DNA of 64,000 bases from Chloroflexota bacterium (GTDB taxonomy: Bacteria > Chloroflexota > Anaerolineae > Promineifilales > Promineifilaceae), in contig JAGNBF010000006.1 of NCBI GenBank assembly GCA_018004935.1, positions 5,150 through 69,149 of the forward strand. Direction: 5' to 3'. Below, in pieces: positions 1 to 64,000 of the stretch. The position numbers and the translations under genes are program-made. Position 1 is the stretch's first letter, and the number at the start of each line of letters is the position of its first letter. The notes under the pieces are model-generated. The model searched no databases. It saw nothing but the letters and a program-made list of their open reading frames with translations, and was not told where the DNA came from.

Positions 1-718
1 GCCAAAGGCACATGGGGAACTCCTACGAAAATGTAGGGCGATTTGGCAAATCGCCCAGTGGACGATTTATCAAATCGTCCTACAGATTTTCATTCCTCTT
101 GGTGCGCCAAAGGCACATGGGGAACTCCTACGAAAATGTAGGGCGATTTGGCAAATCGCCCAGTGGACGATTTATCAAATCGTCCTACAGATTTTCATTC
201 CTCTTGGTGCGCCAAAGGCACATGGGGAACTCCTACGAAAATGTAGGGCGATTTGGCAAATCGCCCAGTGGACGATTTATAAAATCGTCCTACAGATTTT
301 CATTCCTCTTGGTGTGCCAAAGGCCCATGGGGAACTCCTACGAAAATGTAGGGCGATTTGGCAAATCGCCCGGTGGACGATTTATCAAATCGTCCTACAG
401 ATTTTCATTCCTCTTGGTGCGCCAAAGGCACAGGGGGAACTCCTACGAAAATGTAGGGCGATTTGGCAAATCGCCCAGTGGACGATTTATCAAATCGTCC
501 TACAGATTTTCATTCCTCTTGGTGCGCCAAAGGCACATGGGGAACTCCTACGAAAATGTAGGGCGATTTGGCAAATCGCCCAGTGGACGATTTATCAAAT
601 CGTCCTACAGATTTTCATTCCTCTTGGTGTGCCAAAGGCCCATGGGGAACTCCTACGAAAATGTAGGGCGATTTGGCAAATCGCCCAGTGGACGATTTAT
701 CAAATCGTCCTACAGATA
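1..718. repeat. Seven-copy 105-bp tandem array with paired hairpins
   Basis: Seven near-identical 105-bp units start at 1, 106, 211, 316, 421, 526 and 631; the last is cut at about 716, and the array may continue left of the window. Each unit contains two adjacent palindromes, GGGCGATTTG-G-CAAATCGCCC and GGACGATTTATCAAATCGTCC. The outer arms (TGTAGG...CCTACA) can also pair, so one long four-block hairpin is possible. Because 105 is divisible by 3, every unit stays open in several frames and produces spurious repetitive reading frames. Differences between units are single bases, which suggests recent amplification or homogenisation. There are no unique spacers, so this is not CRISPR. Confidence 0.95.
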
Positions 719-742
719 AATATTGGCGTTTTTACCAGAGAA

Positions 743-768
743 GGCACAGCCTGAAAGGCTGTGCTACG
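743..768. repeat. Dispersed 'CACAGCC-AGGCTGTG' hairpin repeat
   Basis: A short palindrome, CACAGCCTGAAAGGCTGTG, followed by CTACG. Related copies lie near 17893-17925, 51168-51200, 62293-62320 and 62402-62430. All are intergenic, with a conserved stem and slightly varying arms (CACAGCC or GAACAGCC). Mobility is inferred only from this dispersal. From here to 900 I see no gene. Confidence 0.7.
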
Positions 769-900
769 TCCAAAGAGTGCAGACCAATTCGCTCAGCCGA
801 AGTCAAAAATCGTTCTCAAATGTCTGCCTTCATTTCCATCTGCGCTTATAAACGAGCGCCGCAACGGAATTTTGACTTGAATGAAGAAAGCCAGAGAAAT

Positions 901-2082
901 ATGATGAATCTGGATGATCTAACCTTTCTCTTGAGTCCGGCAGGGCAGGCCCATCTGGCCCACCTGGCAACGACACCCATCACCCCCCACAATCACCTGT
1001 CCCTGGCGATGGCCCTGCGTCAGACACTCCCGCCCACGCAGGCCCAGGCAGTGCTAGAAACGGTATTGTTGCGCCAGCTCGCGGCCGCGAAATTTTCTCG
1101 CGCCGCCGCCATGTATTTCACCCGGCCCGCCCTGGAACAAGCCTCGGGGGAAACCATTGCCCGCTATCGTACCCACCGCTTTGTACAAGCCCAGTGTGAC
1201 ACCATCGCGGATCTGGGTTGTAGTCTCGGCGGGGATGCCCTGGCCCTGGCCGAACAGGCCCAAGTTACCGGGGTAGAATGGGATGCGCTCCGGCTGGCTC
1301 TGGCCCAGGAAAATGTGCGCGTATATGGCCACAGTGCCCGCTTCCGCCCCCTGCAAGCCGACATCCACAGTCTGACTCCCTGGCCGGTAGCGGCTGTTTT
1401 TTTTGACCCGGCCCGCCGCGACGAACAGGGGCGGCGGTTTTACTCCATCCATGATTATCAGCCCCCGCTAACTGTGTTGGAGGGGTGGCGGGCAAAGGTA
1501 CGCGGCGCGGCCGCGAAAATTAGCCCCGGTGTCAACTACGACGAAATCGCCCACCTGGACGCCGAAGTAGAAATCATCTCCGTACATGGCGAAGTCAAAG
1601 AAGCGGTGCTTTGGTTTGACGACTTGCGCACCCCAGCCCGCCGTCGGGCTACCTTACTCCCTGGCACACACACCCTCATCCCCCCGGATGAGCCAACGGT
1701 CATAGCCGTGCGCCCGCCCCAGGCTTACCTATATGAACCAGATGGGGCGGTCATCCGTGCTGGATTGGTTGAACCCCTGGCGCAACTCATCGCGGCCAGC
1801 AAAATTGACCCAGAAATCGCTTACCTGACCACAGACCAGAAGGTAACTACCCCATTTGCACGCGGTTTTGCCGTGCAGGATTATTTCCCCTTCCAACTGA
1901 AGCAGTTACGCCATTATCTACAGGCCAGAGACATCGGTCAGGTGATCATCAAGAAACGAGGTTCCCCCATCGAACCGGATTATTTGCGCAATCAGTTACG
2001 GCTCCGCGGCCGCGGACAGGCCATCCTCTTCCTCACCCACATCCAGGGACAACCCTCTGTTATCATCGCCCAAGAAGGTTAA
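901..2082 (+). CDS. Class I SAM-dependent methyltransferase with THUMP-like C-terminal domain
   Basis: A protein of about 393 residues. The open frame extends upstream into the tandem array, but family-like sequence starts at the ATG at 901 (MMNLDDLTFLLSPAG), so I place the start there or at the next ATG (904); the ribosome-binding site is weak. The middle carries a Rossmann-type SAM-binding motif (ADLGCSLGGDALALA), then VFFDPARRDEQGRR, resembling the catalytic region of N-methyltransferases of the trimethylguanosine-synthase-like group. The last ~80 residues (FPFQLKQLRHYLQARDIG, VIIKKRGSPIEP) match the THUMP-like domain usual in this family. The substrate is unknown; RNA is the likely guess from the THUMP-like domain. 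Two GCGGCCGC sites in the gene encode Ala-Ala-Ala runs. Confidence 0.85.
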   Translation: MMNLDDLTFLLSPAGQAHLAHLATTPITPHNHLSLAMALRQTLPPTQAQAVLETVLLRQLAAAKFSRAAAMYFTRPALEQASGETIARYRTHRFVQAQCDTIADLGCSLGGDALALAEQAQVTGVEWDALRLALAQENVRVYGHSARFRPLQADIHSLTPWPVAAVFFDPARRDEQGRRFYSIHDYQPPLTVLEGWRAKVRGAAAKISPGVNYDEIAHLDAEVEIISVHGEVKEAVLWFDDLRTPARRRATLLPGTHTLIPPDEPTVIAVRPPQAYLYEPDGAVIRAGLVEPLAQLIAASKIDPEIAYLTTDQKVTTPFARGFAVQDYFPFQLKQLRHYLQARDIGQVIIKKRGSPIEPDYLRNQLRLRGRGQAILFLTHIQGQPSVIIAQEG

Positions 2083-2433
2083 TCATCCTGGGTAAGCGTC
2101 ATTTTGGGGGATACAAAGTGGTGGGGTCAGGAGACTAGCCATAGCGTTTCTCAAGTCATCTACAGATTGGACACGCACCCAATCATCGCGGCCGCGTTCC
2201 CACCCTTACCCAATTATGCTAAAATAACCCCATGAGTCAGCAATCATCCCCAGTTCTATGTCACCGGCTCGTCGGAACCCTGTTTAGCGAATTACTCACC
2301 CCTGTCAACATCACCGTCCAGACAGAAGTTCCTCTTCGGAAATAAGATGGGTGGCGCGGTCAGGAGACCGGCCACAGCAAACTCAAAAGTTATTTGCGAG
2401 CGATCCCTAAACTGATCTCTGGCTTTATCCCCT
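2083..2433 (+). other. Intergenic segment with R2 repeats and a possible 37-residue broken ORF
   Basis: Contains a degenerate copy of repeat R2 (about 2113-2143) and a good copy at 2350-2374 (GGTGGCGCGGTCAGGAGACC). Between them a small frame, 2232-2345, starts ATGAGTCAGCAATC after an AT-rich TATGCTAAAAT, reads like protein for about 30 residues (MSQQSSPVLCHRLVGTLFSE) and stops exactly in the repeat's left end (TTCGGAAATAA). One reading is that repeat insertion truncated a small gene or the helicase leader. One GCGGCCGC lies at 2188. Confidence 0.4.
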
Positions 2434-4974
2434 TTGACCCCCCATAATTCCTCTGTGTCCTTGCAAGATATTCTCACCGGATTGCGGCGAAACCGTGATT
2501 TTATGAGCCAGGTTGTTGCCTGGGAACGGTTTCGTGCTCGCCCACCCCAAACGGCATCCCTCGGCTGTGAACTCCACCCACAGTTACAGAAGGCATTACA
2601 CCAACACGGTATCCCTAATTTCTTTACCCACCAGGCGGCCGCCATTCAGGCGGCTCTCAACGGGGAAAATGTTGTCATTGCTACCAGTACGGCTTCGGGC
2701 AAAACCCTATGCTACAACGTACCGGTGTTACAAAATTTATTATCGCGGCCGCAGGCCCGCGCCCTTTACCTCTTCCCCACCAAAGCCCTGGCCCAAGATC
2801 AACTAACCGAACTCCGTGACCTGGTCCATGCCGGACGCCTGCCCATTGCCGTTAATAGCTACGACGGTGACACCCCCACCAGCCAGCGGAGCAAAGTCCG
2901 CCGTGAAGGGGGAATCCTCATCACCAACCCGGACATGCTCCATGCCGGTATTCTGCCCACCCACACCAATTGGCGCGACTTGTTCCGCAACCTGCAATTT
3001 GTCATCATAGACGAAATCCACACCTACCGGGGCGTTTTTGGTAGCCATGTTGGCAATGTCATCCGCCGCCTGCGTCGCCTCTGCCAGTTTTACGGCAGTA
3101 ACCCTCAGTTCATCGCCAGTTCGGCCACCATCGCCAACCCTCGCGAACATGCCGAACGGCTAATAGAGCGCCGGTTTACCCTGGTAGATGAGTCGCAAAA
3201 TGGCTCCCCCAGGGGCGAAAAACAGTTCATCCTCTACAACCCACCTATCGTAGATGAAGAGTTAGGGTTGCGGCAAAGTATGGTGCTGGCCGGTCGTGAC
3301 GCGGCCGCAACCTTCCTCGCCGACGACATCCAGACCATCGTTTTTGCCCGTACCCGCCAGACGGTAGAGTTACTCCTGGGCTATGTGCGTGACGAAATGG
3401 TTTACCGCGGCCGCGATCCCCTCAGCATCAGCGGCTACCGGGGCGGCTACCTCCCCCTGGAGCGGCGCGAAATCGAACGAGGCCTGCGTGAAGGCCTCAT
3501 GCGTGGCGTCATCACCACCAATGCCCTGGAGTTAGGCATAGACATCGGCCAGTTGAGTGCGGCCATCATTGCCGGGTATCCGGGGAGTATTGCTTCGGTG
3601 TGGCAACAGGCCGGGCGGGCCGGACGGCGCACGGAAGCCTCAGCCGTCATCTTCATTGCCAGCAACAGCCCCCTAGACCAATACATCTGCAACCATCCCC
3701 GCTACCTGTTTGGCACCTCACCCGAACATGCCCTCACCAACCCGGACAACCTGCGCCTGATGGTCAAACATTTACTCTGTGCCACCTACGAACTCCCTCT
3801 GCAAAAAGGAGAACCGTTTGGTGATTATGGCCCGGTAGATGATCTGATGGCTGTATTGCGTGAAGAGGGGGCCGTGCATGAAACACGTGACCAATATCAC
3901 TGGTTAGGTGAAGGACTGCCAGCACACGGTTTTTCTCTGCGTACCAGCGGTGACGAACCAGTGGTGATTCAGGATATGACCGGCCCTACGGTTATTGGTC
4001 AGCTAGACCGGGAAAGTGCACCCAGCCTGGTACATGAAGGGGCAATTTATTCCCACCAGGGCCGCACCTACCGGGTAGAGGCATTGGATTGGGAAGGGCG
4101 GCTGGCCCACGTTATGCCCATGGAAGTAGATTATTACACTCGGGCAATGATCGGCAGTACGATCCGGGAGTTGACCAGCGAGAAGGATGAAGTCCGCGGC
4201 CGCGTGCTTCATGCTTATGGTGATGTGCACGTCGTTACCCAGGCCTCCGGTTTCCGTAAGATCAAACGGTACAGCCACGAAACCCTGGGCTACGGTTCCA
4301 TCAACTTACCACCCCTAGAGCTATTCACCCAGGGTTATTGGTTAGTCTTCAGTGAAGAACTGACCGAAGAGCTATACAACGCCGGAATTTTGCTCCGCCC
4401 CAATAATTATGGCCCCAACTGGCAGGCCCAGCGGCAACTGGTGCTGGAACGAGATGGGCACAAATGCCGTACCTGCACCAGCACCGCCATCCCCGGCCAA
4501 CCCCTCCACGTGCACCACATCCGCCCCTTCCGCGAATTTGGCTATATCCCCGGCGAAAATGAGCATTACAAACAGGCCAATGTACTGGAAAACCTGGTCA
4601 CGCTCTGCCCCAGTTGCCACAAACAGGCCGAAGCCAGCCAGCAGGCTCGTTCGGCCCTGGGTGGGCTGGCTTACGTGTTGCGCAACCTGGCCCCTCTTTA
4701 CCTGATGTGTGATCCCTCAGATATTGAAGTGTCAGCAGAAGGGCGCAGTCCACTGACGCAGGCTCCCACGCTGGTCATTTATGAAACGGTAGCGGGAGTA
4801 GGGTTTAGTGAAAGGTTATTTGACCTGAGTGAAATTTTATTTGCGGCCGCGCTGGAACTCGTGAGCGATTGTGGTTGCCGCGATGGTTGCCCCGCCTGTG
4901 TTGGCCCCCCCGGCGAAATCGGCCCCGATACCAAAGATGTCACCCGGCAACTCCTGCGCCTTCTGGTATCGTAG
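2434..4974 (+). CDS. MrfA/YprA-type DEAD/DEAH helicase with inserted HNH endonuclease domain
   Basis: An 846-residue superfamily 2 helicase of the MrfA (YprA)/Hrq1 group. Visible motifs: Walker A ATSTASGKT, DEIH box (VIIDEIHTYRG), SSATIANP and the QQAGRAGRR motif of the second RecA domain. The C-terminal DUF1998-type zinc region ends in CGCRDGCPAC. In Bacillus subtilis MrfA works with the exonuclease MrfB in mitomycin-lesion repair; an MrfB-like gene lies at 55694-56989. Unusually, residues ~657-730 are a complete HNH nuclease module (CRTC, HVHHIRPF, NLVTLCPSCHKQ) inserted inside DUF1998, between LPPLELFTQGYW and LGGLAYVLRNLAPL. The frame has no early ATG. An in-frame stop at 2413 leaves TTG 2434, GTG 2455 or TTG 2461 as starts, none with a clear ribosome-binding site. 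The 5' end may have been remodelled by the repeat just upstream. Confidence 0.9.
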   Translation: MTPHNSSVSLQDILTGLRRNRDFMSQVVAWERFRARPPQTASLGCELHPQLQKALHQHGIPNFFTHQAAAIQAALNGENVVIATSTASGKTLCYNVPVLQNLLSRPQARALYLFPTKALAQDQLTELRDLVHAGRLPIAVNSYDGDTPTSQRSKVRREGGILITNPDMLHAGILPTHTNWRDLFRNLQFVIIDEIHTYRGVFGSHVGNVIRRLRRLCQFYGSNPQFIASSATIANPREHAERLIERRFTLVDESQNGSPRGEKQFILYNPPIVDEELGLRQSMVLAGRDAAATFLADDIQTIVFARTRQTVELLLGYVRDEMVYRGRDPLSISGYRGGYLPLERREIERGLREGLMRGVITTNALELGIDIGQLSAAIIAGYPGSIASVWQQAGRAGRRTEASAVIFIASNSPLDQYICNHPRYLFGTSPEHALTNPDNLRLMVKHLLCATYELPLQKGEPFGDYGPVDDLMAVLREEGAVHETRDQYHWLGEGLPAHGFSLRTSGDEPVVIQDMTGPTVIGQLDRESAPSLVHEGAIYSHQGRTYRVEALDWEGRLAHVMPMEVDYYTRAMIGSTIRELTSEKDEVRGRVLHAYGDVHVVTQASGFRKIKRYSHETLGYGSINLPPLELFTQGYWLVFSEELTEELYNAGILLRPNNYGPNWQAQRQLVLERDGHKCRTCTSTAIPGQPLHVHHIRPFREFGYIPGENEHYKQANVLENLVTLCPSCHKQAEASQQARSALGGLAYVLRNLAPLYLMCDPSDIEVSAEGRSPLTQAPTLVIYETVAGVGFSERLFDLSEILFAAALELVSDCGCRDGCPACVGPPGEIGPDTKDVTRQLLRLLVS

Positions 4975-5052
4975 GGGTCAGAAACAAAGGTTCTCATCTC
5001 CCACCTTAACCCGTCCCAAACTCATCTGGTGCAATTTTTGCAGGCACTCACC

Positions 5053-6168
5053 CTACCTGTCTCTACCCCACAATTGGCGCGTGATACGGCGTGTACGCAA
5101 GAAAAACCGCTTGCCATAGTTGAAAGGTTTATCACCCCCATAATAATCGGCCAAAAATTGGGGCGGCGGAAAGAGCAGGCGGTACGCCAGGCGCAAACTA
5201 TCTGACCAACGATCCATCAATAGCAGTTCTAACACATTGGGCAATGGCCCCTCACCGGTTGAACGAAGCGGCTGATCAAAGGTATGCCATTGGGCCAGCC
5301 GTTCTGTCATGCGCCCCCGCCAACCAGTAACCGACACCGGCCACGCGGCCGCATTCCACAGCCTGTGGCCTACCTGCCCTAAATAAGCCAGAGCCACCTG
5401 TGCCCCCGCTTCTCGTGCCAACATCAGCAACAATTCCCTTTGTTGGGGTGCTTGTAAGTGAGACAGTTGCAAGTGAGCATCCAGAAAAAAACTGAGCCGC
5501 TTATACCGGTTGTGCCGGGCATGTAAGGCGGTATGAATAAGGGCATCTACCTCACTAATGAGAGTTGTTTCAATGCCCGCGATGCGGCCGCGGTTGGCCC
5601 TCTGCCATATCTCCGCCACGCCCCAACCCGGCCCCGCTCGCCGTATCAAATCCGTGTGTAACTCAACTACCACCTTACTCTGCTGGTGCAAAAACGGGGC
5701 CAGATGATGCCAGTCCGGTTTTTCCGCCTGGGGATGGGTGATGTAGCCTAACCGATGCATGACGGCCACCGCCTCCCGCGTTGCTTCTGCCGGGATCAGC
5801 AAATCAATATCATCAAAATAGCGGTGATTAACACTCTGATACACCCGATGCGCCAGATACATCCCTTTTACAGGCATCACCGCTATACCCGCCTGAGCCA
5901 TCGCCTCATTTATCGTAACAAAAGCATCCACCAACATAGCCGTACGGATCCGCTGTTGACGGGCGGCCTGATCCAGCCGGGACCAGACCTCGGGAGGCAT
6001 AGATGTTTTCGTGAGGGTAGTATGTAGAATGGGAATCAGCCGTTGCTGGGCGGCCAAAACAAAAACCTGTTCCCAGTGCACCGGGAACAGGTCAGGCAAC
6101 GACTCCCCTTGAATGAAGGCCCGGAGCGTTGCCAGAATCAGTTGCGCTTCCGGGATAAAATCAGTCAT
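5053..6168 (-). CDS. Nucleotidyltransferase family protein (NTP_transf_5 type)
   Basis: 371 residues. The diagnostic block is PVKGMYLAHRVY (residues ~99-110) followed by RYFDDIDLLIP (~116-126), the KG...DIDLL signature of the PF14907 nucleotidyltransferase-like family. Asp119, Asp120 and Asp122 are the likely metal-binding residues. Helical regions lie on either side. Family members often occur in peptide-modification or polysaccharide clusters and their substrates are mostly unknown; here the gene stands alone, convergent with the helicase (78 bp between stop codons). The ATG at 6166-6168 has no obvious ribosome-binding site. Function beyond nucleotidyl transfer is not inferable. Confidence 0.8.
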   Translation of the reverse strand: MTDFIPEAQLILATLRAFIQGESLPDLFPVHWEQVFVLAAQQRLIPILHTTLTKTSMPPEVWSRLDQAARQQRIRTAMLVDAFVTINEAMAQAGIAVMPVKGMYLAHRVYQSVNHRYFDDIDLLIPAEATREAVAVMHRLGYITHPQAEKPDWHHLAPFLHQQSKVVVELHTDLIRRAGPGWGVAEIWQRANRGRIAGIETTLISEVDALIHTALHARHNRYKRLSFFLDAHLQLSHLQAPQQRELLLMLAREAGAQVALAYLGQVGHRLWNAAAWPVSVTGWRGRMTERLAQWHTFDQPLRSTGEGPLPNVLELLLMDRWSDSLRLAYRLLFPPPQFLADYYGGDKPFNYGKRFFLRTRRITRQLWGRDR

Positions 6169-6257
6169 GTAAACTTTAATTCAGGGCCAGGGCAAAGGTT
6201 ATGTCCAGGCCAACAACGAAAGTAACTACGAACGAAAAAGATATACGCCTGTGGTTT

Positions 6258-6923
6258 TTAGCCATTAACCGTGGGGGCCGCCTGAGCTTTTTTGCGGCCG
6301 CGTAACCACTCAATCACCATCGGCAACACCGAAATGAAGATAATGCCCAAGATAACCAGTTCAAAATTTTCTTTGACGATCTCAATATTGCCAAAGAAAT
6401 ACCCGGCAAAAACAAAGAGTGTCGTCCACAAAAAGCCACCTACAATGTTATAAGTGATGAACTTACCATAAGACATCGTTCCCACACCGGCGACAAAGGG
6501 GGCGAAGGTACGGACAATAGGAACAAAACGGGCCAAAATGATGGTTTTGCCGCCATGTTTGGCATAAAACGCCTGGGTACGTTCCAGGTACTCTCGTTTC
6601 AGAAAACGAGAATTCTGCTCAAAAACACGCGGCCCAATCTTATTGCCAATCCAATAATTGACAGTATCACCCAACACCGCGGCCGCAAACAGCAAGGCAA
6701 AAAGTAGCCCAACATTCAAGGACGACCCATCCAGGGCGGCGATAGCTCCAGCGGCAAAGAGTAATGAGTCACCGGGCAGAAACGGGGTTACAACGACGCC
6801 CGTTTCCAGAAAAATGACAAGAAAGAGGAAAGCATATGTCCAGGTTCCATAATCCTGAGTGACCTGGGCCAGATGAACATCCAGGTGTAAAAACAGATCG
6901 ATGATTTGGGTCAAAATTTCCAT
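6258..6923 (-). CDS. DedA family membrane protein (VTT domain)
   Basis: 221 residues with several hydrophobic segments. Typical DedA blocks are present: FLETGVVVTPFLPGDSLLF early, NYWIGNKIGPRVF in the middle, then KHGGKTIILARFVPIVRTF and FAPFVAGVGTMSYGKF. These include the conserved Glu and Pro-Gly-Asp and the RFxPxxRTFAPFxAG motif. The family comprises polytopic inner-membrane proteins implicated in lipid scrambling/flipping (for example undecaprenyl phosphate or phosphatidylethanolamine recycling) and envelope homeostasis. Start at 6923, with AAGGAA about ten bases upstream. The gene appears monocistronic. Confidence 0.93.
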   Translation of the reverse strand: MEILTQIIDLFLHLDVHLAQVTQDYGTWTYAFLFLVIFLETGVVVTPFLPGDSLLFAAGAIAALDGSSLNVGLLFALLFAAAVLGDTVNYWIGNKIGPRVFEQNSRFLKREYLERTQAFYAKHGGKTIILARFVPIVRTFAPFVAGVGTMSYGKFITYNIVGGFLWTTLFVFAGYFFGNIEIVKENFELVILGIIFISVLPMVIEWLRGRKKAQAAPTVNG

Positions 6924-7098
6924 TGAATTACAAATTCCTTTTTAAGTGTGCTAACGTAACTACGAACCCTACCGTTTGCCAACTTTTGAACCACGCCCTT
7001 AAAAGCTATATTTGGTTCAGGTTCGTCTCACCCTTGAGCTGAACAGGGGCGAAATTATAACCTGATTTCTATGACTTAGCCGAAAAACAGGGACGATT

Positions 7099-7278
7099 AG
7101 GGCGATTGCATACTCACCAGAATGAACCCATCCCCCTACCCCCCTTCCCGAAATCGGGAAGGGGGAACCCACTCGGCGGGTAAAATCGGGGCTTCGCCCC
7201 GATTTTACCCACCTTAAAAAACTCCCCGCCCCTGGGGGCGGGGTTGGGGGTGGGGGAAATCCGAATATGCAATCGCCC
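7099..7278. repeat. MITE-like element with GC-rich hairpin
   Basis: The segment between dedA and the next gene is bounded by inverted AGGGCGATTGCATA (7099-7112) and TATGCAATCGCCCT (7265-7278). Inside are CCCTTCCC...GGGAAGGG, a perfect hairpin at 7178-7210 (GGGTAAAATCGGGG, short TTC loop) and CCCCGCCCCTGGGGGCGGGG. The same arrangement, with unrelated stem sequences, recurs at 55500, 57060, 61680, 63650 and 63870. Non-autonomous: no coding capacity. Confidence 0.65.
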
Positions 7279-7298
7279 TGGACGATCGGGTGAAAATC

Positions 7299-9107
7299 TC
7301 ATTCGCCAGTAAACCAGGAAACCAATGTACTGATAATGCCCTGCGGCCGCAAACCACGCACCATCCCCGTTTGTCCATTTACCATCACCGCATAACGTTC
7401 GCCTTCCAGTTCATAATGGCCCAGCCATAACGGCAGTAGAATCAGCTTGTACCCTTCTACTACCAAACCATTATCGGGAGCCAGGCCAAAATTGCGTGAT
7501 TGCTCCATCATCTGGGTGTACCGATTTTTGATTGGCGTAATAATGGCGGCCCGCGCCTTCAATGAGGCGTCCCCCAGGGGAATTTGATACCGTTCGGCTG
7601 GCCAATCTGCCAGATAGCGTGGGTCATAGGGTACCAGTGCCGCCAGATCAAATTCATGCACCCATTTTTGCAACGGTTCCGGCCATTTATGGCTGGCAAC
7701 CACCAGGTAATCATCTTCTGTTATCAGCGCACTGTCTTCCCGCTTATACCAGCGAGCCTGCCGAGGGGTAAATCGGCCAAAACCCATTTCTCCTTCACCG
7801 GGATTTTCTTCGTACACCTCATAATGCCAGGCAATATGGCCGTGAATGTCAAAGGTCCAGGCAGGTAGATATACACCGGTAAGATGCAAAAGGCGCGGCC
7901 GCTCCAGATGATGCGTTTGAAACCAGTGCTGTAACTTTTCCTGGGCCTGATTGCCGTTGATGACCGGGGGAATGAGGGCATCTGGGGGGATGGTATCTTG
8001 GGTCGCGGCCGCGGCCGTCACATATACAGATTGGCAATACGGGCAGGTGAGTGAGAGCATTTCTGGCACCAAAATAAACTCCACGGCACACCCCTGACAT
8101 TGAAAAATCCGCATTCCCACCGGCTGACGATGCCCCCGCGCCGAAAACATCGCCGTCAGGAAATCTCGTTCTCCAATTTCCGCCCGGCTCAGCTTCTCCT
8201 GTGCGGCCAACGATTCCCGGTAATGGCAATACCCACACTCTAACGCCTGCTGATCCGGGGTATACTGCATTTTTCCCCCACAGCGAGGGCACACCATCTG
8301 CTGGGCCTGAGCCACAGCCAGTTTCTGGGGAACTGGGGTCGGTTGATCCGGGTCAAACGATTCATCAGGTTTGAGCCGCCCTTCCAAAATGGCTAATGTT
8401 TTCCGTGCTCTCTGCTCACGGGGGTTAATCGTTAGCACATTTTCCAGGCAGATACGTTTTTCCTCGACATCTTCGCACAATTCGGCCAGACCCAGCCAGG
8501 CTTTGATGCGCTCTTCATCCGTGGCATAAACAGCCCGCAGAACTTTGCTTAAATAGTCATAGGCTTCTTCTACGTTTTGTTCTTTGACAGCGGCCAGTCC
8601 GGCGGTTAACCAAAGGCGCAAGTTTTGCTGGAAGGCGGCTTCCCGATCCATATCCCGGCTTAGTTGTTGGGCAAAACGGATGGAGGCTTCTAATTCCCGA
8701 ATGCGGTTAGCGGGGACAGGAAGGGCGTTTTCTTGATGATAGCCACACCGTTCACACACCCGGTTACGGCCATCGCCCGAAAAGAAGAGCGGTGCACCAC
8801 AATCCGGGCAGATGGGGTTTTCGGCTGTGACCGCGGCCGCGACCTTCTTTTTGGCCTTCTTTTCCGGGGGGGGCAACTTTTCTAGTTGCTTATTGGCCCG
8901 TTCATGTTGTGGATCCAACCGCACCACATGAGTCAGATACCGTCGTTTTTCCGTCAGGTCCGTAGCCAACAAACCCAGCCAATACAATGTTTCGGTCAAT
9001 TCGCGGCCGCGAGGGTTGGCTTTGAGTACTTGTTGCAAGAGCAATTCCGCTTTTTCTCGTTCACCGGCACGTGCGGCCGCAATCGCCTGCACCAATTGTT
9101 CTTTCAT
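7299..9107 (-). CDS. TPR and triple zinc-ribbon protein of unknown function
   Basis: About 602 residues from the ATG at 9107, which has GGGAGTG just upstream; an upstream in-frame ATG at 9119 is less likely. The N-terminus has tetratricopeptide-like helices (LLLQQVLKANPRGREL, YLTHVVRLDPQHERAN), repeated after ~150. Three zinc ribbons follow: CPDCGAPL..CERCGYH, CPRCGGKM..CGYCHYR and CQGCAVEF..CPYCQSVY. The C-terminal ~200 residues (GVYLPAWTFDIHGHIAWHYE, ending YAVMVNGQTGMVRGLRP) form a beta-rich module seen with zinc ribbons in uncharacterised bacterial proteins. Proteins like this are sometimes misannotated as PriA helicase, but no helicase motif is present. Six GCGGCCGC sites fall in the gene. 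Confidence 0.75.
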   Translation of the reverse strand: MKEQLVQAIAAARAGEREKAELLLQQVLKANPRGRELTETLYWLGLLATDLTEKRRYLTHVVRLDPQHERANKQLEKLPPPEKKAKKKVAAAVTAENPICPDCGAPLFFSGDGRNRVCERCGYHQENALPVPANRIRELEASIRFAQQLSRDMDREAAFQQNLRLWLTAGLAAVKEQNVEEAYDYLSKVLRAVYATDEERIKAWLGLAELCEDVEEKRICLENVLTINPREQRARKTLAILEGRLKPDESFDPDQPTPVPQKLAVAQAQQMVCPRCGGKMQYTPDQQALECGYCHYRESLAAQEKLSRAEIGERDFLTAMFSARGHRQPVGMRIFQCQGCAVEFILVPEMLSLTCPYCQSVYVTAAAATQDTIPPDALIPPVINGNQAQEKLQHWFQTHHLERPRLLHLTGVYLPAWTFDIHGHIAWHYEVYEENPGEGEMGFGRFTPRQARWYKREDSALITEDDYLVVASHKWPEPLQKWVHEFDLAALVPYDPRYLADWPAERYQIPLGDASLKARAAIITPIKNRYTQMMEQSRNFGLAPDNGLVVEGYKLILLPLWLGHYELEGERYAVMVNGQTGMVRGLRPQGIISTLVSWFTGE

Positions 9108-9424
9108 AATCACTCCCATACACCATCACTAATTTAACAAGCTATTCTTTCATTAATGCTATCTGCCATTTGCCCCAATGATAATGATAGGATTATCATC
9201 AGGCTATAGCCTTTCAGGTCAAATAATTATCTGTCGGTGACTATACAGCCCCTCACCCCTGGCCCTCTCCCGAAGTGGGAGAGGGCCGGGGGTGAGGGTC
9301 AGCGGTTTCACCTTCTCATTCCACGCTCGGCGTGGGAATAAGTTGTGACACCTGAATAGTTACATTTATCGAACTATTAGACCTTGATACCCCGTATGTC
9401 ATACCTCATATCTGGAGTCCACTT
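9108..9424. other. Intergenic region with a long perfect hairpin
   Basis: A divergent intergenic region. It contains a 22-bp near-perfect stem at 9250-9298 (CCCTCACCCC...GGGGTGAGGG, loop GAAGT), related to the CCCTAACCCC repeat family, preceded by GACTATACAGCC. Promoters for both flanking genes should lie here, but I cannot define -35/-10 boxes with confidence. Confidence 0.5.
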
Positions 9425-11560
9425 ATGAAACCACCCAATCGTTCTTTACTTTTCTTAATCTTCTCTCTTAGCTTCGTTTTTGCCTGTAATACCGTACGTT
9501 TCGCCCTGGAAGGGACACCCACTCCAATTAGCCTGACGGCCACTACCATAGCCGTCACAACCAACAGTGCCGAAACACCCATCCCCACCGCCCCGCCACC
9601 GACTACAGATACCAATACACCCGAGCCGATAGCGCCAGCCACAGCCATACCGTTAGCCACAGTCGCGGCCGCGCAACCCACCTGGCTACCTCCCGCCCCT
9701 CCCATTGCCCCCTTCAGCGCCCAGACCATCACCAGCGACCAACAAACCACCTTCACCGAACTCCACCAGGCCATTCCCCCCAAACGAGACGACATTGCCC
9801 TGGCAATCAGCTACAACAACATACCCGTTCCCAGCCCCGCCCCTGACACCCCCAACAATATCACGCTAACCCCGGGTACAGAACGCACCTTCAACGTCCT
9901 GAACATAGACACCAACACCATCAGCCAGATCAACACCGTCCTATTGGCCGTTGGTGAACATGCTTACTTCTGGTTCGATACCGGCCCCGGCAGTTTTCAG
10001 CCCGATGAAAGCGACCTGGCCCTGGTCGCCGCCGAGTTCGATCTTATCTATGATGATGTAACCTTCTACTTTGGCCCCGAAGGGCAACCGGGCATTGATG
10101 GCGACCTGCGTGTCCACGTCATTAACGCTTCACCGCTCGTTTTGTGTGCGGTCACACTAGAAACCGCCAGCAATTGCGGCCTTTCCGGCTACTTCAGCGC
10201 GGCCGATGGCCTACCCGCCGCCATTAATGGCAATTCCAATGAACGAGATATGTTCGTAATGAATGTGGACAACTTCGGCCCCGGCTACTATCTCAGTGTT
10301 CTGGGACACGAATTTCGCCATATGATCGAAGATCATTATGACGTGGGCGATTGGGACTGGGAAGTTGAAGGATCGGCAACCCTGGCAATGGATTTGCTGG
10401 GTATTGAACAAGGGGCGGCACAACGGGCCAACTGGTTTCTCAGTGAACCTGATCAACAATTAAATAGTTGGCCTCGGGAGAGTGCCACCACACCGGGTTA
10501 CGGCCAGGGCTTCCTGATGAATCGTTATCTGTTTGACCGGTTAGGCGTAGATGCTTACCGCCAATTTGCTACCAGCCCTCTACCAGGCTTCTTTGCCGTA
10601 GATGCCGTCGCTGAGGCCAATGGGCTGAGCCTGACCGGTGAATCCTTGTGGCTGGACTGGTTGGTCGCCCTGGCTATCCACCGTGATCCCGAGGCCCCTG
10701 ACCTCTATCATTTTGGCACCGCTGGCCTGGATACCGTCGCCATGACGCGCCTCAATAATGCCCCTCGCGAGATTAACGCTACCGTTCACCAATACGCTTC
10801 TGATTATTACGACCTCAATGGCAATGGCGCTACGACCATCCAATTCGCGGGTGATACCCTCGTGCCTCTGTTTGAGATCACGCCCGCCTCTGGGGAATGG
10901 ATGTGGCTGGCCAACCGGGGCAATTACAGCGATATGCGCCTCACCCGCACGGTAGATTTAACCGCCGTTGATCACGCCACCTTGTTTTACGAAACTTATT
11001 ATGACATCGAACTGGGTTATGATTTTGCCTATGTGGCGGCCTCAGCCGATGGGGGTCAGACCTGGACAGGGTTAGTAGCGACACAGATGCAGGACGCGGC
11101 CGCGGATCCCTCTAATAGTGCCTATACTGCCCGTTTCTACACGGGTGAAAGTGATAATTGGGTTCAAGAACAAATTGATTTATCCCCCTATGCCGGACAA
11201 ATCATCCAACTGCGCTTCCAATACATTACCGACCCCATCCTGACCCATCCTGGCATCGCCTTCGACAACATCGCCATTCCCGAAATTGGCTTCTTCGATG
11301 ACGCAGAAACCGTAGCCGATGGCTGGCTGGCAGAAGGGTTCCATCGCGTAACGGCTTATATGCCCCAAACCTGGCATGTACAATTAATCACTTTTGCTGA
11401 GGAAACGGTGAGTGTTCAGCCATTGACTTTGGCGACAGACCAAACTGGTACCATAACGCTTAACCTGGATAACAGTCGCGGCCGCGTTATCATTATCGTC
11501 GCGGCTTCGGCCCCAGCCACATTAGAACTGGGCCATTACCGCCTGATCGTAAACCCGTAA
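9425..11560 (+). CDS. Lipoprotein zinc metalloprotease, M6/immune-inhibitor-A-like
   Basis: 711 residues. N-terminus MKPPNRSLLFLIFSLSFVFAC is a lipoprotein signal with a lipobox ending at Cys21, followed by a Thr/Pro-rich linker (to ~115) typical of surface proteins. The catalytic zincin motif is VLGHEFRHMIEDHYD (HExxH) with a downstream WEVEGSATLAMD (extra Glu), as in gluzincin-like peptidases. C-terminal beta-sandwich regions (SADGGQTWTGLVATQ, FDNIAIPEIGFFDDAE) match the extracellular modules of immune inhibitor A-type (M6) proteases. It probably acts outside the cell, anchored by its lipid. Substrate unknown. Lipid anchoring makes the divergent Lgt-like gene at 22681 relevant. Confidence 0.82.
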   Translation: MKPPNRSLLFLIFSLSFVFACNTVRFALEGTPTPISLTATTIAVTTNSAETPIPTAPPPTTDTNTPEPIAPATAIPLATVAAAQPTWLPPAPPIAPFSAQTITSDQQTTFTELHQAIPPKRDDIALAISYNNIPVPSPAPDTPNNITLTPGTERTFNVLNIDTNTISQINTVLLAVGEHAYFWFDTGPGSFQPDESDLALVAAEFDLIYDDVTFYFGPEGQPGIDGDLRVHVINASPLVLCAVTLETASNCGLSGYFSAADGLPAAINGNSNERDMFVMNVDNFGPGYYLSVLGHEFRHMIEDHYDVGDWDWEVEGSATLAMDLLGIEQGAAQRANWFLSEPDQQLNSWPRESATTPGYGQGFLMNRYLFDRLGVDAYRQFATSPLPGFFAVDAVAEANGLSLTGESLWLDWLVALAIHRDPEAPDLYHFGTAGLDTVAMTRLNNAPREINATVHQYASDYYDLNGNGATTIQFAGDTLVPLFEITPASGEWMWLANRGNYSDMRLTRTVDLTAVDHATLFYETYYDIELGYDFAYVAASADGGQTWTGLVATQMQDAAADPSNSAYTARFYTGESDNWVQEQIDLSPYAGQIIQLRFQYITDPILTHPGIAFDNIAIPEIGFFDDAETVADGWLAEGFHRVTAYMPQTWHVQLITFAEETVSVQPLTLATDQTGTITLNLDNSRGRVIIIVAASAPATLELGHYRLIVNP

Positions 11561-11683
11561 AAAAAATGGAGGGCACCCTTTCCCAGGGAAAATGAGACTT
11601 TGGGCATACTGTGGTTGTCAAAACCCCCCTCCTTTGCTAACATCGTACTTCGCTAAATCCATAAGAGGAGTGTACTATCAGCC

Positions 11684-12190
11684 ATGAAAGTGCTGTTAAG
11701 AGAAGACGTCGAAAAGTTAGGTTATGCTGGTGAAGTCCATACCGTCGCCGATGGTTATGGGCGTAATTTCTTGATTCCCCGGGGGTTCGCCGTCAAAGCA
11801 ACCGACCAGGCTATGAATCAGGCCAAAATCTGGCGCGAAAAAGCAGCCGCTCGCCGTGCCCAACTAAAAGCGCAACATGATGATCTGTCTAAGCGTATTG
11901 CCGCTGTGACTCTCAAATTTGTCGCCAAGGCTGGAGACAAAGGCAAACTGTACGGTTCCATCACCATGAACGATGTAACTGAAAAGTTAAATGCGGTTTT
12001 AGGCACATCTCTGGACCGTCGCCTCGTAGAAGGGGATCCGTTACGCCAATTGGGCACACATCACATCACCGTGCGCCTGAGTGGTGATTATCAGCCCCAA
12101 ATAACGGTGATCATCCAGTCAGAAGAGGAAGCCGCCGCGGCCGCTCAACCCGCTCCAACTCCCGAAGTCGTCGAGATTCCGGCGGAGTAA
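11684..12190 (+). CDS. rplI: Ribosomal protein bL9
   Basis: 168 residues. N-terminal L9 signature: MKVLLREDVEKLGYAGEVHTVADGYGRNFLIPRGFA; then the long connecting helix (MNQAKIWREKAAARRAQLKA) and the C-terminal domain (GSITMNDVTEK, HHITVRLSGDYQP). L9 binds 23S rRNA at the base of the L1 stalk in the large subunit. Most homologues are ~150 residues; here an Ala/Pro/Glu-rich tail of about 20 residues is added, and GCGGCCGC (12137) supplies part of its alanine run. The ribosome-binding site AGAGGAGTG precedes the ATG. It stands alone instead of in the usual rpsF-ssb-rpsR-rplI operon. Confidence 0.97.
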   Translation: MKVLLREDVEKLGYAGEVHTVADGYGRNFLIPRGFAVKATDQAMNQAKIWREKAAARRAQLKAQHDDLSKRIAAVTLKFVAKAGDKGKLYGSITMNDVTEKLNAVLGTSLDRRLVEGDPLRQLGTHHITVRLSGDYQPQITVIIQSEEEAAAAAQPAPTPEVVEIPAE

Positions 12191-12223
12191 CATTTTGTCC
12201 AATTACTCATCATTAGTGTAGGC

Positions 12224-12262
12224 GAACCGTATCACCCTGTGATATGGTTCGTTTACTTTTGT
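12224..12262 (+). terminator. Hairpin downstream of rplI
   Basis: A 12-bp stem GAACCGTATCAC/GTGATATGGTTC (12224-12235 and 12239-12250, loop CCT) is followed by a T-rich stretch (GTTTACTTTT). It fits a rho-independent terminator for rplI, although the U-tract is interrupted. A second small hairpin, GTCAGGCA/TGCCTGAC (12288-12310), sits just before the next start codon. Confidence 0.55.
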
Positions 12263-12318
12263 TGCCTTTTGGGAGACAACCTTATCTGTCAGGCACCTGG
12301 TTTGCCTGACCCAATTGT

Positions 12319-13248
12319 ATGGACGAACTGGGCATCATTCTCCGCGAAGCCCGCGAAGCCAAAGGAATGACTCTGGCCGACGTGCAGGAAGAAATCCGCA
12401 TTGGCACAAAATTCCTGGAAGCATTAGAAACCGGACAATTTCAGCAATTACCTACCCCTGTGCACGCGCGTGGGTATTTGCGTAATTATGCCCGCTTTTT
12501 AGGGTTAGACCCTCAGCCCCTCCTGGAACGGTTAGAGTTAAGCTACACCTACCAGAGCCAGGGCAAACGACCCGCTCCCCCCCCCCAGGCCGAAATCAAC
12601 CCCGACAAACCGCTCCAATTGCCCCATGATCACCCCTTATTCCGCCCGGTCAATATGGAAATGGGCACGGGCAGTGGCGAAGGTAGTACCGGCTCCATCG
12701 TCCGCTTTGCCATTATTATCGCCCTCCTCGTTACCATTGCTCTAATTGCCACCCGCATCATGAACCTACGTTCCCAGGCTCCCGCCGGGAGCAACAATAC
12801 CCCAGAGGCTGGCCTGTTAGAGTTTGTCCAGGGTTTGCTTGAGGGTGAGAGTACACCGGAACCGGCCGCGGCCGCGACAGAAGACCCACTCTCCCCTTTC
12901 CCCGTTCCCAATACCGACATCATCACCTCCACCGAACGGAGTCAGACCACCATCATCTCTGTGCCAACCCCTGAACCCACCCGACCGACCCTCCCCGCCA
13001 CGATGGAAACAATCCAACTTCGGCTCGATATCGTGGAACGTACCTGGGTACGCATCACCATAGATGACACCATCGTTTTTGAAGGGCAAATAGAACCCGG
13101 GGAATTGCTCCAATATGAAGCCACCAGCACCGCCAATCTACGCGCCAGCAATGGGATCGGCATCATCGTAACCGTAAATGGGGTACAATTGGGCAAATTG
13201 GGGGACCGTCAGGAAGTAATTGACGAAACGTGGCAAACCACAAACTGA
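12319..13248 (+). CDS. RodZ-like helix-turn-helix membrane protein
   Basis: 309 residues. N-terminal HTH_25 domain: GIILREAREAKGMTLADVQE, ..IRIGTKFLEALETGQF.., VHARGYLRNYARFLGLD, as in RodZ. One transmembrane segment at ~132-153 (IVRFAIIIALLVTIALIAT) is followed by a Pro/Thr/Ala-rich linker and a C-terminal DUF4115-type beta domain (LRLDIVERTWVRITIDD, FEGQIEPGELLQY, VTVNGVQLGKLG). RodZ couples MreB to the wall-synthesis machinery; in this lineage RodZ-like proteins need not have MreB partners, so shape control is only inferred. No good Shine-Dalgarno precedes the ATG. Confidence 0.85.
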   Translation: MDELGIILREAREAKGMTLADVQEEIRIGTKFLEALETGQFQQLPTPVHARGYLRNYARFLGLDPQPLLERLELSYTYQSQGKRPAPPPQAEINPDKPLQLPHDHPLFRPVNMEMGTGSGEGSTGSIVRFAIIIALLVTIALIATRIMNLRSQAPAGSNNTPEAGLLEFVQGLLEGESTPEPAAAATEDPLSPFPVPNTDIITSTERSQTTIISVPTPEPTRPTLPATMETIQLRLDIVERTWVRITIDDTIVFEGQIEPGELLQYEATSTANLRASNGIGIIVTVNGVQLGKLGDRQEVIDETWQTTN

Positions 13249-13279
13249 TAGTGACCAGTGTCGTAACCAGTGAAGCGTC

Positions 13280-13318
13280 AAACGTCAGAGGCCGCAACGA
13301 CCTCTGACGTTTGTTTTT
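13280..13318 (+). terminator. Rho-independent terminator
   Basis: A perfect 12-bp stem AAACGTCAGAGG/CCTCTGACGTTT (13280-13291 and 13301-13312) with a nine-base loop, followed by GTTTTTAT. It separates the RodZ-like gene from rimO, whose ATG lies ten bases beyond. Confidence 0.9.
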
Positions 13319-13327
13319 ATGTGATTT

Positions 13328-14713
13328 ATGAGCTTAGCTAAACGTAAAAAACAGTTTCATCTTGTCAGTCTGGGGTGTAGTAAAAACACCGTAGACTCCG
13401 AAAGCATGGCCCAACTGCTAATGCGGGCCGGATTTAATGGCACCGCCGAAGCCGATGAGGCCGGGGTGTTGATTGTCAATACCTGCGGCTTTATCGAAGC
13501 GGCTCGCCAGGAGTCCATTGATACCTTGCGCGAACTCGTCAGCCACAAACGGGGCGACCAACTGGTGATCGCCGCCGGGTGTATGGCCCAACGGTATGGT
13601 TCGGAAGTGGTGCAATGGGTTCCCGGCATTGATGGCGTCATCGGCACGCGCCGCTGGATGGACATCGTGCCGTTTGTGCGCGAATTGCGCCGCCGCAAGC
13701 ACCCGGAACCGCGTTATCACCTGCCCGATGAGGCGGCCACGGTGGGTCAGGATGAGCGAAATACGCTCCGCGCCGCCATTCAGGGCCACTCCGCCTACCT
13801 GAAAATCTCCGATGGCTGTCGCCGCCCCTGCGCTTTCTGCGCTATCCCGGAAATCAAGGGAACGCACGTCAGCCGCCCGGTGCAACAAATCGTGGCCGAA
13901 GCGGTGCGCTTACAGGAGTTGGGCATCCGCGAGGTGATGTTGATTGCCCAGGACACAACTGATTATGGGCATGACCTGGGGCTGAAGAATGGGCTGAGTC
14001 ATTTATTAAAGGAAATCGTCGCGGCCGCGCCCGGCATAGATTGGCTCCGGCTCATGTACGCCTACCCCGGCTACGTTACCGACGAACTGATCGAAACGAT
14101 GGCGACCACCCCGCAAATCCTGCCCTACCTGGACATTCCGCTCCAGCACGGCCACCGGGAAACCCTGAAACGAATGCGCCGCCCCGCCAACATTGACTGG
14201 GTGTACCAGACCGTCGAGAAACTCCGCACCGCCATGCCCAACCTGGCTATCCGCACCACCTTCATCGTGGGCTACCCTGGCGAAACGGAAGAGGAGTTTG
14301 CCGGATTGAAACAGTTCGTGCGCGATTTGCGCTTCGACCGGGTGGGGGTATTCACCTACTCCTTTGAAGCCTCAACCCCATCCGGTTTGTTGCCCGATCA
14401 GGTCCCAGAGGCAATTAAAGAAGCCCGGCGGGATGAGTTGATGGAGCTACAACAGCACATTTCGCTGGAGAAAAACCAGCAATTTGTGGGTCAAACCCTG
14501 CCCGTTTTGGTCGAAGGGTACGGCGACAACATCAGCATCGCCCGCAGTTACCGTGACGCGCCGGAGATTGACGGCCTGGTGCTGGTTCCCGGCCAACTGC
14601 CCATCGGCGAAATCGTGCCGGTGAAGATTGATGGGGCCATGACCTATGATTTGACGGGTCATCCCGAAGGGACGGAGATGTTGATGGGGTTGGATGCGTT
14701 GCGGGTGGGGTAA
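13328..14713 (+). CDS. rimO: Ribosomal protein uS12 methylthiotransferase RimO
   Basis: 461 residues. The enzyme adds a methylthio group to an aspartate of ribosomal protein S12. The N-terminal UPF0004 domain has its three cluster cysteines (SLGCSKNTVDSE, VNTCGFIEAARQESI, AAGCMAQRY). The radical SAM domain has CRRPCAFCAIP, the CxxxCxxC binding the SAM-cleaving [4Fe-4S] cluster, and the C-terminal TRAM domain begins around residue 390. FCAIPEIKGTHVSRP and the LGCSKN start resemble RimO more than MiaB. Normal length for the family. Overlapping open frames on the other strand are shadows. Confidence 0.95.
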   Translation: MSLAKRKKQFHLVSLGCSKNTVDSESMAQLLMRAGFNGTAEADEAGVLIVNTCGFIEAARQESIDTLRELVSHKRGDQLVIAAGCMAQRYGSEVVQWVPGIDGVIGTRRWMDIVPFVRELRRRKHPEPRYHLPDEAATVGQDERNTLRAAIQGHSAYLKISDGCRRPCAFCAIPEIKGTHVSRPVQQIVAEAVRLQELGIREVMLIAQDTTDYGHDLGLKNGLSHLLKEIVAAAPGIDWLRLMYAYPGYVTDELIETMATTPQILPYLDIPLQHGHRETLKRMRRPANIDWVYQTVEKLRTAMPNLAIRTTFIVGYPGETEEEFAGLKQFVRDLRFDRVGVFTYSFEASTPSGLLPDQVPEAIKEARRDELMELQQHISLEKNQQFVGQTLPVLVEGYGDNISIARSYRDAPEIDGLVLVPGQLPIGEIVPVKIDGAMTYDLTGHPEGTEMLMGLDALRVG

Positions 14714-14743
14714 TAAGTAAGGCTTGATGCGTATTACCATTTG

Positions 14744-14774
14744 CTGCTGACTGTTCACTGCTGACTGTTCACTT
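14744..14774. repeat. Heptanucleotide tandem repeat
   Basis: Alternating heptamers CTGCTGA, CTGTTCA, CTGCTGA, CTGTTCA (14744-14771) lie between rimO and the next start. They belong to the short heptamer-run class also seen at 15535 and 21786. Confidence 0.85.
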
Positions 14775-14781
14775 TTTTCCT

Positions 14782-15813
14782 ATGAGTCTCATTCTAAGTG
14801 CAAGTCCCGATTTTCAAAACCTGGCCGTGGATGAATTGAAACAGGCCCTGACGAGTCGTTATTCCGGTTTACGGAAGCTGGATGAAGGGGTCTGGTTGAT
14901 GGAAGGGGTGTCGTTTTGGGATGTGGGGGAACGGTGGCGCAAACAGCCGCCGATTTTTGCCCATCATATTTGCCCGGCGCAGGTGATCGTTCCGTTTACG
15001 AACGCGGCCGCGCTCACCCAAACCATCGCTGATGAATTACTCGGCTACATTGACGCCACCCAACCTTTCTCCGTGCAAACGCGGGTGCTGGGGGATGGAC
15101 CAGTTAAGCCGTTTGAGGTGAACAAAGCGGTGGCGGATATGGTTGCGGCCGCGACCTCAGCCCCTCTCAACATTCGCCAGCCGGAACAAATTCTCTCTAT
15201 CGTTATCGCCGGGGGAATGGCTTACCTGGGCGTCTCCTGGGTGGAGCATAATTTGTCTAATTGGGCGGGGGGCGTCCACCGTTTTGCTCGCCGTGAAGGG
15301 CAGATCAGCCGGGCGGAGTTTAAGCTGTTGGAAGCGTTGGACGTGTTTAAGATCACCTTGCCGGATCGCGGCCGCGCCCTCGATTTAGGGGCCGCTCCGG
15401 GGGGTTGGACCGCCATCCTGCGCCAGAAAGGGTTTACCGTCGTCGCCGTTGACCCCGCCGAACTTCATCCCACCCTCAAACAAGATCGCGGCGTGCAACA
15501 TCGCCGCCTCATCGCCGAAACCTACCTGGAAACGCTCAGCCCTCAGCCCTCAGCACTCAGCCCTTTCGCCGTCATCGTCAACGACATGCGCCAGGACGCC
15601 CGTGACTCCGCCCGGCTGATGGTCGCCTTTCGCCCTTATCTGGCCGATGACGGGCTGGCGTTGATGAGTTTTAAACTGCCGGAGCAGAAGCCGTTGGGGA
15701 TTGTGGAGCAGGGGTTGGCGATTTTGCGGGAAAGGTATGTGATTGCCGGGGCGCGGCAATTGTTTCACAACCGGCAGGAGATTGCGGTGTATTTGCGGGG
15801 GATGAGAGATTGA
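14782..15813 (+). CDS. RlmM-like/FtsJ-type rRNA methyltransferase
   Basis: 343 residues. The N-terminal half is THUMP/RlmM-like (LILSASPDFQNLAVDEL; TQPFSVQTRVLG; VSWVEHNLSNWAGGVHRF). The C-terminal half is an FtsJ-type SAM domain: EFKLLEALDVF, RALDLGAAPGGWTAIL (motif I), VVAVDPAEL, VNDMRQDARDSA and ALMSFKLPEQ, placing it nearest the RlmM/Trm family of 2'-O ribose methyltransferases. The substrate is probably rRNA but is unproven. A heptamer run, CTCAGCC x4 (15535-15562), is embedded in the gene and encodes LSPQPSALSPF between SAM-domain strands, an apparent in-frame expansion. The gene directly abuts a truncated DUF5615 fragment. Confidence 0.82.
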   Translation: MSLILSASPDFQNLAVDELKQALTSRYSGLRKLDEGVWLMEGVSFWDVGERWRKQPPIFAHHICPAQVIVPFTNAAALTQTIADELLGYIDATQPFSVQTRVLGDGPVKPFEVNKAVADMVAAATSAPLNIRQPEQILSIVIAGGMAYLGVSWVEHNLSNWAGGVHRFARREGQISRAEFKLLEALDVFKITLPDRGRALDLGAAPGGWTAILRQKGFTVVAVDPAELHPTLKQDRGVQHRRLIAETYLETLSPQPSALSPFAVIVNDMRQDARDSARLMVAFRPYLADDGLALMSFKLPEQKPLGIVEQGLAILRERYVIAGARQLFHNRQEIAVYLRGMRD

Positions 15814-16063
15814 ACGGGGGCATGATGTCACACGCACCCCGACCGACTGGATGCCCCCGGATGCCAGTGATCGCCAACAATTGCTAGAAGCGACGGCTCG
15901 CGGCCGCGTACTCTTCACCTTCAACGTGCGTGATTTTGTCCATCTGTCCAGAGAATACCCCGAACACGGAGGCATCATTCTGGCCCACCAACGCGAATGG
16001 ACGCTCCCCTCCTTGATTACCACTCTTGATCGCCTTCTCGCTGAAACTACGGCCGAAATGTGA
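15806..16063 (+). pseudogene. 5'-truncated DUF5615-like (PIN-like) fragment
   Basis: The frame reads EIERGHDVTRTPTDWMPPDASDRQQLLEAT... then GRVLFTFNVRDFVHLSREYPEHGGIIL, matching the middle and end of DUF5615 (Mut7-C/PIN-like) toxin-type proteins. The usual first ~35 residues, with their catalytic aspartates, are missing. An in-frame TGA at 15803 lies inside the 3' end of the preceding methyltransferase gene, and no start codon precedes the homologous part. The internal ATG at 15851 would give only 70 residues. Probably a remnant of a toxin-antitoxin-type gene. GCGGCCGC occurs at 15900. Confidence 0.65.
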
Positions 16064-16068
16064 TCCGG

Positions 16069-16218
16069 TCAGACACGTTGGCTCAACGATTGGCGTAAGC
16101 CCTGACGCGCCTCATTTTCGCCCCCCAAAGGCAAAATAGCTTGTGTTAAGCGGGTCATATCATAAGCAAAAATCGGCCCGTTTAGCGGCCCAAAACTGCC
16201 TGAATGGGCACTCCCACT
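16069..16218 (-). pseudogene. C-terminal gene remnant (unidentified)
   Basis: On the minus strand a 49-codon frame, opening right after a stop, reads like protein: SGSAHSGSFGPLNGPIFAYD then MTRLTQAILPLGGENEARQG and a short tail to a TGA. There is no start and the family is not recognised. It may be the end of a protein whose 5' part is deleted or frameshifted. It lies between two other damaged or mobile-looking genes. Confidence 0.35.
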
Positions 16219-16250
16219 TTAATCAACGCTCCAGATCGCCTACTCACCGA

Positions 16251-17861
16251 TCATTCACCCCATAACTCGCCCAGGCGGACCAGATAAACATGTAGGGTTA
16301 CGTTATCTCTAACGATGGTAAATTCCAGTTCATCCTGTGTCAGCTTGCCATACACATGCGGCCGGGCATGAAAAACCACATAATACCCGGTAGATTGACC
16401 TTCACTTTGCAGGTAATGGAGCAGTTGGGCAATGCCCTGGTCAAATTTCTCCGGCCCACGCCAGATTTTCGTCTCAATAATATAGCGGGTTCCCCGATAA
16501 ATATGGATGAGGTCAAGGCGTCCATCGCCGCTGGGTACTTCACTCAACACGGCTCCTTCCCCCAGTCGCCGCACAATAGCCTCAAGATAAGCCATGAGCA
16601 GATATTGCCCCGTTGCTTCCTGGGGGGTGGGGCTTACTTTGAACGCCTCTTTACCGCGCCGCTCCACAAACTGCCGAAAACGGGACAGAATTTCAGCCAT
16701 CTGTAATCCGCCAGCCGTGATATGGTGGCGAAAATCATAACTGTTACTCAATATTTCGCCTTGCAGACCAAAACCAGAGGGGCGAAGGGCCGTCAACAGA
16801 ACCTGACGATAAATGGGGTTGCTAATCTGGCAGTTGTCGTCTTCCCGCCGGGAGATAATCCCCTGTGCATGTAGGGTATTGACGAGGGGATCATTCAGAT
16901 TAAACGAATACGGTTCGCCAAAGAGAATGCTCAAAATCGTTTCGGGATGTTCGCGGCCATGACGGGTCAGGGTTTCAAAATTGTAATTACTTTCCCGAAC
17001 CAACTGCTGGACAGCCAGTTCCAAATCAGCTATCTCAATGGGTCTGGCTCGATCCGTCACGATTTCTTCTGTCAAAATCGCGGCGGTACGATTGACGAGA
17101 AAGGGATGTCCCCCCGTCAAATCGAACAGTCGGCTGATGGTCTCCACAGTAAAGCTTTGCCCGGTATCGGCTGTGTATTGGGCTAAAAGCATCTCGATCT
17201 CCGGCAAGGAGAATTCAGATAAACGCACCTGACGGGCAATATTGAAGGGTGAACTTCGTCCTAAATTCAGGCGAGCAATGTTTTGTAACCCCACCAGGAC
17301 AACACTATGTAGCGGCCGCGGCGGGGGCGAGTCCAGATAAATCTGCCGCCAGAGTTGAAGCAAGGGTGAAATAGCCTCCAGGGGCGTCGCATCGAATTCG
17401 TCTACTATCAGCACGATCCGCCAGGAAGCGAGAAGTTGGGCCAGGGTTTTGTAACCCCGCAATAAAGCGACAAAATGGGTAGGCGGCGTAGCAAACAGGG
17501 CTTCCACTTCAGCCACCTGCGGCAACTGTTTTTCTCTCACCACCGCCAGGACATCTTCCCCTAACTCAAACCAATAACCAGCCAGAAACTCTGTCAGTGA
17601 AGCCCGCTCAAAAGCTTCAAAGCTCAACGTCACCACAAGGAACCCTTCCCGGCTTTGTAACCCGGCGGCAATCTGGCGCAGAAGCGTTGTTTTCCCCATC
17701 TGCCGGGGAGCATAAAGGGTAAAGTAATGACCTTGTTCAATTTCCGTCACAAAGGTCGTTACCAGTTCATTCCGAGGCACGGTGTAATGTTCAGTGGGAT
17801 TGACCGGTCCGTGGGTGTTGAAATAGCGTGCGTGTCGCATCATCATCAGTTCACGATACAT
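16251..17861 (-). CDS. AAA-type ATPase fused to a PD-(D/E)XK nuclease-like domain
   Basis: 536 residues. N-terminal ATPase: Walker A YAPRQMGKTTLLRQI (residues ~55-70), Walker B WRIVLIVDEFDAT (~145) and a helical lid with a winged-helix region. The C-terminal ~110 residues are a PD-(D/E)XK nuclease fold: GDGRLDLIHIYRGTRYIIETKIW, where the Asp of RLDLIH and the ETK form the catalytic D..ExK signature. The fusion matches the AAA_34/PDDEXK_9-type proteins that are abundant, often multicopy and mobile-looking in Chloroflexota, Bacteroidota and cyanobacteria. Their function is unproven and may be defence-related or a selfish element. The start is the first of several ATGs. Confidence 0.82.
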   Translation of the reverse strand: MYRELMMMRHARYFNTHGPVNPTEHYTVPRNELVTTFVTEIEQGHYFTLYAPRQMGKTTLLRQIAAGLQSREGFLVVTLSFEAFERASLTEFLAGYWFELGEDVLAVVREKQLPQVAEVEALFATPPTHFVALLRGYKTLAQLLASWRIVLIVDEFDATPLEAISPLLQLWRQIYLDSPPPRPLHSVVLVGLQNIARLNLGRSSPFNIARQVRLSEFSLPEIEMLLAQYTADTGQSFTVETISRLFDLTGGHPFLVNRTAAILTEEIVTDRARPIEIADLELAVQQLVRESNYNFETLTRHGREHPETILSILFGEPYSFNLNDPLVNTLHAQGIISRREDDNCQISNPIYRQVLLTALRPSGFGLQGEILSNSYDFRHHITAGGLQMAEILSRFRQFVERRGKEAFKVSPTPQEATGQYLLMAYLEAIVRRLGEGAVLSEVPSGDGRLDLIHIYRGTRYIIETKIWRGPEKFDQGIAQLLHYLQSEGQSTGYYVVFHARPHVYGKLTQDELEFTIVRDNVTLHVYLVRLGELWGE

Positions 17862-18224
17862 TACTCGACTGTGGCAAATTTTAGGTCTACCTCTGCATGT
17901 AGCACAACCTTTCCAGGCTGTGTCTTCTCTGGCGAAAACAAAATCACCGGAGTCGAAACCATAACAGATGTCTACATGATAGCTGTTTTGTACCGTTTCA
18001 ACCAGATGGAGATAAGGGGAAGGGTGTGCGTCAAATCAGTGGATAGTTTAGGATCACAACTAGCATGGTCTGGCGCGGAGTAATTGGCTTAGACTAACCG
18101 GATAATGGCGTCAAGATAATCCTTTTCCACTAGTAGTTCAACAAACTTATTCCGTCGAATAGCTGTGGCCGGTCTCCTGACCGTGCCACCACCTTCCAAC
18201 CGATAAATCTTGTCTGTCGCACTA
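17862..18224. other. Repeat-rich intergenic segment with possible gene tail
   Basis: Contains a hairpin-repeat relative (AGCACAACCTTTCCAGGCTG, about 17898) and an R2 copy in minus orientation at 18166-18190 (GGCCGGTCTCCTGACCGTGC). Minus-strand codons around 18089-18165 (RRNKFVELLVEKDYLDAII) look protein-like and run out of the R2 repeat, so a small gene downstream of the 126-residue protein may have been interrupted by the repeat. No intact gene is seen. Confidence 0.4.
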
Positions 18225-18602
18225 CTAGCCTGCTGGTTCTGGGGATGGTACGAGACGGTCAGCAAGGTCATGGGCGTGTTCTCTCATGGTGTGAATTTCG
18301 TTTTGGCTCAGCGGCCGCACCTTTCCCGTTTGTGCGTCTACATCAATGTGGCCCATCTGAGCCACATCCCCTAAACCCCTTAACCGTAAAATAGCCGGAA
18401 TTTGCCAACGAGGGCGTTCACCGAGGATGAGCAATGGTTCGCCAGAGACAATAAACAGGGCCACTTCTCGTGCCAGATAACCATTCGCCCGCTGTCGTGC
18501 CAGGCCAGGGAGCACCACGATTTCGCCACTGAATTGTGCTTCTAACCGTAATGGCCCTTCTTCCGGCCACACACCTGGATGTTCGTAAACAATTCGCACC
18601 AT
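18225..18602 (-). CDS. Conserved hypothetical protein (126 aa)
   Basis: Start chosen at the ATG at 18600-18602 because GGAGGCGGTG lies immediately upstream; an earlier in-frame ATG (18614) overlaps that site. The product, beginning MVRIVYEHPGVWPEEGPLRL, is soluble, with beta-rich blocks (GEIVVLPGLARQRANGYLA, PRWQIPAILRLRGLGDV) and a tail HIDVDAQTGKVRPLSQNEIH. The DVDAQTGKV segment resembles small proteins that accompany PIN- or RelE-type toxins, but I cannot name the family. Function unknown. Confidence 0.6.
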   Translation of the reverse strand: MVRIVYEHPGVWPEEGPLRLEAQFSGEIVVLPGLARQRANGYLAREVALFIVSGEPLLILGERPRWQIPAILRLRGLGDVAQMGHIDVDAQTGKVRPLSQNEIHTMREHAHDLADRLVPSPEPAG

Positions 18603-18685
18603 CACCGCCTCCATAATCTTGCTAATGCAGCGCAGTATAATACAGGTTGATTGCCGTCCGCATCAATTTTCCGCTCCTCATCTGG

Positions 18686-21682
18686 TCAAGGGACAATAGG
18701 TTGGGGTTGAAAAATGAGGATGCCGCTCTGGCCTGCGGCCGCGATCAAATACCCATTGTATTCAACCAGTTTCTCATAAGGTTTATCTATGAGTGTATGA
18801 ACCCATGTTTGTACAGGTACTGGATTAAGGTTATTTCCTAAATCAACTCCCAGAATATAACCGTTTTCATCAAAATTCGATCTGGTGGCATACAAATAAC
18901 TTCCCTGTAGTACCATTGCACCATACCAATCTCTGAAACCGGTCAGACTAGCAAGGTAAACAGGCTGAACAGGGTTTGAACGATCAAAAACCAATAAACC
19001 TGCGACCAAATCAGTAAATACGTATAGATAAAGGTCGTCTATAAAAATATTTCCTGGTTCAAAAAACAGGGTGTAAACCCCCTGAACTTCAGAAATTGAG
19101 GTTATGATGTACGGTGATACGGGATCAGATATATCCATCACCAGAATCACATCATAGCCAATAGTCAAATACAAGTAATCGCCATCTACAGCGGGGGTTG
19201 AACTGACCGTCTCAGAAAAGCGGTATTCACCTAAAAAGATGGGGTTGGTGATCTGTGTAACATCCCAAATCGTAAGTTGGTCGTCATTCGTAAAATAGGC
19301 TCGACTATCGGCCACAAAAACACGTTGGGCCAGGTGGGGGAAAGACATGAGGTAAAGCGGTTGCACCGGGTTTTGTACATCAAACACGTCAACGGTGTGG
19401 CTGATGGTCACGGCATAAAGAAGTTCCCCAGCCAAATGAAGCGTTTCTGGTGGCTGGGAGCCAACCACAGAACTGGTTTTACGCCATTCAGGAGTCTGAC
19501 TGACATCAAAGACGTGTAAACCGTGTTCCTTGTCTGCCACATAAGCGTACTGGTCATGGATGACAACATCAGACGCTACAATGGGTTGGGGAGAGTAGAG
19601 GGGTGTCGCGGCAGGGGAGAGCGGGAAAATGTGTAAGCCGCTTTGGGTCGCGGCCGCGAACAACAAATCATCCGCAACAATCATCTCATTAATAGCACCG
19701 CCCACCTGATAGCCGAGATATTCCGTCATATTCATTGGATCCGTCACCGCGAAGGCACGAATGTTGCCATCTTGATCGTCTGCATACAATACATCATCTT
19801 TGACAACCATATTCCACCCATCTAACTGAAATGGATAGGTGTTGACCAGCCGGGGCTGAGTCGAATCAGCAACATCCAATACAACCAGACTACCATCTAC
19901 AGCGTTGAGATAGGCATAACCATTGGCAACAGTCAACCCTTTGATGTAATTGGGAAAAGAGTACACACCTGATAACGTTGGTTGTGCCGGATCACTTACA
20001 TCAAGAATGCGTAAACTTGAGGGGCAATCCCAGGTTCTACAAGTTTGGTCATCGAACCAGGTTAGATAAACCCTTTGTCCGACAACTTCGATCTGCTCCA
20101 TTCCCCCACCCTCATACAGCCCTATCACAACTGGAGTGAGCGGATCAGCCAGATCAACAATCAGTAAGTACGTATTCAAACTGTAGTAACCAGCAATGAT
20201 ATAAGCTGTCTGACCAACAATCTGAATATCTTGCACAAAATCGCCCCTACGACCAGCTTCAAACGGATGGGTCGGATCATGCACATCAACAATACCCAGG
20301 TAGCCCCTCTCAAAAAACTCAATTCGGGCATAAACATAGTGATCAGACACCACTACCTGATTGACAAACCCTTCAAAAATGTGGCGGCCCACCAGTTTCG
20401 GTTGAGTCGTATCGCTGATGTCGTAGATTTGGAGTTCATGGTCTACAGCCAGATAAGCATAGGCCCCCTGTACAGCCACACTCCGAGCAACACCGCCGAT
20501 GTGGTTAACGAGTTCTAATTTTTGGGTGGGAGAAACCGGTTCCGATGCGACAACCTCTGGAATTGGTTCGGTGTGAGTCAATGGATGGTAGGTAACGCGG
20601 CCGCGTTCATCCAACACATACACCCCGCTTTCATGGGGAATCAGTTTGGCCGTCGTCATATCCCCCAGGCTTATCTGTTCCAACATAAAGAGGCCACCAG
20701 CAACTGCTTCCGGGTGGATGATGTCGTGGTAAAGAGTCGTCAGAAATCGTTCCCTGGTGGTGGGATCGTGAGAGGTTACGTAAAGGATGTTAGGGGCATT
20801 CCAGACTACCCCATCAGTCACGCCTGGCAAATGGTAGAAATTTTGCGTCACCATTTCCATACTGTGATCAGGTAAACGTAGAATGCGAAAACCTTGGCTT
20901 GCGGCCGCGACATAAACGTACTCTTTATGGGGCAAAGTGCCTGTCGCATCCCCTTCCATCGCCACATCCAGTACATCCCCTGGCGTATCCTCATGCCACA
21001 CGGGACGGGTAGCTTCCCAAAACCCAGTTTGTGTGAACCCATTCGACAAGTCAAACCGATAAACACCTTGCTGGCGTGCGGCCGCGTACAAAAGGCCGTC
21101 TTTTAGCCCTACGTCAGCCAGAATGCCAGGCAGTGTGGTTTCGCCTGCCTTCTGGGGATCATAAGGTCGGGTTACATCCGCCACCTGGATGGTTCCATCA
21201 TGCCAACCCACCGCCAGTTTCCCATCCGCCACCGCCATGGCCGCAATGGGAACATGTCGGAAAGGAGCATACGTCCCCACCCAGGTTGGGTTACGGGACT
21301 GGGCAACATCTACAATCTCAACACACAACCGATCACAGGCCAACAAGAAAGCATGGCGTCCCACCAACGTGATACTGCGAATCTCTGCGGCACTCTGGTA
21401 GCGACCTAACGGCAGTGGCTGATCGGGATCACGCCAGTCATAAATCAACAGACCCACATCTTGCGCTACGACATAACCGTAATGGCCTTGAAAGGTCAGG
21501 TCTTCTACGACCAGTTCATCAAAAGCGGGCAAAGGTAGGGTTGCGGCCGCGACCAGCGCAACCGTTTCTGAAATGATAGCTACTGGGGGTTCCGGCGATG
21601 GGGTAGGCGTTGGATCACGCTCACGCCGACAGGCCACCAACCAGCCAAGAATAAGAAAAAGGAGAAAAAAACGTGGTTTCAT
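18686..21682 (-). CDS. Large LVIVD-repeat beta-propeller lipoprotein
   Basis: 998 residues from the ATG at 21682, which has GGAG upstream; the longer frame lacks a signal peptide. N-terminus MKPRFFLLFLILGWLVAC is a lipoprotein signal (Cys18), then a Pro/Thr linker. The rest is a run of ~40-50-residue LVIVD-like repeats, each with a strand such as VEIVDVAQSRNPTWVG, LQIYDISDTTQPKLVG, LLIVDLADPLTPVVIG, LRILDVSDPAQPTLSG and LVVLDVADSTQPRLVN, predicted to form one or two beta-propellers. Extracellular, membrane-anchored; a binding scaffold by inference. GCGGCCGC recurs within repeats (six sites) at the Ala-Ala-Ala/Gly position of the blade turn. Confidence 0.85.
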   Translation of the reverse strand: MKPRFFLLFLILGWLVACRRERDPTPTPSPEPPVAIISETVALVAAATLPLPAFDELVVEDLTFQGHYGYVVAQDVGLLIYDWRDPDQPLPLGRYQSAAEIRSITLVGRHAFLLACDRLCVEIVDVAQSRNPTWVGTYAPFRHVPIAAMAVADGKLAVGWHDGTIQVADVTRPYDPQKAGETTLPGILADVGLKDGLLYAAARQQGVYRFDLSNGFTQTGFWEATRPVWHEDTPGDVLDVAMEGDATGTLPHKEYVYVAAASQGFRILRLPDHSMEMVTQNFYHLPGVTDGVVWNAPNILYVTSHDPTTRERFLTTLYHDIIHPEAVAGGLFMLEQISLGDMTTAKLIPHESGVYVLDERGRVTYHPLTHTEPIPEVVASEPVSPTQKLELVNHIGGVARSVAVQGAYAYLAVDHELQIYDISDTTQPKLVGRHIFEGFVNQVVVSDHYVYARIEFFERGYLGIVDVHDPTHPFEAGRRGDFVQDIQIVGQTAYIIAGYYSLNTYLLIVDLADPLTPVVIGLYEGGGMEQIEVVGQRVYLTWFDDQTCRTWDCPSSLRILDVSDPAQPTLSGVYSFPNYIKGLTVANGYAYLNAVDGSLVVLDVADSTQPRLVNTYPFQLDGWNMVVKDDVLYADDQDGNIRAFAVTDPMNMTEYLGYQVGGAINEMIVADDLLFAAATQSGLHIFPLSPAATPLYSPQPIVASDVVIHDQYAYVADKEHGLHVFDVSQTPEWRKTSSVVGSQPPETLHLAGELLYAVTISHTVDVFDVQNPVQPLYLMSFPHLAQRVFVADSRAYFTNDDQLTIWDVTQITNPIFLGEYRFSETVSSTPAVDGDYLYLTIGYDVILVMDISDPVSPYIITSISEVQGVYTLFFEPGNIFIDDLYLYVFTDLVAGLLVFDRSNPVQPVYLASLTGFRDWYGAMVLQGSYLYATRSNFDENGYILGVDLGNNLNPVPVQTWVHTLIDKPYEKLVEYNGYLIAAAGQSGILIFQPQPIVP

Positions 21683-21785
21683 GACAATGCTCCGGTGATT
21701 CGGATGACCGTGATCATACTTGCACCCCACTAAATGATGCTACAATCTTTGCCAGCCGTTTGGGCTACGGAGAAATGACGAATAA

Positions 21786-21842
21786 CAGTCTTCAGTCTCC
21801 AGTCTCTGGGAACTGGAGACTGGGGACTGGGGACTAGAGGCT
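21786..21842. repeat. Heptamer tandem run with inverted second half
   Basis: CAGTCTT-CAGTCTC-CAGTCTC is followed by CTGGGAA, then GGAGACT-GGGGACT-GGGGACT-AGAGGCT. The second half is roughly the reverse complement of the first, so a hairpin can form. It ends seven bases before the TlpA start, so it occupies the 5' leader where a ribosome-binding site should be. Confidence 0.85.
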
Positions 21843-21848
21843 GAAATA

Positions 21849-22484
21849 ATGGACGCATCTGTGAATCAACCAATACAAGTCAACAACCGCTTCCGGTGGG
21901 CGGCGATTATTATGATGGCGACGTTTTTGGGGCTGGCCTGGATGAGCTATTCCCAAGAAGCGGTGGTAGATGCCAGCCAGATAGCTGATCTCCCCGAAGG
22001 GCCGTTGGCTGGCTACCAGGCAATTGAATTCACCCTGCCTACCCTGGAGGGGGAAACCTTTTCCCTGAGTGATTACCGGGGTCAGCCGGTTATCCTCAAT
22101 TTCTGGGCTTCCTGGTGCGGCCCCTGTCTGGCTGAGCTACCCTTGTTGGAAAGAACCGCGATTTTCTACCGCGGCCGCGTGACCATTCTCGGCATCAACA
22201 ATGGTGAATCCATACGTACCGTCGAACAATTTGCCCAAGAACACGATCTCTCTTTCCCCTTGCTCCTGGACGACAACTACCTGGTAGGGGATCAATATCT
22301 GGTGACCGCTTTACCCACCACTTTTTTCATCGATCAGTATGGTGTTATCCAGGAAGTATTCACCGGTATCCTGAATGAAGGCATTTTACAGGATCGAATT
22401 GAGGCATTGTTGAATGCAGAGGTGAATAGGGGGCAGTCATCAATAACCAGCAATCCGCGAACCCCATTGGCAATACGGAATTGA
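21849..22484 (+). CDS. TlpA/ResA-like membrane-anchored thioredoxin
   Basis: 211 residues. An N-terminal membrane anchor (~17-35, WAAIIMMATFLGLAWM) is followed by a thioredoxin fold: FTLPTLEGETFSLSDYRGQP, ILNFWASWCGPCLAELPLLE (active site Cys90-Gly-Pro-Cys93) and ALPTTFFIDQYGVI with the cis-Pro loop. It is an extracytoplasmic disulfide reductase for cytochrome maturation or other envelope thiols. The final ~15 residues run into repeat-like sequence. The next gene is Lgt-like, and the pairing suggests a shared role in envelope protein maturation. Confidence 0.92.
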   Translation: MDASVNQPIQVNNRFRWAAIIMMATFLGLAWMSYSQEAVVDASQIADLPEGPLAGYQAIEFTLPTLEGETFSLSDYRGQPVILNFWASWCGPCLAELPLLERTAIFYRGRVTILGINNGESIRTVEQFAQEHDLSFPLLLDDNYLVGDQYLVTALPTTFFIDQYGVIQEVFTGILNEGILQDRIEALLNAEVNRGQSSITSNPRTPLAIRN

Positions 22485-22574
22485 ACCAAGATCTGGTTTT
22501 ACCGTGAGCGGAAGCAAACAGGCTACCGCAACCAATAATTCAGGATTCTCGTAACTACTAAATAATCGTTCGGA

Positions 22575-22611
22575 AATAAAATAGGTGGCACGGTCAGGAG
22601 ACCGGCCATAG
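22575..22611. repeat. Dispersed repeat R2
   Basis: GGTGGCACGGTCAGGAGACC (core 22584-22608), preceded by TTCGGAAATAA. The core holds the small hairpin CGGTC-AGGA-GACCG. Other copies lie at 2350, 18166 (minus), 47743, 60297 (interrupted) and 62766 (minus). Confidence 0.8.
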
Positions 22612-22680
22612 CAACTCTGTAAGTCCAAAACTCCCAAACACCTGCCCCAATAATACGAGGCTATTGCTCATTATCTCACT

Positions 22681-23457
22681 ATGTTTCCCACACTCTCTCT
22701 CGGCCCAGCCGTTATCCCCACTGCCCCTCTTATTCTCCTTATCGGTATCTGGCTTTTGTTAGACGCCAGCGAACGTTCTGCCCGTCGTCTCAATCTGGAT
22801 AATAAACTCATTTATAATCTGGCCGTAACAACCCTGGTAACCGGCTTTGTGGGGGCAAGGTTGGTCTTTGTGGCCTTGCATTGGTCTGCGTATCAAAATA
22901 ACCTTTGGGGCATCGTCTGGCCCCTTGTCAGCGGTTATGAAGGATGGGGCGGTTTGTTGATTGGCGGCTTTGCCGCTTTGTTAATTGCTCGCCGTACTCA
23001 GCTACCCCTCTGGCCCACACTGGATGCCCTGACACCCGCTCTGCTCATCGCCTTTATTACCATCAGCCTGGCCGATTTTCTAGGAGGCCCAGGGTATGGC
23101 AAACCGACGACGATGCCCTGGGGTATCAATCTGTTCAGCCTGCGCCGCCACCCGGTACAGGTGTATGAGCTGTTGGGGGGGGTGGGGTCTTTGTGGCTCT
23201 GGTGGCGACTGACTGACCCGGTAAAACAGTGGGGCGTTGCTTTTTTGACCAGCGCGGCCGCGTACGCGGCCCTACGCCTCTTCACCGACGCTTACCGGAG
23301 TAACACCCCCCTCACCGAAGGTGGTTATCACCTCATACAACTCTTCTGCTTTGTCATTATGCTCAGTTGTTTGTTCTTGCTCTCACACCTGAGCGCGTCC
23401 CCTCCCCCTGAACCAACACCCCTCAAGCCCCAAATTTCTGAAAAACACGGGGCCTGA
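22681..23457 (+). CDS. Divergent prolipoprotein diacylglyceryl transferase family protein
   Basis: 258 residues with about seven membrane segments. The family-diagnostic block SLRRHPVQVYELLGG (RHPxQxYE, ~154-168) is intact and fits Lgt. However, the HGG motif of the E. coli enzyme is replaced (EGWGGLLIGG), and the usual GRIGNFxNxE loop is replaced by ADFLGGPGYGKPTTMPWGI. It may therefore be a lineage-specific Lgt paralogue, not the main lipoprotein enzyme. The preceding TlpA gene suggests linked thiol/lipoprotein biogenesis. The ATG lies directly downstream of the R2 repeat. Confidence 0.78.
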   Translation: MFPTLSLGPAVIPTAPLILLIGIWLLLDASERSARRLNLDNKLIYNLAVTTLVTGFVGARLVFVALHWSAYQNNLWGIVWPLVSGYEGWGGLLIGGFAALLIARRTQLPLWPTLDALTPALLIAFITISLADFLGGPGYGKPTTMPWGINLFSLRRHPVQVYELLGGVGSLWLWWRLTDPVKQWGVAFLTSAAAYAALRLFTDAYRSNTPLTEGGYHLIQLFCFVIMLSCLFLLSHLSASPPPEPTPLKPQISEKHGA

Positions 23458-23508
23458 TAATAAAAAAGGGTATGACCCACCGTTTTGGGTCATACCCTTT
23501 TTATTATC
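23456..23508. terminator. Bidirectional terminator
   Basis: A near-perfect inverted repeat (GATAATAAAAAAGGGTATGA, mirrored through TCATACCC to TTTTTTATTATC) lies between convergent genes. A-runs and T-runs flank both sides, so it should terminate transcription from both strands. Confidence 0.93.
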
Positions 23509-23523
23509 AACAAACCTCAGGCT

Positions 23524-24168
23524 TCAGTTGGCCCGTAGGCGGCGAGCCAATACGGCCAAAGCTAATAACCCTGCCCCTAAACCAATAATACCCCACAAAG
23601 AAAAACCTGTTTGGGGTAACGTGCCGGTACCACCAGTGCCACCACTACCACCTGTGCCCCCGGTACTGGGGACAGGCGTAGAGGTAGTGCCACCGCCAAA
23701 AATCGGGGTACCAAAAATACTTGTCGTGGGGGTCGGATTGGTAGCATCCGGTGTACCATCACCATCCGCATCTCCATCCGTACCATCACCATCCCCTTCA
23801 TCTTCTCCAGGAATGACAACCGGGGTTTCCGTAGCGGTAGGAAGGGGAGTGTTGGTAAAAGTGGGGAGAGGGGTGTTAGTTGCCGTTGCACTAGGAATAG
23901 GTGTACTCGTGGGCGCGGCCGCGGTCATTGTCCGGGCTATCAACGTCTGGGTCACAAAAGCATTTTGTGTCATAACTGCTTCGTTGGTTGCTACCACAGC
24001 AATACTCGTCGCTTCCGTGGCCGGATCTACCGTATCCTGATTACCGCGTGTCAACAAAACAGCGGCAATACACACCACTGCCAGGATAAATATTGCCCCT
24101 AAAATCCCAGCCAGGACCACAAATGGACTTCCTGTAGAACGTCCCTCTTCAATGAATTCTTCAGACAT
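23524..24168 (-). CDS. LPXTG-type cell-surface protein
   Basis: 214 residues from the ATG at 24168 with GAGGAG upstream; a longer frame begins at 24183. An N-terminal hydrophobic segment (VLAGILGAIFILAVVCIAAV) is followed by a low-complexity Thr/Pro/Asp/Gly linker and then GTLPQTG, a hydrophobic stretch (WGIIGLGAGLLALAVL) and a positive tail (ARRLRAN). This is the layout of a sortase substrate (LPXTG, hydrophobic, basic). It is the last gene of the minus-strand operon, close behind the KOW-domain gene. No sortase is in the window. A stalk or linker role is possible; no catalytic domain is present. Confidence 0.75.
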   Translation of the reverse strand: MSEEFIEEGRSTGSPFVVLAGILGAIFILAVVCIAAVLLTRGNQDTVDPATEATSIAVVATNEAVMTQNAFVTQTLIARTMTAAAPTSTPIPSATATNTPLPTFTNTPLPTATETPVVIPGEDEGDGDGTDGDADGDGTPDATNPTPTTSIFGTPIFGGGTTSTPVPSTGGTGGSGGTGGTGTLPQTGFSLWGIIGLGAGLLALAVLARRLRAN

Positions 24169-24240
24169 GGTGAGTCTCCTCAAAAAATGACAAGGTGACG
24201 AGGTAAAGGGATGACCATAATGTTCATCCCGGCCAGTTAC

Positions 24241-25317
24241 TCAGGCCAGCAAATCCAGGTTGGTGTAAGGCACAAACACAACTTCACCATCCGGTAAGGT
24301 TACATCAGCACCAGGGATACGAATGCCCACAGCACTGTTTTTGGCGCGTACATATAGACGGGTTACACGCCCAATCGCACCAGTGTAAGGGGCACGAATA
24401 ATTCGCACCATCTGGCCGACTTCTAGTTTTACGCCTGGCAATGAAGGATTTACCGGGTTGCTGTCTACCGGCAAAGGGATAATTATTTCGGGTCTCTCTC
24501 CGGCCTGGGCATTCACCTGGCCAAATAGGGTCGCTTCACGCCCTTCTGATTCACGCAACAAATTAAATACAGGGCGAGTCATACCCTTCGCACCGATGCC
24601 GTCTGTAAGAATAATGGGAAAAGAAAAGTCCCCCGCGGCCGCACATATAGCCGCCGATAAACTTCCTACTACCAAACCCTTCACGCCTTGCTGTTCCAGA
24701 GCCGAGAGCATCTCTTGACTGCTTACCCTTCCGGCCACCAAAATAGCGCCACGCGCCTCCTTATCCAGACTCTCAGGTAACAATTCACTCCGTTCATCAC
24801 GTGAAGCCAGCTTAATCTTCCCTACCCCTTCCTTGCCAGAACCCCAAATCGCCTGAATGAGTGAGCCATTGATCTCCAATACCACGCCCCGGTGAGCAAT
24901 GATACCATTCACATGTGCCCGCACCATAGCCCGTACCTCTATCGGCTCAGACACCAGTTGTACAATCAGGCGACCATTATAAATGTGGTACAAAATTCCT
25001 TCGGCCGGAGAATTGAACACGCGGCCGCGGCCAAAAGCCCCAGGTTTACGCATCACCGGCATCCCTTTAATCAGGGAAGCCCCTTCTTCCACCAGTAAAT
25101 AACGGGGAACATCCTGTGGGGGCACGCCTAAAACCCGGCTGGCATTCAACACAATATAACGGGGTCGTTCTACCGTGCGGGCAATCACCTGCACCGGCGA
25201 CACCTGCTGACCAATACGCATGATGACTTCGCCGGAGCGGGGTAATAACCGTTCCCGTTTAATGGTGGCTGATGCCTTGATGTTGGTGATGCCTGGAAAA
25301 ATATCCATTGTTGCCAA
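24241..25317 (-). CDS. Conserved protein with C-terminal KOW-like segment
   Basis: 358 residues beginning at TTG 25317 (AGGA four to five bases upstream) or ATG 25308. No signal peptide or membrane segment. The middle holds strand/loop blocks (PRYLLVEEGASLIKG, GRGRVFNSPAEGILYH) and an alpha/beta part (GAILVAGRVSSQEMLSALEQ; KGLVVGSLSAAIC). The end (VGQMVRIIRAPYTGAIGRVT, PDGEVVFVPYTNLDLL) resembles a KOW-type beta domain. It is co-transcribed immediately after the glutamate-mutase-L-like gene and the pair is likely functionally linked. No function can be given; it could regulate or stabilise the ASKHA protein. Confidence 0.7.
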   Translation of the reverse strand: MATMDIFPGITNIKASATIKRERLLPRSGEVIMRIGQQVSPVQVIARTVERPRYIVLNASRVLGVPPQDVPRYLLVEEGASLIKGMPVMRKPGAFGRGRVFNSPAEGILYHIYNGRLIVQLVSEPIEVRAMVRAHVNGIIAHRGVVLEINGSLIQAIWGSGKEGVGKIKLASRDERSELLPESLDKEARGAILVAGRVSSQEMLSALEQQGVKGLVVGSLSAAICAAAGDFSFPIILTDGIGAKGMTRPVFNLLRESEGREATLFGQVNAQAGERPEIIIPLPVDSNPVNPSLPGVKLEVGQMVRIIRAPYTGAIGRVTRLYVRAKNSAVGIRIPGADVTLPDGEVVFVPYTNLDLLA

Positions 25318-25323
25318 TCATTC

Positions 25324-27060
25324 CTACCCGCCAATATCCCAGGTCCACTGGCGTATCATATTACGACGTGCGGCCGCATCCGTTGGTAAAGAAAAGGGGC
25401 GACCACGCGCATCAATAACCACACCGACAGAGCCACCATACACCGTAATCGTTTTCCCTTTACCAGGACCAAAACCAATATCAAAACGGCGCGTGGGGCG
25501 TAGCGTCAATTCCGCCTTTTCCCCGGCACTCAGCGGTAATACCTCAATCGTACCCGACTCCACTTCCAGGTCTAGTTTACCCACTCGTTCAGAGCGCATC
25601 TGTACCGTCATGGCGATCTGGCCTGACTGGGCACGTCCAGACAGCGCTACCACCCAGCCCAGGTCAAGCAAAGCACCACCTTCTAATGTTTGCACCACAG
25701 CCAGGGGTTCAATATGAGCCAAAACACCCAATGCAGGCAAAATGTTGTACCGGTCACTGGCTACAGCAAAAATACCCACCGGTTGCAGGGCATCTAATAA
25801 CGTTAAAATTGTTTGCCCCGGTCGAGGAACACGGGTTAAAGTACTGCCCCGGGCAATAAGTAAACCAAATGGTGGCAGTGTGGTAACTGTATCACCATAC
25901 CAACTCGCGGCCGCGACGCCTACCGATTTTTGCACCAGCACCCGTGCCAGGGCCTGTTCCAGATAAAACTCATCTTCTCCCATCGGCACACTGTGGGGGT
26001 AAAGCGACTTGTGCCACAGAAAATCCCGCACCGCTTCTTCGCTCATCTCTGTCGTGAGCCACTGACTAATCGCAGACACCTGATCCTGTAACGCCAACAC
26101 CGACCGTCCCATCCCCAGATCATTTTGGATGGTGACATGGGTATGCTCAGTATTCGCGGCCACCAGCGTTACCGTCTCACTCCCAATATCTACAACCAAT
26201 ACCTGCTGTTGGTAAAGATTAGCAAAGTAGCCCAACATTTGTGCCAGGGCCTGAGCAGTAGGCACAGGATCAATCTCACCCCACGACTCCAAAGAGCCAA
26301 TACCGGGCAAAGCCGCCATCTTCAGTTCGCCATACAGTCGGGTCAGCGTGCGTGCCGCATCCGTAGTCTGCTCTATATCCAGAGTGGGACGAACATTTTC
26401 TACCACATGCAAGGTGGAACTACTGCCCAACAAAGCCGTTACCTCTTCCCGTAGAGCCACATTACCAGCATAAATAAGCGTCGGTTTACGTCCGCCATCG
26501 AGCAGATTCAAACTCAATCCTACTGTCTCCACCAGTTGCAGAAGGCGCTGGGTTTTTCCCCCATCAATACCCCCAGTAATGAAAATCACATCAGGCTGAT
26601 GTTTAAGTAAGGCTTCGATTTGGGTCTGTTCATTGCGCGTATCAGCCAGACTGAGATGGTCTACCGTAGTAGCATATACTTGACTCATGGCCCTTTGCGC
26701 ACTGGCAAGACTCACTTCATCCAGTAGCCCTACCAGGAAAGTTTTGAGGGGTGCGGCCGCGCTGATCGTCGCGGCAAAATAATCTACGCCTACTCCTTCA
26801 TCATTGGCCGGAGTAATGAGTTCTCCATTGTCCAAAAGCAATTTACGCCCAGTCGCGGCCGCGATCTGACCAATCGCTTGCTGTACCCCCCGAATCAAGT
26901 CCTGCCAGGGGGCAAAAGCAGTCGTAGGCGCTGTTGCCTGGGCCAGTAAGCGATACACACCAGCGGCAATATCAAATAAAGCCACTGTGGTATTGGCATG
27001 ACCCACCTCAGCAATGAGGAAAGAGGGCGTGGCATCAGAAGGGGTTTGTTCGTCACTCAT
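25324..27060 (-). CDS. Glutamate-mutase-L (MutL/GlmL)-like ASKHA-fold protein
   Basis: 578 residues. The ATG at 27058-27060 overlaps the upstream stop as TAATG, indicating translational coupling. Two phosphate-binding blocks typical of ASKHA ATPases are present: FLIAEVGHANTTVALFDI at the start and VLVVDIGSETVTLVAANTEH (~275), plus FITGGIDGGKTQRLLQLV. This matches PF13941 (glutamate mutase L), a family first named for the reactivator-like protein beside coenzyme-B12 mutases. No mutase is nearby, so the role here is probably different. The C-terminal part carries a KGKTITVYGGSVGVVIDARG motif also seen in this family. Membrane-protein neighbours point to an envelope role. Confidence 0.82.
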   Translation of the reverse strand: MSDEQTPSDATPSFLIAEVGHANTTVALFDIAAGVYRLLAQATAPTTAFAPWQDLIRGVQQAIGQIAAATGRKLLLDNGELITPANDEGVGVDYFAATISAAAPLKTFLVGLLDEVSLASAQRAMSQVYATTVDHLSLADTRNEQTQIEALLKHQPDVIFITGGIDGGKTQRLLQLVETVGLSLNLLDGGRKPTLIYAGNVALREEVTALLGSSSTLHVVENVRPTLDIEQTTDAARTLTRLYGELKMAALPGIGSLESWGEIDPVPTAQALAQMLGYFANLYQQQVLVVDIGSETVTLVAANTEHTHVTIQNDLGMGRSVLALQDQVSAISQWLTTEMSEEAVRDFLWHKSLYPHSVPMGEDEFYLEQALARVLVQKSVGVAAASWYGDTVTTLPPFGLLIARGSTLTRVPRPGQTILTLLDALQPVGIFAVASDRYNILPALGVLAHIEPLAVVQTLEGGALLDLGWVVALSGRAQSGQIAMTVQMRSERVGKLDLEVESGTIEVLPLSAGEKAELTLRPTRRFDIGFGPGKGKTITVYGGSVGVVIDARGRPFSLPTDAAARRNMIRQWTWDIGG

Positions 27061-27674
27061 TACGGGATTAATGTTAAAAATTGCCCCAGTTGGTATGTCA
27101 ATAAAGCCAGACTGGTACTCAATATTCCGGCAAACAACGCGCCGAAAGTGATGGTCAAAACAAATTGCCCAATCCCTTGAATACCACGTTGCCATGCGGC
27201 TGGTTTTTCAGGATTGCGCCCGGTAAATTGGAACATAAGCAAGGTACAGATGGTTAAAAGAGCGGTGACAACTCCGCCGAGAACCCCCGAAGTAGATGGT
27301 TGGGCCGCGGCCGCGATCTGTGGCCATAAAGTACCCATAATCGCCCCTACCAAAGCCACCGCCGTACCTACGCCCACCAAAAGGGCCATCGTACTATTAC
27401 CCAACCAGGCGAAACGGGGAAAAGCTTTCAACCCCAACATCAAAGCCAGGGCCAGCGGTACAAACCACAAAATCGTCGCCGGATTGGTGGGATCGTTAAG
27501 CAATTGACGAAATACGGGCCAGATGACCTCACGAAGGGCAACGACTGCGGCATACCCGCCACTGACTCCCACCAACAAATGAACAGCCAGCCGATAGAGA
27601 GGATTATCTCCCAACAGGTAGCTATAAACTAAAACGGTGGCGACAAGGCCAATGATGATGCCTAATGTTTCCAT
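27060..27674 (-). CDS. Hypothetical membrane protein (about six TM segments)
   Basis: 204 residues, largely hydrophobic, with segments near 5-22, 30-48, 68-86, 93-115, 128-147 and 170-195. Starts METLGIIIGLVATVLVYSYL; ends FLTLIP, overlapping the next start (TAATG). No recognised family. Located between the zinc-ribbon/DWL protein and the MutL-like gene, so it probably belongs to the same envelope complex. Confidence 0.7.
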   Translation of the reverse strand: METLGIIIGLVATVLVYSYLLGDNPLYRLAVHLLVGVSGGYAAVVALREVIWPVFRQLLNDPTNPATILWFVPLALALMLGLKAFPRFAWLGNSTMALLVGVGTAVALVGAIMGTLWPQIAAAAQPSTSGVLGGVVTALLTICTLLMFQFTGRNPEKPAAWQRGIQGIGQFVLTITFGALFAGILSTSLALLTYQLGQFLTLIP

Positions 27675-27686
27675 TTCGTTAAATGA

Positions 27687-30600
27687 TTATTTCCGGCTAA
27701 GTCCGGTCAGAGCGTAATAGACGGCGCCAACCAGCAACAAAATAACAATCAGTAATTGCGCCAACGCCTGGGCCTGTAGTTGTTTACCGACAACCCCTGT
27801 CTCACCTGTCAGAGCCATCTCATACGCGGCCGCTCCCGGCAGACCAGCAATTAAACCATCAATCTGCTGACTACCCAGATACGGTTGCGCTAAGGGGGCC
27901 AGTCCCTGGGTTGTTCCCACTACCAGGGGAATATTCTCTGTTTGGGGGGCTACCTGCTCCATCCAGCCTAGTAAACTGTCACGTTCACCCGTCAACACAA
28001 CAATCAGACCCACTTCTCCCGGAGCCAATAACAAAGGCCCACCAGACCCAAAAAGGGTGAAGCAATCACTACTTCCATTCAAACAAGCCGCTAATGCCCG
28101 TAACCCTATTGTTTCACCGGGAATAAATTGGGTTGCGGCCACATCTAATCCCAGACTGTTTGCCTGTCCTAACCCGGCCGCATATTGGCTCACAACCACA
28201 ATCTGTTTGCCACTAGCGGCCAATTGCCCCAGAATAAGCTGGGCTTGAGGGTCTAACTCACCAGCCAGACCAGGGGTATATTCAAAAGCCACCAAAACGG
28301 TAGACCCGGCCGCGGCCGCAATAGCCGATTGTGCCGCCTCCACCCCAGTAACAGGTGAGGGGAGTACCAGGGGCATATTGGGCAAAAACAATCCGGCCAC
28401 GACAGCCAGGAGCAACAAAATTGCCATCCCCACCCGTATCAGCACCGACATAGAGGCCCGTTTTTGTCCCACTTGTGTAAGGATCTCAGGTTCGGCATGA
28501 ATCAATTGATACAACATGGCCGCCTGCTCTTTGTGCTCCTTGGTCGTTGTGTAATGCGTAGCGGCTATATTCATTTTGGGTTGGGCCACCACCGGCTCAA
28601 TAGGAATGACCCCCCGCAACCCGGCCAGGGGACCTGCCGGTTCTTCTGGCTCCAACTCCGCTTCTGGCGCTTCATCAGCAGTATCCCGCGGCCGCAATTC
28701 CTGAATCCACTCCGGTATCTCCGCTCGTTCCAAAGACAACAACGCCTCACCAGGCGCCATATCTCCTAAAATATCGGCCCATTCACTAGATAAGGGGCTA
28801 CCCACTAACTCCGAACCCTGTACCGAAAGGGCGGCTTCCAAGGCTGTGTCAAAATCTTCATCCCCTTGAGGAGACAGCCATTCTGGTAAATCAGATTGGG
28901 GCAAAGGAAGATCAGGCAACTCCAGCGACGGGCGCGAAGTACTGACAACATTCCCTTCATTCAGGCTCTGCTGTAACCAATCAGGTAACTCCGCCCGCGC
29001 CAACTCTTGGGGGATCCCTTCCAGATTAGCCCGGTAGGTTGGCTCCGCTGTCATCCGTTTCTCTACTGGGGGAGGCGCTTCTTTTGGCGAAATAGGCCAG
29101 GCTGATTCTGGCACTGTTGGCTCAAAATCCGTACTCTCTGTTTCCTGCTCTAGCGCCATAAACCAATCAGGCAAAATCGGTTCGCTCACCTTTTCTTCTA
29201 CCGGGGGTGGAGCGGCCTCTACCTCTTCAGGGGCGACAAAAAAGGTTGTATCAGCCGAACGCAGTTGGCTTAACCACTCAGGAACGTCGCTATCAGTTGT
29301 ATCAGCAAGCGCAGTGTCAGGTTCAAGCAAATTATCCGGGAAGGCTGGTTGTTGTACATCAGGGGTAAGTCTCGACTCCGTAATGGGTGTTTCAAATTCT
29401 GTGAACCAGTCCGGTAAATCATTTTCCGCCAGGGATGTAGCCGCAACTGCGGCCGCGTCATCTTCATCAGTATCGGCTTCTAGTTCATGCAACCAACTAG
29501 ATAAGTCAATCTCTTCACCCCCAGTTATTTCGTCGGTGACATCAGTTTCACCAGCAGAAAATATCTCTGGAGATGGTTCATCCTCATCGCTAAGCCAATT
29601 AACAATCGCGGCAGACGCTTCTTCATCCCCGTGCAAATCAGCCAACCAATCCGTCAAACTGTCTGCTTCTGCGGTAGGTATGTCAGGCTGAGGACTGACC
29701 GATAGGGCGGAGGCTTCTGCTTCCTGTTCACCAAAATCATCAGGAAAATCATCTAACCAACCAGGCGAAGATGATTTTTCCTCCGCGGCCGCGGGGGTAT
29801 TCACCGTTAACTCCGCCAACCAATCAGTTATGCTGGCTTTCTCAAATGCCGATGGGCTACTCTGCTCTTGCCTTTGTGTAAATTCTGCTAACGCTGGCTC
29901 ATCGTCCAGCCAAGGCTCGTCACGCAGAGAAGATTCGGGCCACATGGGTGTAGCCGTCAGTCGGCTTTGGGCACTCTCTGCTTCCGTCTCTTCTAAGGTT
30001 GTTAACCAATCATTGGGCAAAGCAGACCAATCAATCTCAGCTTCGTCCTCAGATTCTGTCCCAGGGGCCAAATCAGTCAACCAATCTTCACGCGGCGTAA
30101 TCGCTGAGGATGTTGCTTCAGGTGTATCCCAATCCGTATCCCAATCGGACAATTCTGGCTGGGAGGCAGATTCCGCCAAAGTCGGGCTATCCGTCAACCA
30201 ATCCGCCACATTGGGGGCTGACCCCTGATTCGATTCATCATCAGCCCAGGTTGTTAACCAATCCGCCACACCCCTTCCGGTCGTCAGGTCGGCTTCTTCT
30301 GGAGCAAAATCTGTCTGCCAATCCTCAAACTCATCGGTCAGCATTGATTTTGTTGCCGGTTCCCCCTCCCCCTTATGGGCAGTAAATGAGGGTGGGGTAG
30401 GCGGCATATCCAACTGAGGTTTGTCTTTCGACCGACCAGGCAACGAACTGGTGGCCGATTCTTCTTCGTTTACCACTTCTTCAAACAAATCTTCGGGTAA
30501 TTCATCCCTGGGTGTTTGTGTTTCTTCAACCTCAGTACGCCGTTCTCGTCCTGGCCATTTAGGACGTTCGAGGAAGCCATAATCAACTGTAAGCCGGTTG

Positions 30601-31013
30601 GGATCCTCTTCTTCCTTCAACTCCGTCAACTTTTGTAACCAATCGGTGATGTGTGATTGCCGTTCTGGGCTGGGTTCCGCCCCTGGCCGTTCGCCAGTTT
30701 TTAACCATTCGGGCAGATCATCAGGATCCAATTCGCCAGTATCACCTGGGCGACGAGAGGGTAAAACAAAACCATGCCGGGTGGGTTGGGCAGGTGGTGT
30801 CTCACTGGTTGGTTTTTCTTCGCGGGGCAACCGACCTAAGGCACCTAAACGGCTACCACAACTGTCGCAATAAAGACGGTTTTGGGGATTCGTCGTGCCG
30901 CAATTAGCACAGATTTGGGTTGTCTGCGGTGGCAGGGCTGTACCGCAGTGGTTACAAAATTTGCTACCCAGCGGATTGACGTGGTTGCAGGAGCGGCAAG
31001 TAATAACGTTCAT
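27687..31013 (-). CDS. Giant zinc-ribbon protein with many 'DWL' motifs and membrane-anchored C-terminus
   Basis: 1108 residues. Two tandem zinc ribbons begin the protein (CRSCNHVNPLGSKFCNHCG; CANCGTTNPQNRLYCDSCG). A ~700-residue acidic, disordered-looking region carries about 19 short Trp-containing motifs of the form (L/I/V)xxWL: PEWLKTG, ITDWLQKL, VADWLTTW, VADWLTDS, ITDWLAEL, LTDWLADL, LPDWFTEF, VPEWLSQL, LPDWLQQS, LPEWLSPQ, IPEWIQEL. The C-terminus has a transmembrane segment (~MAILLLLAVVAGLFLP), an alpha/beta extracytoplasmic domain and a final TM. The motifs could recruit a repeated partner at the membrane. The start overlaps the neighbour by four bases (ATGA). GCGGCCGC sites occur five times. 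Confidence 0.75.
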   Translation of the reverse strand: MNVITCRSCNHVNPLGSKFCNHCGTALPPQTTQICANCGTTNPQNRLYCDSCGSRLGALGRLPREEKPTSETPPAQPTRHGFVLPSRRPGDTGELDPDDLPEWLKTGERPGAEPSPERQSHITDWLQKLTELKEEEDPNRLTVDYGFLERPKWPGRERRTEVEETQTPRDELPEDLFEEVVNEEESATSSLPGRSKDKPQLDMPPTPPSFTAHKGEGEPATKSMLTDEFEDWQTDFAPEEADLTTGRGVADWLTTWADDESNQGSAPNVADWLTDSPTLAESASQPELSDWDTDWDTPEATSSAITPREDWLTDLAPGTESEDEAEIDWSALPNDWLTTLEETEAESAQSRLTATPMWPESSLRDEPWLDDEPALAEFTQRQEQSSPSAFEKASITDWLAELTVNTPAAAEEKSSSPGWLDDFPDDFGEQEAEASALSVSPQPDIPTAEADSLTDWLADLHGDEEASAAIVNWLSDEDEPSPEIFSAGETDVTDEITGGEEIDLSSWLHELEADTDEDDAAAVAATSLAENDLPDWFTEFETPITESRLTPDVQQPAFPDNLLEPDTALADTTDSDVPEWLSQLRSADTTFFVAPEEVEAAPPPVEEKVSEPILPDWFMALEQETESTDFEPTVPESAWPISPKEAPPPVEKRMTAEPTYRANLEGIPQELARAELPDWLQQSLNEGNVVSTSRPSLELPDLPLPQSDLPEWLSPQGDEDFDTALEAALSVQGSELVGSPLSSEWADILGDMAPGEALLSLERAEIPEWIQELRPRDTADEAPEAELEPEEPAGPLAGLRGVIPIEPVVAQPKMNIAATHYTTTKEHKEQAAMLYQLIHAEPEILTQVGQKRASMSVLIRVGMAILLLLAVVAGLFLPNMPLVLPSPVTGVEAAQSAIAAAAGSTVLVAFEYTPGLAGELDPQAQLILGQLAASGKQIVVVSQYAAGLGQANSLGLDVAATQFIPGETIGLRALAACLNGSSDCFTLFGSGGPLLLAPGEVGLIVVLTGERDSLLGWMEQVAPQTENIPLVVGTTQGLAPLAQPYLGSQQIDGLIAGLPGAAAYEMALTGETGVVGKQLQAQALAQLLIVILLLVGAVYYALTGLSRK

Positions 31014-31603
31014 TCGCTGTAGGGTTTCTCTGAGCCGACAAGCAGGCGTAGGCTCAAAGTGATGGTGCCCAGGGCGATACCGATAAGCAGGCCCCGTAAA
31101 CCGGCATTGACGAAGATACCATTGAGGATGTTACGCAGAGGTTCAAGCAGATTCGCGGCCGCGGCCGGGAGTGGCAACAAAAGAATCATTACCGTGAGCA
31201 GAAACAGCACCGCCCAGCCATCACGGCGGCGCTGTAACAGACGAAAGCCTGCAAACAGAAGGAAAAAGGCCAGTAATGAAGCAAAGGCAGTTTCCAGAGG
31301 TTGCTGAATAAGTTCAAAAAGCGGTTGCGTCATGTCCTTATTAGTCAAACCAAGGAGATCCGCCAGGCCAACCGTCAAAACAGCCATCAGAGATAACACA
31401 AGAGCCAGGCTGTACACATTAAGTCTCAAAGCCCGGCGCAGATGGATGATAAATAAATTACCCAAACCCAATAAAAGGGCACAGGCAACCAAAAAACTAG
31501 CCCATCCCAGAATCAATTTGCCTAATGCGGGCACAAACAACAAACCCACCAGGGTTAGCAGACCAAAAAAAACGGCAAAGAAAACGGGAACAGACTTTTT
31601 CAT
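31010..31603 (-). CDS. Hypothetical polytopic membrane protein
   Basis: About 197 residues from the ATG at 31603 (MKKSVPVFFAVFFGLLTLVG); an alternative upstream start at 31639 would overlap the preceding gene by ~20 bases. Six hydrophobic segments and a basic loop (FRLLQRRRDGWAV). Its end overlaps the next start by four bases (ATGA). No family recognised. Confidence 0.65.
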   Translation of the reverse strand: MKKSVPVFFAVFFGLLTLVGLLFVPALGKLILGWASFLVACALLLGLGNLFIIHLRRALRLNVYSLALVLSLMAVLTVGLADLLGLTNKDMTQPLFELIQQPLETAFASLLAFFLLFAGFRLLQRRRDGWAVLFLLTVMILLLPLPAAAANLLEPLRNILNGIFVNAGLRGLLIGIALGTITLSLRLLVGSEKPYSE

Positions 31604-31619
31604 CTTTTGTGCAGAGAGA

Positions 31620-32387
31620 TCAACGAGCAAAAGCGGCAATGATACCCCAAAAGGTAGTCAGGAGAATGGTCCCGGCAACCAGGAGGCGCAAGATGTCTTG
31701 TAATTGCAGACTGGCGAGTTGAGCGGGGTGTCTTTGGAGAAAGGCCCCAGCCGCCAGATGATCTTCACCTATAATAACCTGTGTCGTTACTGGGTAAGCT
31801 ATAGCCAGGGCCACAGGATCATCACTACTGATCAATTGTTCCATTTGCGCCCGCTCCCCGGCCTCTGTCATTAGGGCAATCTCGGCCCCAAAACGACCAG
31901 TCAAAATGTTATTACCCAGTCGTTTACTATTTAGTACGTGATTAACACCCACCCCCAAAACAAGAGGAAAGGTTTCACTTGCCTGGAATTGTACGACTGA
32001 AGCCCGATATTCAGCCTGTCGGTGAGCCTGGTGATAAGCCTGACGCACCTGATCTTGCCCGGCAATTAGCAATGTACCATCACCGACGGTCACAACAGGG
32101 GGCATATCGCTGGCACAACTGCCTTCTGCCAGGTGGTCTAACATGGTGAGGGCGGCCACACTGGAAACAGCCGCTGGGCCAGAGAGGTTACCCCGCCCCA
32201 GGCTAACGTGCATCCGCTGACCACTTTCCACAGAGCGACCCACCTGTTTTTGCAGGGCACTATAACCAGAATGCGGCCGCAAACCTACTTTACGCCCTTG
32301 TTGCACCCGCCGGGTCAACACAAATAACCCGGCTCCCGCCAGGGCAATAAAAAGGGTTACAATCAAATGATTGAGGCTGATGTCCAT
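31620..32387 (-). CDS. DUF6754 family membrane protein
   Basis: About 255 residues from ATG 32387 (GAGGTG upstream); TTG 32393 is an alternative. Layout: N-terminal TM (LIVTLFIALAGAGLFVLTRR), a cytosolic or extracytoplasmic domain with HVSLGRGNLSGPAAVSSVAA and GDGTLLIAGQDQVRQAYH, and a C-terminal TM (LLVAGTILLTTFWGIIAAFA). These match DUF6754 (PF20539), a domain of unknown function common in Chloroflexota. It lies directly upstream of the polytopic protein in the same operon. Confidence 0.78.
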   Translation of the reverse strand: MDISLNHLIVTLFIALAGAGLFVLTRRVQQGRKVGLRPHSGYSALQKQVGRSVESGQRMHVSLGRGNLSGPAAVSSVAALTMLDHLAEGSCASDMPPVVTVGDGTLLIAGQDQVRQAYHQAHRQAEYRASVVQFQASETFPLVLGVGVNHVLNSKRLGNNILTGRFGAEIALMTEAGERAQMEQLISSDDPVALAIAYPVTTQVIIGEDHLAAGAFLQRHPAQLASLQLQDILRLLVAGTILLTTFWGIIAAFAR

Positions 32388-32423
32388 GACCAAACACCTC
32401 AGACTGTTTATATCCTAACTTTA

Positions 32424-32711
32424 TTAGGGTGAATCGTCGTTCGTTTCTAATCTCTGAATTAACATTTCTACCCCGTGTGGTTGTTCCAACAAATAAGCTA
32501 ATTGGCGAATAACCGGGTGGGGAAAAAAAAGGTTAAGCACAGGTTGCGCAATATAGAGACATTGTGCCCCTAAAAAAGTCAGAGGACGGCTGGCATCGAG
32601 GGCAATAAGTACCGGCAGGCGCAAACCAGCGCGACCAAGTGCGGCCGCGACCTGCACGGCTGTCTCTGCGTGTGCATTTTCTAAAGATTGTACAGTTGGA
32701 TGGAAATCCAT
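32424..32711 (-). CDS. Small hypothetical protein, first gene of the envelope operon
   Basis: 95 residues, MDFHPTVQSLENAHAETAVQ..., largely helical, with an AGLRLPVLIALDASRPLTFL stretch. No family recognised. It precedes DUF6754 by 36 bp and probably begins the eight-gene minus-strand operon. AGGGT lies just before the start. GCGGCCGC sits in codons 19-22. Confidence 0.55.
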   Translation of the reverse strand: MDFHPTVQSLENAHAETAVQVAAALGRAGLRLPVLIALDASRPLTFLGAQCLYIAQPVLNLFFPHPVIRQLAYLLEQPHGVEMLIQRLETNDDSP

Positions 32712-32714
32712 GAA

Positions 32715-32790
32715 CTGACCCTGTTGTTATAAACAACCTGACATAAAAAGTTTTGTTGTAATACTACAATAGCACGAGTATAACACGTTT
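32715..32790 (-). promoter_or_regulatory. Candidate operator region of the envelope operon
   Basis: Two adjacent near-palindromes, GTTGTTATAAACAAC (32723-32737) and TTGTAATACTACAA (32756-32769), sit in an AT-rich stretch immediately upstream of the first operon gene. The second resembles a TTGTA-N4-TACAA two-fold site for a dimeric repressor. The regulator is not identified. Confidence 0.4.
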
Positions 32791-32894
32791 ACCAGGGCAT
32801 GTAAAGATATTCTCAGGAGGGGACAGGGGGAGACAGAGGGTAGAACGGTACTTACAATGGCTGTGTGAGCCGCAAATACCACGGGCATATTCAC

Positions 32895-33362
32895 TCAACC
32901 CTCGGATCTTAATTGCAATATCCACCCAGGATCGTCAGTTGCTGAGAATAAGGCCCGATGCAAGCGAAACCCTAATCGTTGATACAAAGCATAAGCTCGG
33001 CTATTGGTTTGGGCCACACAAATCTCCACACAGGTTACCTGCCGCGCTTGAGCCAAATTGACCAGGGTTTGAATGAGTTGCGAACCAAAGCCCAATTGGC
33101 GATACGCGGCCGCAACCTCCAGATGAGCAATTTCTGCTTTGTGGGAGTTAAGAAGCACCAGTTGACCTTGCGCCACCAGTTGCCCGGCGTACTCCCCTAC
33201 CAGGTAAACCAATCGGTCCCGTGCCTGGTTTTGTTGCCAGCGAGCAAACTGTGCCTGAAAGATAGGCCAGGGAAGGGAAGGGAAAAAGAGAGGATGAAGC
33301 GCGGCCGCGTCACTTTCGCGCACAACACGCAATAATAATATTGATGGGGACATAAGTCCCAT
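32895..33362 (-). CDS. GNAT family N-acetyltransferase
   Basis: 155 residues. The acetyl-CoA site is AHLEVAAAYRQLGFGSQLIQ (motif A, R/QxxG-x-G), followed by ALYQRLGFRLHRALF (motif B). The N-terminal strand ILLRVVRESDAAALHPLF is typical of GNAT entries. Substrate unknown. Start at 33362 with GGTGAG nearby; a second ATG at 33353 is possible. Two GCGGCCGC sites fall in the gene. Confidence 0.85.
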   Translation of the reverse strand: MGLMSPSILLLRVVRESDAAALHPLFFPSLPWPIFQAQFARWQQNQARDRLVYLVGEYAGQLVAQGQLVLLNSHKAEIAHLEVAAAYRQLGFGSQLIQTLVNLAQARQVTCVEICVAQTNSRAYALYQRLGFRLHRALFSATDDPGWILQLRSEG

Positions 33363-33409
33363 TTTGGCTCACCCCGAGGCGAAAAACAAATCGCGCTGGC
33401 CCCAGAAAA

Positions 33410-33440
33410 CAAAAAACCCTGCGGTTAGCAGGGTCTTTTG
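33410..33440 (-). terminator. Terminator-like hairpin upstream of the GNAT gene
   Basis: On the minus strand ACCCTGC-TAACC-GCAGGGT is followed by TTTTTTG: a short strong stem with a U-run, ~50 bases before the GNAT start. Either it ends an upstream transcript or it is a leader attenuator. The region 33363-33757 holds no gene; a dispersed GAGCTTGTCGAAGG repeat lies at 33608-33645. Confidence 0.55.
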
Positions 33441-33757
33441 TGGGAAGAGGAGAAAAAAGGAGGAATTGGGTATGGAATTGAGAATATAGGGCATATTATA
33501 GCCGTGAAATGGACTATCAGAAGGGGTATTCACTACAGGCACAATGTAAATCATTTTACAAGGCCAGGGAGAGGGTATCTTCTCCATGTGTCGGGGCAAA
33601 CGAGGCCTGAGCTTGTCGAAGGTCGCTGGTTTCGACAGGCTCAATCAACCCCACCTGTCCACCCCTACCTATTCCCCTACCTATCATTCAAATTGAGAAT
33701 TACCGCCTGAATCGGCCATTCCTTGACGCTCACTAGAGCCATCTGTACAATCATTTC

Positions 33758-34702
33758 ATGTCCACACCCAAAACTCCCTCATTTAATTACGGTGGCCAGG
33801 CAGTCATTGAAGGTGTCATGATGCGTGGCTCCAAAGCCTTCTCGGTAGCCGTCCGCGATCCCAACAACAATATCATTACCCACACGGAAAAACTAAACGC
33901 CAGTTTTTACGGTGGCTGGTTTGTCAAAATTCCTTTTTTACGCGGTTTAACCCTTTTGTGGGATGCATTAGGCCTGGGAACGAGAAGCTTGATGTTTGCC
34001 GCCCAGGTCGCTATGCCTGAAGAAGAGAAAGGTGAAGCGGCTCAAGCATTCTCTGGCCCCGCCCAGGTAGGAATGGTCCTCACTTCTTTAGCTTTAGCCA
34101 TTGGTTTGTTTTTTGTTTTGCCCGCTTTTTTGAGTAAACAAGTACCGCAGTGGTTATCGCTAGAACTGACACCGCTTGTTATTAACCTGATAGAAGGAAT
34201 CATTCGGCTCACTTTGTTAGTCGGGTACATTTGGGCCATCGGCTTAATCCCTGATGTCAAACGGCTGTATGGTTACCATGGTGCTGAACACAAAACCATC
34301 AATGCCTATGAAGCCGGAGCCGAATTAACACCTGCTGAAGTAGCCCGGTTCCCATTAGAGCATCCTCGTTGTGGCACCGCGTTTCTTTTGACTGTGGTTA
34401 TCCTCTCCATCTTATTGTTCACATTATTACCGGCAGTGTTCACCGAAAACATTCTTTTGCGTCTGGTTTCGCGTGTCATTTTTATCCCCATTATTGCGGG
34501 CATTGGCTATGAATTCATCCGTTTCACGGCTTCACACCAAAAGAACCCGTTGATTCGTCTGATTATTAAACCGAATCTGGCTTTGCAACGTCTTACAACA
34601 CGAGAGCCGGATATGGGTATGTTGGAAGTTGCGATTACCGCCTTCAACGAGGTGTTGGCCAGTGAATTTGGCGAACGCGTGGAGGAAAAGGTTGTGGCGT
34701 AG
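33758..34702 (+). CDS. DUF1385 (YqhQ-like) membrane protein
   Basis: 314 residues. The family signature GGQAVIEGVMMRGSKAFSVA opens the protein, with LRGLTLLWDALGLG following and four or more TM segments. The mid block YGYHGAEHKTINAYEAG and HPRCGTAFLLTVVI is the most conserved part of DUF1385. A possible metal-binding site is formed by His and Glu/Cys residues (HGAEHKT; RCG). Function unknown; widespread in Firmicutes and Chloroflexota. Followed at 37 bp by a TPR gene, then nth, all on the same strand. Confidence 0.92.
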   Translation: MSTPKTPSFNYGGQAVIEGVMMRGSKAFSVAVRDPNNNIITHTEKLNASFYGGWFVKIPFLRGLTLLWDALGLGTRSLMFAAQVAMPEEEKGEAAQAFSGPAQVGMVLTSLALAIGLFFVLPAFLSKQVPQWLSLELTPLVINLIEGIIRLTLLVGYIWAIGLIPDVKRLYGYHGAEHKTINAYEAGAELTPAEVARFPLEHPRCGTAFLLTVVILSILLFTLLPAVFTENILLRLVSRVIFIPIIAGIGYEFIRFTASHQKNPLIRLIIKPNLALQRLTTREPDMGMLEVAITAFNEVLASEFGERVEEKVVA

Positions 34703-34739
34703 GGGAAGTAACGATTGATAACAACGTAAAAAGGTAAGG

Positions 34740-35408
34740 ATGGCAAAAATGGCTGGTTCAACAAACACCGATAAAGCGGCGACAAACAATCTCAAAGGGT
34801 TAGAGTTTTACCGGCAATGGAAGTTGGATGAGGCGGTAGAAGCGTTTAAGGACGCGGCCGCGCTAGATGCGAACAACCCCGAGTATCACTTAAACCTGGC
34901 CCGCGCTTATGCTCGCAGTGGCAAATACCACGAAGCCATCAAAGCCTTGGGCGAGTACATTCACGCCGAAACGGATGAGAAATTAGCTTCCCGTTATGAA
35001 CGTCTTTTTTCTACTGCCTTGGATGAAGTGGAAGAAAATACCATTGCTGGCATGCAACGTTTAGATTTATCGTTGCCTCTGGTAGGGAAAGCCATTCAGA
35101 TGTGGCTGGAGTATCGCATCGCCATCGGGCGGCAACAACTACGCATTCCCAAACCGGAAATCTGGGCGGCCGCGTTGACTTATGCGGTGTGTAAAGTAAA
35201 TTTGCTGGAGCTAACACGGGAACAGGTTGTAGCCGCGTTTGATGTTAAAGATCGTTCACTCAAAGAAAAATATGACGACCTGGTAGAAACATTAGACCTG
35301 CTTCCGGGCGATTATCGCTATTTTACCGGTGAAGAAAACCCCCTGGATGAATTGGTGGAAGCGGCCGAACAGTTAAACAAAATTTACCAGGACTTCCGGG
35401 AAGGTTAA
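34740..35408 (+). CDS. TPR-containing protein
   Basis: 222 residues. One or two tetratricopeptide repeats (YRQWKLDEAVEAFKDAAALD, EYHLNLARAYARSGKYHEAI) are followed by a helical C-terminal half without recognised domains. GTAAGG precedes the start; the fourth codon is a second ATG. It probably acts as a protein-protein adaptor. Two GCGGCCGC sites fall within it. Confidence 0.75.
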   Translation: MAKMAGSTNTDKAATNNLKGLEFYRQWKLDEAVEAFKDAAALDANNPEYHLNLARAYARSGKYHEAIKALGEYIHAETDEKLASRYERLFSTALDEVEENTIAGMQRLDLSLPLVGKAIQMWLEYRIAIGRQQLRIPKPEIWAAALTYAVCKVNLLELTREQVVAAFDVKDRSLKEKYDDLVETLDLLPGDYRYFTGEENPLDELVEAAEQLNKIYQDFREG

Positions 35409-35425
35409 CCGGGTTTCTCTCCTTC

Positions 35426-36070
35426 ATGTTGACTTCAGACGCCCAGGCTCGTTTCTCCGACATTTTACAGCGTCTGCGTCAGGCGTACCCCAATGCCCAT
35501 TGTGCTTTAGATTACCAGACTCCCATTCAATTACTGGTAGCCACGATTCTTTCGGCACAATGTACGGATGAGCGGGTAAACAAGGTAACGCCTGCCCTTT
35601 TTGCCCGTTACCCAGACGCGGCCGCGCTGGCTCATGCCCCTTTGGCTGATCTGGAAACCCTCATTTTTACCACTGGCTTCTATCGCCAAAAAGCCCTCTC
35701 CATCCAGACCACCGCTCGCATCTTGTTGGAAAAGCACGGGGGACAATTACCCCACAAAATGGCCGATCTTCTAAAATTGCGCGGGGTTGCCCGCAAAACG
35801 GCGAATGTGGTTTTAGGAGAAATTTATGGCCAGACGGAAGGTATTGTAGTAGATACCCATGTGAAACGGTTAGCGAATCGCTTGGGGTTGGTGCGGGAAA
35901 AAGAGGACCCGGTCAAAATTGAGCAAGAATTGATGGGGCTAGTCCCCCGCGACGCGTGGATCGAGATATCCCACCTGTTGATTTTTCATGGGCGGCGTAT
36001 TTGTGAGGCCCGCAAACCCGATTGCCTGCATTGTCCTCTGCGCGATTTGTGTCCTTCGGCCGTGGGCTGA
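35426..36070 (+). CDS. nth: Endonuclease III (DNA glycosylase/AP lyase)
   Basis: 214 residues. The helix-hairpin-helix LKLRGVARKTANVVLG carries the catalytic Lys, the downstream VVDTHVKRLANRLGL the catalytic Asp, and CEARKPDCLHCPLRDLC is the C-x6-C-x2-C-x5-C [4Fe-4S] cluster. It removes oxidised pyrimidines in base excision repair. Normal length. Its start is 17 bp after the TPR gene, so the two are probably co-transcribed. Confidence 0.95.
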   Translation: MLTSDAQARFSDILQRLRQAYPNAHCALDYQTPIQLLVATILSAQCTDERVNKVTPALFARYPDAAALAHAPLADLETLIFTTGFYRQKALSIQTTARILLEKHGGQLPHKMADLLKLRGVARKTANVVLGEIYGQTEGIVVDTHVKRLANRLGLVREKEDPVKIEQELMGLVPRDAWIEISHLLIFHGRRICEARKPDCLHCPLRDLCPSAVG

Positions 36071-36073
36071 GAA

Positions 36074-36103
36074 CTCATGAGGCATGTGTTCATGCCTCAT
36101 GAG
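36074..36103. terminator. Hairpin between convergent nth and MFS genes
   Basis: A perfect 13-bp stem CTCATGAGGCATG/CATGCCTCATGAG with a TGTT loop. There is no long U-tract, so it is a weaker bidirectional terminator candidate. Confidence 0.6.
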
Positions 36104-36107
36104 AACG

Positions 36108-37394
36108 TTATCCCTTCGTGTTTTCCATAAGGTAGTGACGTAAATCGGGGTAGCGACGGGCGATGTAAATAGCGATGAGGACGGTGGCCAGGCCGCCCGT
36201 CCAGATAGCGACGGGCACACCAAACGCGGCCGCGACCATTCCCGCTTCCAATTCACCCAATTGTGGGCCACCCATAAAAAAGATCATATTGACGCTGGTC
36301 ATGCGGCCGCGTAATCCATCAGGGGTGAGCAATTGGCGCATGGTATTGCGAATCACCGTCGAAACCGTATCGGCCGCCCCTGTTAATGCATAAAGAAAAA
36401 ATGAGAGCCAGAATGCGGTGGCGAAGCCAAAGGCCATCGTAGCCAACCCATAAATCACAACACTGACAAGTAATACTAACCCTTGCCGCCGGATATCCCG
36501 TCGGAATGACAAAACCAAACCAGCCACCACCGCACCCAAGGGCTGGGCTGTGGACAACAAGCCGTACCCCTCTACCCCCACTTTCAGCAAATCATCCGCA
36601 ACGAGCGGTAACATTGTGCGGGCTGAACTAAAAAAAGTAGCCCAGAAATCCAGCACCATAGACCCCCGAATGATACGTTGGCTCAGAGTAAACCGAATCC
36701 CCTCAACCAATGATTGCCACCCTACCTGGGAGCGGCTCGCGGCCGCGTGACCCTGGTAAGCCATCATCCAGATGAACCCCATCAGCAGGGCAAAGGAAAA
36801 GGCATCTACCGCATACACCACCCCCACATTGAACCGACCAATGAGCCAGCCAGCCAGCCCTGGCCCCGCAATCCCCCCAATCTGAAACATCAGGTTGGTC
36901 AAACTTAATGCATTGGTGAGGTGTTCTTTGGGTACCAGATTAGGCACAATAGCTTGACGTGCGGGATTATCAAAAGCGGTTGCGGCCGCCATAATGGTCG
37001 TCAGAAAATATATTAAGGGCACAGTGATGTACCCTGTGAAGGTCAGCAGGGCCAACACTCCCCCTAATATAGCTGAAACTGCCTGTGTCCATAGCAACAA
37101 GGTACGCCGGTTGCGCGTATCAGCCAAAATTCCTCCCCATAGGCCAAAGAATACCAGAGGGAAGAAGCGGGCCAGCCCTAGCCCCCCTAGCCCCAGAGCA
37201 TCCGCTTGCAGAGTGACGGAACGACCTAATAGGGCAAAGGTAAAACTATCACCCTGCAACAACTGGTATACATGCCAGCTTAGGGCGGTAAATTGCATTT
37301 GTGAACCCAAAATAGAGAGGAGCCTACCTGCCCAAAAAAGACGGAAATCACGGTGGCGTAGCGCTACCAGGGGTGCGGCCGTGCGTTGACTCAT
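36108..37394 (-). CDS. MFS transporter (EntS/MFS_3-like)
   Basis: 428 residues, about twelve TM segments. Blocks fitting the MFS_3/EntS group: LVALRHRDFRLFWAGRLLSI at the start, GLWGGILADTRNRRTLLLWT (motif-A-like DxxxRR), FDNPARQAIVPNLVPKEHL (conserved Asn-Pro-Ala-Arg) and LTPDGLRGRMTSVNMIFF. Such proteins export small molecules, for example siderophores, or drugs; the substrate cannot be told here. Four GCGGCCGC sites lie in the gene. Confidence 0.88.
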   Translation of the reverse strand: MSQRTAAPLVALRHRDFRLFWAGRLLSILGSQMQFTALSWHVYQLLQGDSFTFALLGRSVTLQADALGLGGLGLARFFPLVFFGLWGGILADTRNRRTLLLWTQAVSAILGGVLALLTFTGYITVPLIYFLTTIMAAATAFDNPARQAIVPNLVPKEHLTNALSLTNLMFQIGGIAGPGLAGWLIGRFNVGVVYAVDAFSFALLMGFIWMMAYQGHAAASRSQVGWQSLVEGIRFTLSQRIIRGSMVLDFWATFFSSARTMLPLVADDLLKVGVEGYGLLSTAQPLGAVVAGLVLSFRRDIRRQGLVLLVSVVIYGLATMAFGFATAFWLSFFLYALTGAADTVSTVIRNTMRQLLTPDGLRGRMTSVNMIFFMGGPQLGELEAGMVAAAFGVPVAIWTGGLATVLIAIYIARRYPDLRHYLMENTKG

Positions 37395-37446
37395 ATTGAC
37401 CTCTTACTTGATGTTGGTGGGGGAGGTTGTGTGGAAGCATATCCAC

Positions 37447-37650
37447 GTTTTGTGGGAGACCTGACAGGTTTTATTGTTCATTAAATTTTTAATCGGATAA
37501 CGCATTCATTGACCCCATCCCCCCTGCCGATTCCCGAGGGAAGGGGGGAATTCCCATGGGGACAGGGTTAGGGGTGGGGGGGGATTCCATTACCTGATTA
37601 ATTTTTTAAACGACAAAGAAACCTGTCAGGTCTGTACCCCACGATTTATG
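37447..37650. repeat. MITE-like element with GACCTGACAGGTTT inverted ends
   Basis: Left end GAGACCTGACAGGTTT (37456-) and right end AAACCTGTCAGGTC (37620-) are inverted, and similarity continues inward (TTAAATTTTTAATCGG versus GATTAATTTTTTAA), giving ~70-bp imperfect arms. The centre holds CCCATCCCCCCTG...GGGGTGGG of the common GC-rich family. The palindromic core of the ends also occurs alone at 59177-59210. No coding content. Confidence 0.6.
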
Positions 37651-37760
37651 GGTATACTCATTGTGCGGCCGCATCATGGCGAACCCGATCAGTCTATGCT
37701 ACACTTTTTATCTCTGATAGCCAATCATCAGATAACTCCTTTAGTGGGGAGAGAAATAAC

Positions 37761-38273
37761 GTGAGCAACAAAAAAAACGCCCCATTACGCTTCAACTTTG
37801 GTTTTTTGCTTGAAGGCAACCTGGGCGAGAAACGCGAATACATCCTTGATTATCCATCCGTCACTATAGACGATGTCACGTTGAGGCCCCTTCAGGGAAC
37901 CGTGACCGCTTCCCGCAACTCACGGGGCATTTATATAGAAGGACAACTCCGTAGCACCATCGTGACCGAATGTTCACGCTGTCTTATGCCTATCACGTTG
38001 CCAGTAACCATCGAACTAAGCGACCTGTTTTACTACCCCCCCACCACCGCTCCAGAAGGGGAATACACGATTCCTGCCACCGGCTTTTTAGACCTCTCCC
38101 CTTTGGTACGGGAGATGGGCCTTCTGGCTATACCTATCCAACCTATCTGCAAACCAGATTGTCTGGGTTTCTGCATGGAATGTGGGCAAAATCTCAATGA
38201 AGGCGATTGCCACTGTGAGGAAGAAACCCTCGATCCACGCCTCTCAGCCCTGAGCAAACTCCTCGACAATTAG
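37761..38273 (+). CDS. DUF177 (YceD-like) protein
   Basis: 170 residues starting at GTG 37761 with GGGGAGAG upstream. Matches YceD/DUF177: TVTASRNSRGIYIEGQL, ECSRCLMPITLPVTIEL and the zinc-binding tail CKPDCLGFCMECGQNLNEGD with its following CHC. In many bacteria this gene is paired with rpmF (ribosomal protein bL32) and takes part in 23S rRNA maturation. Here no rpmF follows; obgE comes next (~120 bp). GCGGCCGC at 37663 lies in the leader. Confidence 0.9.
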   Translation: MSNKKNAPLRFNFGFLLEGNLGEKREYILDYPSVTIDDVTLRPLQGTVTASRNSRGIYIEGQLRSTIVTECSRCLMPITLPVTIELSDLFYYPPTTAPEGEYTIPATGFLDLSPLVREMGLLAIPIQPICKPDCLGFCMECGQNLNEGDCHCEEETLDPRLSALSKLLDN

Positions 38274-38389
38274 CCTGTCGGCCCTCAGCCATAACCTTTC
38301 CCCACCAGGCTGGCTGGACATACTGGGGATTTCCATTCATCTTGATGCACGTCCTGCCCATAGGGTAGGTTAATACTTGAGTACACTCT

Positions 38390-39655
38390 ATGTTCTACGA
38401 TTCAGCACGCATTTTTGTTAAAAGTGGCATTGGTGGCGATGGCATGATCAGCTTCCGTCGCGAAAAATTTGTTCCCCGTGGGGGACCTGATGGGGGTGAT
38501 GGGGGGCATGGGGGCAACATCATGTTTGTTGTCAATCCCAAACTCAATTCGCTGGTCACTTTTCACCGCCAGGTGCACTTTGAGGCCGGGAATGGCAAAC
38601 ATGGCGGCCGCAGTAATATGACTGGCGCCACAGGTGAGACACTCCGTCTGGAAGTTCCCCCTGGCACCATCATCCGTGATGCCGATACGGATAGTCTACT
38701 GGCGGATCTGGTTCACCCGGGTCAGGAAGTAACTATTTTGCAGGGCGGCCGCGGCGGGAAAGGCAATACCCGTTATGCTACCAGTATCACCCAAACCCCT
38801 CGCCTGGCCGAACGGGGCGAACCAGCACAATCTCGCTGGCTCACCCTGGAATTAAAACTAATCGCCGATATTGGGCTGGTAGGTGTACCAAATGCAGGTA
38901 AATCTACCCTACTTTCTGTCATCAGTGCGGCCCGCCCCAAAATTGCGCCATATCCCTTCACCACCCTCTCCCCTAACCTGGGTGTTGTGGAGCTAGACAC
39001 TTTTCAGACAATGGTTGTTGCCGATATTCCTGGTTTGATCGAAGGGGCGGCCGAGGGAGTGGGACTAGGGCATGAGTTTTTGCGCCACATTGAGCGGACA
39101 CGAGTTCTTATTCATTTGCTGGACGGCGCGGCCGCGGAGCCACTAGAAGATTGGGCCACCATCAACCAGGAGCTTTCTCTCTACGATCCAGCCTTGTTAG
39201 ATAAACCACAATTGGTCGTCCTCAACAAGATTGATTTACCCGACGCCATCGCCTGGGAACCCATCATTGAGGAAAAAGTGGTAGCGGCGGGTTATGAATT
39301 CTGCGCTATTTCCGCGGCTACCGGGCAAAATGTGCGCCCCATGTTATTCAAAGTATGGGAAATACTTCAGGACTTACCTCCCATCACCTTTGTGCCCGAT
39401 GAAGAACCTATCATTCGACCAGAGGTAGATGAAGGTGATTTCACTATCGAACGTGAAAAGAATGGCTGGCGAGTTGTGGGTATTCGCATTGAACGCATTG
39501 CGGCCATGACCTACTTTGAATTTGAGGCCACGGCACGCCGTTTTCAGACGATACTGGAAGATATGGGGATCAGTGATGCATTGCGGAAAGCTGGTGTACA
39601 GGATGGTGATACCGTTTTCATTGGCGATGAGACTCTGGAGTGGAGTGAGCAGTGA
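38390..39655 (+). CDS. obgE: GTPase Obg/CgtA
   Basis: 421 residues. Gly-rich Obg fold (GGDGMISFRREKFVPRGGPD...), G1 GVPNAGKSTLLS, G3 DIPGLIEGA, G4 NKID and a C-terminal Obg domain (EREKNGWRVVGIRIER). It binds the 50S subunit and helps its late assembly and stress signalling. Start at ATG 38390. Its stop overlaps the nadD start as TGATG, so the two are translationally coupled. The neighbouring obgE-nadD order is common in bacteria. Confidence 0.97.
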   Translation: MFYDSARIFVKSGIGGDGMISFRREKFVPRGGPDGGDGGHGGNIMFVVNPKLNSLVTFHRQVHFEAGNGKHGGRSNMTGATGETLRLEVPPGTIIRDADTDSLLADLVHPGQEVTILQGGRGGKGNTRYATSITQTPRLAERGEPAQSRWLTLELKLIADIGLVGVPNAGKSTLLSVISAARPKIAPYPFTTLSPNLGVVELDTFQTMVVADIPGLIEGAAEGVGLGHEFLRHIERTRVLIHLLDGAAAEPLEDWATINQELSLYDPALLDKPQLVVLNKIDLPDAIAWEPIIEEKVVAAGYEFCAISAATGQNVRPMLFKVWEILQDLPPITFVPDEEPIIRPEVDEGDFTIEREKNGWRVVGIRIERIAAMTYFEFEATARRFQTILEDMGISDALRKAGVQDGDTVFIGDETLEWSEQ

Positions 39656-40272
39656 TGCGGCTGGGGGTATTGGGAGGAACATTTGACCCGCCCCACCTCG
39701 GTCATTTGTTATTGGCCGAGACGGCGCGGGTCACATTGGGGTTGGAGCAAGTACTTTTCTTGCCTGTTGGTTCACCTACGCACAAGACGGAGCAGGCGAT
39801 TACGCCTACCTGGCACCGGGTTGCCATGACTCGTCTGGCTATCGCCGACAATCCATTTTTTGCGGTTTCCACACTAGATGCAGAGCGCCCTTCCCCTCAT
39901 TACACGGTTACGTTATTGCCTTTGCTACAACAAATTTACCCTCAGGCAACCTTATGGCTCATTCTGGGGTCAGATTCATTGCGAGATTTGCCGCAGTGGC
40001 ATCAGCCAAAAACATTGTTATCTCAATGTCGTCTGGCGGTTTTGGAGCGCCCTGGTATTGCAGTGGACTGGGCTTCGCTGGAATCGGCTCTGCCCGAATT
40101 ACGTCACCATCTGGATTGGCTTGTAGGGCCAGGGGTTATGGTTTCGGCAACGATGGTGCGCCAGTTCGCGGCCGCGAACCACTCCTTGCGTTACCTCATT
40201 CCCGAACCCGTCCGTACCTACGTCCTAGAACATCATCTATATCAACCAAACGACAATCAGTCATCCACCTAG
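39655..40272 (+). CDS. nadD: Nicotinate-nucleotide adenylyltransferase
   Basis: About 205 residues from the ATG at 39655 (overlapping the obgE stop); an upstream GTG at 39652 is unlikely to be used. Motifs: GVLGGTFDPPHLGHLLLAE (the GxFxPxHxGH adenylyltransferase signature), LPVGSPTHK, LILGSDSLRDLPQW and VSATMVRQFAAANHSL with the end motif. It makes deamido-NAD from nicotinate mononucleotide. Its TAG and the next gene's TAG (minus strand) share the same CTAG at 40269-40272. Confidence 0.96.
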   Translation: MRLGVLGGTFDPPHLGHLLLAETARVTLGLEQVLFLPVGSPTHKTEQAITPTWHRVAMTRLAIADNPFFAVSTLDAERPSPHYTVTLLPLLQQIYPQATLWLILGSDSLRDLPQWHQPKTLLSQCRLAVLERPGIAVDWASLESALPELRHHLDWLVGPGVMVSATMVRQFAAANHSLRYLIPEPVRTYVLEHHLYQPNDNQSST

Positions 40273-40484
40273 GCGTCCGCACTCTCATTCGTGGCCTCAC
40301 TCTCCTGTTTGGCCGGGGCAAACCGCTTCATCTGCGCTACGGGGACTTTAATATGTTTGCGACAATTGGGACATTCCATCACATGGGTTTTGTGCTTCTG
40401 ACTTTGGGCTTCCACCAAGGCAGAAGACAGGTAATCCCGACTTAGATTAAAACTATGTGAACAATACGAACAACGGACGTGCAT
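40269..40484 (-). CDS. Small zinc-ribbon protein
   Basis: 71 residues starting at the ATG at 40484, with AAGGAGAC just upstream; the longer frame starting at 40547 lacks a ribosome-binding site. Four cysteines in two pairs (CSYCSHSF; CPNCRKHI) suggest one zinc ribbon, followed by a short Ala/Glu-rich tail. No family named; the Cys spacing resembles small regulatory ribbons. Confidence 0.7.
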   Translation of the reverse strand: MHVRCSYCSHSFNLSRDYLSSALVEAQSQKHKTHVMECPNCRKHIKVPVAQMKRFAPAKQESEATNESADA

Positions 40485-40862
40485 TTTTTGTCTCCTTACA
40501 TCATTCTTAGTAATCGTCCAAAATGAACCGAATGCAAATCGGTTCAATTCCTCAATTGCAGGGTTAAATAACCTTGAAAGGGGGAAGTTATTTCCAGACG
40601 TTCACTTAGTCTGGTTGAGTTTACCGTCATTTTCAACGTTACGTCAACATTGCTCATCTTGTTTGTCGTTGAATCATAACTACTAAGCCGTTGCTTGAGC
40701 TTGCCAAAGGCAACACCAGGCTTCGACAAGCTCAGCCCTCGAGAACCTTAGGCGTGACGTTGAAACTGAAGAATAGCCATATGGGAGAATCTGCCCAGGG
40801 AGATCTCCAGAGACCTTGCCCCCGATTCACAATTCTAACCCATTTATCCTGCCGTACCGCCT
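40485..40862. other. Divergent intergenic region with GAGCTTG repeat
   Basis: Contains TTGAGCTTGCCAAAGG...CTTCGACAAGCTCAG (40694-40740), a member of the GAGCTTGTCGAAG hairpin repeat family also found at 33608, 52555, 59240, 62365, 63580 and 63797. It must also carry the promoter for the RiPP-like cluster. I cannot pick a promoter with confidence. Confidence 0.55.
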
Positions 40863-41240
40863 ATGCCTTCTACATCTTCTACTCGTCGCCGCCTTATTTG
40901 GTTTCTGCTCCTTATTCCTGGCACCGTTTTGGTAGTGGCCCTGGCTTATATCACTGGTCTGGTCAACCAGATTCGTTATACTAACCTGATTATTCGTTGG
41001 ACAACAGAAAGTGAACTAGATGTCCTGGGTTATAACTTATATCGGGCAGATTCGCCTGAGGGTGAATTTGTTCAGATAAATACGAGTCTCATACAACCAT
41101 CACTAGACCCATTGGTAAGTAGTGAACATGAGTATGTAGATGAGGGGCGTGTACGCGGCCGCACCTACTATTACATCCTGGAAACCGTGGATCGTTTTGG
41201 GAATATCAAATCCCGAACTGACCCTATTCCCATTCCCTGA
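40863..41240 (+). CDS. Membrane-anchored FN3-like protein, first gene of the RiPP-like cluster
   Basis: 125 residues. TM at ~11-32 (LIWFLLLIPGTVLVVALAYI) followed by one beta-sandwich domain: NLIIRWTTESELDVLGYNLY, ...EYVDEGRVRGRTYYYILETV. This is an FN3-like module that occurs in secreted proteins along with C25 peptidases and in the related gene at 47876. It lies two bases before the frame of the next gene. It may anchor or display something at the surface. GCGGCCGC at 41155 encodes part of RGRTYYY. Confidence 0.7.
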   Translation: MPSTSSTRRRLIWFLLLIPGTVLVVALAYITGLVNQIRYTNLIIRWTTESELDVLGYNLYRADSPEGEFVQINTSLIQPSLDPLVSSEHEYVDEGRVRGRTYYYILETVDRFGNIKSRTDPIPIP

Positions 41241-41305
41241 CTTTGACACAACATTTTCGCTGTGGTATTATGCCCGGCTGTAACCTGCATAACAGAGAGG
41301 CCATT

Positions 41306-42172
41306 TTGTCTGGTTCCACATCCCCAGCAGATCACATCATCATAGACATTGCTAACCTGGCCGTCAGCATCATTGTAGAAGATGACTCCATGGCTGACCG
41401 CATTCGGAAGAGCTATCACGATTTTATCAATCCCCAAGCAACCCCGATTCTCAACATTACGATCATCGTCAAACCAGGTGCACGTTATATTGAATCAAAC
41501 CCTGGCTATTGGATTATTGATTCCAAATTTACAGCGGATCATCTTACCTACAAATCATATGAAGAATACGGTGAATTAGACTTAGTCAATGGTGTAGGTT
41601 ATCTGGAGATCGCCCCCGAAGCCTACATTGAAAACTATCTCCGGGTTATTTATGCCTGGTTATGTCTTACTCATGGTAGCCTGCTTCTTCATTCCTCTGG
41701 CGTCGTTCGTAACAGCGAAGGCTATGTTTTCTTTGGCCCTAGCGGCGCGGGCAAAACCACTACATCACGCCTGGCATCTCGTCAGGCGACCGTTCTCAGT
41801 GATGATCTTGTTATTATTCGCCAGATAGAGGATGCCTACTACTTGTTTGGTGTACCATTCAAAGGGGAACTCAGTGATGCCCCGCGTGCCAACCAATCAG
41901 CCCCTCTAAAAGGCATCTTTCGTTTGCGTCAGGATGTGCGGCACTATATTGAACCTATGTCACGCATTATTGCTGTGGCTGAGTTAGCGGCCGCGTCACC
42001 TTTCATTAACAACATCGCCCTACTCAATGGCAAACTTATATCCCTATGCAATCGCATTGTCAAAGCAGTCCCCATTCAACAACTTCACTTCCGTCGCGAC
42101 GACGGGTTTTGGAAGGTCATAGATGAGTACTACACCCCTGTACCCCAAACCACATCCACAAACAGCTGGTAG
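41306..42172 (+). CDS. HprK-like kinase / P-loop protein of a RiPP cluster
   Basis: About 288 residues using TTG 41306 (GAGAGG upstream); upstream in-frame TTG 41243 and ATG 41270 are alternatives. C-terminal HPr-kinase-like P-loop: VFFGPSGAGKTTTSRLAS, then a conserved segment DDLVIIRQIEDAYYLFGVPF and ...LKGIFRLRQD. Proteins of this type accompany PqqD and B1/B2-type proteins in lasso-peptide and radical-SAM RiPP clusters and may phosphorylate the peptide or a partner; the reaction here is unproven. It overlaps the pqqD-like gene by 50 bp. Confidence 0.78.
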   Translation: MSGSTSPADHIIIDIANLAVSIIVEDDSMADRIRKSYHDFINPQATPILNITIIVKPGARYIESNPGYWIIDSKFTADHLTYKSYEEYGELDLVNGVGYLEIAPEAYIENYLRVIYAWLCLTHGSLLLHSSGVVRNSEGYVFFGPSGAGKTTTSRLASRQATVLSDDLVIIRQIEDAYYLFGVPFKGELSDAPRANQSAPLKGIFRLRQDVRHYIEPMSRIIAVAELAAASPFINNIALLNGKLISLCNRIVKAVPIQQLHFRRDDGFWKVIDEYYTPVPQTTSTNSW

Positions 42173-42413
42173 AGTCATAGACGGTGAAGCCGTCCTTATT
42201 TTGTCTGAAATCAGTGAAATCAACGTTCTTAATGAAGTTGGCTCACGAATCTTTGAGCTGGCCGATGGCTCCCGCACCCTCAACGAAATCAGTCAGGCCA
42301 TTTCTGATGAATATGAAGTTTCGTCTCAACAAGCAGAACAAGACGTATTAGAATTTGTACAAAAGTTGGTTAAACAAAACGTCCTGGTTCTGGCTGAGCA
42401 AAAAGAGGGGTGA
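42123..42413 (+). CDS. PqqD family RiPP recognition protein
   Basis: 96 residues. Typical PqqD/RRE blocks: AVLILSEISEINVLNEVGSR, IFELADGSRTLNEISQAIS and QQAEQDVLEFVQKLVKQNVL. These small winged-helix proteins bind the leader of a precursor peptide and present it to the radical SAM enzyme. Its GTGA overlaps the start of the radical SAM gene (42410), so they are translationally coupled. Confidence 0.9.
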   Translation: MSTTPLYPKPHPQTAGRVIDGEAVLILSEISEINVLNEVGSRIFELADGSRTLNEISQAISDEYEVSSQQAEQDVLEFVQKLVKQNVLVLAEQKEG

Positions 42414-43495
42414 AGATGTCCGAACAAACCATTGATGTCACAACTGGTCAAAAAACCACGTATGACACCATTGCCCGCAAAGCCGCTAACCAACATCGCT
42501 TGCTTTCCATTCAATGGGAGCTAACCTACCGATGTAATGAACGTTGCAGTCATTGTTACCTCGATGTTATGCCCCCAAGTGCCAAAGTTCCAGGGGAATT
42601 ATCTACAGACGAAGCCAAAAAACTGATAGATGATCTGGTTCGTCTCAATGCTCTCACGATCACCTTTTCTGGCGGTGAAGTTTTTGTTCGTCCCGACATT
42701 TTTGAAATTGCCAGCTATGCCCGCAAAAAAGGGTTTGCCATTCGCTTCTTTACCAATGGCATTTTGATAAAACCAGAAATGGCGGATAAAATTGCCGCCG
42801 TTAAACCGGTTGTAGTGGAGTTCAGCGTTTATGGCAGTAGAGCTGAAACTCATGATGGCATTACTCAGGTGCCTGGTTCTTATGATTTAACAATGCGGGC
42901 CATTAGACTCCTTCTAGAACGTGGGGTGCGTTGCATCATCAAAACACCCATTATGAAGGAAAATATTGAACAAGTTGGCGAACTTCAAGAGCAAGCCAAA
43001 GATTTAGGCGTTAGTTTTCAATATGATTTGACAATTGTCCCTAAACATACTGGTGATGTTTCCCCTCTGAAACACCGACCATCAGATGATCAACTTTTAG
43101 CTTTTTTACGTGACCGGGTAAACACAGAAACCTGGACGTTGTATCAGTTAGAAGAGGAACATCGCTTTTGTGGCATCGGTCTGAGTAGTCTGACTGTTAG
43201 TCCCTATGGTGAAATTTACACCTGTGTAGGGGCACGGGTTTCTGCCGGTAATATTCGCACTTCTCCTATTCATAATATCTGGCACGACTCGACGGTTTGG
43301 GAAGAAACGGGAAACTTGACAATCTCAAAATTACCGGTATGCTCTACATGTGAATTGCGCCAGTTCTGTGTTAGATGTCATGGCACAGCGGCGTTTGAAG
43401 ACGGGGACATGCTTGGATGTTCCTCGGTAGCTTATCGGGAGGCACGTCTGCGCAGACAGGCGTACAGTGACAATCTAGCAAAGTTAGGAGGATAA
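42410..43495 (+). CDS. Radical SAM/SPASM peptide-modifying enzyme
   Basis: 361 residues from GTG 42410; ATG 42416 also fits. The radical SAM motif is RCNERCSHCYLD (Cys42, Cys46, Cys49) in a TIM-barrel. The C-terminal SPASM domain has the auxiliary-cluster cysteines: CGIGLSS, EIYTCVGAR, VCSTCELRQFCVRCHG and LGCSS. GEIYTC fits the SPASM layout of thioether- or C-C-crosslinking enzymes (sactipeptide, ranthipeptide or PqqE-like). It immediately precedes the precursor peptide; the predicted action is to crosslink its Cys/Ser/Thr-rich core. Chemistry is inferred, not proven. Confidence 0.9.
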   Translation: MKMSEQTIDVTTGQKTTYDTIARKAANQHRLLSIQWELTYRCNERCSHCYLDVMPPSAKVPGELSTDEAKKLIDDLVRLNALTITFSGGEVFVRPDIFEIASYARKKGFAIRFFTNGILIKPEMADKIAAVKPVVVEFSVYGSRAETHDGITQVPGSYDLTMRAIRLLLERGVRCIIKTPIMKENIEQVGELQEQAKDLGVSFQYDLTIVPKHTGDVSPLKHRPSDDQLLAFLRDRVNTETWTLYQLEEEHRFCGIGLSSLTVSPYGEIYTCVGARVSAGNIRTSPIHNIWHDSTVWEETGNLTISKLPVCSTCELRQFCVRCHGTAAFEDGDMLGCSSVAYREARLRRQAYSDNLAKLGG

Positions 43496-43500
43496 TAACA

Positions 43501-43650
43501 ATGAAGAAAGTTATGACCCAGAAAAAAGCTTACGAAAAGCCTGCTGTGATCCATCGTCAGATCATGGAAAGTGTTGCCGGAGCTTGCCAACAGTCCGGTG
43601 GTACAAACGGCAAAGCTGATCCGACTGCTTGTACAACTATCAATAGCTAA
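43501..43650 (+). CDS. RiPP precursor peptide (49 aa)
   Basis: Too short to stand out in long-ORF searches. The ATG at 43501 has a strong GGAGG ten bases upstream and starts five bases after the radical SAM stop. Sequence: MKKVMTQKKAYEKPAVIHRQ then IMESVAGAC (Cys29), a core QQSGGTNGKADPTACTTINS with Cys44. The leader KPAVxHxxxMESVAG matches the KPxV..E..AG leader of PqqD-dependent radical-SAM peptides. The core is Gly/Ser/Thr-rich, with two cysteines, so thioether crosslinks at Cys29 and Cys44 are plausible. A terminator follows at 43776. High confidence that it is a precursor; the product structure is unknown. Confidence 0.85.
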   Translation: MKKVMTQKKAYEKPAVIHRQIMESVAGACQQSGGTNGKADPTACTTINS

Positions 43651-44064
43651 TTACTGAATCGCACAAATATTCGCTTCAGGTATAAAAAAGTTACACCTAT
43701 TTGTGGTGTTTATTTTTTGTTGCATTTGCAATGGACATCACGTTTGGTTAAGTAACTAACAATATTATCGTTATCTAAAAGGGCTAGGTCATTGTATCTA
43801 GCCTTTTTTTTTGCCTGTGGAACGGGGGGGAAATGACAGGGGAACCATTCCTAAGCGAAAGTTGAATAGTTTGTGAAGAAGACTACCCATTTTGGTCAGT
43901 TAGGGGTAATTTGGTAAAGGTATGGCTTCAGGCAAGAAGTTGTTGCCAGAAAGTCTGGGAAGTATTCCCAAATTGTGGGAGCCGGTTCTGAATCAATTTG
44001 CCCCAAGGTGCCCTTTACCCACAACCCCCCAAGAAACTTATAGGTATTTCCAGGAGCTGTGTGC
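43651..44064 (+). terminator. Terminator after the precursor gene, then a leader region
   Basis: The hairpin at 43777-43810 (AAAAGGGCTAG, TCATTGTAT loop, CTAGCC then a run of nine T) lies about 130 bases after the precursor stop. It would let the short peptide transcript be made in excess of the downstream peptidases. The rest (43811-44064) is an AT-rich leader with no convincing gene; a minus-strand frame there (43896-44084) looks spurious. Confidence 0.75.
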
Positions 44065-47000
44065 ATGATCCTTTTAGCAAACAAGTTAAGACAGCATCGC
44101 CTTCATCACGGTTTGTGGTGGATTATTTTGATTCTTTTTTTGTCGTTGTTGATCGGAATGCCCGGATCATCTCTTGATGCCGCTGAGGTAAATCAGAATG
44201 GAGAAACCTCGCTAAGAGATGTGGCGTTGGTTACTTCAAATGCAGAAAAGGTTATTTTTTCGGTAACTCCCCCTCTGTTTAGTCAAACGCAAGTACAAAT
44301 AAATGATAGTGTATGGTCGAAAATCGTTATGCCTGGGTATGCCAATATGGCAATGCCAGGCAAACCTGACCTTCCCCAAATGTCTTTTGTAATTGCTTTG
44401 CCCCCAGGCGCGACACCTGTTCTAAGGGTGTTGGATCAAGAAAAGAATGTGGTAACTGGGGTGCGGGTAGCCCCAACATCTCGACAAGAGTTGGTGGCTT
44501 ATGATTTCACACAACCAGAAGTGGCCCCGCAGTTCAACGAAGTCATTGAGTTTGACGAGGTTTATAATCAGGATGTTTTGTATCCTCAGGAACTGGCTTT
44601 ATTAGGTCAGGAGTTGTGGCTTCGTGATCAACGGGCGATTACTGTTTTGATAAGACCAGTGCAGATGAACGCGGCCGCAAACACCCTCACTGTTAGCTCC
44701 CATCTTACCGTTGAGGTGGCTTTCACTTTCCCTGAGGGTGAATCCGCTGGCGCAACAACAACTTCACGACCAGAAAGCGAAACATATGAGCGGATTCTAC
44801 AAAATACGCTCCTTAACTACGCGGCCGCCACTGAATGGCGGCAAATTCGGGCCAGCAATGCCGCTCCCCAAACATCTCCTTGCCTCTCAGACTGGAATCC
44901 CAACACATTCCGGGTGGCCGTCAATAACACTGGTATTCATCAAATCACCTACACAGAGTTAGCGGCCGCGGGGTTATCGGGCACTAGTTCATCAAATCGC
45001 CTTCAGATGTGTCACTTTAACACGGAAATCGCCATTCTCGTGGAAGATGGAGGAGATGGCACTTTTGGCAATGGTGACAAAATTGTTTTCTATGGTGAGG
45101 AGATAAAAACTCAGGAAACAGAAACAAACATCTACTGGCTCACAATTGATCCAGATGAAACGGGTCTCAGAATGCAAACCAGTAATGGTGCTCCAGCCGC
45201 AGGGTCAACGCCAACCTATTATGTTGATAGCCAACATATTGAAGTTGATCAGGTGTATTACAACCTGTTTCCCCTGACTGATGCCAATGACCACTGGTAT
45301 TGGGATATGATCGGTCATCAATCGGGCAGTGCTCCCAGCATTTTAAACGCTCCACTTTATGTCACCAGTCTGGCGAGTGGGGCTTATATGGTTAATATTC
45401 GGGCGGAAGTATGGGGCTTTACCACCACTGATGCTCACCGATACCGGGTTCTTTTGAATGGTACGCAAGTCGGCCCGGACCAATATTTTTATGGTTCGGG
45501 GAAAACCAGTTCTCACCTTTTTAATGAGCAGGTTAGTTCAACGGCTCTACTCAATGGCAATAATACGATAGCCATTCAAGCGATAAGTGATGGGACGGCC
45601 GATCCATCTCATCAAATGATCATCAATTGGGTTGAAATAGATTATCGGCGCCAGTTTGTGGATGATGGGGACCGGATTCTGTTTGATCAAGACACCGCCG
45701 GAACATGGAAATATGTGGTGAGTGGGTTTGCCAGTACGCCAGATATTTTTGATGTGACAAATCCCACATCTCCAGCCAAAATCACGAATGCGACCGGTAC
45801 AACGACGGTGACGTTTGAGCAAACAAACGCGGCCGCGTTTGCCCTCACCACAACCGGGGCACGGTTTAACAGCCTCAGCATCACCAAGGATACTTTCCCA
45901 TCAACTCACTTACAAACAACAACCAACCAGGCCGACGATATCATCATCACCGATCCCAGCTTAAACAGTAGTCTGGCCCCCCTGATTGCTCATCGCACCA
46001 GTGTTAATGGACTTTCTGTACGTACTGTGTATGTGCAAGATATTTTCGATGAGTTTAGTTACGGCCTTTACGACCCAGTGGCCATTAAACGCTTTTTAGA
46101 ATTTACCTACACGGATTGGGCTTCTCCGGCTCCAACCTATGTCTTGCTCGTGGGGGATGCCAGTTATGATCATCGTGATATCTTGGGCCTAAACGACAAT
46201 GGCAATCTGGTGCCTGTTTATCTGCGCTCTGGCATTGATAGCTGGCTCGGGGAAACGGCGGCGGATAATCAGTATGTTGATTTTGATGGGAATAATCTGG
46301 CCGATATGCTTTTGGGCCGTATTCCGGTCAAGACTACAGCAGAATTAACTAGCTATATCACCAAACTTCTGGCCTATGAAACCGCACCATTAAACATCAC
46401 CTGGCATACCAAACATCTTTTTGTCGCCGATAATGGGCTGATCTATGACAGTGCCAACAATGAATGCAATATGGATCCGGCAGGTGACTTTTTTGCGACG
46501 GTATATAACTTTTTACGCAATAAGTTCCCCAATGGTCGCCAGTTTTCCAATATGCTTTTCTACGCGCCAACACAGTGTTATCCCACAAACAGACCATCCC
46601 ATTATGCGGAAAGTCCCATTGAGATACAGACTCGTTTCCGCGATGCATTAAATCAGGGATACCAATTTGTTGTTTACACCGGGCACAGTGGCACCAATTT
46701 TTGGGGGCAAAATCCTCAACTCGTTACCATCAGCACGGTGAACTCCCTAACCAATACAGACAAACCAGCCATTATGCTCCCCATGACCTGTCTGGAAGGT
46801 TTTTACCATACACCGGAGTTAGTCAGTCTTTCGGAAGCATTCGTTGAGCATCCCAACGGTGGGGCAGTAGCCAGTTATGCCCCCACTGGTCTACAAGTTC
46901 AAACGGGTCATGATTTTCTACTCACCGGTTTTTATAAAGCACTTTTTGTCACCGATACAGAGATTCTTGGGGAAGCAATACTAAGTGCAAAGCTTGAGTT

Positions 47001-47127
47001 ATATAACTCAAGCAATAGCTCTGTGCAGGATTTACATGACACATTTATGTTGTTAGGGGATCCGGCTATGCATATGCACATATGGGAAGCTACCCATTCA
47101 ATGTTTACGCCTGTGCTCAGCCGATAG
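44065..47127 (+). CDS. C25 (gingipain-like) cysteine peptidase 1
   Basis: About 1020 residues from ATG 44065 (AGGAG eight bases upstream). Signal-anchor at the N-terminus (LWWIILILFLSLLIGMPGSS), then beta-rich prodomain-like regions. The C25 peptidase domain (from about residue 590): YVLLVGDASYDHRDILGLND, ADMLLGRIPVKTTAELTSYI, catalytic His in FVVYTGHSGTNFWGQ, catalytic Cys in MLPMTCLEGFYH, and GGAVASYAPTGLQ. Family enzymes are secreted (gingipains, PorU-type). No C-terminal anchor is present. Its position after the precursor suggests leader cleavage or surface processing, but this is inference. Four GCGGCCGC sites fall in the prodomain half. Confidence 0.85.
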   Translation: MILLANKLRQHRLHHGLWWIILILFLSLLIGMPGSSLDAAEVNQNGETSLRDVALVTSNAEKVIFSVTPPLFSQTQVQINDSVWSKIVMPGYANMAMPGKPDLPQMSFVIALPPGATPVLRVLDQEKNVVTGVRVAPTSRQELVAYDFTQPEVAPQFNEVIEFDEVYNQDVLYPQELALLGQELWLRDQRAITVLIRPVQMNAAANTLTVSSHLTVEVAFTFPEGESAGATTTSRPESETYERILQNTLLNYAAATEWRQIRASNAAPQTSPCLSDWNPNTFRVAVNNTGIHQITYTELAAAGLSGTSSSNRLQMCHFNTEIAILVEDGGDGTFGNGDKIVFYGEEIKTQETETNIYWLTIDPDETGLRMQTSNGAPAAGSTPTYYVDSQHIEVDQVYYNLFPLTDANDHWYWDMIGHQSGSAPSILNAPLYVTSLASGAYMVNIRAEVWGFTTTDAHRYRVLLNGTQVGPDQYFYGSGKTSSHLFNEQVSSTALLNGNNTIAIQAISDGTADPSHQMIINWVEIDYRRQFVDDGDRILFDQDTAGTWKYVVSGFASTPDIFDVTNPTSPAKITNATGTTTVTFEQTNAAAFALTTTGARFNSLSITKDTFPSTHLQTTTNQADDIIITDPSLNSSLAPLIAHRTSVNGLSVRTVYVQDIFDEFSYGLYDPVAIKRFLEFTYTDWASPAPTYVLLVGDASYDHRDILGLNDNGNLVPVYLRSGIDSWLGETAADNQYVDFDGNNLADMLLGRIPVKTTAELTSYITKLLAYETAPLNITWHTKHLFVADNGLIYDSANNECNMDPAGDFFATVYNFLRNKFPNGRQFSNMLFYAPTQCYPTNRPSHYAESPIEIQTRFRDALNQGYQFVVYTGHSGTNFWGQNPQLVTISTVNSLTNTDKPAIMLPMTCLEGFYHTPELVSLSEAFVEHPNGGAVASYAPTGLQVQTGHDFLLTGFYKALFVTDTEILGEAILSAKLELYNSSNSSVQDLHDTFMLLGDPAMHMHIWEATHSMFTPVLSR

Positions 47128-47133
47128 ATAGCC

Positions 47134-47721
47134 ATGACATCGCTACAACCTGACTCGCGTGTCATGGCGGAACTGTTGAAAAGAGGGATGAGCCAGGGGC
47201 AAAGGCCTTATTTGACCATTTCTAGTGGGAGTATGCGGCCGCTTCTTGTTGTAGGTGATGAGATTCAGCTAGAACCGGTTACGATCAAAGATTTGCTTCC
47301 TGGCGATATTATTACGGTAGTAGCGCCAGTTGAACTTTTAACCCATCGTTTTTATGGTGTTTATGAAAATGATGGGTGTACCTGGTTAGTAACGCGAGGT
47401 GACCGTTTTTTGCTTTTTGATTCGGCCTGGCATGAGGCACAGTTAGTGGGTCGTGTCATAACGCGCCGTCGCCATAAAAGGCGGCGGCTGTCTTTGAGGG
47501 AAGGGGGAGGTAAGTGGTTAAACGGCTATATGGGGCGACTCGCGGCCGCAGAAACTCGTTTCTTTGGTGCCCGACACATGCCCCTTCCCCCTCTGCACAG
47601 CTTTACCCTCACGCCAGGCTGGGGAAGCAAAATCCCTTTCTTTTGGGTGCGTCAGATTCGACGCATCCTCTACCTTTGGCTAACATTAGTCGCCTTTGTT
47701 GTGCGCGTTTTAGCATCTTAG
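47134..47721 (+). CDS. S26/S24-type signal-peptidase-like protein
   Basis: 195 residues. Catalytic Ser block TISSGSMRPLLVVGDEIQLE and a likely His in LLTHRFYGVYENDG, with VTRGDRFLL and a basic loop (RRRHKRRRLS), then a C-terminal TM (IRRILYLWLTLVAFVVRVL). The His in place of the usual Lys suggests the Sec11/SipW-type Ser-His form. Such proteins recur in PqqD/HprK RiPP clusters. It lies six bases after the first C25 peptidase and is probably co-transcribed. Possible role: leader or signal removal. Confidence 0.75.
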   Translation: MTSLQPDSRVMAELLKRGMSQGQRPYLTISSGSMRPLLVVGDEIQLEPVTIKDLLPGDIITVVAPVELLTHRFYGVYENDGCTWLVTRGDRFLLFDSAWHEAQLVGRVITRRRHKRRRLSLREGGGKWLNGYMGRLAAAETRFFGARHMPLPPLHSFTLTPGWGSKIPFFWVRQIRRILYLWLTLVAFVVRVLAS

Positions 47722-47726
47722 CGAGC

Positions 47727-47775
47727 GTCCAAAAATAAATTGGGTGGCACGGTCAGAAGACCAGCGTGAACAATT
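47727..47775. repeat. Dispersed repeat R2 (degenerate)
   Basis: GGTGGCACGGTCAGAAGACC at 47743-47762, preceded by AAAAATAAATT, lies 6 bases after the S26 stop. The core differs slightly from the consensus (AGAAGACC for AGGAGACC). It separates the S26 gene from the next gene. Confidence 0.7.
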
Positions 47776-47875
47776 GCGTAAGTCTTTTTGATAAACCATC
47801 TCATATGCTGACACAGCCCAAAACATCAAATCATTGATCTTCAAGATTGCCAGCAGCTGTGTTTTGAGGAGTTGC

Positions 47876-48919
47876 ATGTTTACCCCAAAAACGATTCGTC
47901 ATTTAGCCCTTGTTCCTCTTCTTCTTTGCCTCGTAGGCTGGACTCGTCCAGGACAACAGACGCCGTCCGCAGTAACCCTGGCTGATTTTTTCGCTATCAG
48001 TGGTGAGGGGGTGATTACACTGGATTGGGTAACAGCTTATGAACAAGATCATTTGGGGTTCCGGGTTTTTCGAAGCTTGACCTCGGAACTAGAGGATGCT
48101 GAGGCTATTTCGCCTCTTATCAATGCAGAAAATAATGTGAATGGGGCGGAATATGATTTTGAAGATACCGCTGTCACCGATGGCGTTCTGTATTACTATT
48201 GGTTAGAACTGGTGCCCAACGGTAATACAGAGTCAGACTTTTCCTCTTCCATTAGTGCCACGACATTGGGCGGAGCACCTATTAGCACCATTCCTGCGGG
48301 TGCAACCAGCACACCCGTACCCACTACTGTGTCTGGTACGGCTACACCGCAAGCAACTAGCGTTGCCACCGCTACATCAGGGCTAAATCCGGGAACAAGC
48401 ACCGCCACACCACAATCTACCGCCACCGCCCAACCGATAGCCAGTGCGACGACTATCGCTATTGTGCCAACAAATACCCCTAATGGCCCGCTTCTGCCCA
48501 CGCCAACCCGTTTCACCTTTCCCCCAACCGCTACCGCGGCCGCAAACAGTAACCCCTCTATCTCAGAAGGTAACGAGAGCGCTCCGCTTTCTCCCACTCA
48601 AGTTGTTGATGGGTCTGATGCTGATACAGCCACTATAACTGATATTGGGGGGAACGGCGGTTCAGGGAGCACAACCAATAATGCAGAATCCCCAGGAAAT
48701 GGGAACACCACGGGCACAGGGGACGATCAACCCGATAGTGTAGCGGTTCTTGGTCAGGAAGACTCCATGGACACGCCCCTTTCTCCCCCCACCTCTGATA
48801 CCACAACGACCCCAGCCCCACGCACGATGTCACCCATTGTAATCATGTTCTTGTTGGTGGGTCTCATTTTTACCGCCGGGGGAGTATTTACCACGCTGGT
48901 ACTGCTCAAACGCCGCTAG
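47876..48919 (+). CDS. Secreted FN3-like protein with Thr/Pro-rich stalk and C-terminal TM
   Basis: 347 residues from the ATG at 47876 (GAGGAG upstream); the longer frame is discounted. Signal peptide (LALVPLLLCLVGW), a domain like that of 40863 (GEGVITLDWVTAYEQDHLGF, ...VLYYYWLELV), then a ~150-residue Thr/Ser/Pro-rich region (TPVPTTVSGTATPQATS...) and a C-terminal TM (IVIMFLLVGLIFTAGGVFTT) with a basic end. It has the layout of a surface protein with a glycosylatable stalk. It could be a substrate or anchor for the flanking C25 peptidases. Confidence 0.72.
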   Translation: MFTPKTIRHLALVPLLLCLVGWTRPGQQTPSAVTLADFFAISGEGVITLDWVTAYEQDHLGFRVFRSLTSELEDAEAISPLINAENNVNGAEYDFEDTAVTDGVLYYYWLELVPNGNTESDFSSSISATTLGGAPISTIPAGATSTPVPTTVSGTATPQATSVATATSGLNPGTSTATPQSTATAQPIASATTIAIVPTNTPNGPLLPTPTRFTFPPTATAAANSNPSISEGNESAPLSPTQVVDGSDADTATITDIGGNGGSGSTTNNAESPGNGNTTGTGDDQPDSVAVLGQEDSMDTPLSPPTSDTTTTPAPRTMSPIVIMFLLVGLIFTAGGVFTTLVLLKRR

Positions 48920-48992
48920 TGGCCAGATTATTATCTGCTGATACAGGGTAAGCTCCTGACACATCTTCATATTTGTCTCTTAAGAGTTGTCC

Positions 48993-51128
48993 ATGAAACA
49001 TAAACGTTGGTTCTTTCTCTTCGCGGCCGCATTCGGCCTTCTTGCCATCACCGCCACCGTTGTCGCCGCCCGTTATTATTTGGCCCAAAGAAATGGAGCT
49101 GTAAATCCCCTTCCAGAAGGTCAGATACCCCAGGCCCTACGCCTCACTATTTATGAATCTGGTATTACGGCCGTTACCGCTGAACAATTAGCTGAGGCAA
49201 ATCTGGGTCATATCCCTTTTGAACCAGAAAATCTAGCACTAAGCCGGGATGGTAAACCTGTCCCTTTCATCATTCAAGATGAGATCCTTTACTTTTACGC
49301 CATTGCCATTACCCAAACGCTCGAAGCGCCAGCAGTATACTGGCTAACACCCGGCAAAGGATTGCCCATGCCCTCGGCTTCAGTCAAAACAGCCCCCGAA
49401 GGCGTAAATCGCGGCCGCGTGGTCTACCATTGGGAAGAAAACAATGTTTTTGTAGGCCCCGCCCTGGGAGACGATGTCTGGTTTGTGGACTTACTCAATG
49501 CCGGTGAAACCATGGATATCCCCTTCACCGAACTGGCCCCTCTGAACACAGAATCCACTTTAGTAATACAAGTCTGGTCTAATAACGAAACCAACGAAAA
49601 CCCCGACCACCATCTACAGGCGACTCTGAATGATGCATTCACTGGTGATTACACCTGGGACGGCAAAAAGCAACAGACAATCTCCTTCACACTCGGGGCG
49701 GATATCTGGCAAGAGGCGGGGAATACCTTAACCCTCGCCATACCCGGAGATACGGGTGCTCTAGGTGAACAAGTTTACATAGATTGGGTAGAATTGATTT
49801 ACATGCGGCCGCTCGATCTAACTGATGCACCCCTCACCTTCAGCAGTGCCAGCGAGGGTGTGCAACTAACCGGAGCCACGGCAGACACCCTTATTTTTGA
49901 TATTACCAACCAGAACAGTCCCCTACACCTGACCGATCTGACGGTGGAGGATGCGACCTTACAATTTGCCTCAGACAGTGAAAATTGGTACGCGGCCGCA
50001 AATCCCTCTCAAGTTATTCACCCAGAAATCACCCTGGCTCCCACCTGGCCAAACAGTCTGCAAACAGAACAATCCGGCGCTGACTATCTGGCTATTTATG
50101 TCAATGCTCCCGGTTTTCAGGCCGCCATCCAACCCCTGCTTACCTACCGCCAAGAACAAGGTTTGGATACACAAGCAATTGATGTGGCCCAGATTTACGA
50201 TGAGTTTGGTCACGGACACCAGACCACGACGGCCATTCGCGATTTTCTCACCTACGCGGCCGCAAACTGGCAACCTGCTCCCCGCTACGTTCTCCTGGTA
50301 GGTGACGCCTCATACGATATTCACAACTTCACCAACGGCAAAAATCTCGACCTACTACCTACCCACCTCATGTATACCTTCTTTACCGGTTATGTCGCCA
50401 GCGACACCTGGTTTGTTATTCCTGAAGGTAGCACCCCCTCCCCTACCATGGCAATTGGTCGCCTACCTGCCCAAACAGTCACACAGTTAGAAACAATGGT
50501 GGCGAAAACCCTCCTTTATGAACGAGAAGCTGATCCATCCTGGCGTAATCAAGCCTTACTCGTCGCAGACGACGAACCCTACTTCGATACAACCTCTGAT
50601 GAACTGGCCTCTCAACTGACTGATTCTGGCTTTGTACCCCAAAAACTCTACATGAGTCAAAATGAAGACATCCACGACACCATCATACAAACCATTAACG
50701 ATGGTGTCGGGTTGATCAATTATGTGGGACATGGCAGTGTGGAAGTATGGGGGGATGAACGTGTTTTGCAGGCAAAGGAGGTCGAATCATTGCGAAATCG
50801 CGGCCGCTTTCCCATCTTCACCACTTTTACCTGCCTCAATGGCTACTTCAATCACCCAGACGTAAATGCCCTGGCCGAAAGCCTGCTCATCGCCCCCAAT
50901 GGGGGAGCCGTTGCCGCTATTGCCCCCTCCAGTCGTACCACCACCTTCCAACAGTTCCAGGTCGCCAATGTTTTCTTTACCCAATTGCTCTCCGGAGAAG
51001 TAACCACTATCGGTGAAGCTTTACAAATGGCTAAACAGGCTAATGCCGAAAACGAAAACGCCTACGATGTAATCTACAGCTTCAGCCTATTGGGTGATCC
51101 GGCTTTGCACTTCTATATTCCTGAATAA
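48993..51128 (+). CDS. C25 (gingipain-like) cysteine peptidase 2
   Basis: 711 residues from ATG 48993 (AAGAG upstream); TTG 48987 is an alternative. N-terminal signal/TM (WFFLFAAAFGLLAITATVVA), a beta-rich prodomain (~90-340), then the C25 domain: YVLLVGDASYDIHNFTNGKN, GRLPAQTVTQLETMVAKTLL, catalytic His in LINYVGHGSVEVWGDE, catalytic Cys in TTFTCLNGYFNHPDV and GGAVAAIAPSSRTTTF. It shares the catalytic core of the first copy but is ~300 residues shorter at the N-terminus. Last gene of the cluster. Six GCGGCCGC sites. Confidence 0.85.
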   Translation: MKHKRWFFLFAAAFGLLAITATVVAARYYLAQRNGAVNPLPEGQIPQALRLTIYESGITAVTAEQLAEANLGHIPFEPENLALSRDGKPVPFIIQDEILYFYAIAITQTLEAPAVYWLTPGKGLPMPSASVKTAPEGVNRGRVVYHWEENNVFVGPALGDDVWFVDLLNAGETMDIPFTELAPLNTESTLVIQVWSNNETNENPDHHLQATLNDAFTGDYTWDGKKQQTISFTLGADIWQEAGNTLTLAIPGDTGALGEQVYIDWVELIYMRPLDLTDAPLTFSSASEGVQLTGATADTLIFDITNQNSPLHLTDLTVEDATLQFASDSENWYAAANPSQVIHPEITLAPTWPNSLQTEQSGADYLAIYVNAPGFQAAIQPLLTYRQEQGLDTQAIDVAQIYDEFGHGHQTTTAIRDFLTYAAANWQPAPRYVLLVGDASYDIHNFTNGKNLDLLPTHLMYTFFTGYVASDTWFVIPEGSTPSPTMAIGRLPAQTVTQLETMVAKTLLYEREADPSWRNQALLVADDEPYFDTTSDELASQLTDSGFVPQKLYMSQNEDIHDTIIQTINDGVGLINYVGHGSVEVWGDERVLQAKEVESLRNRGRFPIFTTFTCLNGYFNHPDVNALAESLLIAPNGGAVAAIAPSSRTTTFQQFQVANVFFTQLLSGEVTTIGEALQMAKQANAENENAYDVIYSFSLLGDPALHFYIPE

Positions 51129-51554
51129 CTCTTTCGACTCTGGCAAATTTTCACTCTACCTCTGAACGTAGAACAGCCTTTTAGGCTGTTCGCTCTCTGG
51201 AAACACAAAAAACGCCACTGTCAAATCCCTTTCCCCCGTCGTCTCCCCCGTAAGCGTTCAATTGGGTTACATCAACGGATTAAGAATTTGAGTTTAGAGT
51301 TCAGAGCGAGAGCGAGAGCTAGAGAGTTTTCCAGAGTAATTCCCTCTCGCTCTATCCTCTCGCTCTATCCTCTCGCTCTAAATCCACTGAAGTCATCCAA
51401 AACGACCTAAAACCGTCTCTAAACGGAACGGTTATCTTCCCCCTACGACAAATTCGCTCTAAATTGAGAATTGCTGATTGAGAAGATACCCGCTTGACAA
51501 TAAACAATAAATTCGTTATGCTCCCTTCGTCTATACGAAACAAAGGAGAAATTC
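51129..51554. other. Repeat-rich spacer between the RiPP-like cluster and the recombinase gene
   Basis: Contains the AGAACAGCC/GGCTGTTC hairpin (51168-51195), GTAAGCGTTCAA (51251), which resembles an IS66-like element end, and a pyrimidine/purine run at 51303-51381: GAGCGAGAGCGAGAGC, then three direct copies of CCTCTCGCTCTA separated by short spacers, forming an imperfect hairpin. No gene is seen. AAAGGAGA before 51555 is the next ribosome-binding site. Confidence 0.6.
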
Positions 51555-52511
51555 ATGCGTTCCGACAAACAAGATCCTCTTTTCCCCAAAGGCACGCTCC
51601 CTGAACAACCTACCTTCGATGCCCCACCCCTGACATCCGACTCTTCGCTCAAAGCGGCTTTAGGGCAGTTTGAACAACACATGCAAGAAGAAGGCTTCGC
51701 CGCCAATACGGTAAAAGCTTTTGCCAGTGACATTCGGCTCCTGGGCAAACACTTAGGCATTGGACAGCCCGTAGGGGAAATTGGCACAAAAAACCTCAAC
51801 GATTTTCTGTTTTGGTTGATGTATGAACGAGGGATTCCTTGTAGCCCCAAATCGTATGCCCGTCGCGTCACATCACTAAAAGTATTTTTTGCCTGGTTAA
51901 GAGAAAGTGGCGTATTGGTAATGGATCCCGCGGCCGCGGTCATTCAAAATAGTGTCACCAGCCCGCTACCCAAAATACCCTCAGCCGACCAACTGACACA
52001 AGCCCTGGCCGTCACCCAGTCCTGGCGCAACGCATTACCCCGGCAAAAGGCTGATGCGCGGCCGCATTTACTCCTCACCCTCTTATTACAAACCGGCATC
52101 AAAAAAGGGGAGGCCATGGCCATCGTTCCCAACCACATTGATCGCACCACCCCAGGCGACCCCTTCCTTTTCATTCGTTACAAAAACCCCCGCCTGCGCT
52201 ACAAAGAGCGCAAAGTATCCCTGGAGCCAGAGTGGCTGGACGTGTTAGATGAATACCTCATCCAATACCCTTCTAATGATACCCTTTTTACCTGCACAGC
52301 TCGCAACCTGGAATATATCCTGACCGACGTGGGCAACGCCTGTGCCCTGGAGCAAGGGCTTCTTTCCTTCGAAAATTTACGCTGGGCTTCAGCCTTGTCC
52401 GATTTCAAGCAGGGCATCGAACCAGATGAAATTCGTCAGCGTTTAGGGCTATCTAAAATCACCTGGCGCGAAACCAAGAAGAAACTAGAAAAACTCAAAG
52501 AACAACCGTAA
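51555..52511 (+). CDS. Tyrosine-recombinase-fold protein lacking catalytic residues
   Basis: 318 residues from ATG 51555 (AAAGGAGA). SAM-like N-terminal domain (LKAALGQFEQHMQEEGFAAN, TVKAFASDIRLLGKHLG, ...ARRVTSLKVFFAWLRESG) and catalytic-domain fold (LLTLLLQTGIKKGEAMAIVP; ENLRWASALSDFKQGIEPDE; IRQRLGLSKITWRETKKKL). The catalytic set is not intact. Arg1 is Lys (TGIKKGE for TGLRxSE), the HxxR His is Glu-like (ENLR), the second His/Trp is Leu (LGLSK for LGHSS), and the Tyr is absent near TWRETKKKL. It is probably a DNA-binding recombinase relative. GCGGCCGC sites at 51930 and 52059. Confidence 0.75.
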   Translation: MRSDKQDPLFPKGTLPEQPTFDAPPLTSDSSLKAALGQFEQHMQEEGFAANTVKAFASDIRLLGKHLGIGQPVGEIGTKNLNDFLFWLMYERGIPCSPKSYARRVTSLKVFFAWLRESGVLVMDPAAAVIQNSVTSPLPKIPSADQLTQALAVTQSWRNALPRQKADARPHLLLTLLLQTGIKKGEAMAIVPNHIDRTTPGDPFLFIRYKNPRLRYKERKVSLEPEWLDVLDEYLIQYPSNDTLFTCTARNLEYILTDVGNACALEQGLLSFENLRWASALSDFKQGIEPDEIRQRLGLSKITWRETKKKLEKLKEQP

Positions 52512-52548
52512 CCGGACAAGCCAAAACCAAAAAGAGGAGCAACTATAC

Positions 52549-52615
52549 ATGTCCTCGAGGGCTGAGCTTGTCGAAGCCCGACTCCGCCTTCGACAAGCTC
52601 AGGCAGAGCCACACC
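52549..52615. repeat. GAGCTTGTCGAAG dispersed hairpin repeat
   Basis: CTCGAGGGCTGAGCTTGTCG, mirrored by CTTCGACAAGCTCAGGC, forms a long hairpin after the recombinase gene. Similar copies occur in several other intergenic regions of the window. Confidence 0.75.
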
Positions 52616-52673
52616 CCACCTGTATAGATACAAAGAGGAAAAATCACTTAGGGCTGTTGCCAGTATAACTACA

Positions 52674-52707
52674 AAAAAAGGCCATCACCGTAGTGATGGC
52701 CTTTTTG
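52674..52707. terminator. Rho-independent terminator
   Basis: AAAAAGGCCATCAC/GTGATGGCCTTTTT with a CGTA loop: a 14-bp perfect stem with an A-run before it and a T-run after it. It ends the recombinase transcript and may also serve the minus-strand kinase. Confidence 0.92.
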
Positions 52708-52726
52708 TATATACACAAAAATCAGA

Positions 52727-52813
52727 TGTAACTATACAATCTCGCTGGAGAAATCAGGTTTTTGCTTAGGCCAACTTATGCCCTACAAGAGAAAAACCCG
52801 GTTTCTGCCGTGT
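52727..52813. repeat. R5 repeat copy (inverted relative to 57218-57316)
   Basis: TGTAACTATACAATCTCGCT...GGTTTTTGCTTAGGCCAACT and CTACAAGAGAAAAACCCGGT match, in reverse complement, the segment at 57218-57316. The internal arms AGAAACCGG.../CCGGTTTCT pair as a hairpin. Lies next to the kinase 3' end. Confidence 0.75.
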
Positions 52814-52835
52814 ATTAGCTACCATCAGCTTTTAT

Positions 52836-55001
52836 TTATCCTCCAGGCAAGACACAAGCCGCACCACCGGGGAAATAATTGCCCACAGTAGGGTCAAAAT
52901 AAATATTTTGCGTTACACGTGTCCCGTTCGTCTCATCCGTCACAATGACTTCGTGAACCCAGGGCGCACAGCGGCGTGAACCCAGATAATGTCTGGCCGT
53001 CCCCGTCCGATTCTCATAGCGGCTCGGGGGTGTCTGATCAAACACCTCAATGGTATACAACCCACCCCCACCCGAAGGATGAATGGACAGAACACAACGA
53101 TACTCTGTGCCCAAATCACCCCCCGGATACTCACAGGCCGAAATATCCCAGGAAAAATTCAAAGGCGCTCCTGATGTAGCCGTTGCCACCACCAAAGAGG
53201 TTGCCGTAGGCACAGGGGTCGCTGTAGCAGGCACATACGTGCGAATTTCCACTTCAAATGGTAAGCCAAAGGGTTCCCCATCGGCCGTTTGCAACTGCCA
53301 CGTACTCTCCAGCGTTGTTACCTGATTTGGCGTATCAAGCCCATTCAGAGTTACGGTTGTATTAGCTCCAGAAACCAATCCCCCTGGTAAGGTCACTGGC
53401 TCTGTGAGGCCAAAATCTTCCCCTTCTATCACCACCAGTTGTAAATTCGTGGGCCAGACACAATTCAAAGTACTATTATTTTCTAGTACCAGGTTTAGCC
53501 GTAAAGAGACGGTTCCAGCAGGAGCCAGAGTACTCTGGGTATTCTGATAGGTGTAATAACTAAGTAAATTTACAGCCGGGTTAGCTTCACATAAAGCCAT
53601 CTGTGTGGCTGTCGCATCAGGTGTATTGGTATGGGTGGGGGCCAGAGTGGGTGGTTCGACCGTTACGCTGGGTAATGGGGCTTCAGTAGCCGTCGGGCCT
53701 GAGGTAGGCGATTCTGACTCCAGGGTGGCAGTAGCTTCCTCGGTAATGACCTCTCCGGTCACTGTAGCCGTTATATCTGGTGTTTCTTGCACCACCACCG
53801 CTATTTCTTGGGTAGCGGTGGGAGTAGGAGTAGCGTCACCACTCCCACGGCCAAGAGCCAACCCAGCCCCTACCGCCAGAATGAGCAACAATATAACCCC
53901 TACTACACCAACAATGGCCCAGGGAAATTTGCGGCCGCTTGCTGGCTTAGGCATAACCTCTGTAGCTTCACCCCCGACGGTGGGGATCATCATTGTTTTA
54001 TCGCCTTTAGGGGCAATGCGCGTCCCTTCCAAAACTGGCCGGGGCGTGTTATAGGCTGTTGTTACCGGGGGGGGCGTACCCACTCCACTCATAGGGGGTG
54101 GGGTAGCCTGTTCTTTCAATAATTCAGCGGGTACAGCTCCCAACAGGACTGGATCACCAGTCCGTAACACCTGACGTAAATCATCCGCCAATGCTTTCGC
54201 CGACTGATACCGTTCTGTCGGCTCTTTAGCCATCGCTTTTTCGATGATATGGCGAATATTGTCGGGAATAGATGGATTTAACTGACCTGGATCAGGTACT
54301 GGCGCACTGACATGTTTCAAAACAACGGCCAAGGGGGTATCTGCCGAATAAGGGAGTTGACCGGTGGCTAATTGAAAAAACAAAACCCCAAGCGAATAAA
54401 TATCGCTCCGTTCATCACCGGGTTTGCCCAGTCCTTGCTCTGGTGACATGTAAGCCGGGGAGCCTACCATAGCTCCCGTTTGGGTGTAGGACGGACCGGA
54501 GACAACTTTGGCAATCCCAAAATCAGTTAGAACAGCGGCCCCATGATCATTAAACATGATATTGGGGGGTTTTATATCTCGATGAATCATCCCTCGGCTA
54601 TGGGCATAAGCCAGGGCATTGGTAATCTGAAGAATAATTTGAATGGCTTCAGCCAAAGAAAGTCGTTGGCCTTTGTTCGCCAATTCTTCTAGCTTATCTT
54701 TTAGACTACCCAGCGCCAGATACTCCATGGCAATGTAGGAACGCCCACCTGTCGTACTAAAATCGTAAACATCCACAATGTTGGGATGGTTGAGAGCCGC
54801 CATTGCCTTGGCCTCACGCCGAAAGCGGCCCACGAAATCTCCCTCATCAGCCAGAAAGGGATGCATGAGTTTGAGGGCAACAAAGCGTTCCAGGTTCTCG
54901 TCATAGGCTTTGTACACTTCAGCCATGCCGCCGCGCCCCAGGCGTTCTATGATGCGGTATTTACCAACCGTCTGACCAATAATGGATGAGGAATCTTCCA
55001 T
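52836..55001 (-). CDS. PknB-like Ser/Thr kinase with extracellular NBR1-Ig-like domain
   Basis: 721 residues. Kinase domain at 1-280: Gly loop LGRGGMAEVYKAY, Lys44 (VALKLM), catalytic loop GMIHRDIKPPNIMF, DFG (LTDFGIAK), APE-like SPAYMSPEQGLG. Juxtamembrane Pro-rich region, TM at ~355-380 (WAIVGVVGVILLLILAVGAG), then a Thr/Pro-rich stalk and an NBR1-Ig-like beta domain (SYYTYQNTQSTLAPAGTVSL, LVLENNSTLNCVWPTNLQLV) and a final Cys-rich domain ending GGAACVLPGG. A sensor kinase that reads something outside the cell; the ligand is unknown. The 55004-55393 gene lies two bases upstream and is probably co-transcribed. Confidence 0.92.
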   Translation of the reverse strand: MEDSSSIIGQTVGKYRIIERLGRGGMAEVYKAYDENLERFVALKLMHPFLADEGDFVGRFRREAKAMAALNHPNIVDVYDFSTTGGRSYIAMEYLALGSLKDKLEELANKGQRLSLAEAIQIILQITNALAYAHSRGMIHRDIKPPNIMFNDHGAAVLTDFGIAKVVSGPSYTQTGAMVGSPAYMSPEQGLGKPGDERSDIYSLGVLFFQLATGQLPYSADTPLAVVLKHVSAPVPDPGQLNPSIPDNIRHIIEKAMAKEPTERYQSAKALADDLRQVLRTGDPVLLGAVPAELLKEQATPPPMSGVGTPPPVTTAYNTPRPVLEGTRIAPKGDKTMMIPTVGGEATEVMPKPASGRKFPWAIVGVVGVILLLILAVGAGLALGRGSGDATPTPTATQEIAVVVQETPDITATVTGEVITEEATATLESESPTSGPTATEAPLPSVTVEPPTLAPTHTNTPDATATQMALCEANPAVNLLSYYTYQNTQSTLAPAGTVSLRLNLVLENNSTLNCVWPTNLQLVVIEGEDFGLTEPVTLPGGLVSGANTTVTLNGLDTPNQVTTLESTWQLQTADGEPFGLPFEVEIRTYVPATATPVPTATSLVVATATSGAPLNFSWDISACEYPGGDLGTEYRCVLSIHPSGGGGLYTIEVFDQTPPSRYENRTGTARHYLGSRRCAPWVHEVIVTDETNGTRVTQNIYFDPTVGNYFPGGAACVLPGG

Positions 55002-55003
55002 GA

Positions 55004-55393
55004 TTAACCAATCTGATAGATGATTTGATCCCCAGGAAGGGTGAGAGTAAAGGTGGCTGATTGTTGGTCTACCACGAGTTTTTCTTCGCCGGGTTTAGCA
55101 TAATAAAGAATAATCTGCACATGGTAGACATCAGTAGGTGATTGATCACGCAAATGCATGGTCAAACTGAAATTAGATTCGTTGGTTTCAATGACATTCA
55201 GAGATGCGGCTCGTTGCCCCCCATCATTATTGATATTTACTTCCAGAGATGGTCGTTCCAGGAAGGGGGTTATATCAAAACCAACGGCTACTCGACGCCT
55301 GTCTGGATAAACATACATACCCAGGCGGTTGAAACGAACATCTTCGCGGGCTTTGGGAGCCAGCAAAGGATCTTCAAAAAAGTTCACGTGCAT
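55004..55393 (-). CDS. Hypothetical beta-rich protein co-transcribed with the kinase
   Basis: 129 residues, MHVNFFEDPLLAPKAREDVR..., with strand-rich blocks (RLGMYVYPDRRRVAVGFDIT, PSLEVNINNDGGQRAASLNV, FSLTMHLRDQSPTDVYHVQI). No signal peptide or TM. It stops two bases before the kinase start on the same strand. It could be a kinase substrate or regulatory partner; function unknown. Confidence 0.6.
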   Translation of the reverse strand: MHVNFFEDPLLAPKAREDVRFNRLGMYVYPDRRRVAVGFDITPFLERPSLEVNINNDGGQRAASLNVIETNESNFSLTMHLRDQSPTDVYHVQIILYYAKPGEEKLVVDQQSATFTLTLPGDQIIYQIG

Positions 55394-55693
55394 GAGGTGA
55401 TTATAACGCGGGGGAGCATTTTAACGCAATGAGCCGACAGAACGGCAGAAATTCTCATTTTGGTTTGCTCCTGGCATTTGCCGCTTATCGTCCATTCGGG
55501 TTTTCCCTACCCCAAGCGGGGGACTTTTCTCGGCGCGGGTGGTGGGGGGACGCCCCCCACCCGCGCCGGTAGGTTTCTCCCCTTCTCATTTGTTGATTAA
55601 ATGATTAATCGGGTAATGAGTGGATTCCCCCATCCCCCTGCGATTTCTGGCGAGAAGGGGGATGGGTTTATTTTGCCTGACTGAATGTTGAGA
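55394..55693. repeat. GC-rich intergenic hairpin element
   Basis: A spacer between divergent/convergent minus-strand genes. It contains a hairpin at 55532-55567 (GGCGCGGGTGG...GGGACGCCCCCCACCC...GCGCC), CCCTACCCCAAGCGGGGGA on the left, and TGATTAATCGGGTAATG plus CCCCATCCCCCTG on the right, resembling the 37447-37650 element. No gene is seen. Confidence 0.6.
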
Positions 55694-56989
55694 TTATGAA
55701 CGATGTGCCTGTTGATATTTGCGTTCCAGGCGGGTGAGGCGGTGCTGGAGTTGGTGGTGTAGGGTTGGGTCGGGGAGGGGTTGTAGGAGCAGGAGTTCCA
55801 AGGCCTGACGAGTCCAATGAAGGGCTGGGGCTACATCTTGTTCTTGCCACTCAAAATATTTGGCCAGTTCGATGTGGGCAGTGAAATCGTCGAAGCTGGT
55901 GGCGGCTATTTGCATCCAGATATTAGCGGCTTCGGCACGGCGTTCTTGCTGTTTGAGAAGTGTAGCCAGGTGATGCAATATCTGATGGTAGAGTTCTAGG
56001 GGGATGTCTTGCGCGGCCGCAAGCCGGAACGTCGCTTCGGCCTCGGTGGACAGGCCTATGTGCATTTGCCAGAGACCCAGGCTCAACAGGTCCTGGGGCG
56101 GATCATTGTCACGCGGCCGCGACCATTGCCGCAACACTCGTTGTAGCAGTGTCACCATAGACAGCATATCTATCTGATTGTGATAAAAAACCCGGAGCAG
56201 TTCGCGGGCATCTCCCTGACGCAAATAATCCAGGTACAGCCCCGGTATGAGATAACCGGGCACATCTTCCTGGGTGCGCCGTACACTTAACACGCTTTTT
56301 TCTAAAGAACTGAGGGCACAAGACCCGATCCGATTGCGCCAGAGGCGGCGACTGGGGGGAAGCAAATCCAGGTGGGGTTTTTCTAGCAAGGCCGTCTCTT
56401 GCCGGTTCATCAGAAAGCGGTTATCGAGAAGGGGGAGATCAAAACCACGCCCGTTAAAGGTAACTAAGACGGTTTTGCTGGCAATGAGTTCATTGAGGAG
56501 ATACAACATGGCCGTCTCATCACCATGATCACGCAGAAAATATTGCCGTACAATAAAGGCTCTTCCCTCGAAAAAGGCCGCCCCAACCATAAAAGCCAGC
56601 GTTCCCGCACCCCACAGGCCTGTTGTTTCTGTATCTAAAAAGAGGCAGTCCTGAAAGTGTAACTGGGCAAACCGGGGATCAAGGGCGAAGGTTGCGGCCG
56701 CGGCTGGAGACATCTCCAATAAATCACCCAAACGTTCATCCCCATGCCAATGGGTGAGAGGGTATACATGATCCAAAACAAAACACGCGCCAGCAGTTGT
56801 ACTGACTACCTTACCCCCTGGCAACAATCGCTCAACCGGCTGTGGTTCATCTAGCTCCGCTCCTAAATCTGCCTGTGTTACCAGTGGTAGGGGAGGTGAC
56901 ACAGGCGCAATCGGCGCAACAGGTTTCAGGTCACGCACCCCTTTCACAACTCCCAATTCACGCAAACGCTTTTGCCAATCGCCAGCCAT
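55694..56989 (-). CDS. MrfB/YprB-like exonuclease with RNase H-like fold and TPR tail
   Basis: 431 residues. The RNase_H_2-type core has DTETTG (Asp119, Glu121), VTFNGRGFDLPLLDNRF and YHNQIDMLSMVTLLQRV, consistent with a DEDD exonuclease. The C-terminal ~120 residues form TPR-like helices (EAEATFRLAAAQDIPLELYH, HLATLLKQQERRAEAANIW). Bacillus MrfB/YprB has the same two-part layout and acts with the MrfA helicase in mitomycin-lesion repair. The MrfA-like gene lies ~51 kb away at 2434, so a functional pair is likely but not operonic. Sites at 56013, 56113 and 56694. Confidence 0.82.
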   Translation of the reverse strand: MAGDWQKRLRELGVVKGVRDLKPVAPIAPVSPPLPLVTQADLGAELDEPQPVERLLPGGKVVSTTAGACFVLDHVYPLTHWHGDERLGDLLEMSPAAAATFALDPRFAQLHFQDCLFLDTETTGLWGAGTLAFMVGAAFFEGRAFIVRQYFLRDHGDETAMLYLLNELIASKTVLVTFNGRGFDLPLLDNRFLMNRQETALLEKPHLDLLPPSRRLWRNRIGSCALSSLEKSVLSVRRTQEDVPGYLIPGLYLDYLRQGDARELLRVFYHNQIDMLSMVTLLQRVLRQWSRPRDNDPPQDLLSLGLWQMHIGLSTEAEATFRLAAAQDIPLELYHQILHHLATLLKQQERRAEAANIWMQIAATSFDDFTAHIELAKYFEWQEQDVAPALHWTRQALELLLLQPLPDPTLHHQLQHRLTRLERKYQQAHRS

Positions 56990-57482
56990 GACCTGATTTT
57001 AGGCAGTGACCCTTGTAGAAGCAAGCGAGTACAGGGCGATGGCAATAATTCTCCCTTAAAAGGTTTCCCCCACCCCTAACCCCGCCCCAGGGGCGGGGAA
57101 CTTTTCCTCGTGTCATTTTTCGTGGGCGGACGCCCACGAAAAATGACACGAAGGCGGTAAGGGGATGGGGCTGTATTCGACAATGCCAGTATTATTTTGG
57201 AAAAGCTCAAATTTAATCGTAACTATACACGTCAGAAACCGGCTTTTTCTCTTGTAGGGCCTGAGTGGGCCTAAGCAAAAACCCGGTTTCTCCAGCGAGG
57301 CTGTATAGTTACATTTAATTAACCATAGGACGGGGTTAAACGTGGGGGAAAATCCGCGTAGGCAATTGTCCTGGTCTAATGGTCTATCGTTTGGCCTGAA
57401 TTGTTATAATTCAGCTATACTTATAATCAATTATTGACTTACCTGAAGGATCAAGACTCCCTTCAGGCAGAAGGAGAATCCC
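56990..57482. repeat. Intergenic MITE with hairpin and R5 copy
   Basis: A perfect 21-bp stem at 57108-57151 (TCGTGTCATTTTTCGTGGGC, loop GA) is flanked by CCCCGCCCCAGGGGCGGGG and AAGGGGATGGGG, the hairpin-family layout. R5 follows at 57218-57316 with inverted ends GTAACTATACA/TGTATAGTTAC and internal arms CCGGCTTTTT/AAAAACCCGG. Outer ends AGGGCGATGGCAAT (57033) and GGCAATTGTCCTG (57361) are degenerate inverted copies. The promoter of the next gene may be TTGTTATAATTCAGCTATAC (57400-). No gene is seen. Confidence 0.65.
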
Positions 57483-57998
57483 ATGAGTCAATCCACTTTA
57501 AATGGTCGCCCTGAGGGGTCAGAATCCGAGGATGATTACGAAAATGGCCTGAATGGTTTTTCTGTTTTAGGGCAATTCTTAGAAGAAGACGGCTGGCACC
57601 CGCAACGAGTAGAAGATCGCCATGCTTACCACATGTTTTTTCGCGGTAATAATGGGGAAACCCATTGTTTTGCCCGGATACGGATCGATCTGGAACAGCT
57701 CATGTTTTATGTTGTGGCCCCTATGAAAGCCCCCGATAATAGCTTCCCTGGTGTGGTGGAGTTTATCACCCGTGCCAATTATGGGTTACGCATTGGCAAT
57801 TTTGAGTTTGACTATCAGGATGGAGAAATACGTTACAAGAGTAGTATTGATTTTGAAAAGGCAGGCTTGACCACTCAGTTAGTCAAAAATGTTATTTACC
57901 CTGCGGTTTCGACAATGGATCGATATTTACCGGGGTTAATGAGTGTAATGTATGGCGGCAAAACCGCCGAAGAAGCGATTGCGGGTATCGAAGGTTGA
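57483..57998 (+). CDS. YbjN-domain protein
   Basis: 171 residues. Ends ...NVIYPAVSTMDRYLPGLMSV; middle YHMFFRGNNGETHCFARIRI, DLEQLMFYVVAPMKAPDNSF, TRANYGLRIGNFEFDYQDGE. This fits YbjN/type III secretion chaperone-like folds, which are small alpha/beta proteins often tied to stress or motility regulation. AGAAGGAG lies upstream. The C-terminus overlaps the possible start of the CPBP gene by 47 bp. Confidence 0.8.
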   Translation: MSQSTLNGRPEGSESEDDYENGLNGFSVLGQFLEEDGWHPQRVEDRHAYHMFFRGNNGETHCFARIRIDLEQLMFYVVAPMKAPDNSFPGVVEFITRANYGLRIGNFEFDYQDGEIRYKSSIDFEKAGLTTQLVKNVIYPAVSTMDRYLPGLMSVMYGGKTAEEAIAGIEG

Positions 57999-59016
57999 TA
58001 TAGACCCTGGCCCATTCCGTTCCCTGCCAATGACATTAATTCTGGTTATTTTGAGCCTTCTGGCTTTGATTGTTCTGGCTAACAGTGCGGCCGCGTCCCC
58101 TCACTCCTCTTTGTCTTCATTTTTCACCGCACTGTTGGCCTTTTTCAATCTTTCCGTTCTGGGGCTAGTTATCCTCTTATGGCTGGTAACACGGCTTCCC
58201 CTACCGACGGATCTGCCGCTACCTCCCGGTTTTTTCTCTGCCGTAGCGCAATCGTTTATCGCTCCATTGGGCGCGGCCGCGTTGTGGGGGCTTGTGGTGC
58301 TCCTACCATCATTTCGCCGCCTGTTAGCCCGCTTCACACCGCTAAAAGCAGACTCACCTGTACACACCCTGGCTCTGGTATTAGCCGCTTATCTCGTCGC
58401 CAACACCCTCATCACCCTGAATCAGGGTGGGTTAGAGGCCCTGGCAGAAACCACAGAAGCCGCCTCGGCTGGCTCTCTCGTGTTGACGGGTGGGGCTTTA
58501 CTCGCGGCCGCATTCCTGGGCGTTGGCCTGGGAACACGGCGTTCCTGGGCCGAAGGGCAAGAACGGCTGGGCCTGCGGCCGCTTCGCCTCGCCGATTTCC
58601 GCCACGCCCTTCCCTGGATTATCTTTTTATTGCTCAGCCAGGGAGTAGCCGGGTTGTTAGTCAGTATCATAGACCCGGAGCAGTTGAAGTTATTAGAAAA
58701 TGTCAACCTGGCTCTGCTGAGCGATCTAGACTCCGTCATCGAATGGTTTTTATTAGGGCTGACCTCTAGCGTGGGTGAGGAATTGCTCTTTCGGGGGGCC
58801 ATTCAGCCCGCCTTTGGCCTACTGCCTACGGCCGCCCTTTTTGCCGTAGCCCACTTACAGTATGGTCTTTCCCCCCTCATGCTTTTTATCTTTGTGATGG
58901 GAATCGTTTTAGGCTATCTGCGCCACCGGCACAGCACAAACGTCACCATCCTTGTTCATTTTGGTTATAACTTTGCTCTGGGTCTCCTGGCCTTGCTCAG
59001 CGATTCCCTCTCATAA
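57952..59016 (+). CDS. CPBP family intramembrane metalloprotease
   Basis: Up to 354 residues. The start is uncertain: ATG 57952 (overlapping the YbjN gene), TTG 57979 or ATG 58030, which begins directly at the first TM (MTLILVILSLLALIVLANS). About eight TM segments. CPBP (Abi/Rce1-type) motifs: VGEELLFRGAIQPAFG (EExxxR), AVAHLQYGLSPLMLFIF (His) and LVHFGYNFALGLLAL (HxxxN). Family members cleave membrane-bound or prenylated substrates. Substrate unknown. Four GCGGCCGC sites. Confidence 0.87.
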   Translation: MAAKPPKKRLRVSKVDIDPGPFRSLPMTLILVILSLLALIVLANSAAASPHSSLSSFFTALLAFFNLSVLGLVILLWLVTRLPLPTDLPLPPGFFSAVAQSFIAPLGAAALWGLVVLLPSFRRLLARFTPLKADSPVHTLALVLAAYLVANTLITLNQGGLEALAETTEAASAGSLVLTGGALLAAAFLGVGLGTRRSWAEGQERLGLRPLRLADFRHALPWIIFLLLSQGVAGLLVSIIDPEQLKLLENVNLALLSDLDSVIEWFLLGLTSSVGEELLFRGAIQPAFGLLPTAALFAVAHLQYGLSPLMLFIFVMGIVLGYLRHRHSTNVTILVHFGYNFALGLLALLSDSLS

Positions 59017-59300
59017 GGTAACAATAGACCTTAAGATAATGATTTTGAGTAGGGGCTGGCCTTGTGCCTGCACTGGGGCAACCACAAGGGTTGCCCGTAC
59101 AGTCAAATCTTTTTCTTAAAAGCTATACTAACCCTCTCGAAGTCTAAGTGAACATCTAAAAATAACTTCCCGGTTTAGACCTGACAGGTTTTCGGAAACC
59201 TGTCAGGTCTGCGCGGAACTTATTCTTGGACGATTACTAAGCTTGTCGAAAGTCGTTGGTTTCGACAGGCTTAACCAACTTCACCACACTTTCTTGTTCT
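59017..59300. repeat. Hairpin and GAGCTTG repeat spacer
   Basis: A perfect hairpin at 59177-59210 (AGACCTGACAGGTTT/AAACCTGTCAGGTCT, loop TCGG) is followed by AAGCTTGTCGAAAG and TTTCGACAGGCTT at 59239-59274, a GAGCTTG-family member. No gene is seen; the next gene's ATG lies at 59301. Confidence 0.7.
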
Positions 59301-60212
59301 ATGCCAACCACGCCCCAACAACTCACCAAAGCTTTATGGCGCATTTACCAGCGCCCCGAGCAACCTCTACCCTGGTCTTATGGGGGGAACCTACCCTGGA
59401 ATGAGCCGGTCTTTTCCCGGCGGATGTTGCGCGAACATTTGGATGAATCACACGCGGCCGCAAGCCGCACTACCCCTGAACGTCATCTCCAATTGAACTG
59501 GTTATGGGACAAACTAGGCCTACAATCAGGCCACGCGTTTCTGGATCTCACCTGTGGCCCAGGTCTCTATGCCGTTCCTCTGGCCCAACGAGGCTGTCAC
59601 GTCACCGGGGTAGATTTCGGCCCGGCGGCCATTGCCTATGCCCGTGAATTGGCTCAGCAGGAAGGTGTTAGCCCTCACTGCACCTTTATCGAACAAGATA
59701 TCCGTACCTATCTGGTGCCCCCCTGTGAAGCCGCCACCCTTTCACCCCAATACGACGCGGCCGCGATCCTCTATGGTCAGTTTGCCGTTTTCACCCGTGA
59801 GGAAGCGGCCACTATTCTGAGACAAACAGCCCGCCAGATGAAACCCGGAGCCAGGCTCTGCCTGGAACTCCTCAACTTCGATGCGGTAAACAAAAAAAAT
59901 AGCACCTGGTGGTTTACCGATGAAACCGGCCTATGGGGTGATGCCCCTTTTATTCATCTCGGCGAACGGTTTTGGGATGCGGAAAGTCGCACCGCAATCG
60001 AACGATTCCATGTTATCCACCTGGAAACCGGCCAAATGAATGAAGTTATCCTCTGTGATTCCGCCTACACCATCAGCGAAATAACCGAACTACTCCGGGT
60101 TTCTGGTTTTGATCAGGTGGATGTGTACCCCGCGTGGGATCATTTACCAATTTACGATGGCCACGAATGGAATATCTATATCGCCCAACGTTCAGCGGCA
60201 GAAGTGATATAA
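59301..60212 (+). CDS. Class I SAM-dependent methyltransferase
   Basis: 303 residues from the ATG at 59301; an open frame upstream passes through the GAGCTTG repeat and is not used. Motif I FLDLTCGPGLYAVPLAQRGC, then VTGVDFGPAAIAYARELAQQ, AAILYGQFAVFTREEAATIL and LELLNFDAVNKKN. The fold is typical of small-molecule or protein methyltransferases; ending in YPAWDHLPIYDGHEWNIYIA. Substrate unknown. GCGGCCGC at 59455 and 59757. Confidence 0.88.
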   Translation: MPTTPQQLTKALWRIYQRPEQPLPWSYGGNLPWNEPVFSRRMLREHLDESHAAASRTTPERHLQLNWLWDKLGLQSGHAFLDLTCGPGLYAVPLAQRGCHVTGVDFGPAAIAYARELAQQEGVSPHCTFIEQDIRTYLVPPCEAATLSPQYDAAAILYGQFAVFTREEAATILRQTARQMKPGARLCLELLNFDAVNKKNSTWWFTDETGLWGDAPFIHLGERFWDAESRTAIERFHVIHLETGQMNEVILCDSAYTISEITELLRVSGFDQVDVYPAWDHLPIYDGHEWNIYIAQRSAAEVI

Positions 60213-60296
60213 TGCGGGGTGTTTTATGCGGCGTCGGAAAATGCTCATTGGCTCATCGCCCAGGTCATAACCAAGTCATCGTTCAGAAATAACGTG

Positions 60297-60495
60297 GGTG
60301 GCCGGTCTCCTGACGTAAGCGTTCAGTCATATAAATTCATCCGCCAGACCCGCCCGGACGTAAAACGACCGGGCTATGGTTACAAAGGCCGCTGGCCTGG
60401 GGTTTTAGCCCGCAAAGCTCCGTATGTTTAGCCTGGTGGTTTGACCACCGGGCGGGCTAACTGAACGCTTACCTCCTGACCGTGCCACTCTTAGC
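60297..60495. mobile_element. R2 repeat interrupted by a 158-bp IS66-like MITE
   Basis: The 158-bp element (60315-60472) has perfect 13-bp inverted ends GTAAGCGTTCAGT/ACTGAACGCTTAC. It is flanked by direct repeats CTCCTGAC (60307-60314, 60473-60480), an 8-bp target-site duplication. Removing the element and one copy restores GTGGCCGGTCTCCTGACCGT...GCCAC, the R2 core seen intact at 18166. Ends beginning GTAA and an 8-bp duplication are the hallmarks of the IS66 family, so this is probably a non-autonomous IS66-like relic. It carries no transposase. Related internal sequence lies inverted near 62440-62530. Confidence 0.88.
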
Positions 60496-60606
60496 CAGCA
60501 GGTTATTTAATTCTCATTTCTACATTAAAACGAACGATTACCAAGGAATTGTGAACCGGTCATTATTCCCTGAATCTTCAGCCCTCAATCCGCAAAGGAC
60601 ACTCCC

Positions 60607-61659
60607 ATGCCTACTAATTGCCCCACCTGTAACACAAGTTTGACTGATGATGTGGATGCCTGCCCCACCTGTGGCCAGGAGTTTTGCCCGGAATGTTTTG
60701 CTCCCCTGTCACTGAACGCGGCCGCGTGCCCCGAATGCGGTGCCGAATTTGACCTCTTTTGCCCAGAGTGTGAAGCCTCTATCAACGAAGGTGATGCCGT
60801 CTGCCTCACCTGTGGGCACATCTTCGCCGTCAAAGAAACCCACATCGTTTCCGAATTAGCCCTGAATGCCGTGTTAGCGCATGAAGTCGAAGAGCAAGAG
60901 GAACGGGAAGCCGAACCATTTACCGGGCAATGTCCATCTTGTTCCACCCCTATTTACCTGGAAGATGGCTTCTGTGAAACCTGCGGGGCCACTTTCTGCA
61001 CCCGTTGCGGCCACCTCATAGATGAAGACGATGAGATTTGTGGCCAATGTGGTGTCACCCTGTTCTTTACCTGCCCCTTGTGTCAGGCAGATCTGACAAC
61101 CGGCACATCTCTTTGTCCCCATTGCCAGGCATCGTTTCCCGTTTATTGTGCTTTCTGCCAGGAGGAATTAGCCAATCGGCAGACACAATGCACCGCCTGC
61201 GGCCGCGAAAATACGATTATTCATCGTTACCCGGTGCGCGTGTTACATACCTTGTTGGTTCACGAACAACCCGTCTATGTCATTGCCTGCCCCGCCTGCG
61301 GCACATCCTTCAACCCGGCAGAAACCTATTGCCCCACCTGCCACGTCGCTGTGTGTGGTGCCTGCCACACCATTCTCATGGCTGAAGAACGATATTGCCC
61401 CCAATGCGGCCGCGATAGCGAGATGCCCACCCCGGTTATAGCTGGCCCCTGCCCCACCTGCGGCCGCGGCTTCACCGCCGGTTTGGATGAATGTCCCCAC
61501 TGCGGCCAATCCCTGTGCCCCGCCTGCGGCCAGGCAGTGAGCGACTCCGATATCCTCTGCCGTTATTGTGGGGCCGAATTTGAGTTTACCTGCCCTCATT
61601 GTGGCAAAATGGTTGATGCGGCCGCGGGCACCTGCCCCCACTGCCAGACCCGCCTCTAA
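60607..61659 (+). CDS. Multi-zinc-ribbon protein (Cys-rich, 350 aa)
   Basis: 350 residues with about 20 CxxC pairs: CPTCNTSL, CPTCGQEFCPECFAP, CPECGAEF, CPECEASI, CLTCGHIF, CPSCSTPI, CETCGATFCTRCGHL and more, ending CPHCQTRL. These form tandem double-zinc-ribbon modules along almost the whole length, with short linkers. No catalytic domain or membrane segment. It probably binds many zinc ions; the role is unknown (adaptor or nucleic-acid binding by analogy). Sites at 60718, 61199, 61406, 61460 and 61618, several at CGR turns of the ribbon. Confidence 0.85.
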   Translation: MPTNCPTCNTSLTDDVDACPTCGQEFCPECFAPLSLNAAACPECGAEFDLFCPECEASINEGDAVCLTCGHIFAVKETHIVSELALNAVLAHEVEEQEEREAEPFTGQCPSCSTPIYLEDGFCETCGATFCTRCGHLIDEDDEICGQCGVTLFFTCPLCQADLTTGTSLCPHCQASFPVYCAFCQEELANRQTQCTACGRENTIIHRYPVRVLHTLLVHEQPVYVIACPACGTSFNPAETYCPTCHVAVCGACHTILMAEERYCPQCGRDSEMPTPVIAGPCPTCGRGFTAGLDECPHCGQSLCPACGQAVSDSDILCRYCGAEFEFTCPHCGKMVDAAAGTCPHCQTRL

Positions 61660-62125
61660 AAGTTCGTTCGTATTGTTTACGGCCACAGCTTGGGCAGGTG
61701 TGGGCTGAAGGCCCATCCCCCTTCCCCTTCCCAGAGGGAAGGGGGGAAAACCAACGGCGCGGTTTGGCGGGCAGACGCCCGCCAAACCGCGCCGAGAAAA
61801 GTTCCCACCCGGGGGCGGAGTTAGGGGTGAGGGTGGCCCCGGATATTCCCGACGCGCCAAGAAAAGTTCCCACCCTGGGGTGGGGTTAGGGGTGAGGGTG
61901 GCCTCGGATATTCCCGACGCGCCGAGAAAAGTTCCCACCCTGGGGTGGGGTCAGGGGTGAGGGTGGCCCCGGATATTCCCGACGCGCCAAGAAAAGTTCC
62001 GCCTCTGGGGCGGGGTTAGGGGTGAGGGTGGCCTCGGATATTCCCGACGCGCCAAGAAAAGTTCCCACCCTGGGGTGGGGTTAGGGGTGAGGGTGGCCCC
62101 GGATATTCCCGACGCGCCGATAAAG
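61660..62125. repeat. 65-bp tandem array with hairpin element
   Basis: Units begin at GTTCC positions 61801, 61866, 61931, 61996 and 62061 (65-bp spacing, five copies). Each contains CCACCCTGGGGTGGGG, AGGGGTGAGGGTGGCC and GGATATTCCCGACGCGCC. The hairpin at 61755-61794 (CGGCGCGGTTTGGCGGGC, loop AGAC) lies just left, in the GC-rich hairpin family. No gene is seen. Confidence 0.9.
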
Positions 62126-62931
62126 CGCCACGGTGACAGGGCAAAAAATGTCAGATGAAGCCCATTGACAATATAGTTCCCTCGGAATGCCATTTTGTGA
62201 CCGTGCTGACCATAGCTCAGCAATTCTCAATTTAGCCAACGGTTAAAACCGTTGGCCTCCAGGAACACGCTCGAAAAATGGCCCAACCCGTAGAACAGCC
62301 TTTCAGGCTGTTCGCCCTCTCATGAAAACAAAAAATGAGCGTAACGATACACATCCTCCAGAACTGAGCTTGCCGAAGTACGGCTCCGCCTGTATAGAAA
62401 GCGCACAGCCTGGAAAGGCTGTGCTACGCCCAGTTGACCGTCGGGCTATCAATACCAGGCCCTACGGGCTAAAACAGCAGGCCAACGGCCTTCGTAACCA
62501 TAGCCCGGCCCGTTTTGCGGCCGGGCCGCCTCACCATTTTTAGACGTTCAGGCCAAATTGAGAATTGCTGACTATAGCTTGCACCACTCCCAAAACATGC
62601 CACAATCTTCATGGAATCGCCTTTCCCAAAACGCGATCAACAATAGGACGAGCCTGATTCAATCACTGCGATTAAACCAGGCTAAACATTCCGGTTCATT
62701 CGGAATTCGCGCCGTGTGGCTATAAGAGCTTAGGGATTGCTCGCAAATAACTTTTAAGTTTGCTGTGGCCCGTCCTCTGACCGAGCCACCCAACTTAATT
62801 TTGAGTGAACCCTTAGGACTTACGTGCTGTGACAGTGTTCCCACCGAGCCACATTGATCCCGGTCAGGATACCATCTCGAGCAACCCCGTAAGCCCTAAA
62901 CTATAGCAGTGCTCTTTTCCGAGGATACTCT
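62126..62931. other. Long repeat-dense intergenic region upstream of folE
   Basis: Contains: ACAGCCTTTCAGGCTGT hairpin (62298), its relative CACAGCCTGGAAAGGCTGTG (62404), GAGCTTGCCGAAG (62366), an inverted partial copy of the IS66-like element interior (62440-62530: GGGCTAAAACAGCAGGCC, CGTAACCATAGCCCGGCC), TTAGCCAACGGTTAAAACCG (62232), and an R2 copy in minus orientation at 62766-62790, whose surroundings match 2340-2410 in reverse. No gene is seen. A GAGG ribosome-binding site sits near 62921. Confidence 0.6.
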
Positions 62932-63543
62932 ATGACCCTTTCATCTTCCCCGACCACCATTAACGAGGAAAACAAAACCATCATCCGTGAAGCCATGCGC
63001 AACATACTCCAGGCCGTAGGTGAGGATCCCAACCGCGATGGCCTATTAGGAACCCCAGATCGCATCGCCCGTATGTATGACGAAATTCTCGCCGGTTATC
63101 ACGTTGACCCCTACGAACTACTGAACAACGCTCTCTTCGCTGTCGAATATGATGAAATGATCATCGTCAAAGACATCGAATTTTTCAGCCTGTGCGAACA
63201 CCACATGCTCCCCTTCTTTGGCCGCGCCCATGTAGCCTACATCCCCAGCCAAAAAGTAATCGGCCTCTCCAAAATACCCCGCATTGTCGAAATGTACGCC
63301 CGTCGCCTGCAAATCCAGGAACGCATGACCCGGCAAATTGCCGAACTAATCGAAGAAATTCTTAAACCCCAGGGTGTCGCCGTTGTTATTGAAGGTTCCC
63401 ATCTGTGCTCAATGATGCGCGGTGTCAAGAAAGAACATGCCCGAATGGTAACTAGCGCCATGTTGGGTAACTTTCGCACCGCCTCCAAAACTCGCAATGA
63501 ATTCATGAACCATCTTCGCAATCCCAACCAGGTAGAGATTTGA
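62932..63543 (+). CDS. folE: GTP cyclohydrolase I
   Basis: 203 residues. GAGG lies ten bases upstream of the ATG. Signature blocks: [60 protein letters not shown] and [19 protein letters not shown]. Cys and His residues form the zinc site (CEHHM, SHLCSM). It converts GTP to dihydroneopterin triphosphate, the first step of folate biosynthesis. Normal length for type I. No GCGGCCGC site. Confidence 0.97.
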
Positions 63544-64000
63544 GTTTCAAATTGTAACGACTACGGCTCTCGAGGGCGGAGCTTGTCGAAGCCTCGTGTT
63601 ACCTGCGACAAGCTCAGGCAACGGCTTAGTAGTTGCTTCAGATTATCAATTGGGGCTATTTTTCGCAGGGGACACCTGCGAAAAATAGCCCCTAAAAGGT
63701 TCCCGCCCCTGGGCCAGAGCCAGGGGTGGGGGAAAAACCGAGTAGACCACCTCTTCACTCCATTCAGGTATAATCAGCCGTTACGGGAATTTACGCTTCG
63801 ACAAGCTCAGGCAGAGCCGTACTCCATCTGTATATACTTACCACGATCATAAAGTGACATTTTGGGAAACCCACCGGCGCGGTTTGGCGGGTGGACGCCC
63901 GCCAAACCGCGCCGAGAAAAACTCCCCGCCCCTGGGGGTGGGGTTAGGGATGAGGGTGGCCCCAGATACACCTAACGCGGCGATAAAGCGACACAACGAC
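63544..64000. repeat. Terminal repeat-rich intergenic region
   Basis: Contains CTCGAGGGCGGAGCTTGTCG and mirrored CGACAAGCTCAGGC (63570-63620), a hairpin at 63652-63692 (GGGGCTATTTTTCGCAGG, loop GGACA), a GAGCTTG copy (63797-63812) and a hairpin at 63875-63914 (CGGCGCGGTTTGGCGGG, near-identical to 61755). Both lie between CCCCGCCCCTGGG-type arms. The window ends inside CGCGGCGATAAAGCGACAC, which resembles the end of the 65-bp array (62120). No gene is seen. Confidence 0.75.

Follow-up and report, generated by a model that had tools for sequence, protein, structure and literature searches.

We have identified a nine-gene locus in the window, the 64,000-nucleotide stretch of Chloroflexota DNA analysed here, and think it reasonably probable that it encodes a RiPP pathway belonging to a Chloroflexota-wide family. 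Gingipain-family proteases are best known from periodontal Bacteroidota, and the locus links peptide natural-product pathways of Chloroflexota to this protease family (C25) outside that phylum. The predicted product, a cysteine-crosslinked peptide carrying a C-terminal phosphate, would be of a new type, and the S26 peptidase is a probable leader peptidase for clusters without a C39 protease. Additionally, the role of C25 peptidases beyond Bacteroidota becomes testable, apparently in a culturable strain.

Gene order of the locus

The locus spans positions 40863-51128 of the window, in a genome bin of 7.98 Mb, and consists of nine plus-strand genes flanked by NadD and a Xer-like recombinase. Domain searches of the window recovered every gene that an earlier sequence-only reading had listed, each on the plus strand and where it had been placed:

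40863-41240, plus strand: FN3a, 125 residues, with an N-terminal membrane helix and one extracytoplasmic FN3 domain
41243-42172, plus strand: HprK/PEPCK-type P-loop kinase (GPSGAGKTT and SDD motifs), 309 residues from a TTG start; the start may be ATG 41270
42123-42413, plus strand: PqqD-type leader-peptide-binding protein, 96 residues (PF05402, 7.3e-16)
42410-43495, plus strand: radical SAM/SPASM maturase, likely start ATG 42416
43501-43650, plus strand: precursor peptide, 49 residues, two cysteines
44059-47127, plus strand: C25a, with a signal peptide, a C25 propeptide and a C25 peptidase domain; C-terminus MFTPVLSR
47134-47721, plus strand: S26 signal-peptidase-like serine peptidase (SGSM, HR and GD motifs)
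47834-48919, plus strand: FN3b, with an FN3-like domain, a Ser/Thr/Pro-rich stalk and a C-terminal membrane anchor; the start may be ATG 47876
48987-51128, plus strand: C25b, with an N-terminal membrane helix and a C25 peptidase domain

At the gene junctions, the HprK-like and PqqD genes share 50 bases, and the PqqD TGA overlaps a GTG at which the radical SAM gene could begin, but for this gene the orthologues suggest ATG 42416 as the start instead. Five bases separate the radical SAM stop codon from the precursor ATG, and GGAGG lies upstream of the precursor. The sequence-only reading supposed a cell without a classical ABC exporter, and no ABC exporter was seen in the window cluster or in its close relatives; ABC transporter genes lie a few kb off only in some distant loci (L048, L121). 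No dedicated exporter was recognised among the window cluster genes, and in their vicinity a single gene was identified as exporter-like, that of an MFS_3 transporter (36108-37394, minus strand) upstream of Obg and beyond it as seen from the cluster.

Conservation and the wider family

The window gene order recurs in five other Chloroflexota MAG loci, found when every window protein was compared with relatives by tblastn, and protein identities among the six genomes sharing it are ~30-78%. The set is complete in L008 and, on the opposite strand, in L022, and is complete in L009 except for FN3b, which gave no match. Contig ends cut the other two loci, inside C25a in L023 and inside the radical SAM gene, where the contig begins, in L024. 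The sequence-only reading had held that a lack of co-occurrence in related genomes, or a precursor not kept beside the SPASM gene, would count against it; the set was found in these five further loci, and the precursor adjoins the SPASM gene in six of six. This constant position, together with ten residues that are invariant among the six close loci, makes the precursor more than a chance open reading frame. The radical SAM gene was found in only 5 of the 56 genomes of the order, and the distribution of the cluster is thus patchy.

A profile built from the six maturases and run on 400 Chloroflexota genomes gave matches in 18, and we compared 24 loci in total, the six close ones and 18 further neighbourhoods (L047-L064). 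HprK and PqqD each occur in 23 of the 24, the remaining locus being cut by a contig end, and C25 and S26 in 20 and 18, respectively. The cassette of the wider family therefore consists of PqqD, the SPASM enzyme, a cysteine-containing precursor and HprK, usually with S26 and C25. This family apparently takes in the cultured Herpetosiphon aurantiacus, one of its genomes (G165) being what we take to be strain DSM 785. A pair of C25 peptidases, which had been proposed as part of the set, is a feature of the window-type subgroup, together with FN3b, but most of the wider relatives have a single C25. The scan of the whole collection also gave nine radical SAM loci that are more distant, some of them on short contigs; none carries HprK, PqqD, S26 or C25, so the set is not generic to SPASM enzymes, and co-occurrence with any such enzyme is ruled out as its explanation.

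Both FN3 proteins are shared within the close group, FN3a being kept in L008, L009, L022 and L023. FN3b aligns with FN3a and keeps its place, with S26 before it and C25b after it, in L008 and L024. The AlphaFold model of FN3a has a mean pLDDT of 78, and its leading PDB matches are nearly all FN3-containing proteins.

Precursor peptide and maturation enzymes

The leader of the window precursor ends in KKAYEKPAVIHRQIMESVAG and is followed by the core ACQQSGGTNGKADPTACTTINS, with a proposed cut between SVAG and AC. The 19 distinct precursor sequences compared fall into two types, one with a spacing of exactly 18 residues from Tyr to the first Cys and two cysteines (7/7, window included) and one with a spacing of 20 and three cysteines (12/12). 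The pattern [VIMT]-x-[GAS] stands ahead of the first cysteine in 18 of the 19: the residue two before that cysteine (P1) is G, A or S in 18, and P3, two residues before P1, is V, I, M or T in all 19. Of the 19 precursors, 16 end in Ser or Thr, the window precursor in Ser; three precursors labelled type B end in V, M or P although HprK is present. These constraints, with Ser or Thr as the last residue in 16 of 19, have a nominal P of ~4e-12, a value that ignores relatedness.

The [VIMT]-x-[GAS] pattern is similar to what the (-3,-1) rule describes for signal peptidases, which suggests that the S26 peptidase cuts there. Against the archaeal/ER-type signal peptidase model TIGR02228 this protein scores just below the cut-off (2.2e-12, 47.1 versus 51.85 bits), and its Ser33, His71, Asp90 and Asp96 are invariant in 11 loci. 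It had earlier been assigned to a step at the cell surface; lacking an N-terminal membrane segment, it looks more like a leader peptidase.

The maturase contains radical SAM (PF04055, 1.8e-24) and SPASM (PF13186, 2.8e-07) domains, and the CX3CX2C motif and seven SPASM cysteines are invariant across six orthologues. Its profile matches the SkfB and PqqE structures, and none of the maturases tested reached a curated NCBIfam cut-off. Cysteine chemistry is favoured over cyclophane chemistry by a core that for the most part has few aromatic residues but contains two or three cysteines.

The HprK-like protein falls under the Pfam HprK cut-off, and its matches to HprK_rel_B (8.6e-10) and ScmC (3e-6) are partial-length and all far under the cut-offs. 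Its profile aligns to the HprK structures 2qmh and 1jb1 and to PEPCK, and PEPCK folds top the matches of its structure model, which is of low confidence (pLDDT 51, from a three-sequence alignment). HprK homologues phosphorylate the C-terminal position of lasso-cluster peptides (PMC8498205), and by analogy the kinase here, to which the sequence-only reading had given no role, probably phosphorylates the C-terminal Ser or Thr of the peptide.

Both C25a (PF01364, 5.1e-82, 276.5 bits; C25 propeptide PF08126, 1.1e-18) and C25b (PF01364, 1.9e-86, 291.1 bits) belong to peptidase family C25, scoring over the 23-bit PF01364 cut-off with the catalytic His and Cys present. Every cluster C25 whose sequence extends over this site keeps both residues.

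Proposed pathway

From what is observed, namely the gene set and its conservation, the precursor constraints, the intact active-site residues and the way C25 is linked to the cassette, we infer each chemical step and the C25 role in the following reading of the locus. PqqD, by binding the leader motif YEKPxV, would deliver the precursor to the radical SAM/SPASM enzyme for crosslinking of its cysteines, most likely as thioethers (sacti- or ranthipeptide chemistry). Phosphorylation of the C-terminal Ser or Thr, as in paeninodin, would fall to the HprK-like kinase, and S26 would cleave behind [VIMT]-x-[GAS], a site that ends two residues ahead of the first cysteine, to give a peptide of ~22 residues. 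The peptide or its carrier may then be acted on outside the membrane by the C25 peptidases, which are secreted and associated with FN3 proteins, in final processing or attachment. Family knowledge and the precursor constraints together point to the steps placed in the cytoplasm, namely leader binding, modification by the radical enzyme, phosphorylation and leader cutting, whereas the C25 step, which its signal sequence places outside the cytoplasm, is the least certain. That no exporter was recognised counts against this reading, which requires the peptide to reach an extracytoplasmic C25.

C25 peptidases and alternative explanations

Many C25 peptidases and other secreted proteins end in a sequence resembling YLPLVxK/R, and the ends of the cluster C25s are mostly tag-like. 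An earlier, looser search pattern was noisy, and we therefore counted a strict DNA pattern for Y-L-P-[LIVM]-[VIM]-x-[KR]-stop in 400 Chloroflexota genomes. It gave 339 matches in the 59 C25-positive genomes (5.7 per genome). A hand count gave ~74 matches in the 341 other genomes, ~0.2 each and no more than a reversed-pattern control. All 31 genomes with at least four matches encode C25. The counts are uncorrected for relatedness, and one family (f26) contributes many of these genomes. Examples of the tag lie at 14708-14731 in L008 and at 12039-12068 in L095, and it is a possible PorU-like sorting or processing signal.

Within family C25, PorU works as a transpeptidase and attaches cargo to A-LPS (PMC8545088, PMC4560394). 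With this precedent, the C25 peptidases could be PorU-like surface transpeptidases or sortases, and the peptide an attached or anchoring group, or part of one, for secreted proteins bearing the YLPLVxK/R tag, an explanation that we regard as fairly unlikely. In its favour are the tag enrichment confined to C25-bearing genomes, the tag-like ends of the cluster C25s and a second C25 pair in the window's own genome (L095, contig C2, 8479-16423), which accompanies FN3a, PqqD and FN3b. No radical SAM gene or precursor was seen at L095, and its neighbours, judged by eye, include Wzz-like chain-length, glycosyltransferase-like and flippase-like genes with the look of polysaccharide synthesis or export. 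However, many tag-bearing Chloroflexales genomes have C25 but no such RiPP cluster, so the tag system does not need the peptide; both window C25s also score below the PorU cut-off (~270 versus 420 bits), and attachment is only predicted. The more specific version, in which PorU-like C25s read the YLP[LIVM][VIM]x[KR] tag and the phosphorylated, crosslinked RiPP is their dedicated substrate or all or part of the attached group, seems to us improbable.

C25 genes also lie beside peptide clusters of other kinds. L129 (5682-13106) and L131 (5151-14042) each encode a lasso-like precursor with a Y..P motif, an asparagine-synthase-type protein, an HprK-like kinase and large C25 proteins; an Asn_synthase domain was confirmed at L131, and PqqD gave no match at either locus. 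L121 (6574-14311) has a precursor beginning ERRPYEPPQIIEELELTTRAGSP, with a Y..P leader and no cysteine in its core, beside PqqD, S26 and a C25 pair; there is no radical SAM gene at this locus, and two ABC transporter-like genes lie beyond. At L097, PqqD, HprK-like, C25 and S26 genes are followed by one for an NTP_transf_5 protein. The window itself has an NTP_transf_5 nucleotidyltransferase gene (PF14907, 5e-40) at 5053-6168 on the minus strand, ~35 kb from the cluster.

This linkage of C25 to several RiPP types, the two lasso-like loci included, is easier to reconcile with a common target than with a common chemistry. The peptide might thus be a secreted effector or inhibitor with the cell's own C25 peptidases as its target or immunity partner, in a protease-inhibitor or zymogen-control pair. 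We hold this to be rather doubtful: some cassettes have no C25, and the overlapping Herpetosiphon genes fit a pathway equally well.

Returning to the RiPP pathway with an extracytoplasmic C25 step, the tie between C25 and the cassette was followed by counting PF01364 in 13 genomes. The cluster's own C25 is the sole one of the genome in G176, G125 and G222, which represent three families, and each of the two clusters of G397 holds one of that genome's two C25 genes. In G248 and G255 the kinase/maturase cassette has no neighbouring C25, and PF01364 gives no match anywhere in either genome. The related cassettes at L048, L050 and L051 do without a nearby C25, which is thus not an absolute requirement. 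In a C25 tree, C25a and C25b fall into separate groups and the Herpetosiphon C25s lie elsewhere, which refutes a single clade tied to the cassette; with cluster C25s at two or more tree positions, the association probably arose more than once. That this is an ordinary radical SAM RiPP cluster, with C25 neighbours by chance or shared regulation, is very improbable, for although C25 genes can also stand apart from RiPP genes, as in Chloroflexales, where they lack any RiPP neighbours, chance adjacency is disfavoured by the single-copy linkage in three families, by the two cassette-bearing genomes devoid of C25 and by the repeated association that the tree suggests.

Comparison with known systems

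The sequence-only reading knew of no described family with this exact set, and our literature search agreed with it, giving no paper in the collection searched that joins radical SAM, peptidase C25 and RiPP. The same search gave no paper on SynChlorMet and no paper title on RiPP clusters of Herpetosiphon. The cluster resembles SynChlorMet (ScmA-F, NCBIfam TIGR04248-TIGR04251) in its short precursor and its HprK-like, PqqD-like and SPASM radical SAM proteins, but SynChlorMet has two radical SAM enzymes. To our knowledge, C25, S26 and FN3 genes are no part of SynChlorMet. Membership of that system was rejected, as ScmC (26.8 versus 125 bits), ScmD (27.1 versus 100), ScmE and ScmF (92.6 and 92.2 versus 400) are far under their cut-offs. 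Membership was also rejected for mycofactocin (MftC radical SAM model, 141.2 versus 265 bits), PQQ biosynthesis (PqqD 42 versus 46 and PqqE 77 versus 381 bits) and WgkABC, whose curated cut-offs were missed.

PorU-type C25 proteins share with the window pair the C25 domain, a C25 propeptide (in one of the two), secretion and an intact His and Cys. In contrast, the window proteins have a C-terminal tag of ~7 residues in place of a beta-sandwich CTD, and they score below the cut-off of the PorU sortase model (NF033707; 270.6 and 272.6 versus 420 bits).

Phosphorylated lasso peptides (paeninodin, PadeK) offer a closer parallel for the kinase, sharing a Y..P leader motif, a separate PqqD-like binder, an HprK homologue and a C-terminal Ser; in the window, too, the HprK-like kinase gene accompanies a precursor ending in Ser. 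The window cluster differs from them in having a SPASM enzyme, and no asparagine-synthase-type cyclase or B2 protease. With sactipeptides and ranthipeptides (SkfB, PapB, StsB) it would share a SPASM maturase acting on a cysteine-containing core, but the thioether is only a prediction here, and the window cluster, in which no ABC exporter was seen, adds a kinase and the C25 and S26 peptidases. Like other radical SAM RiPP clusters, it combines a SPASM enzyme with a conserved adjacent precursor and a leader-binding protein.
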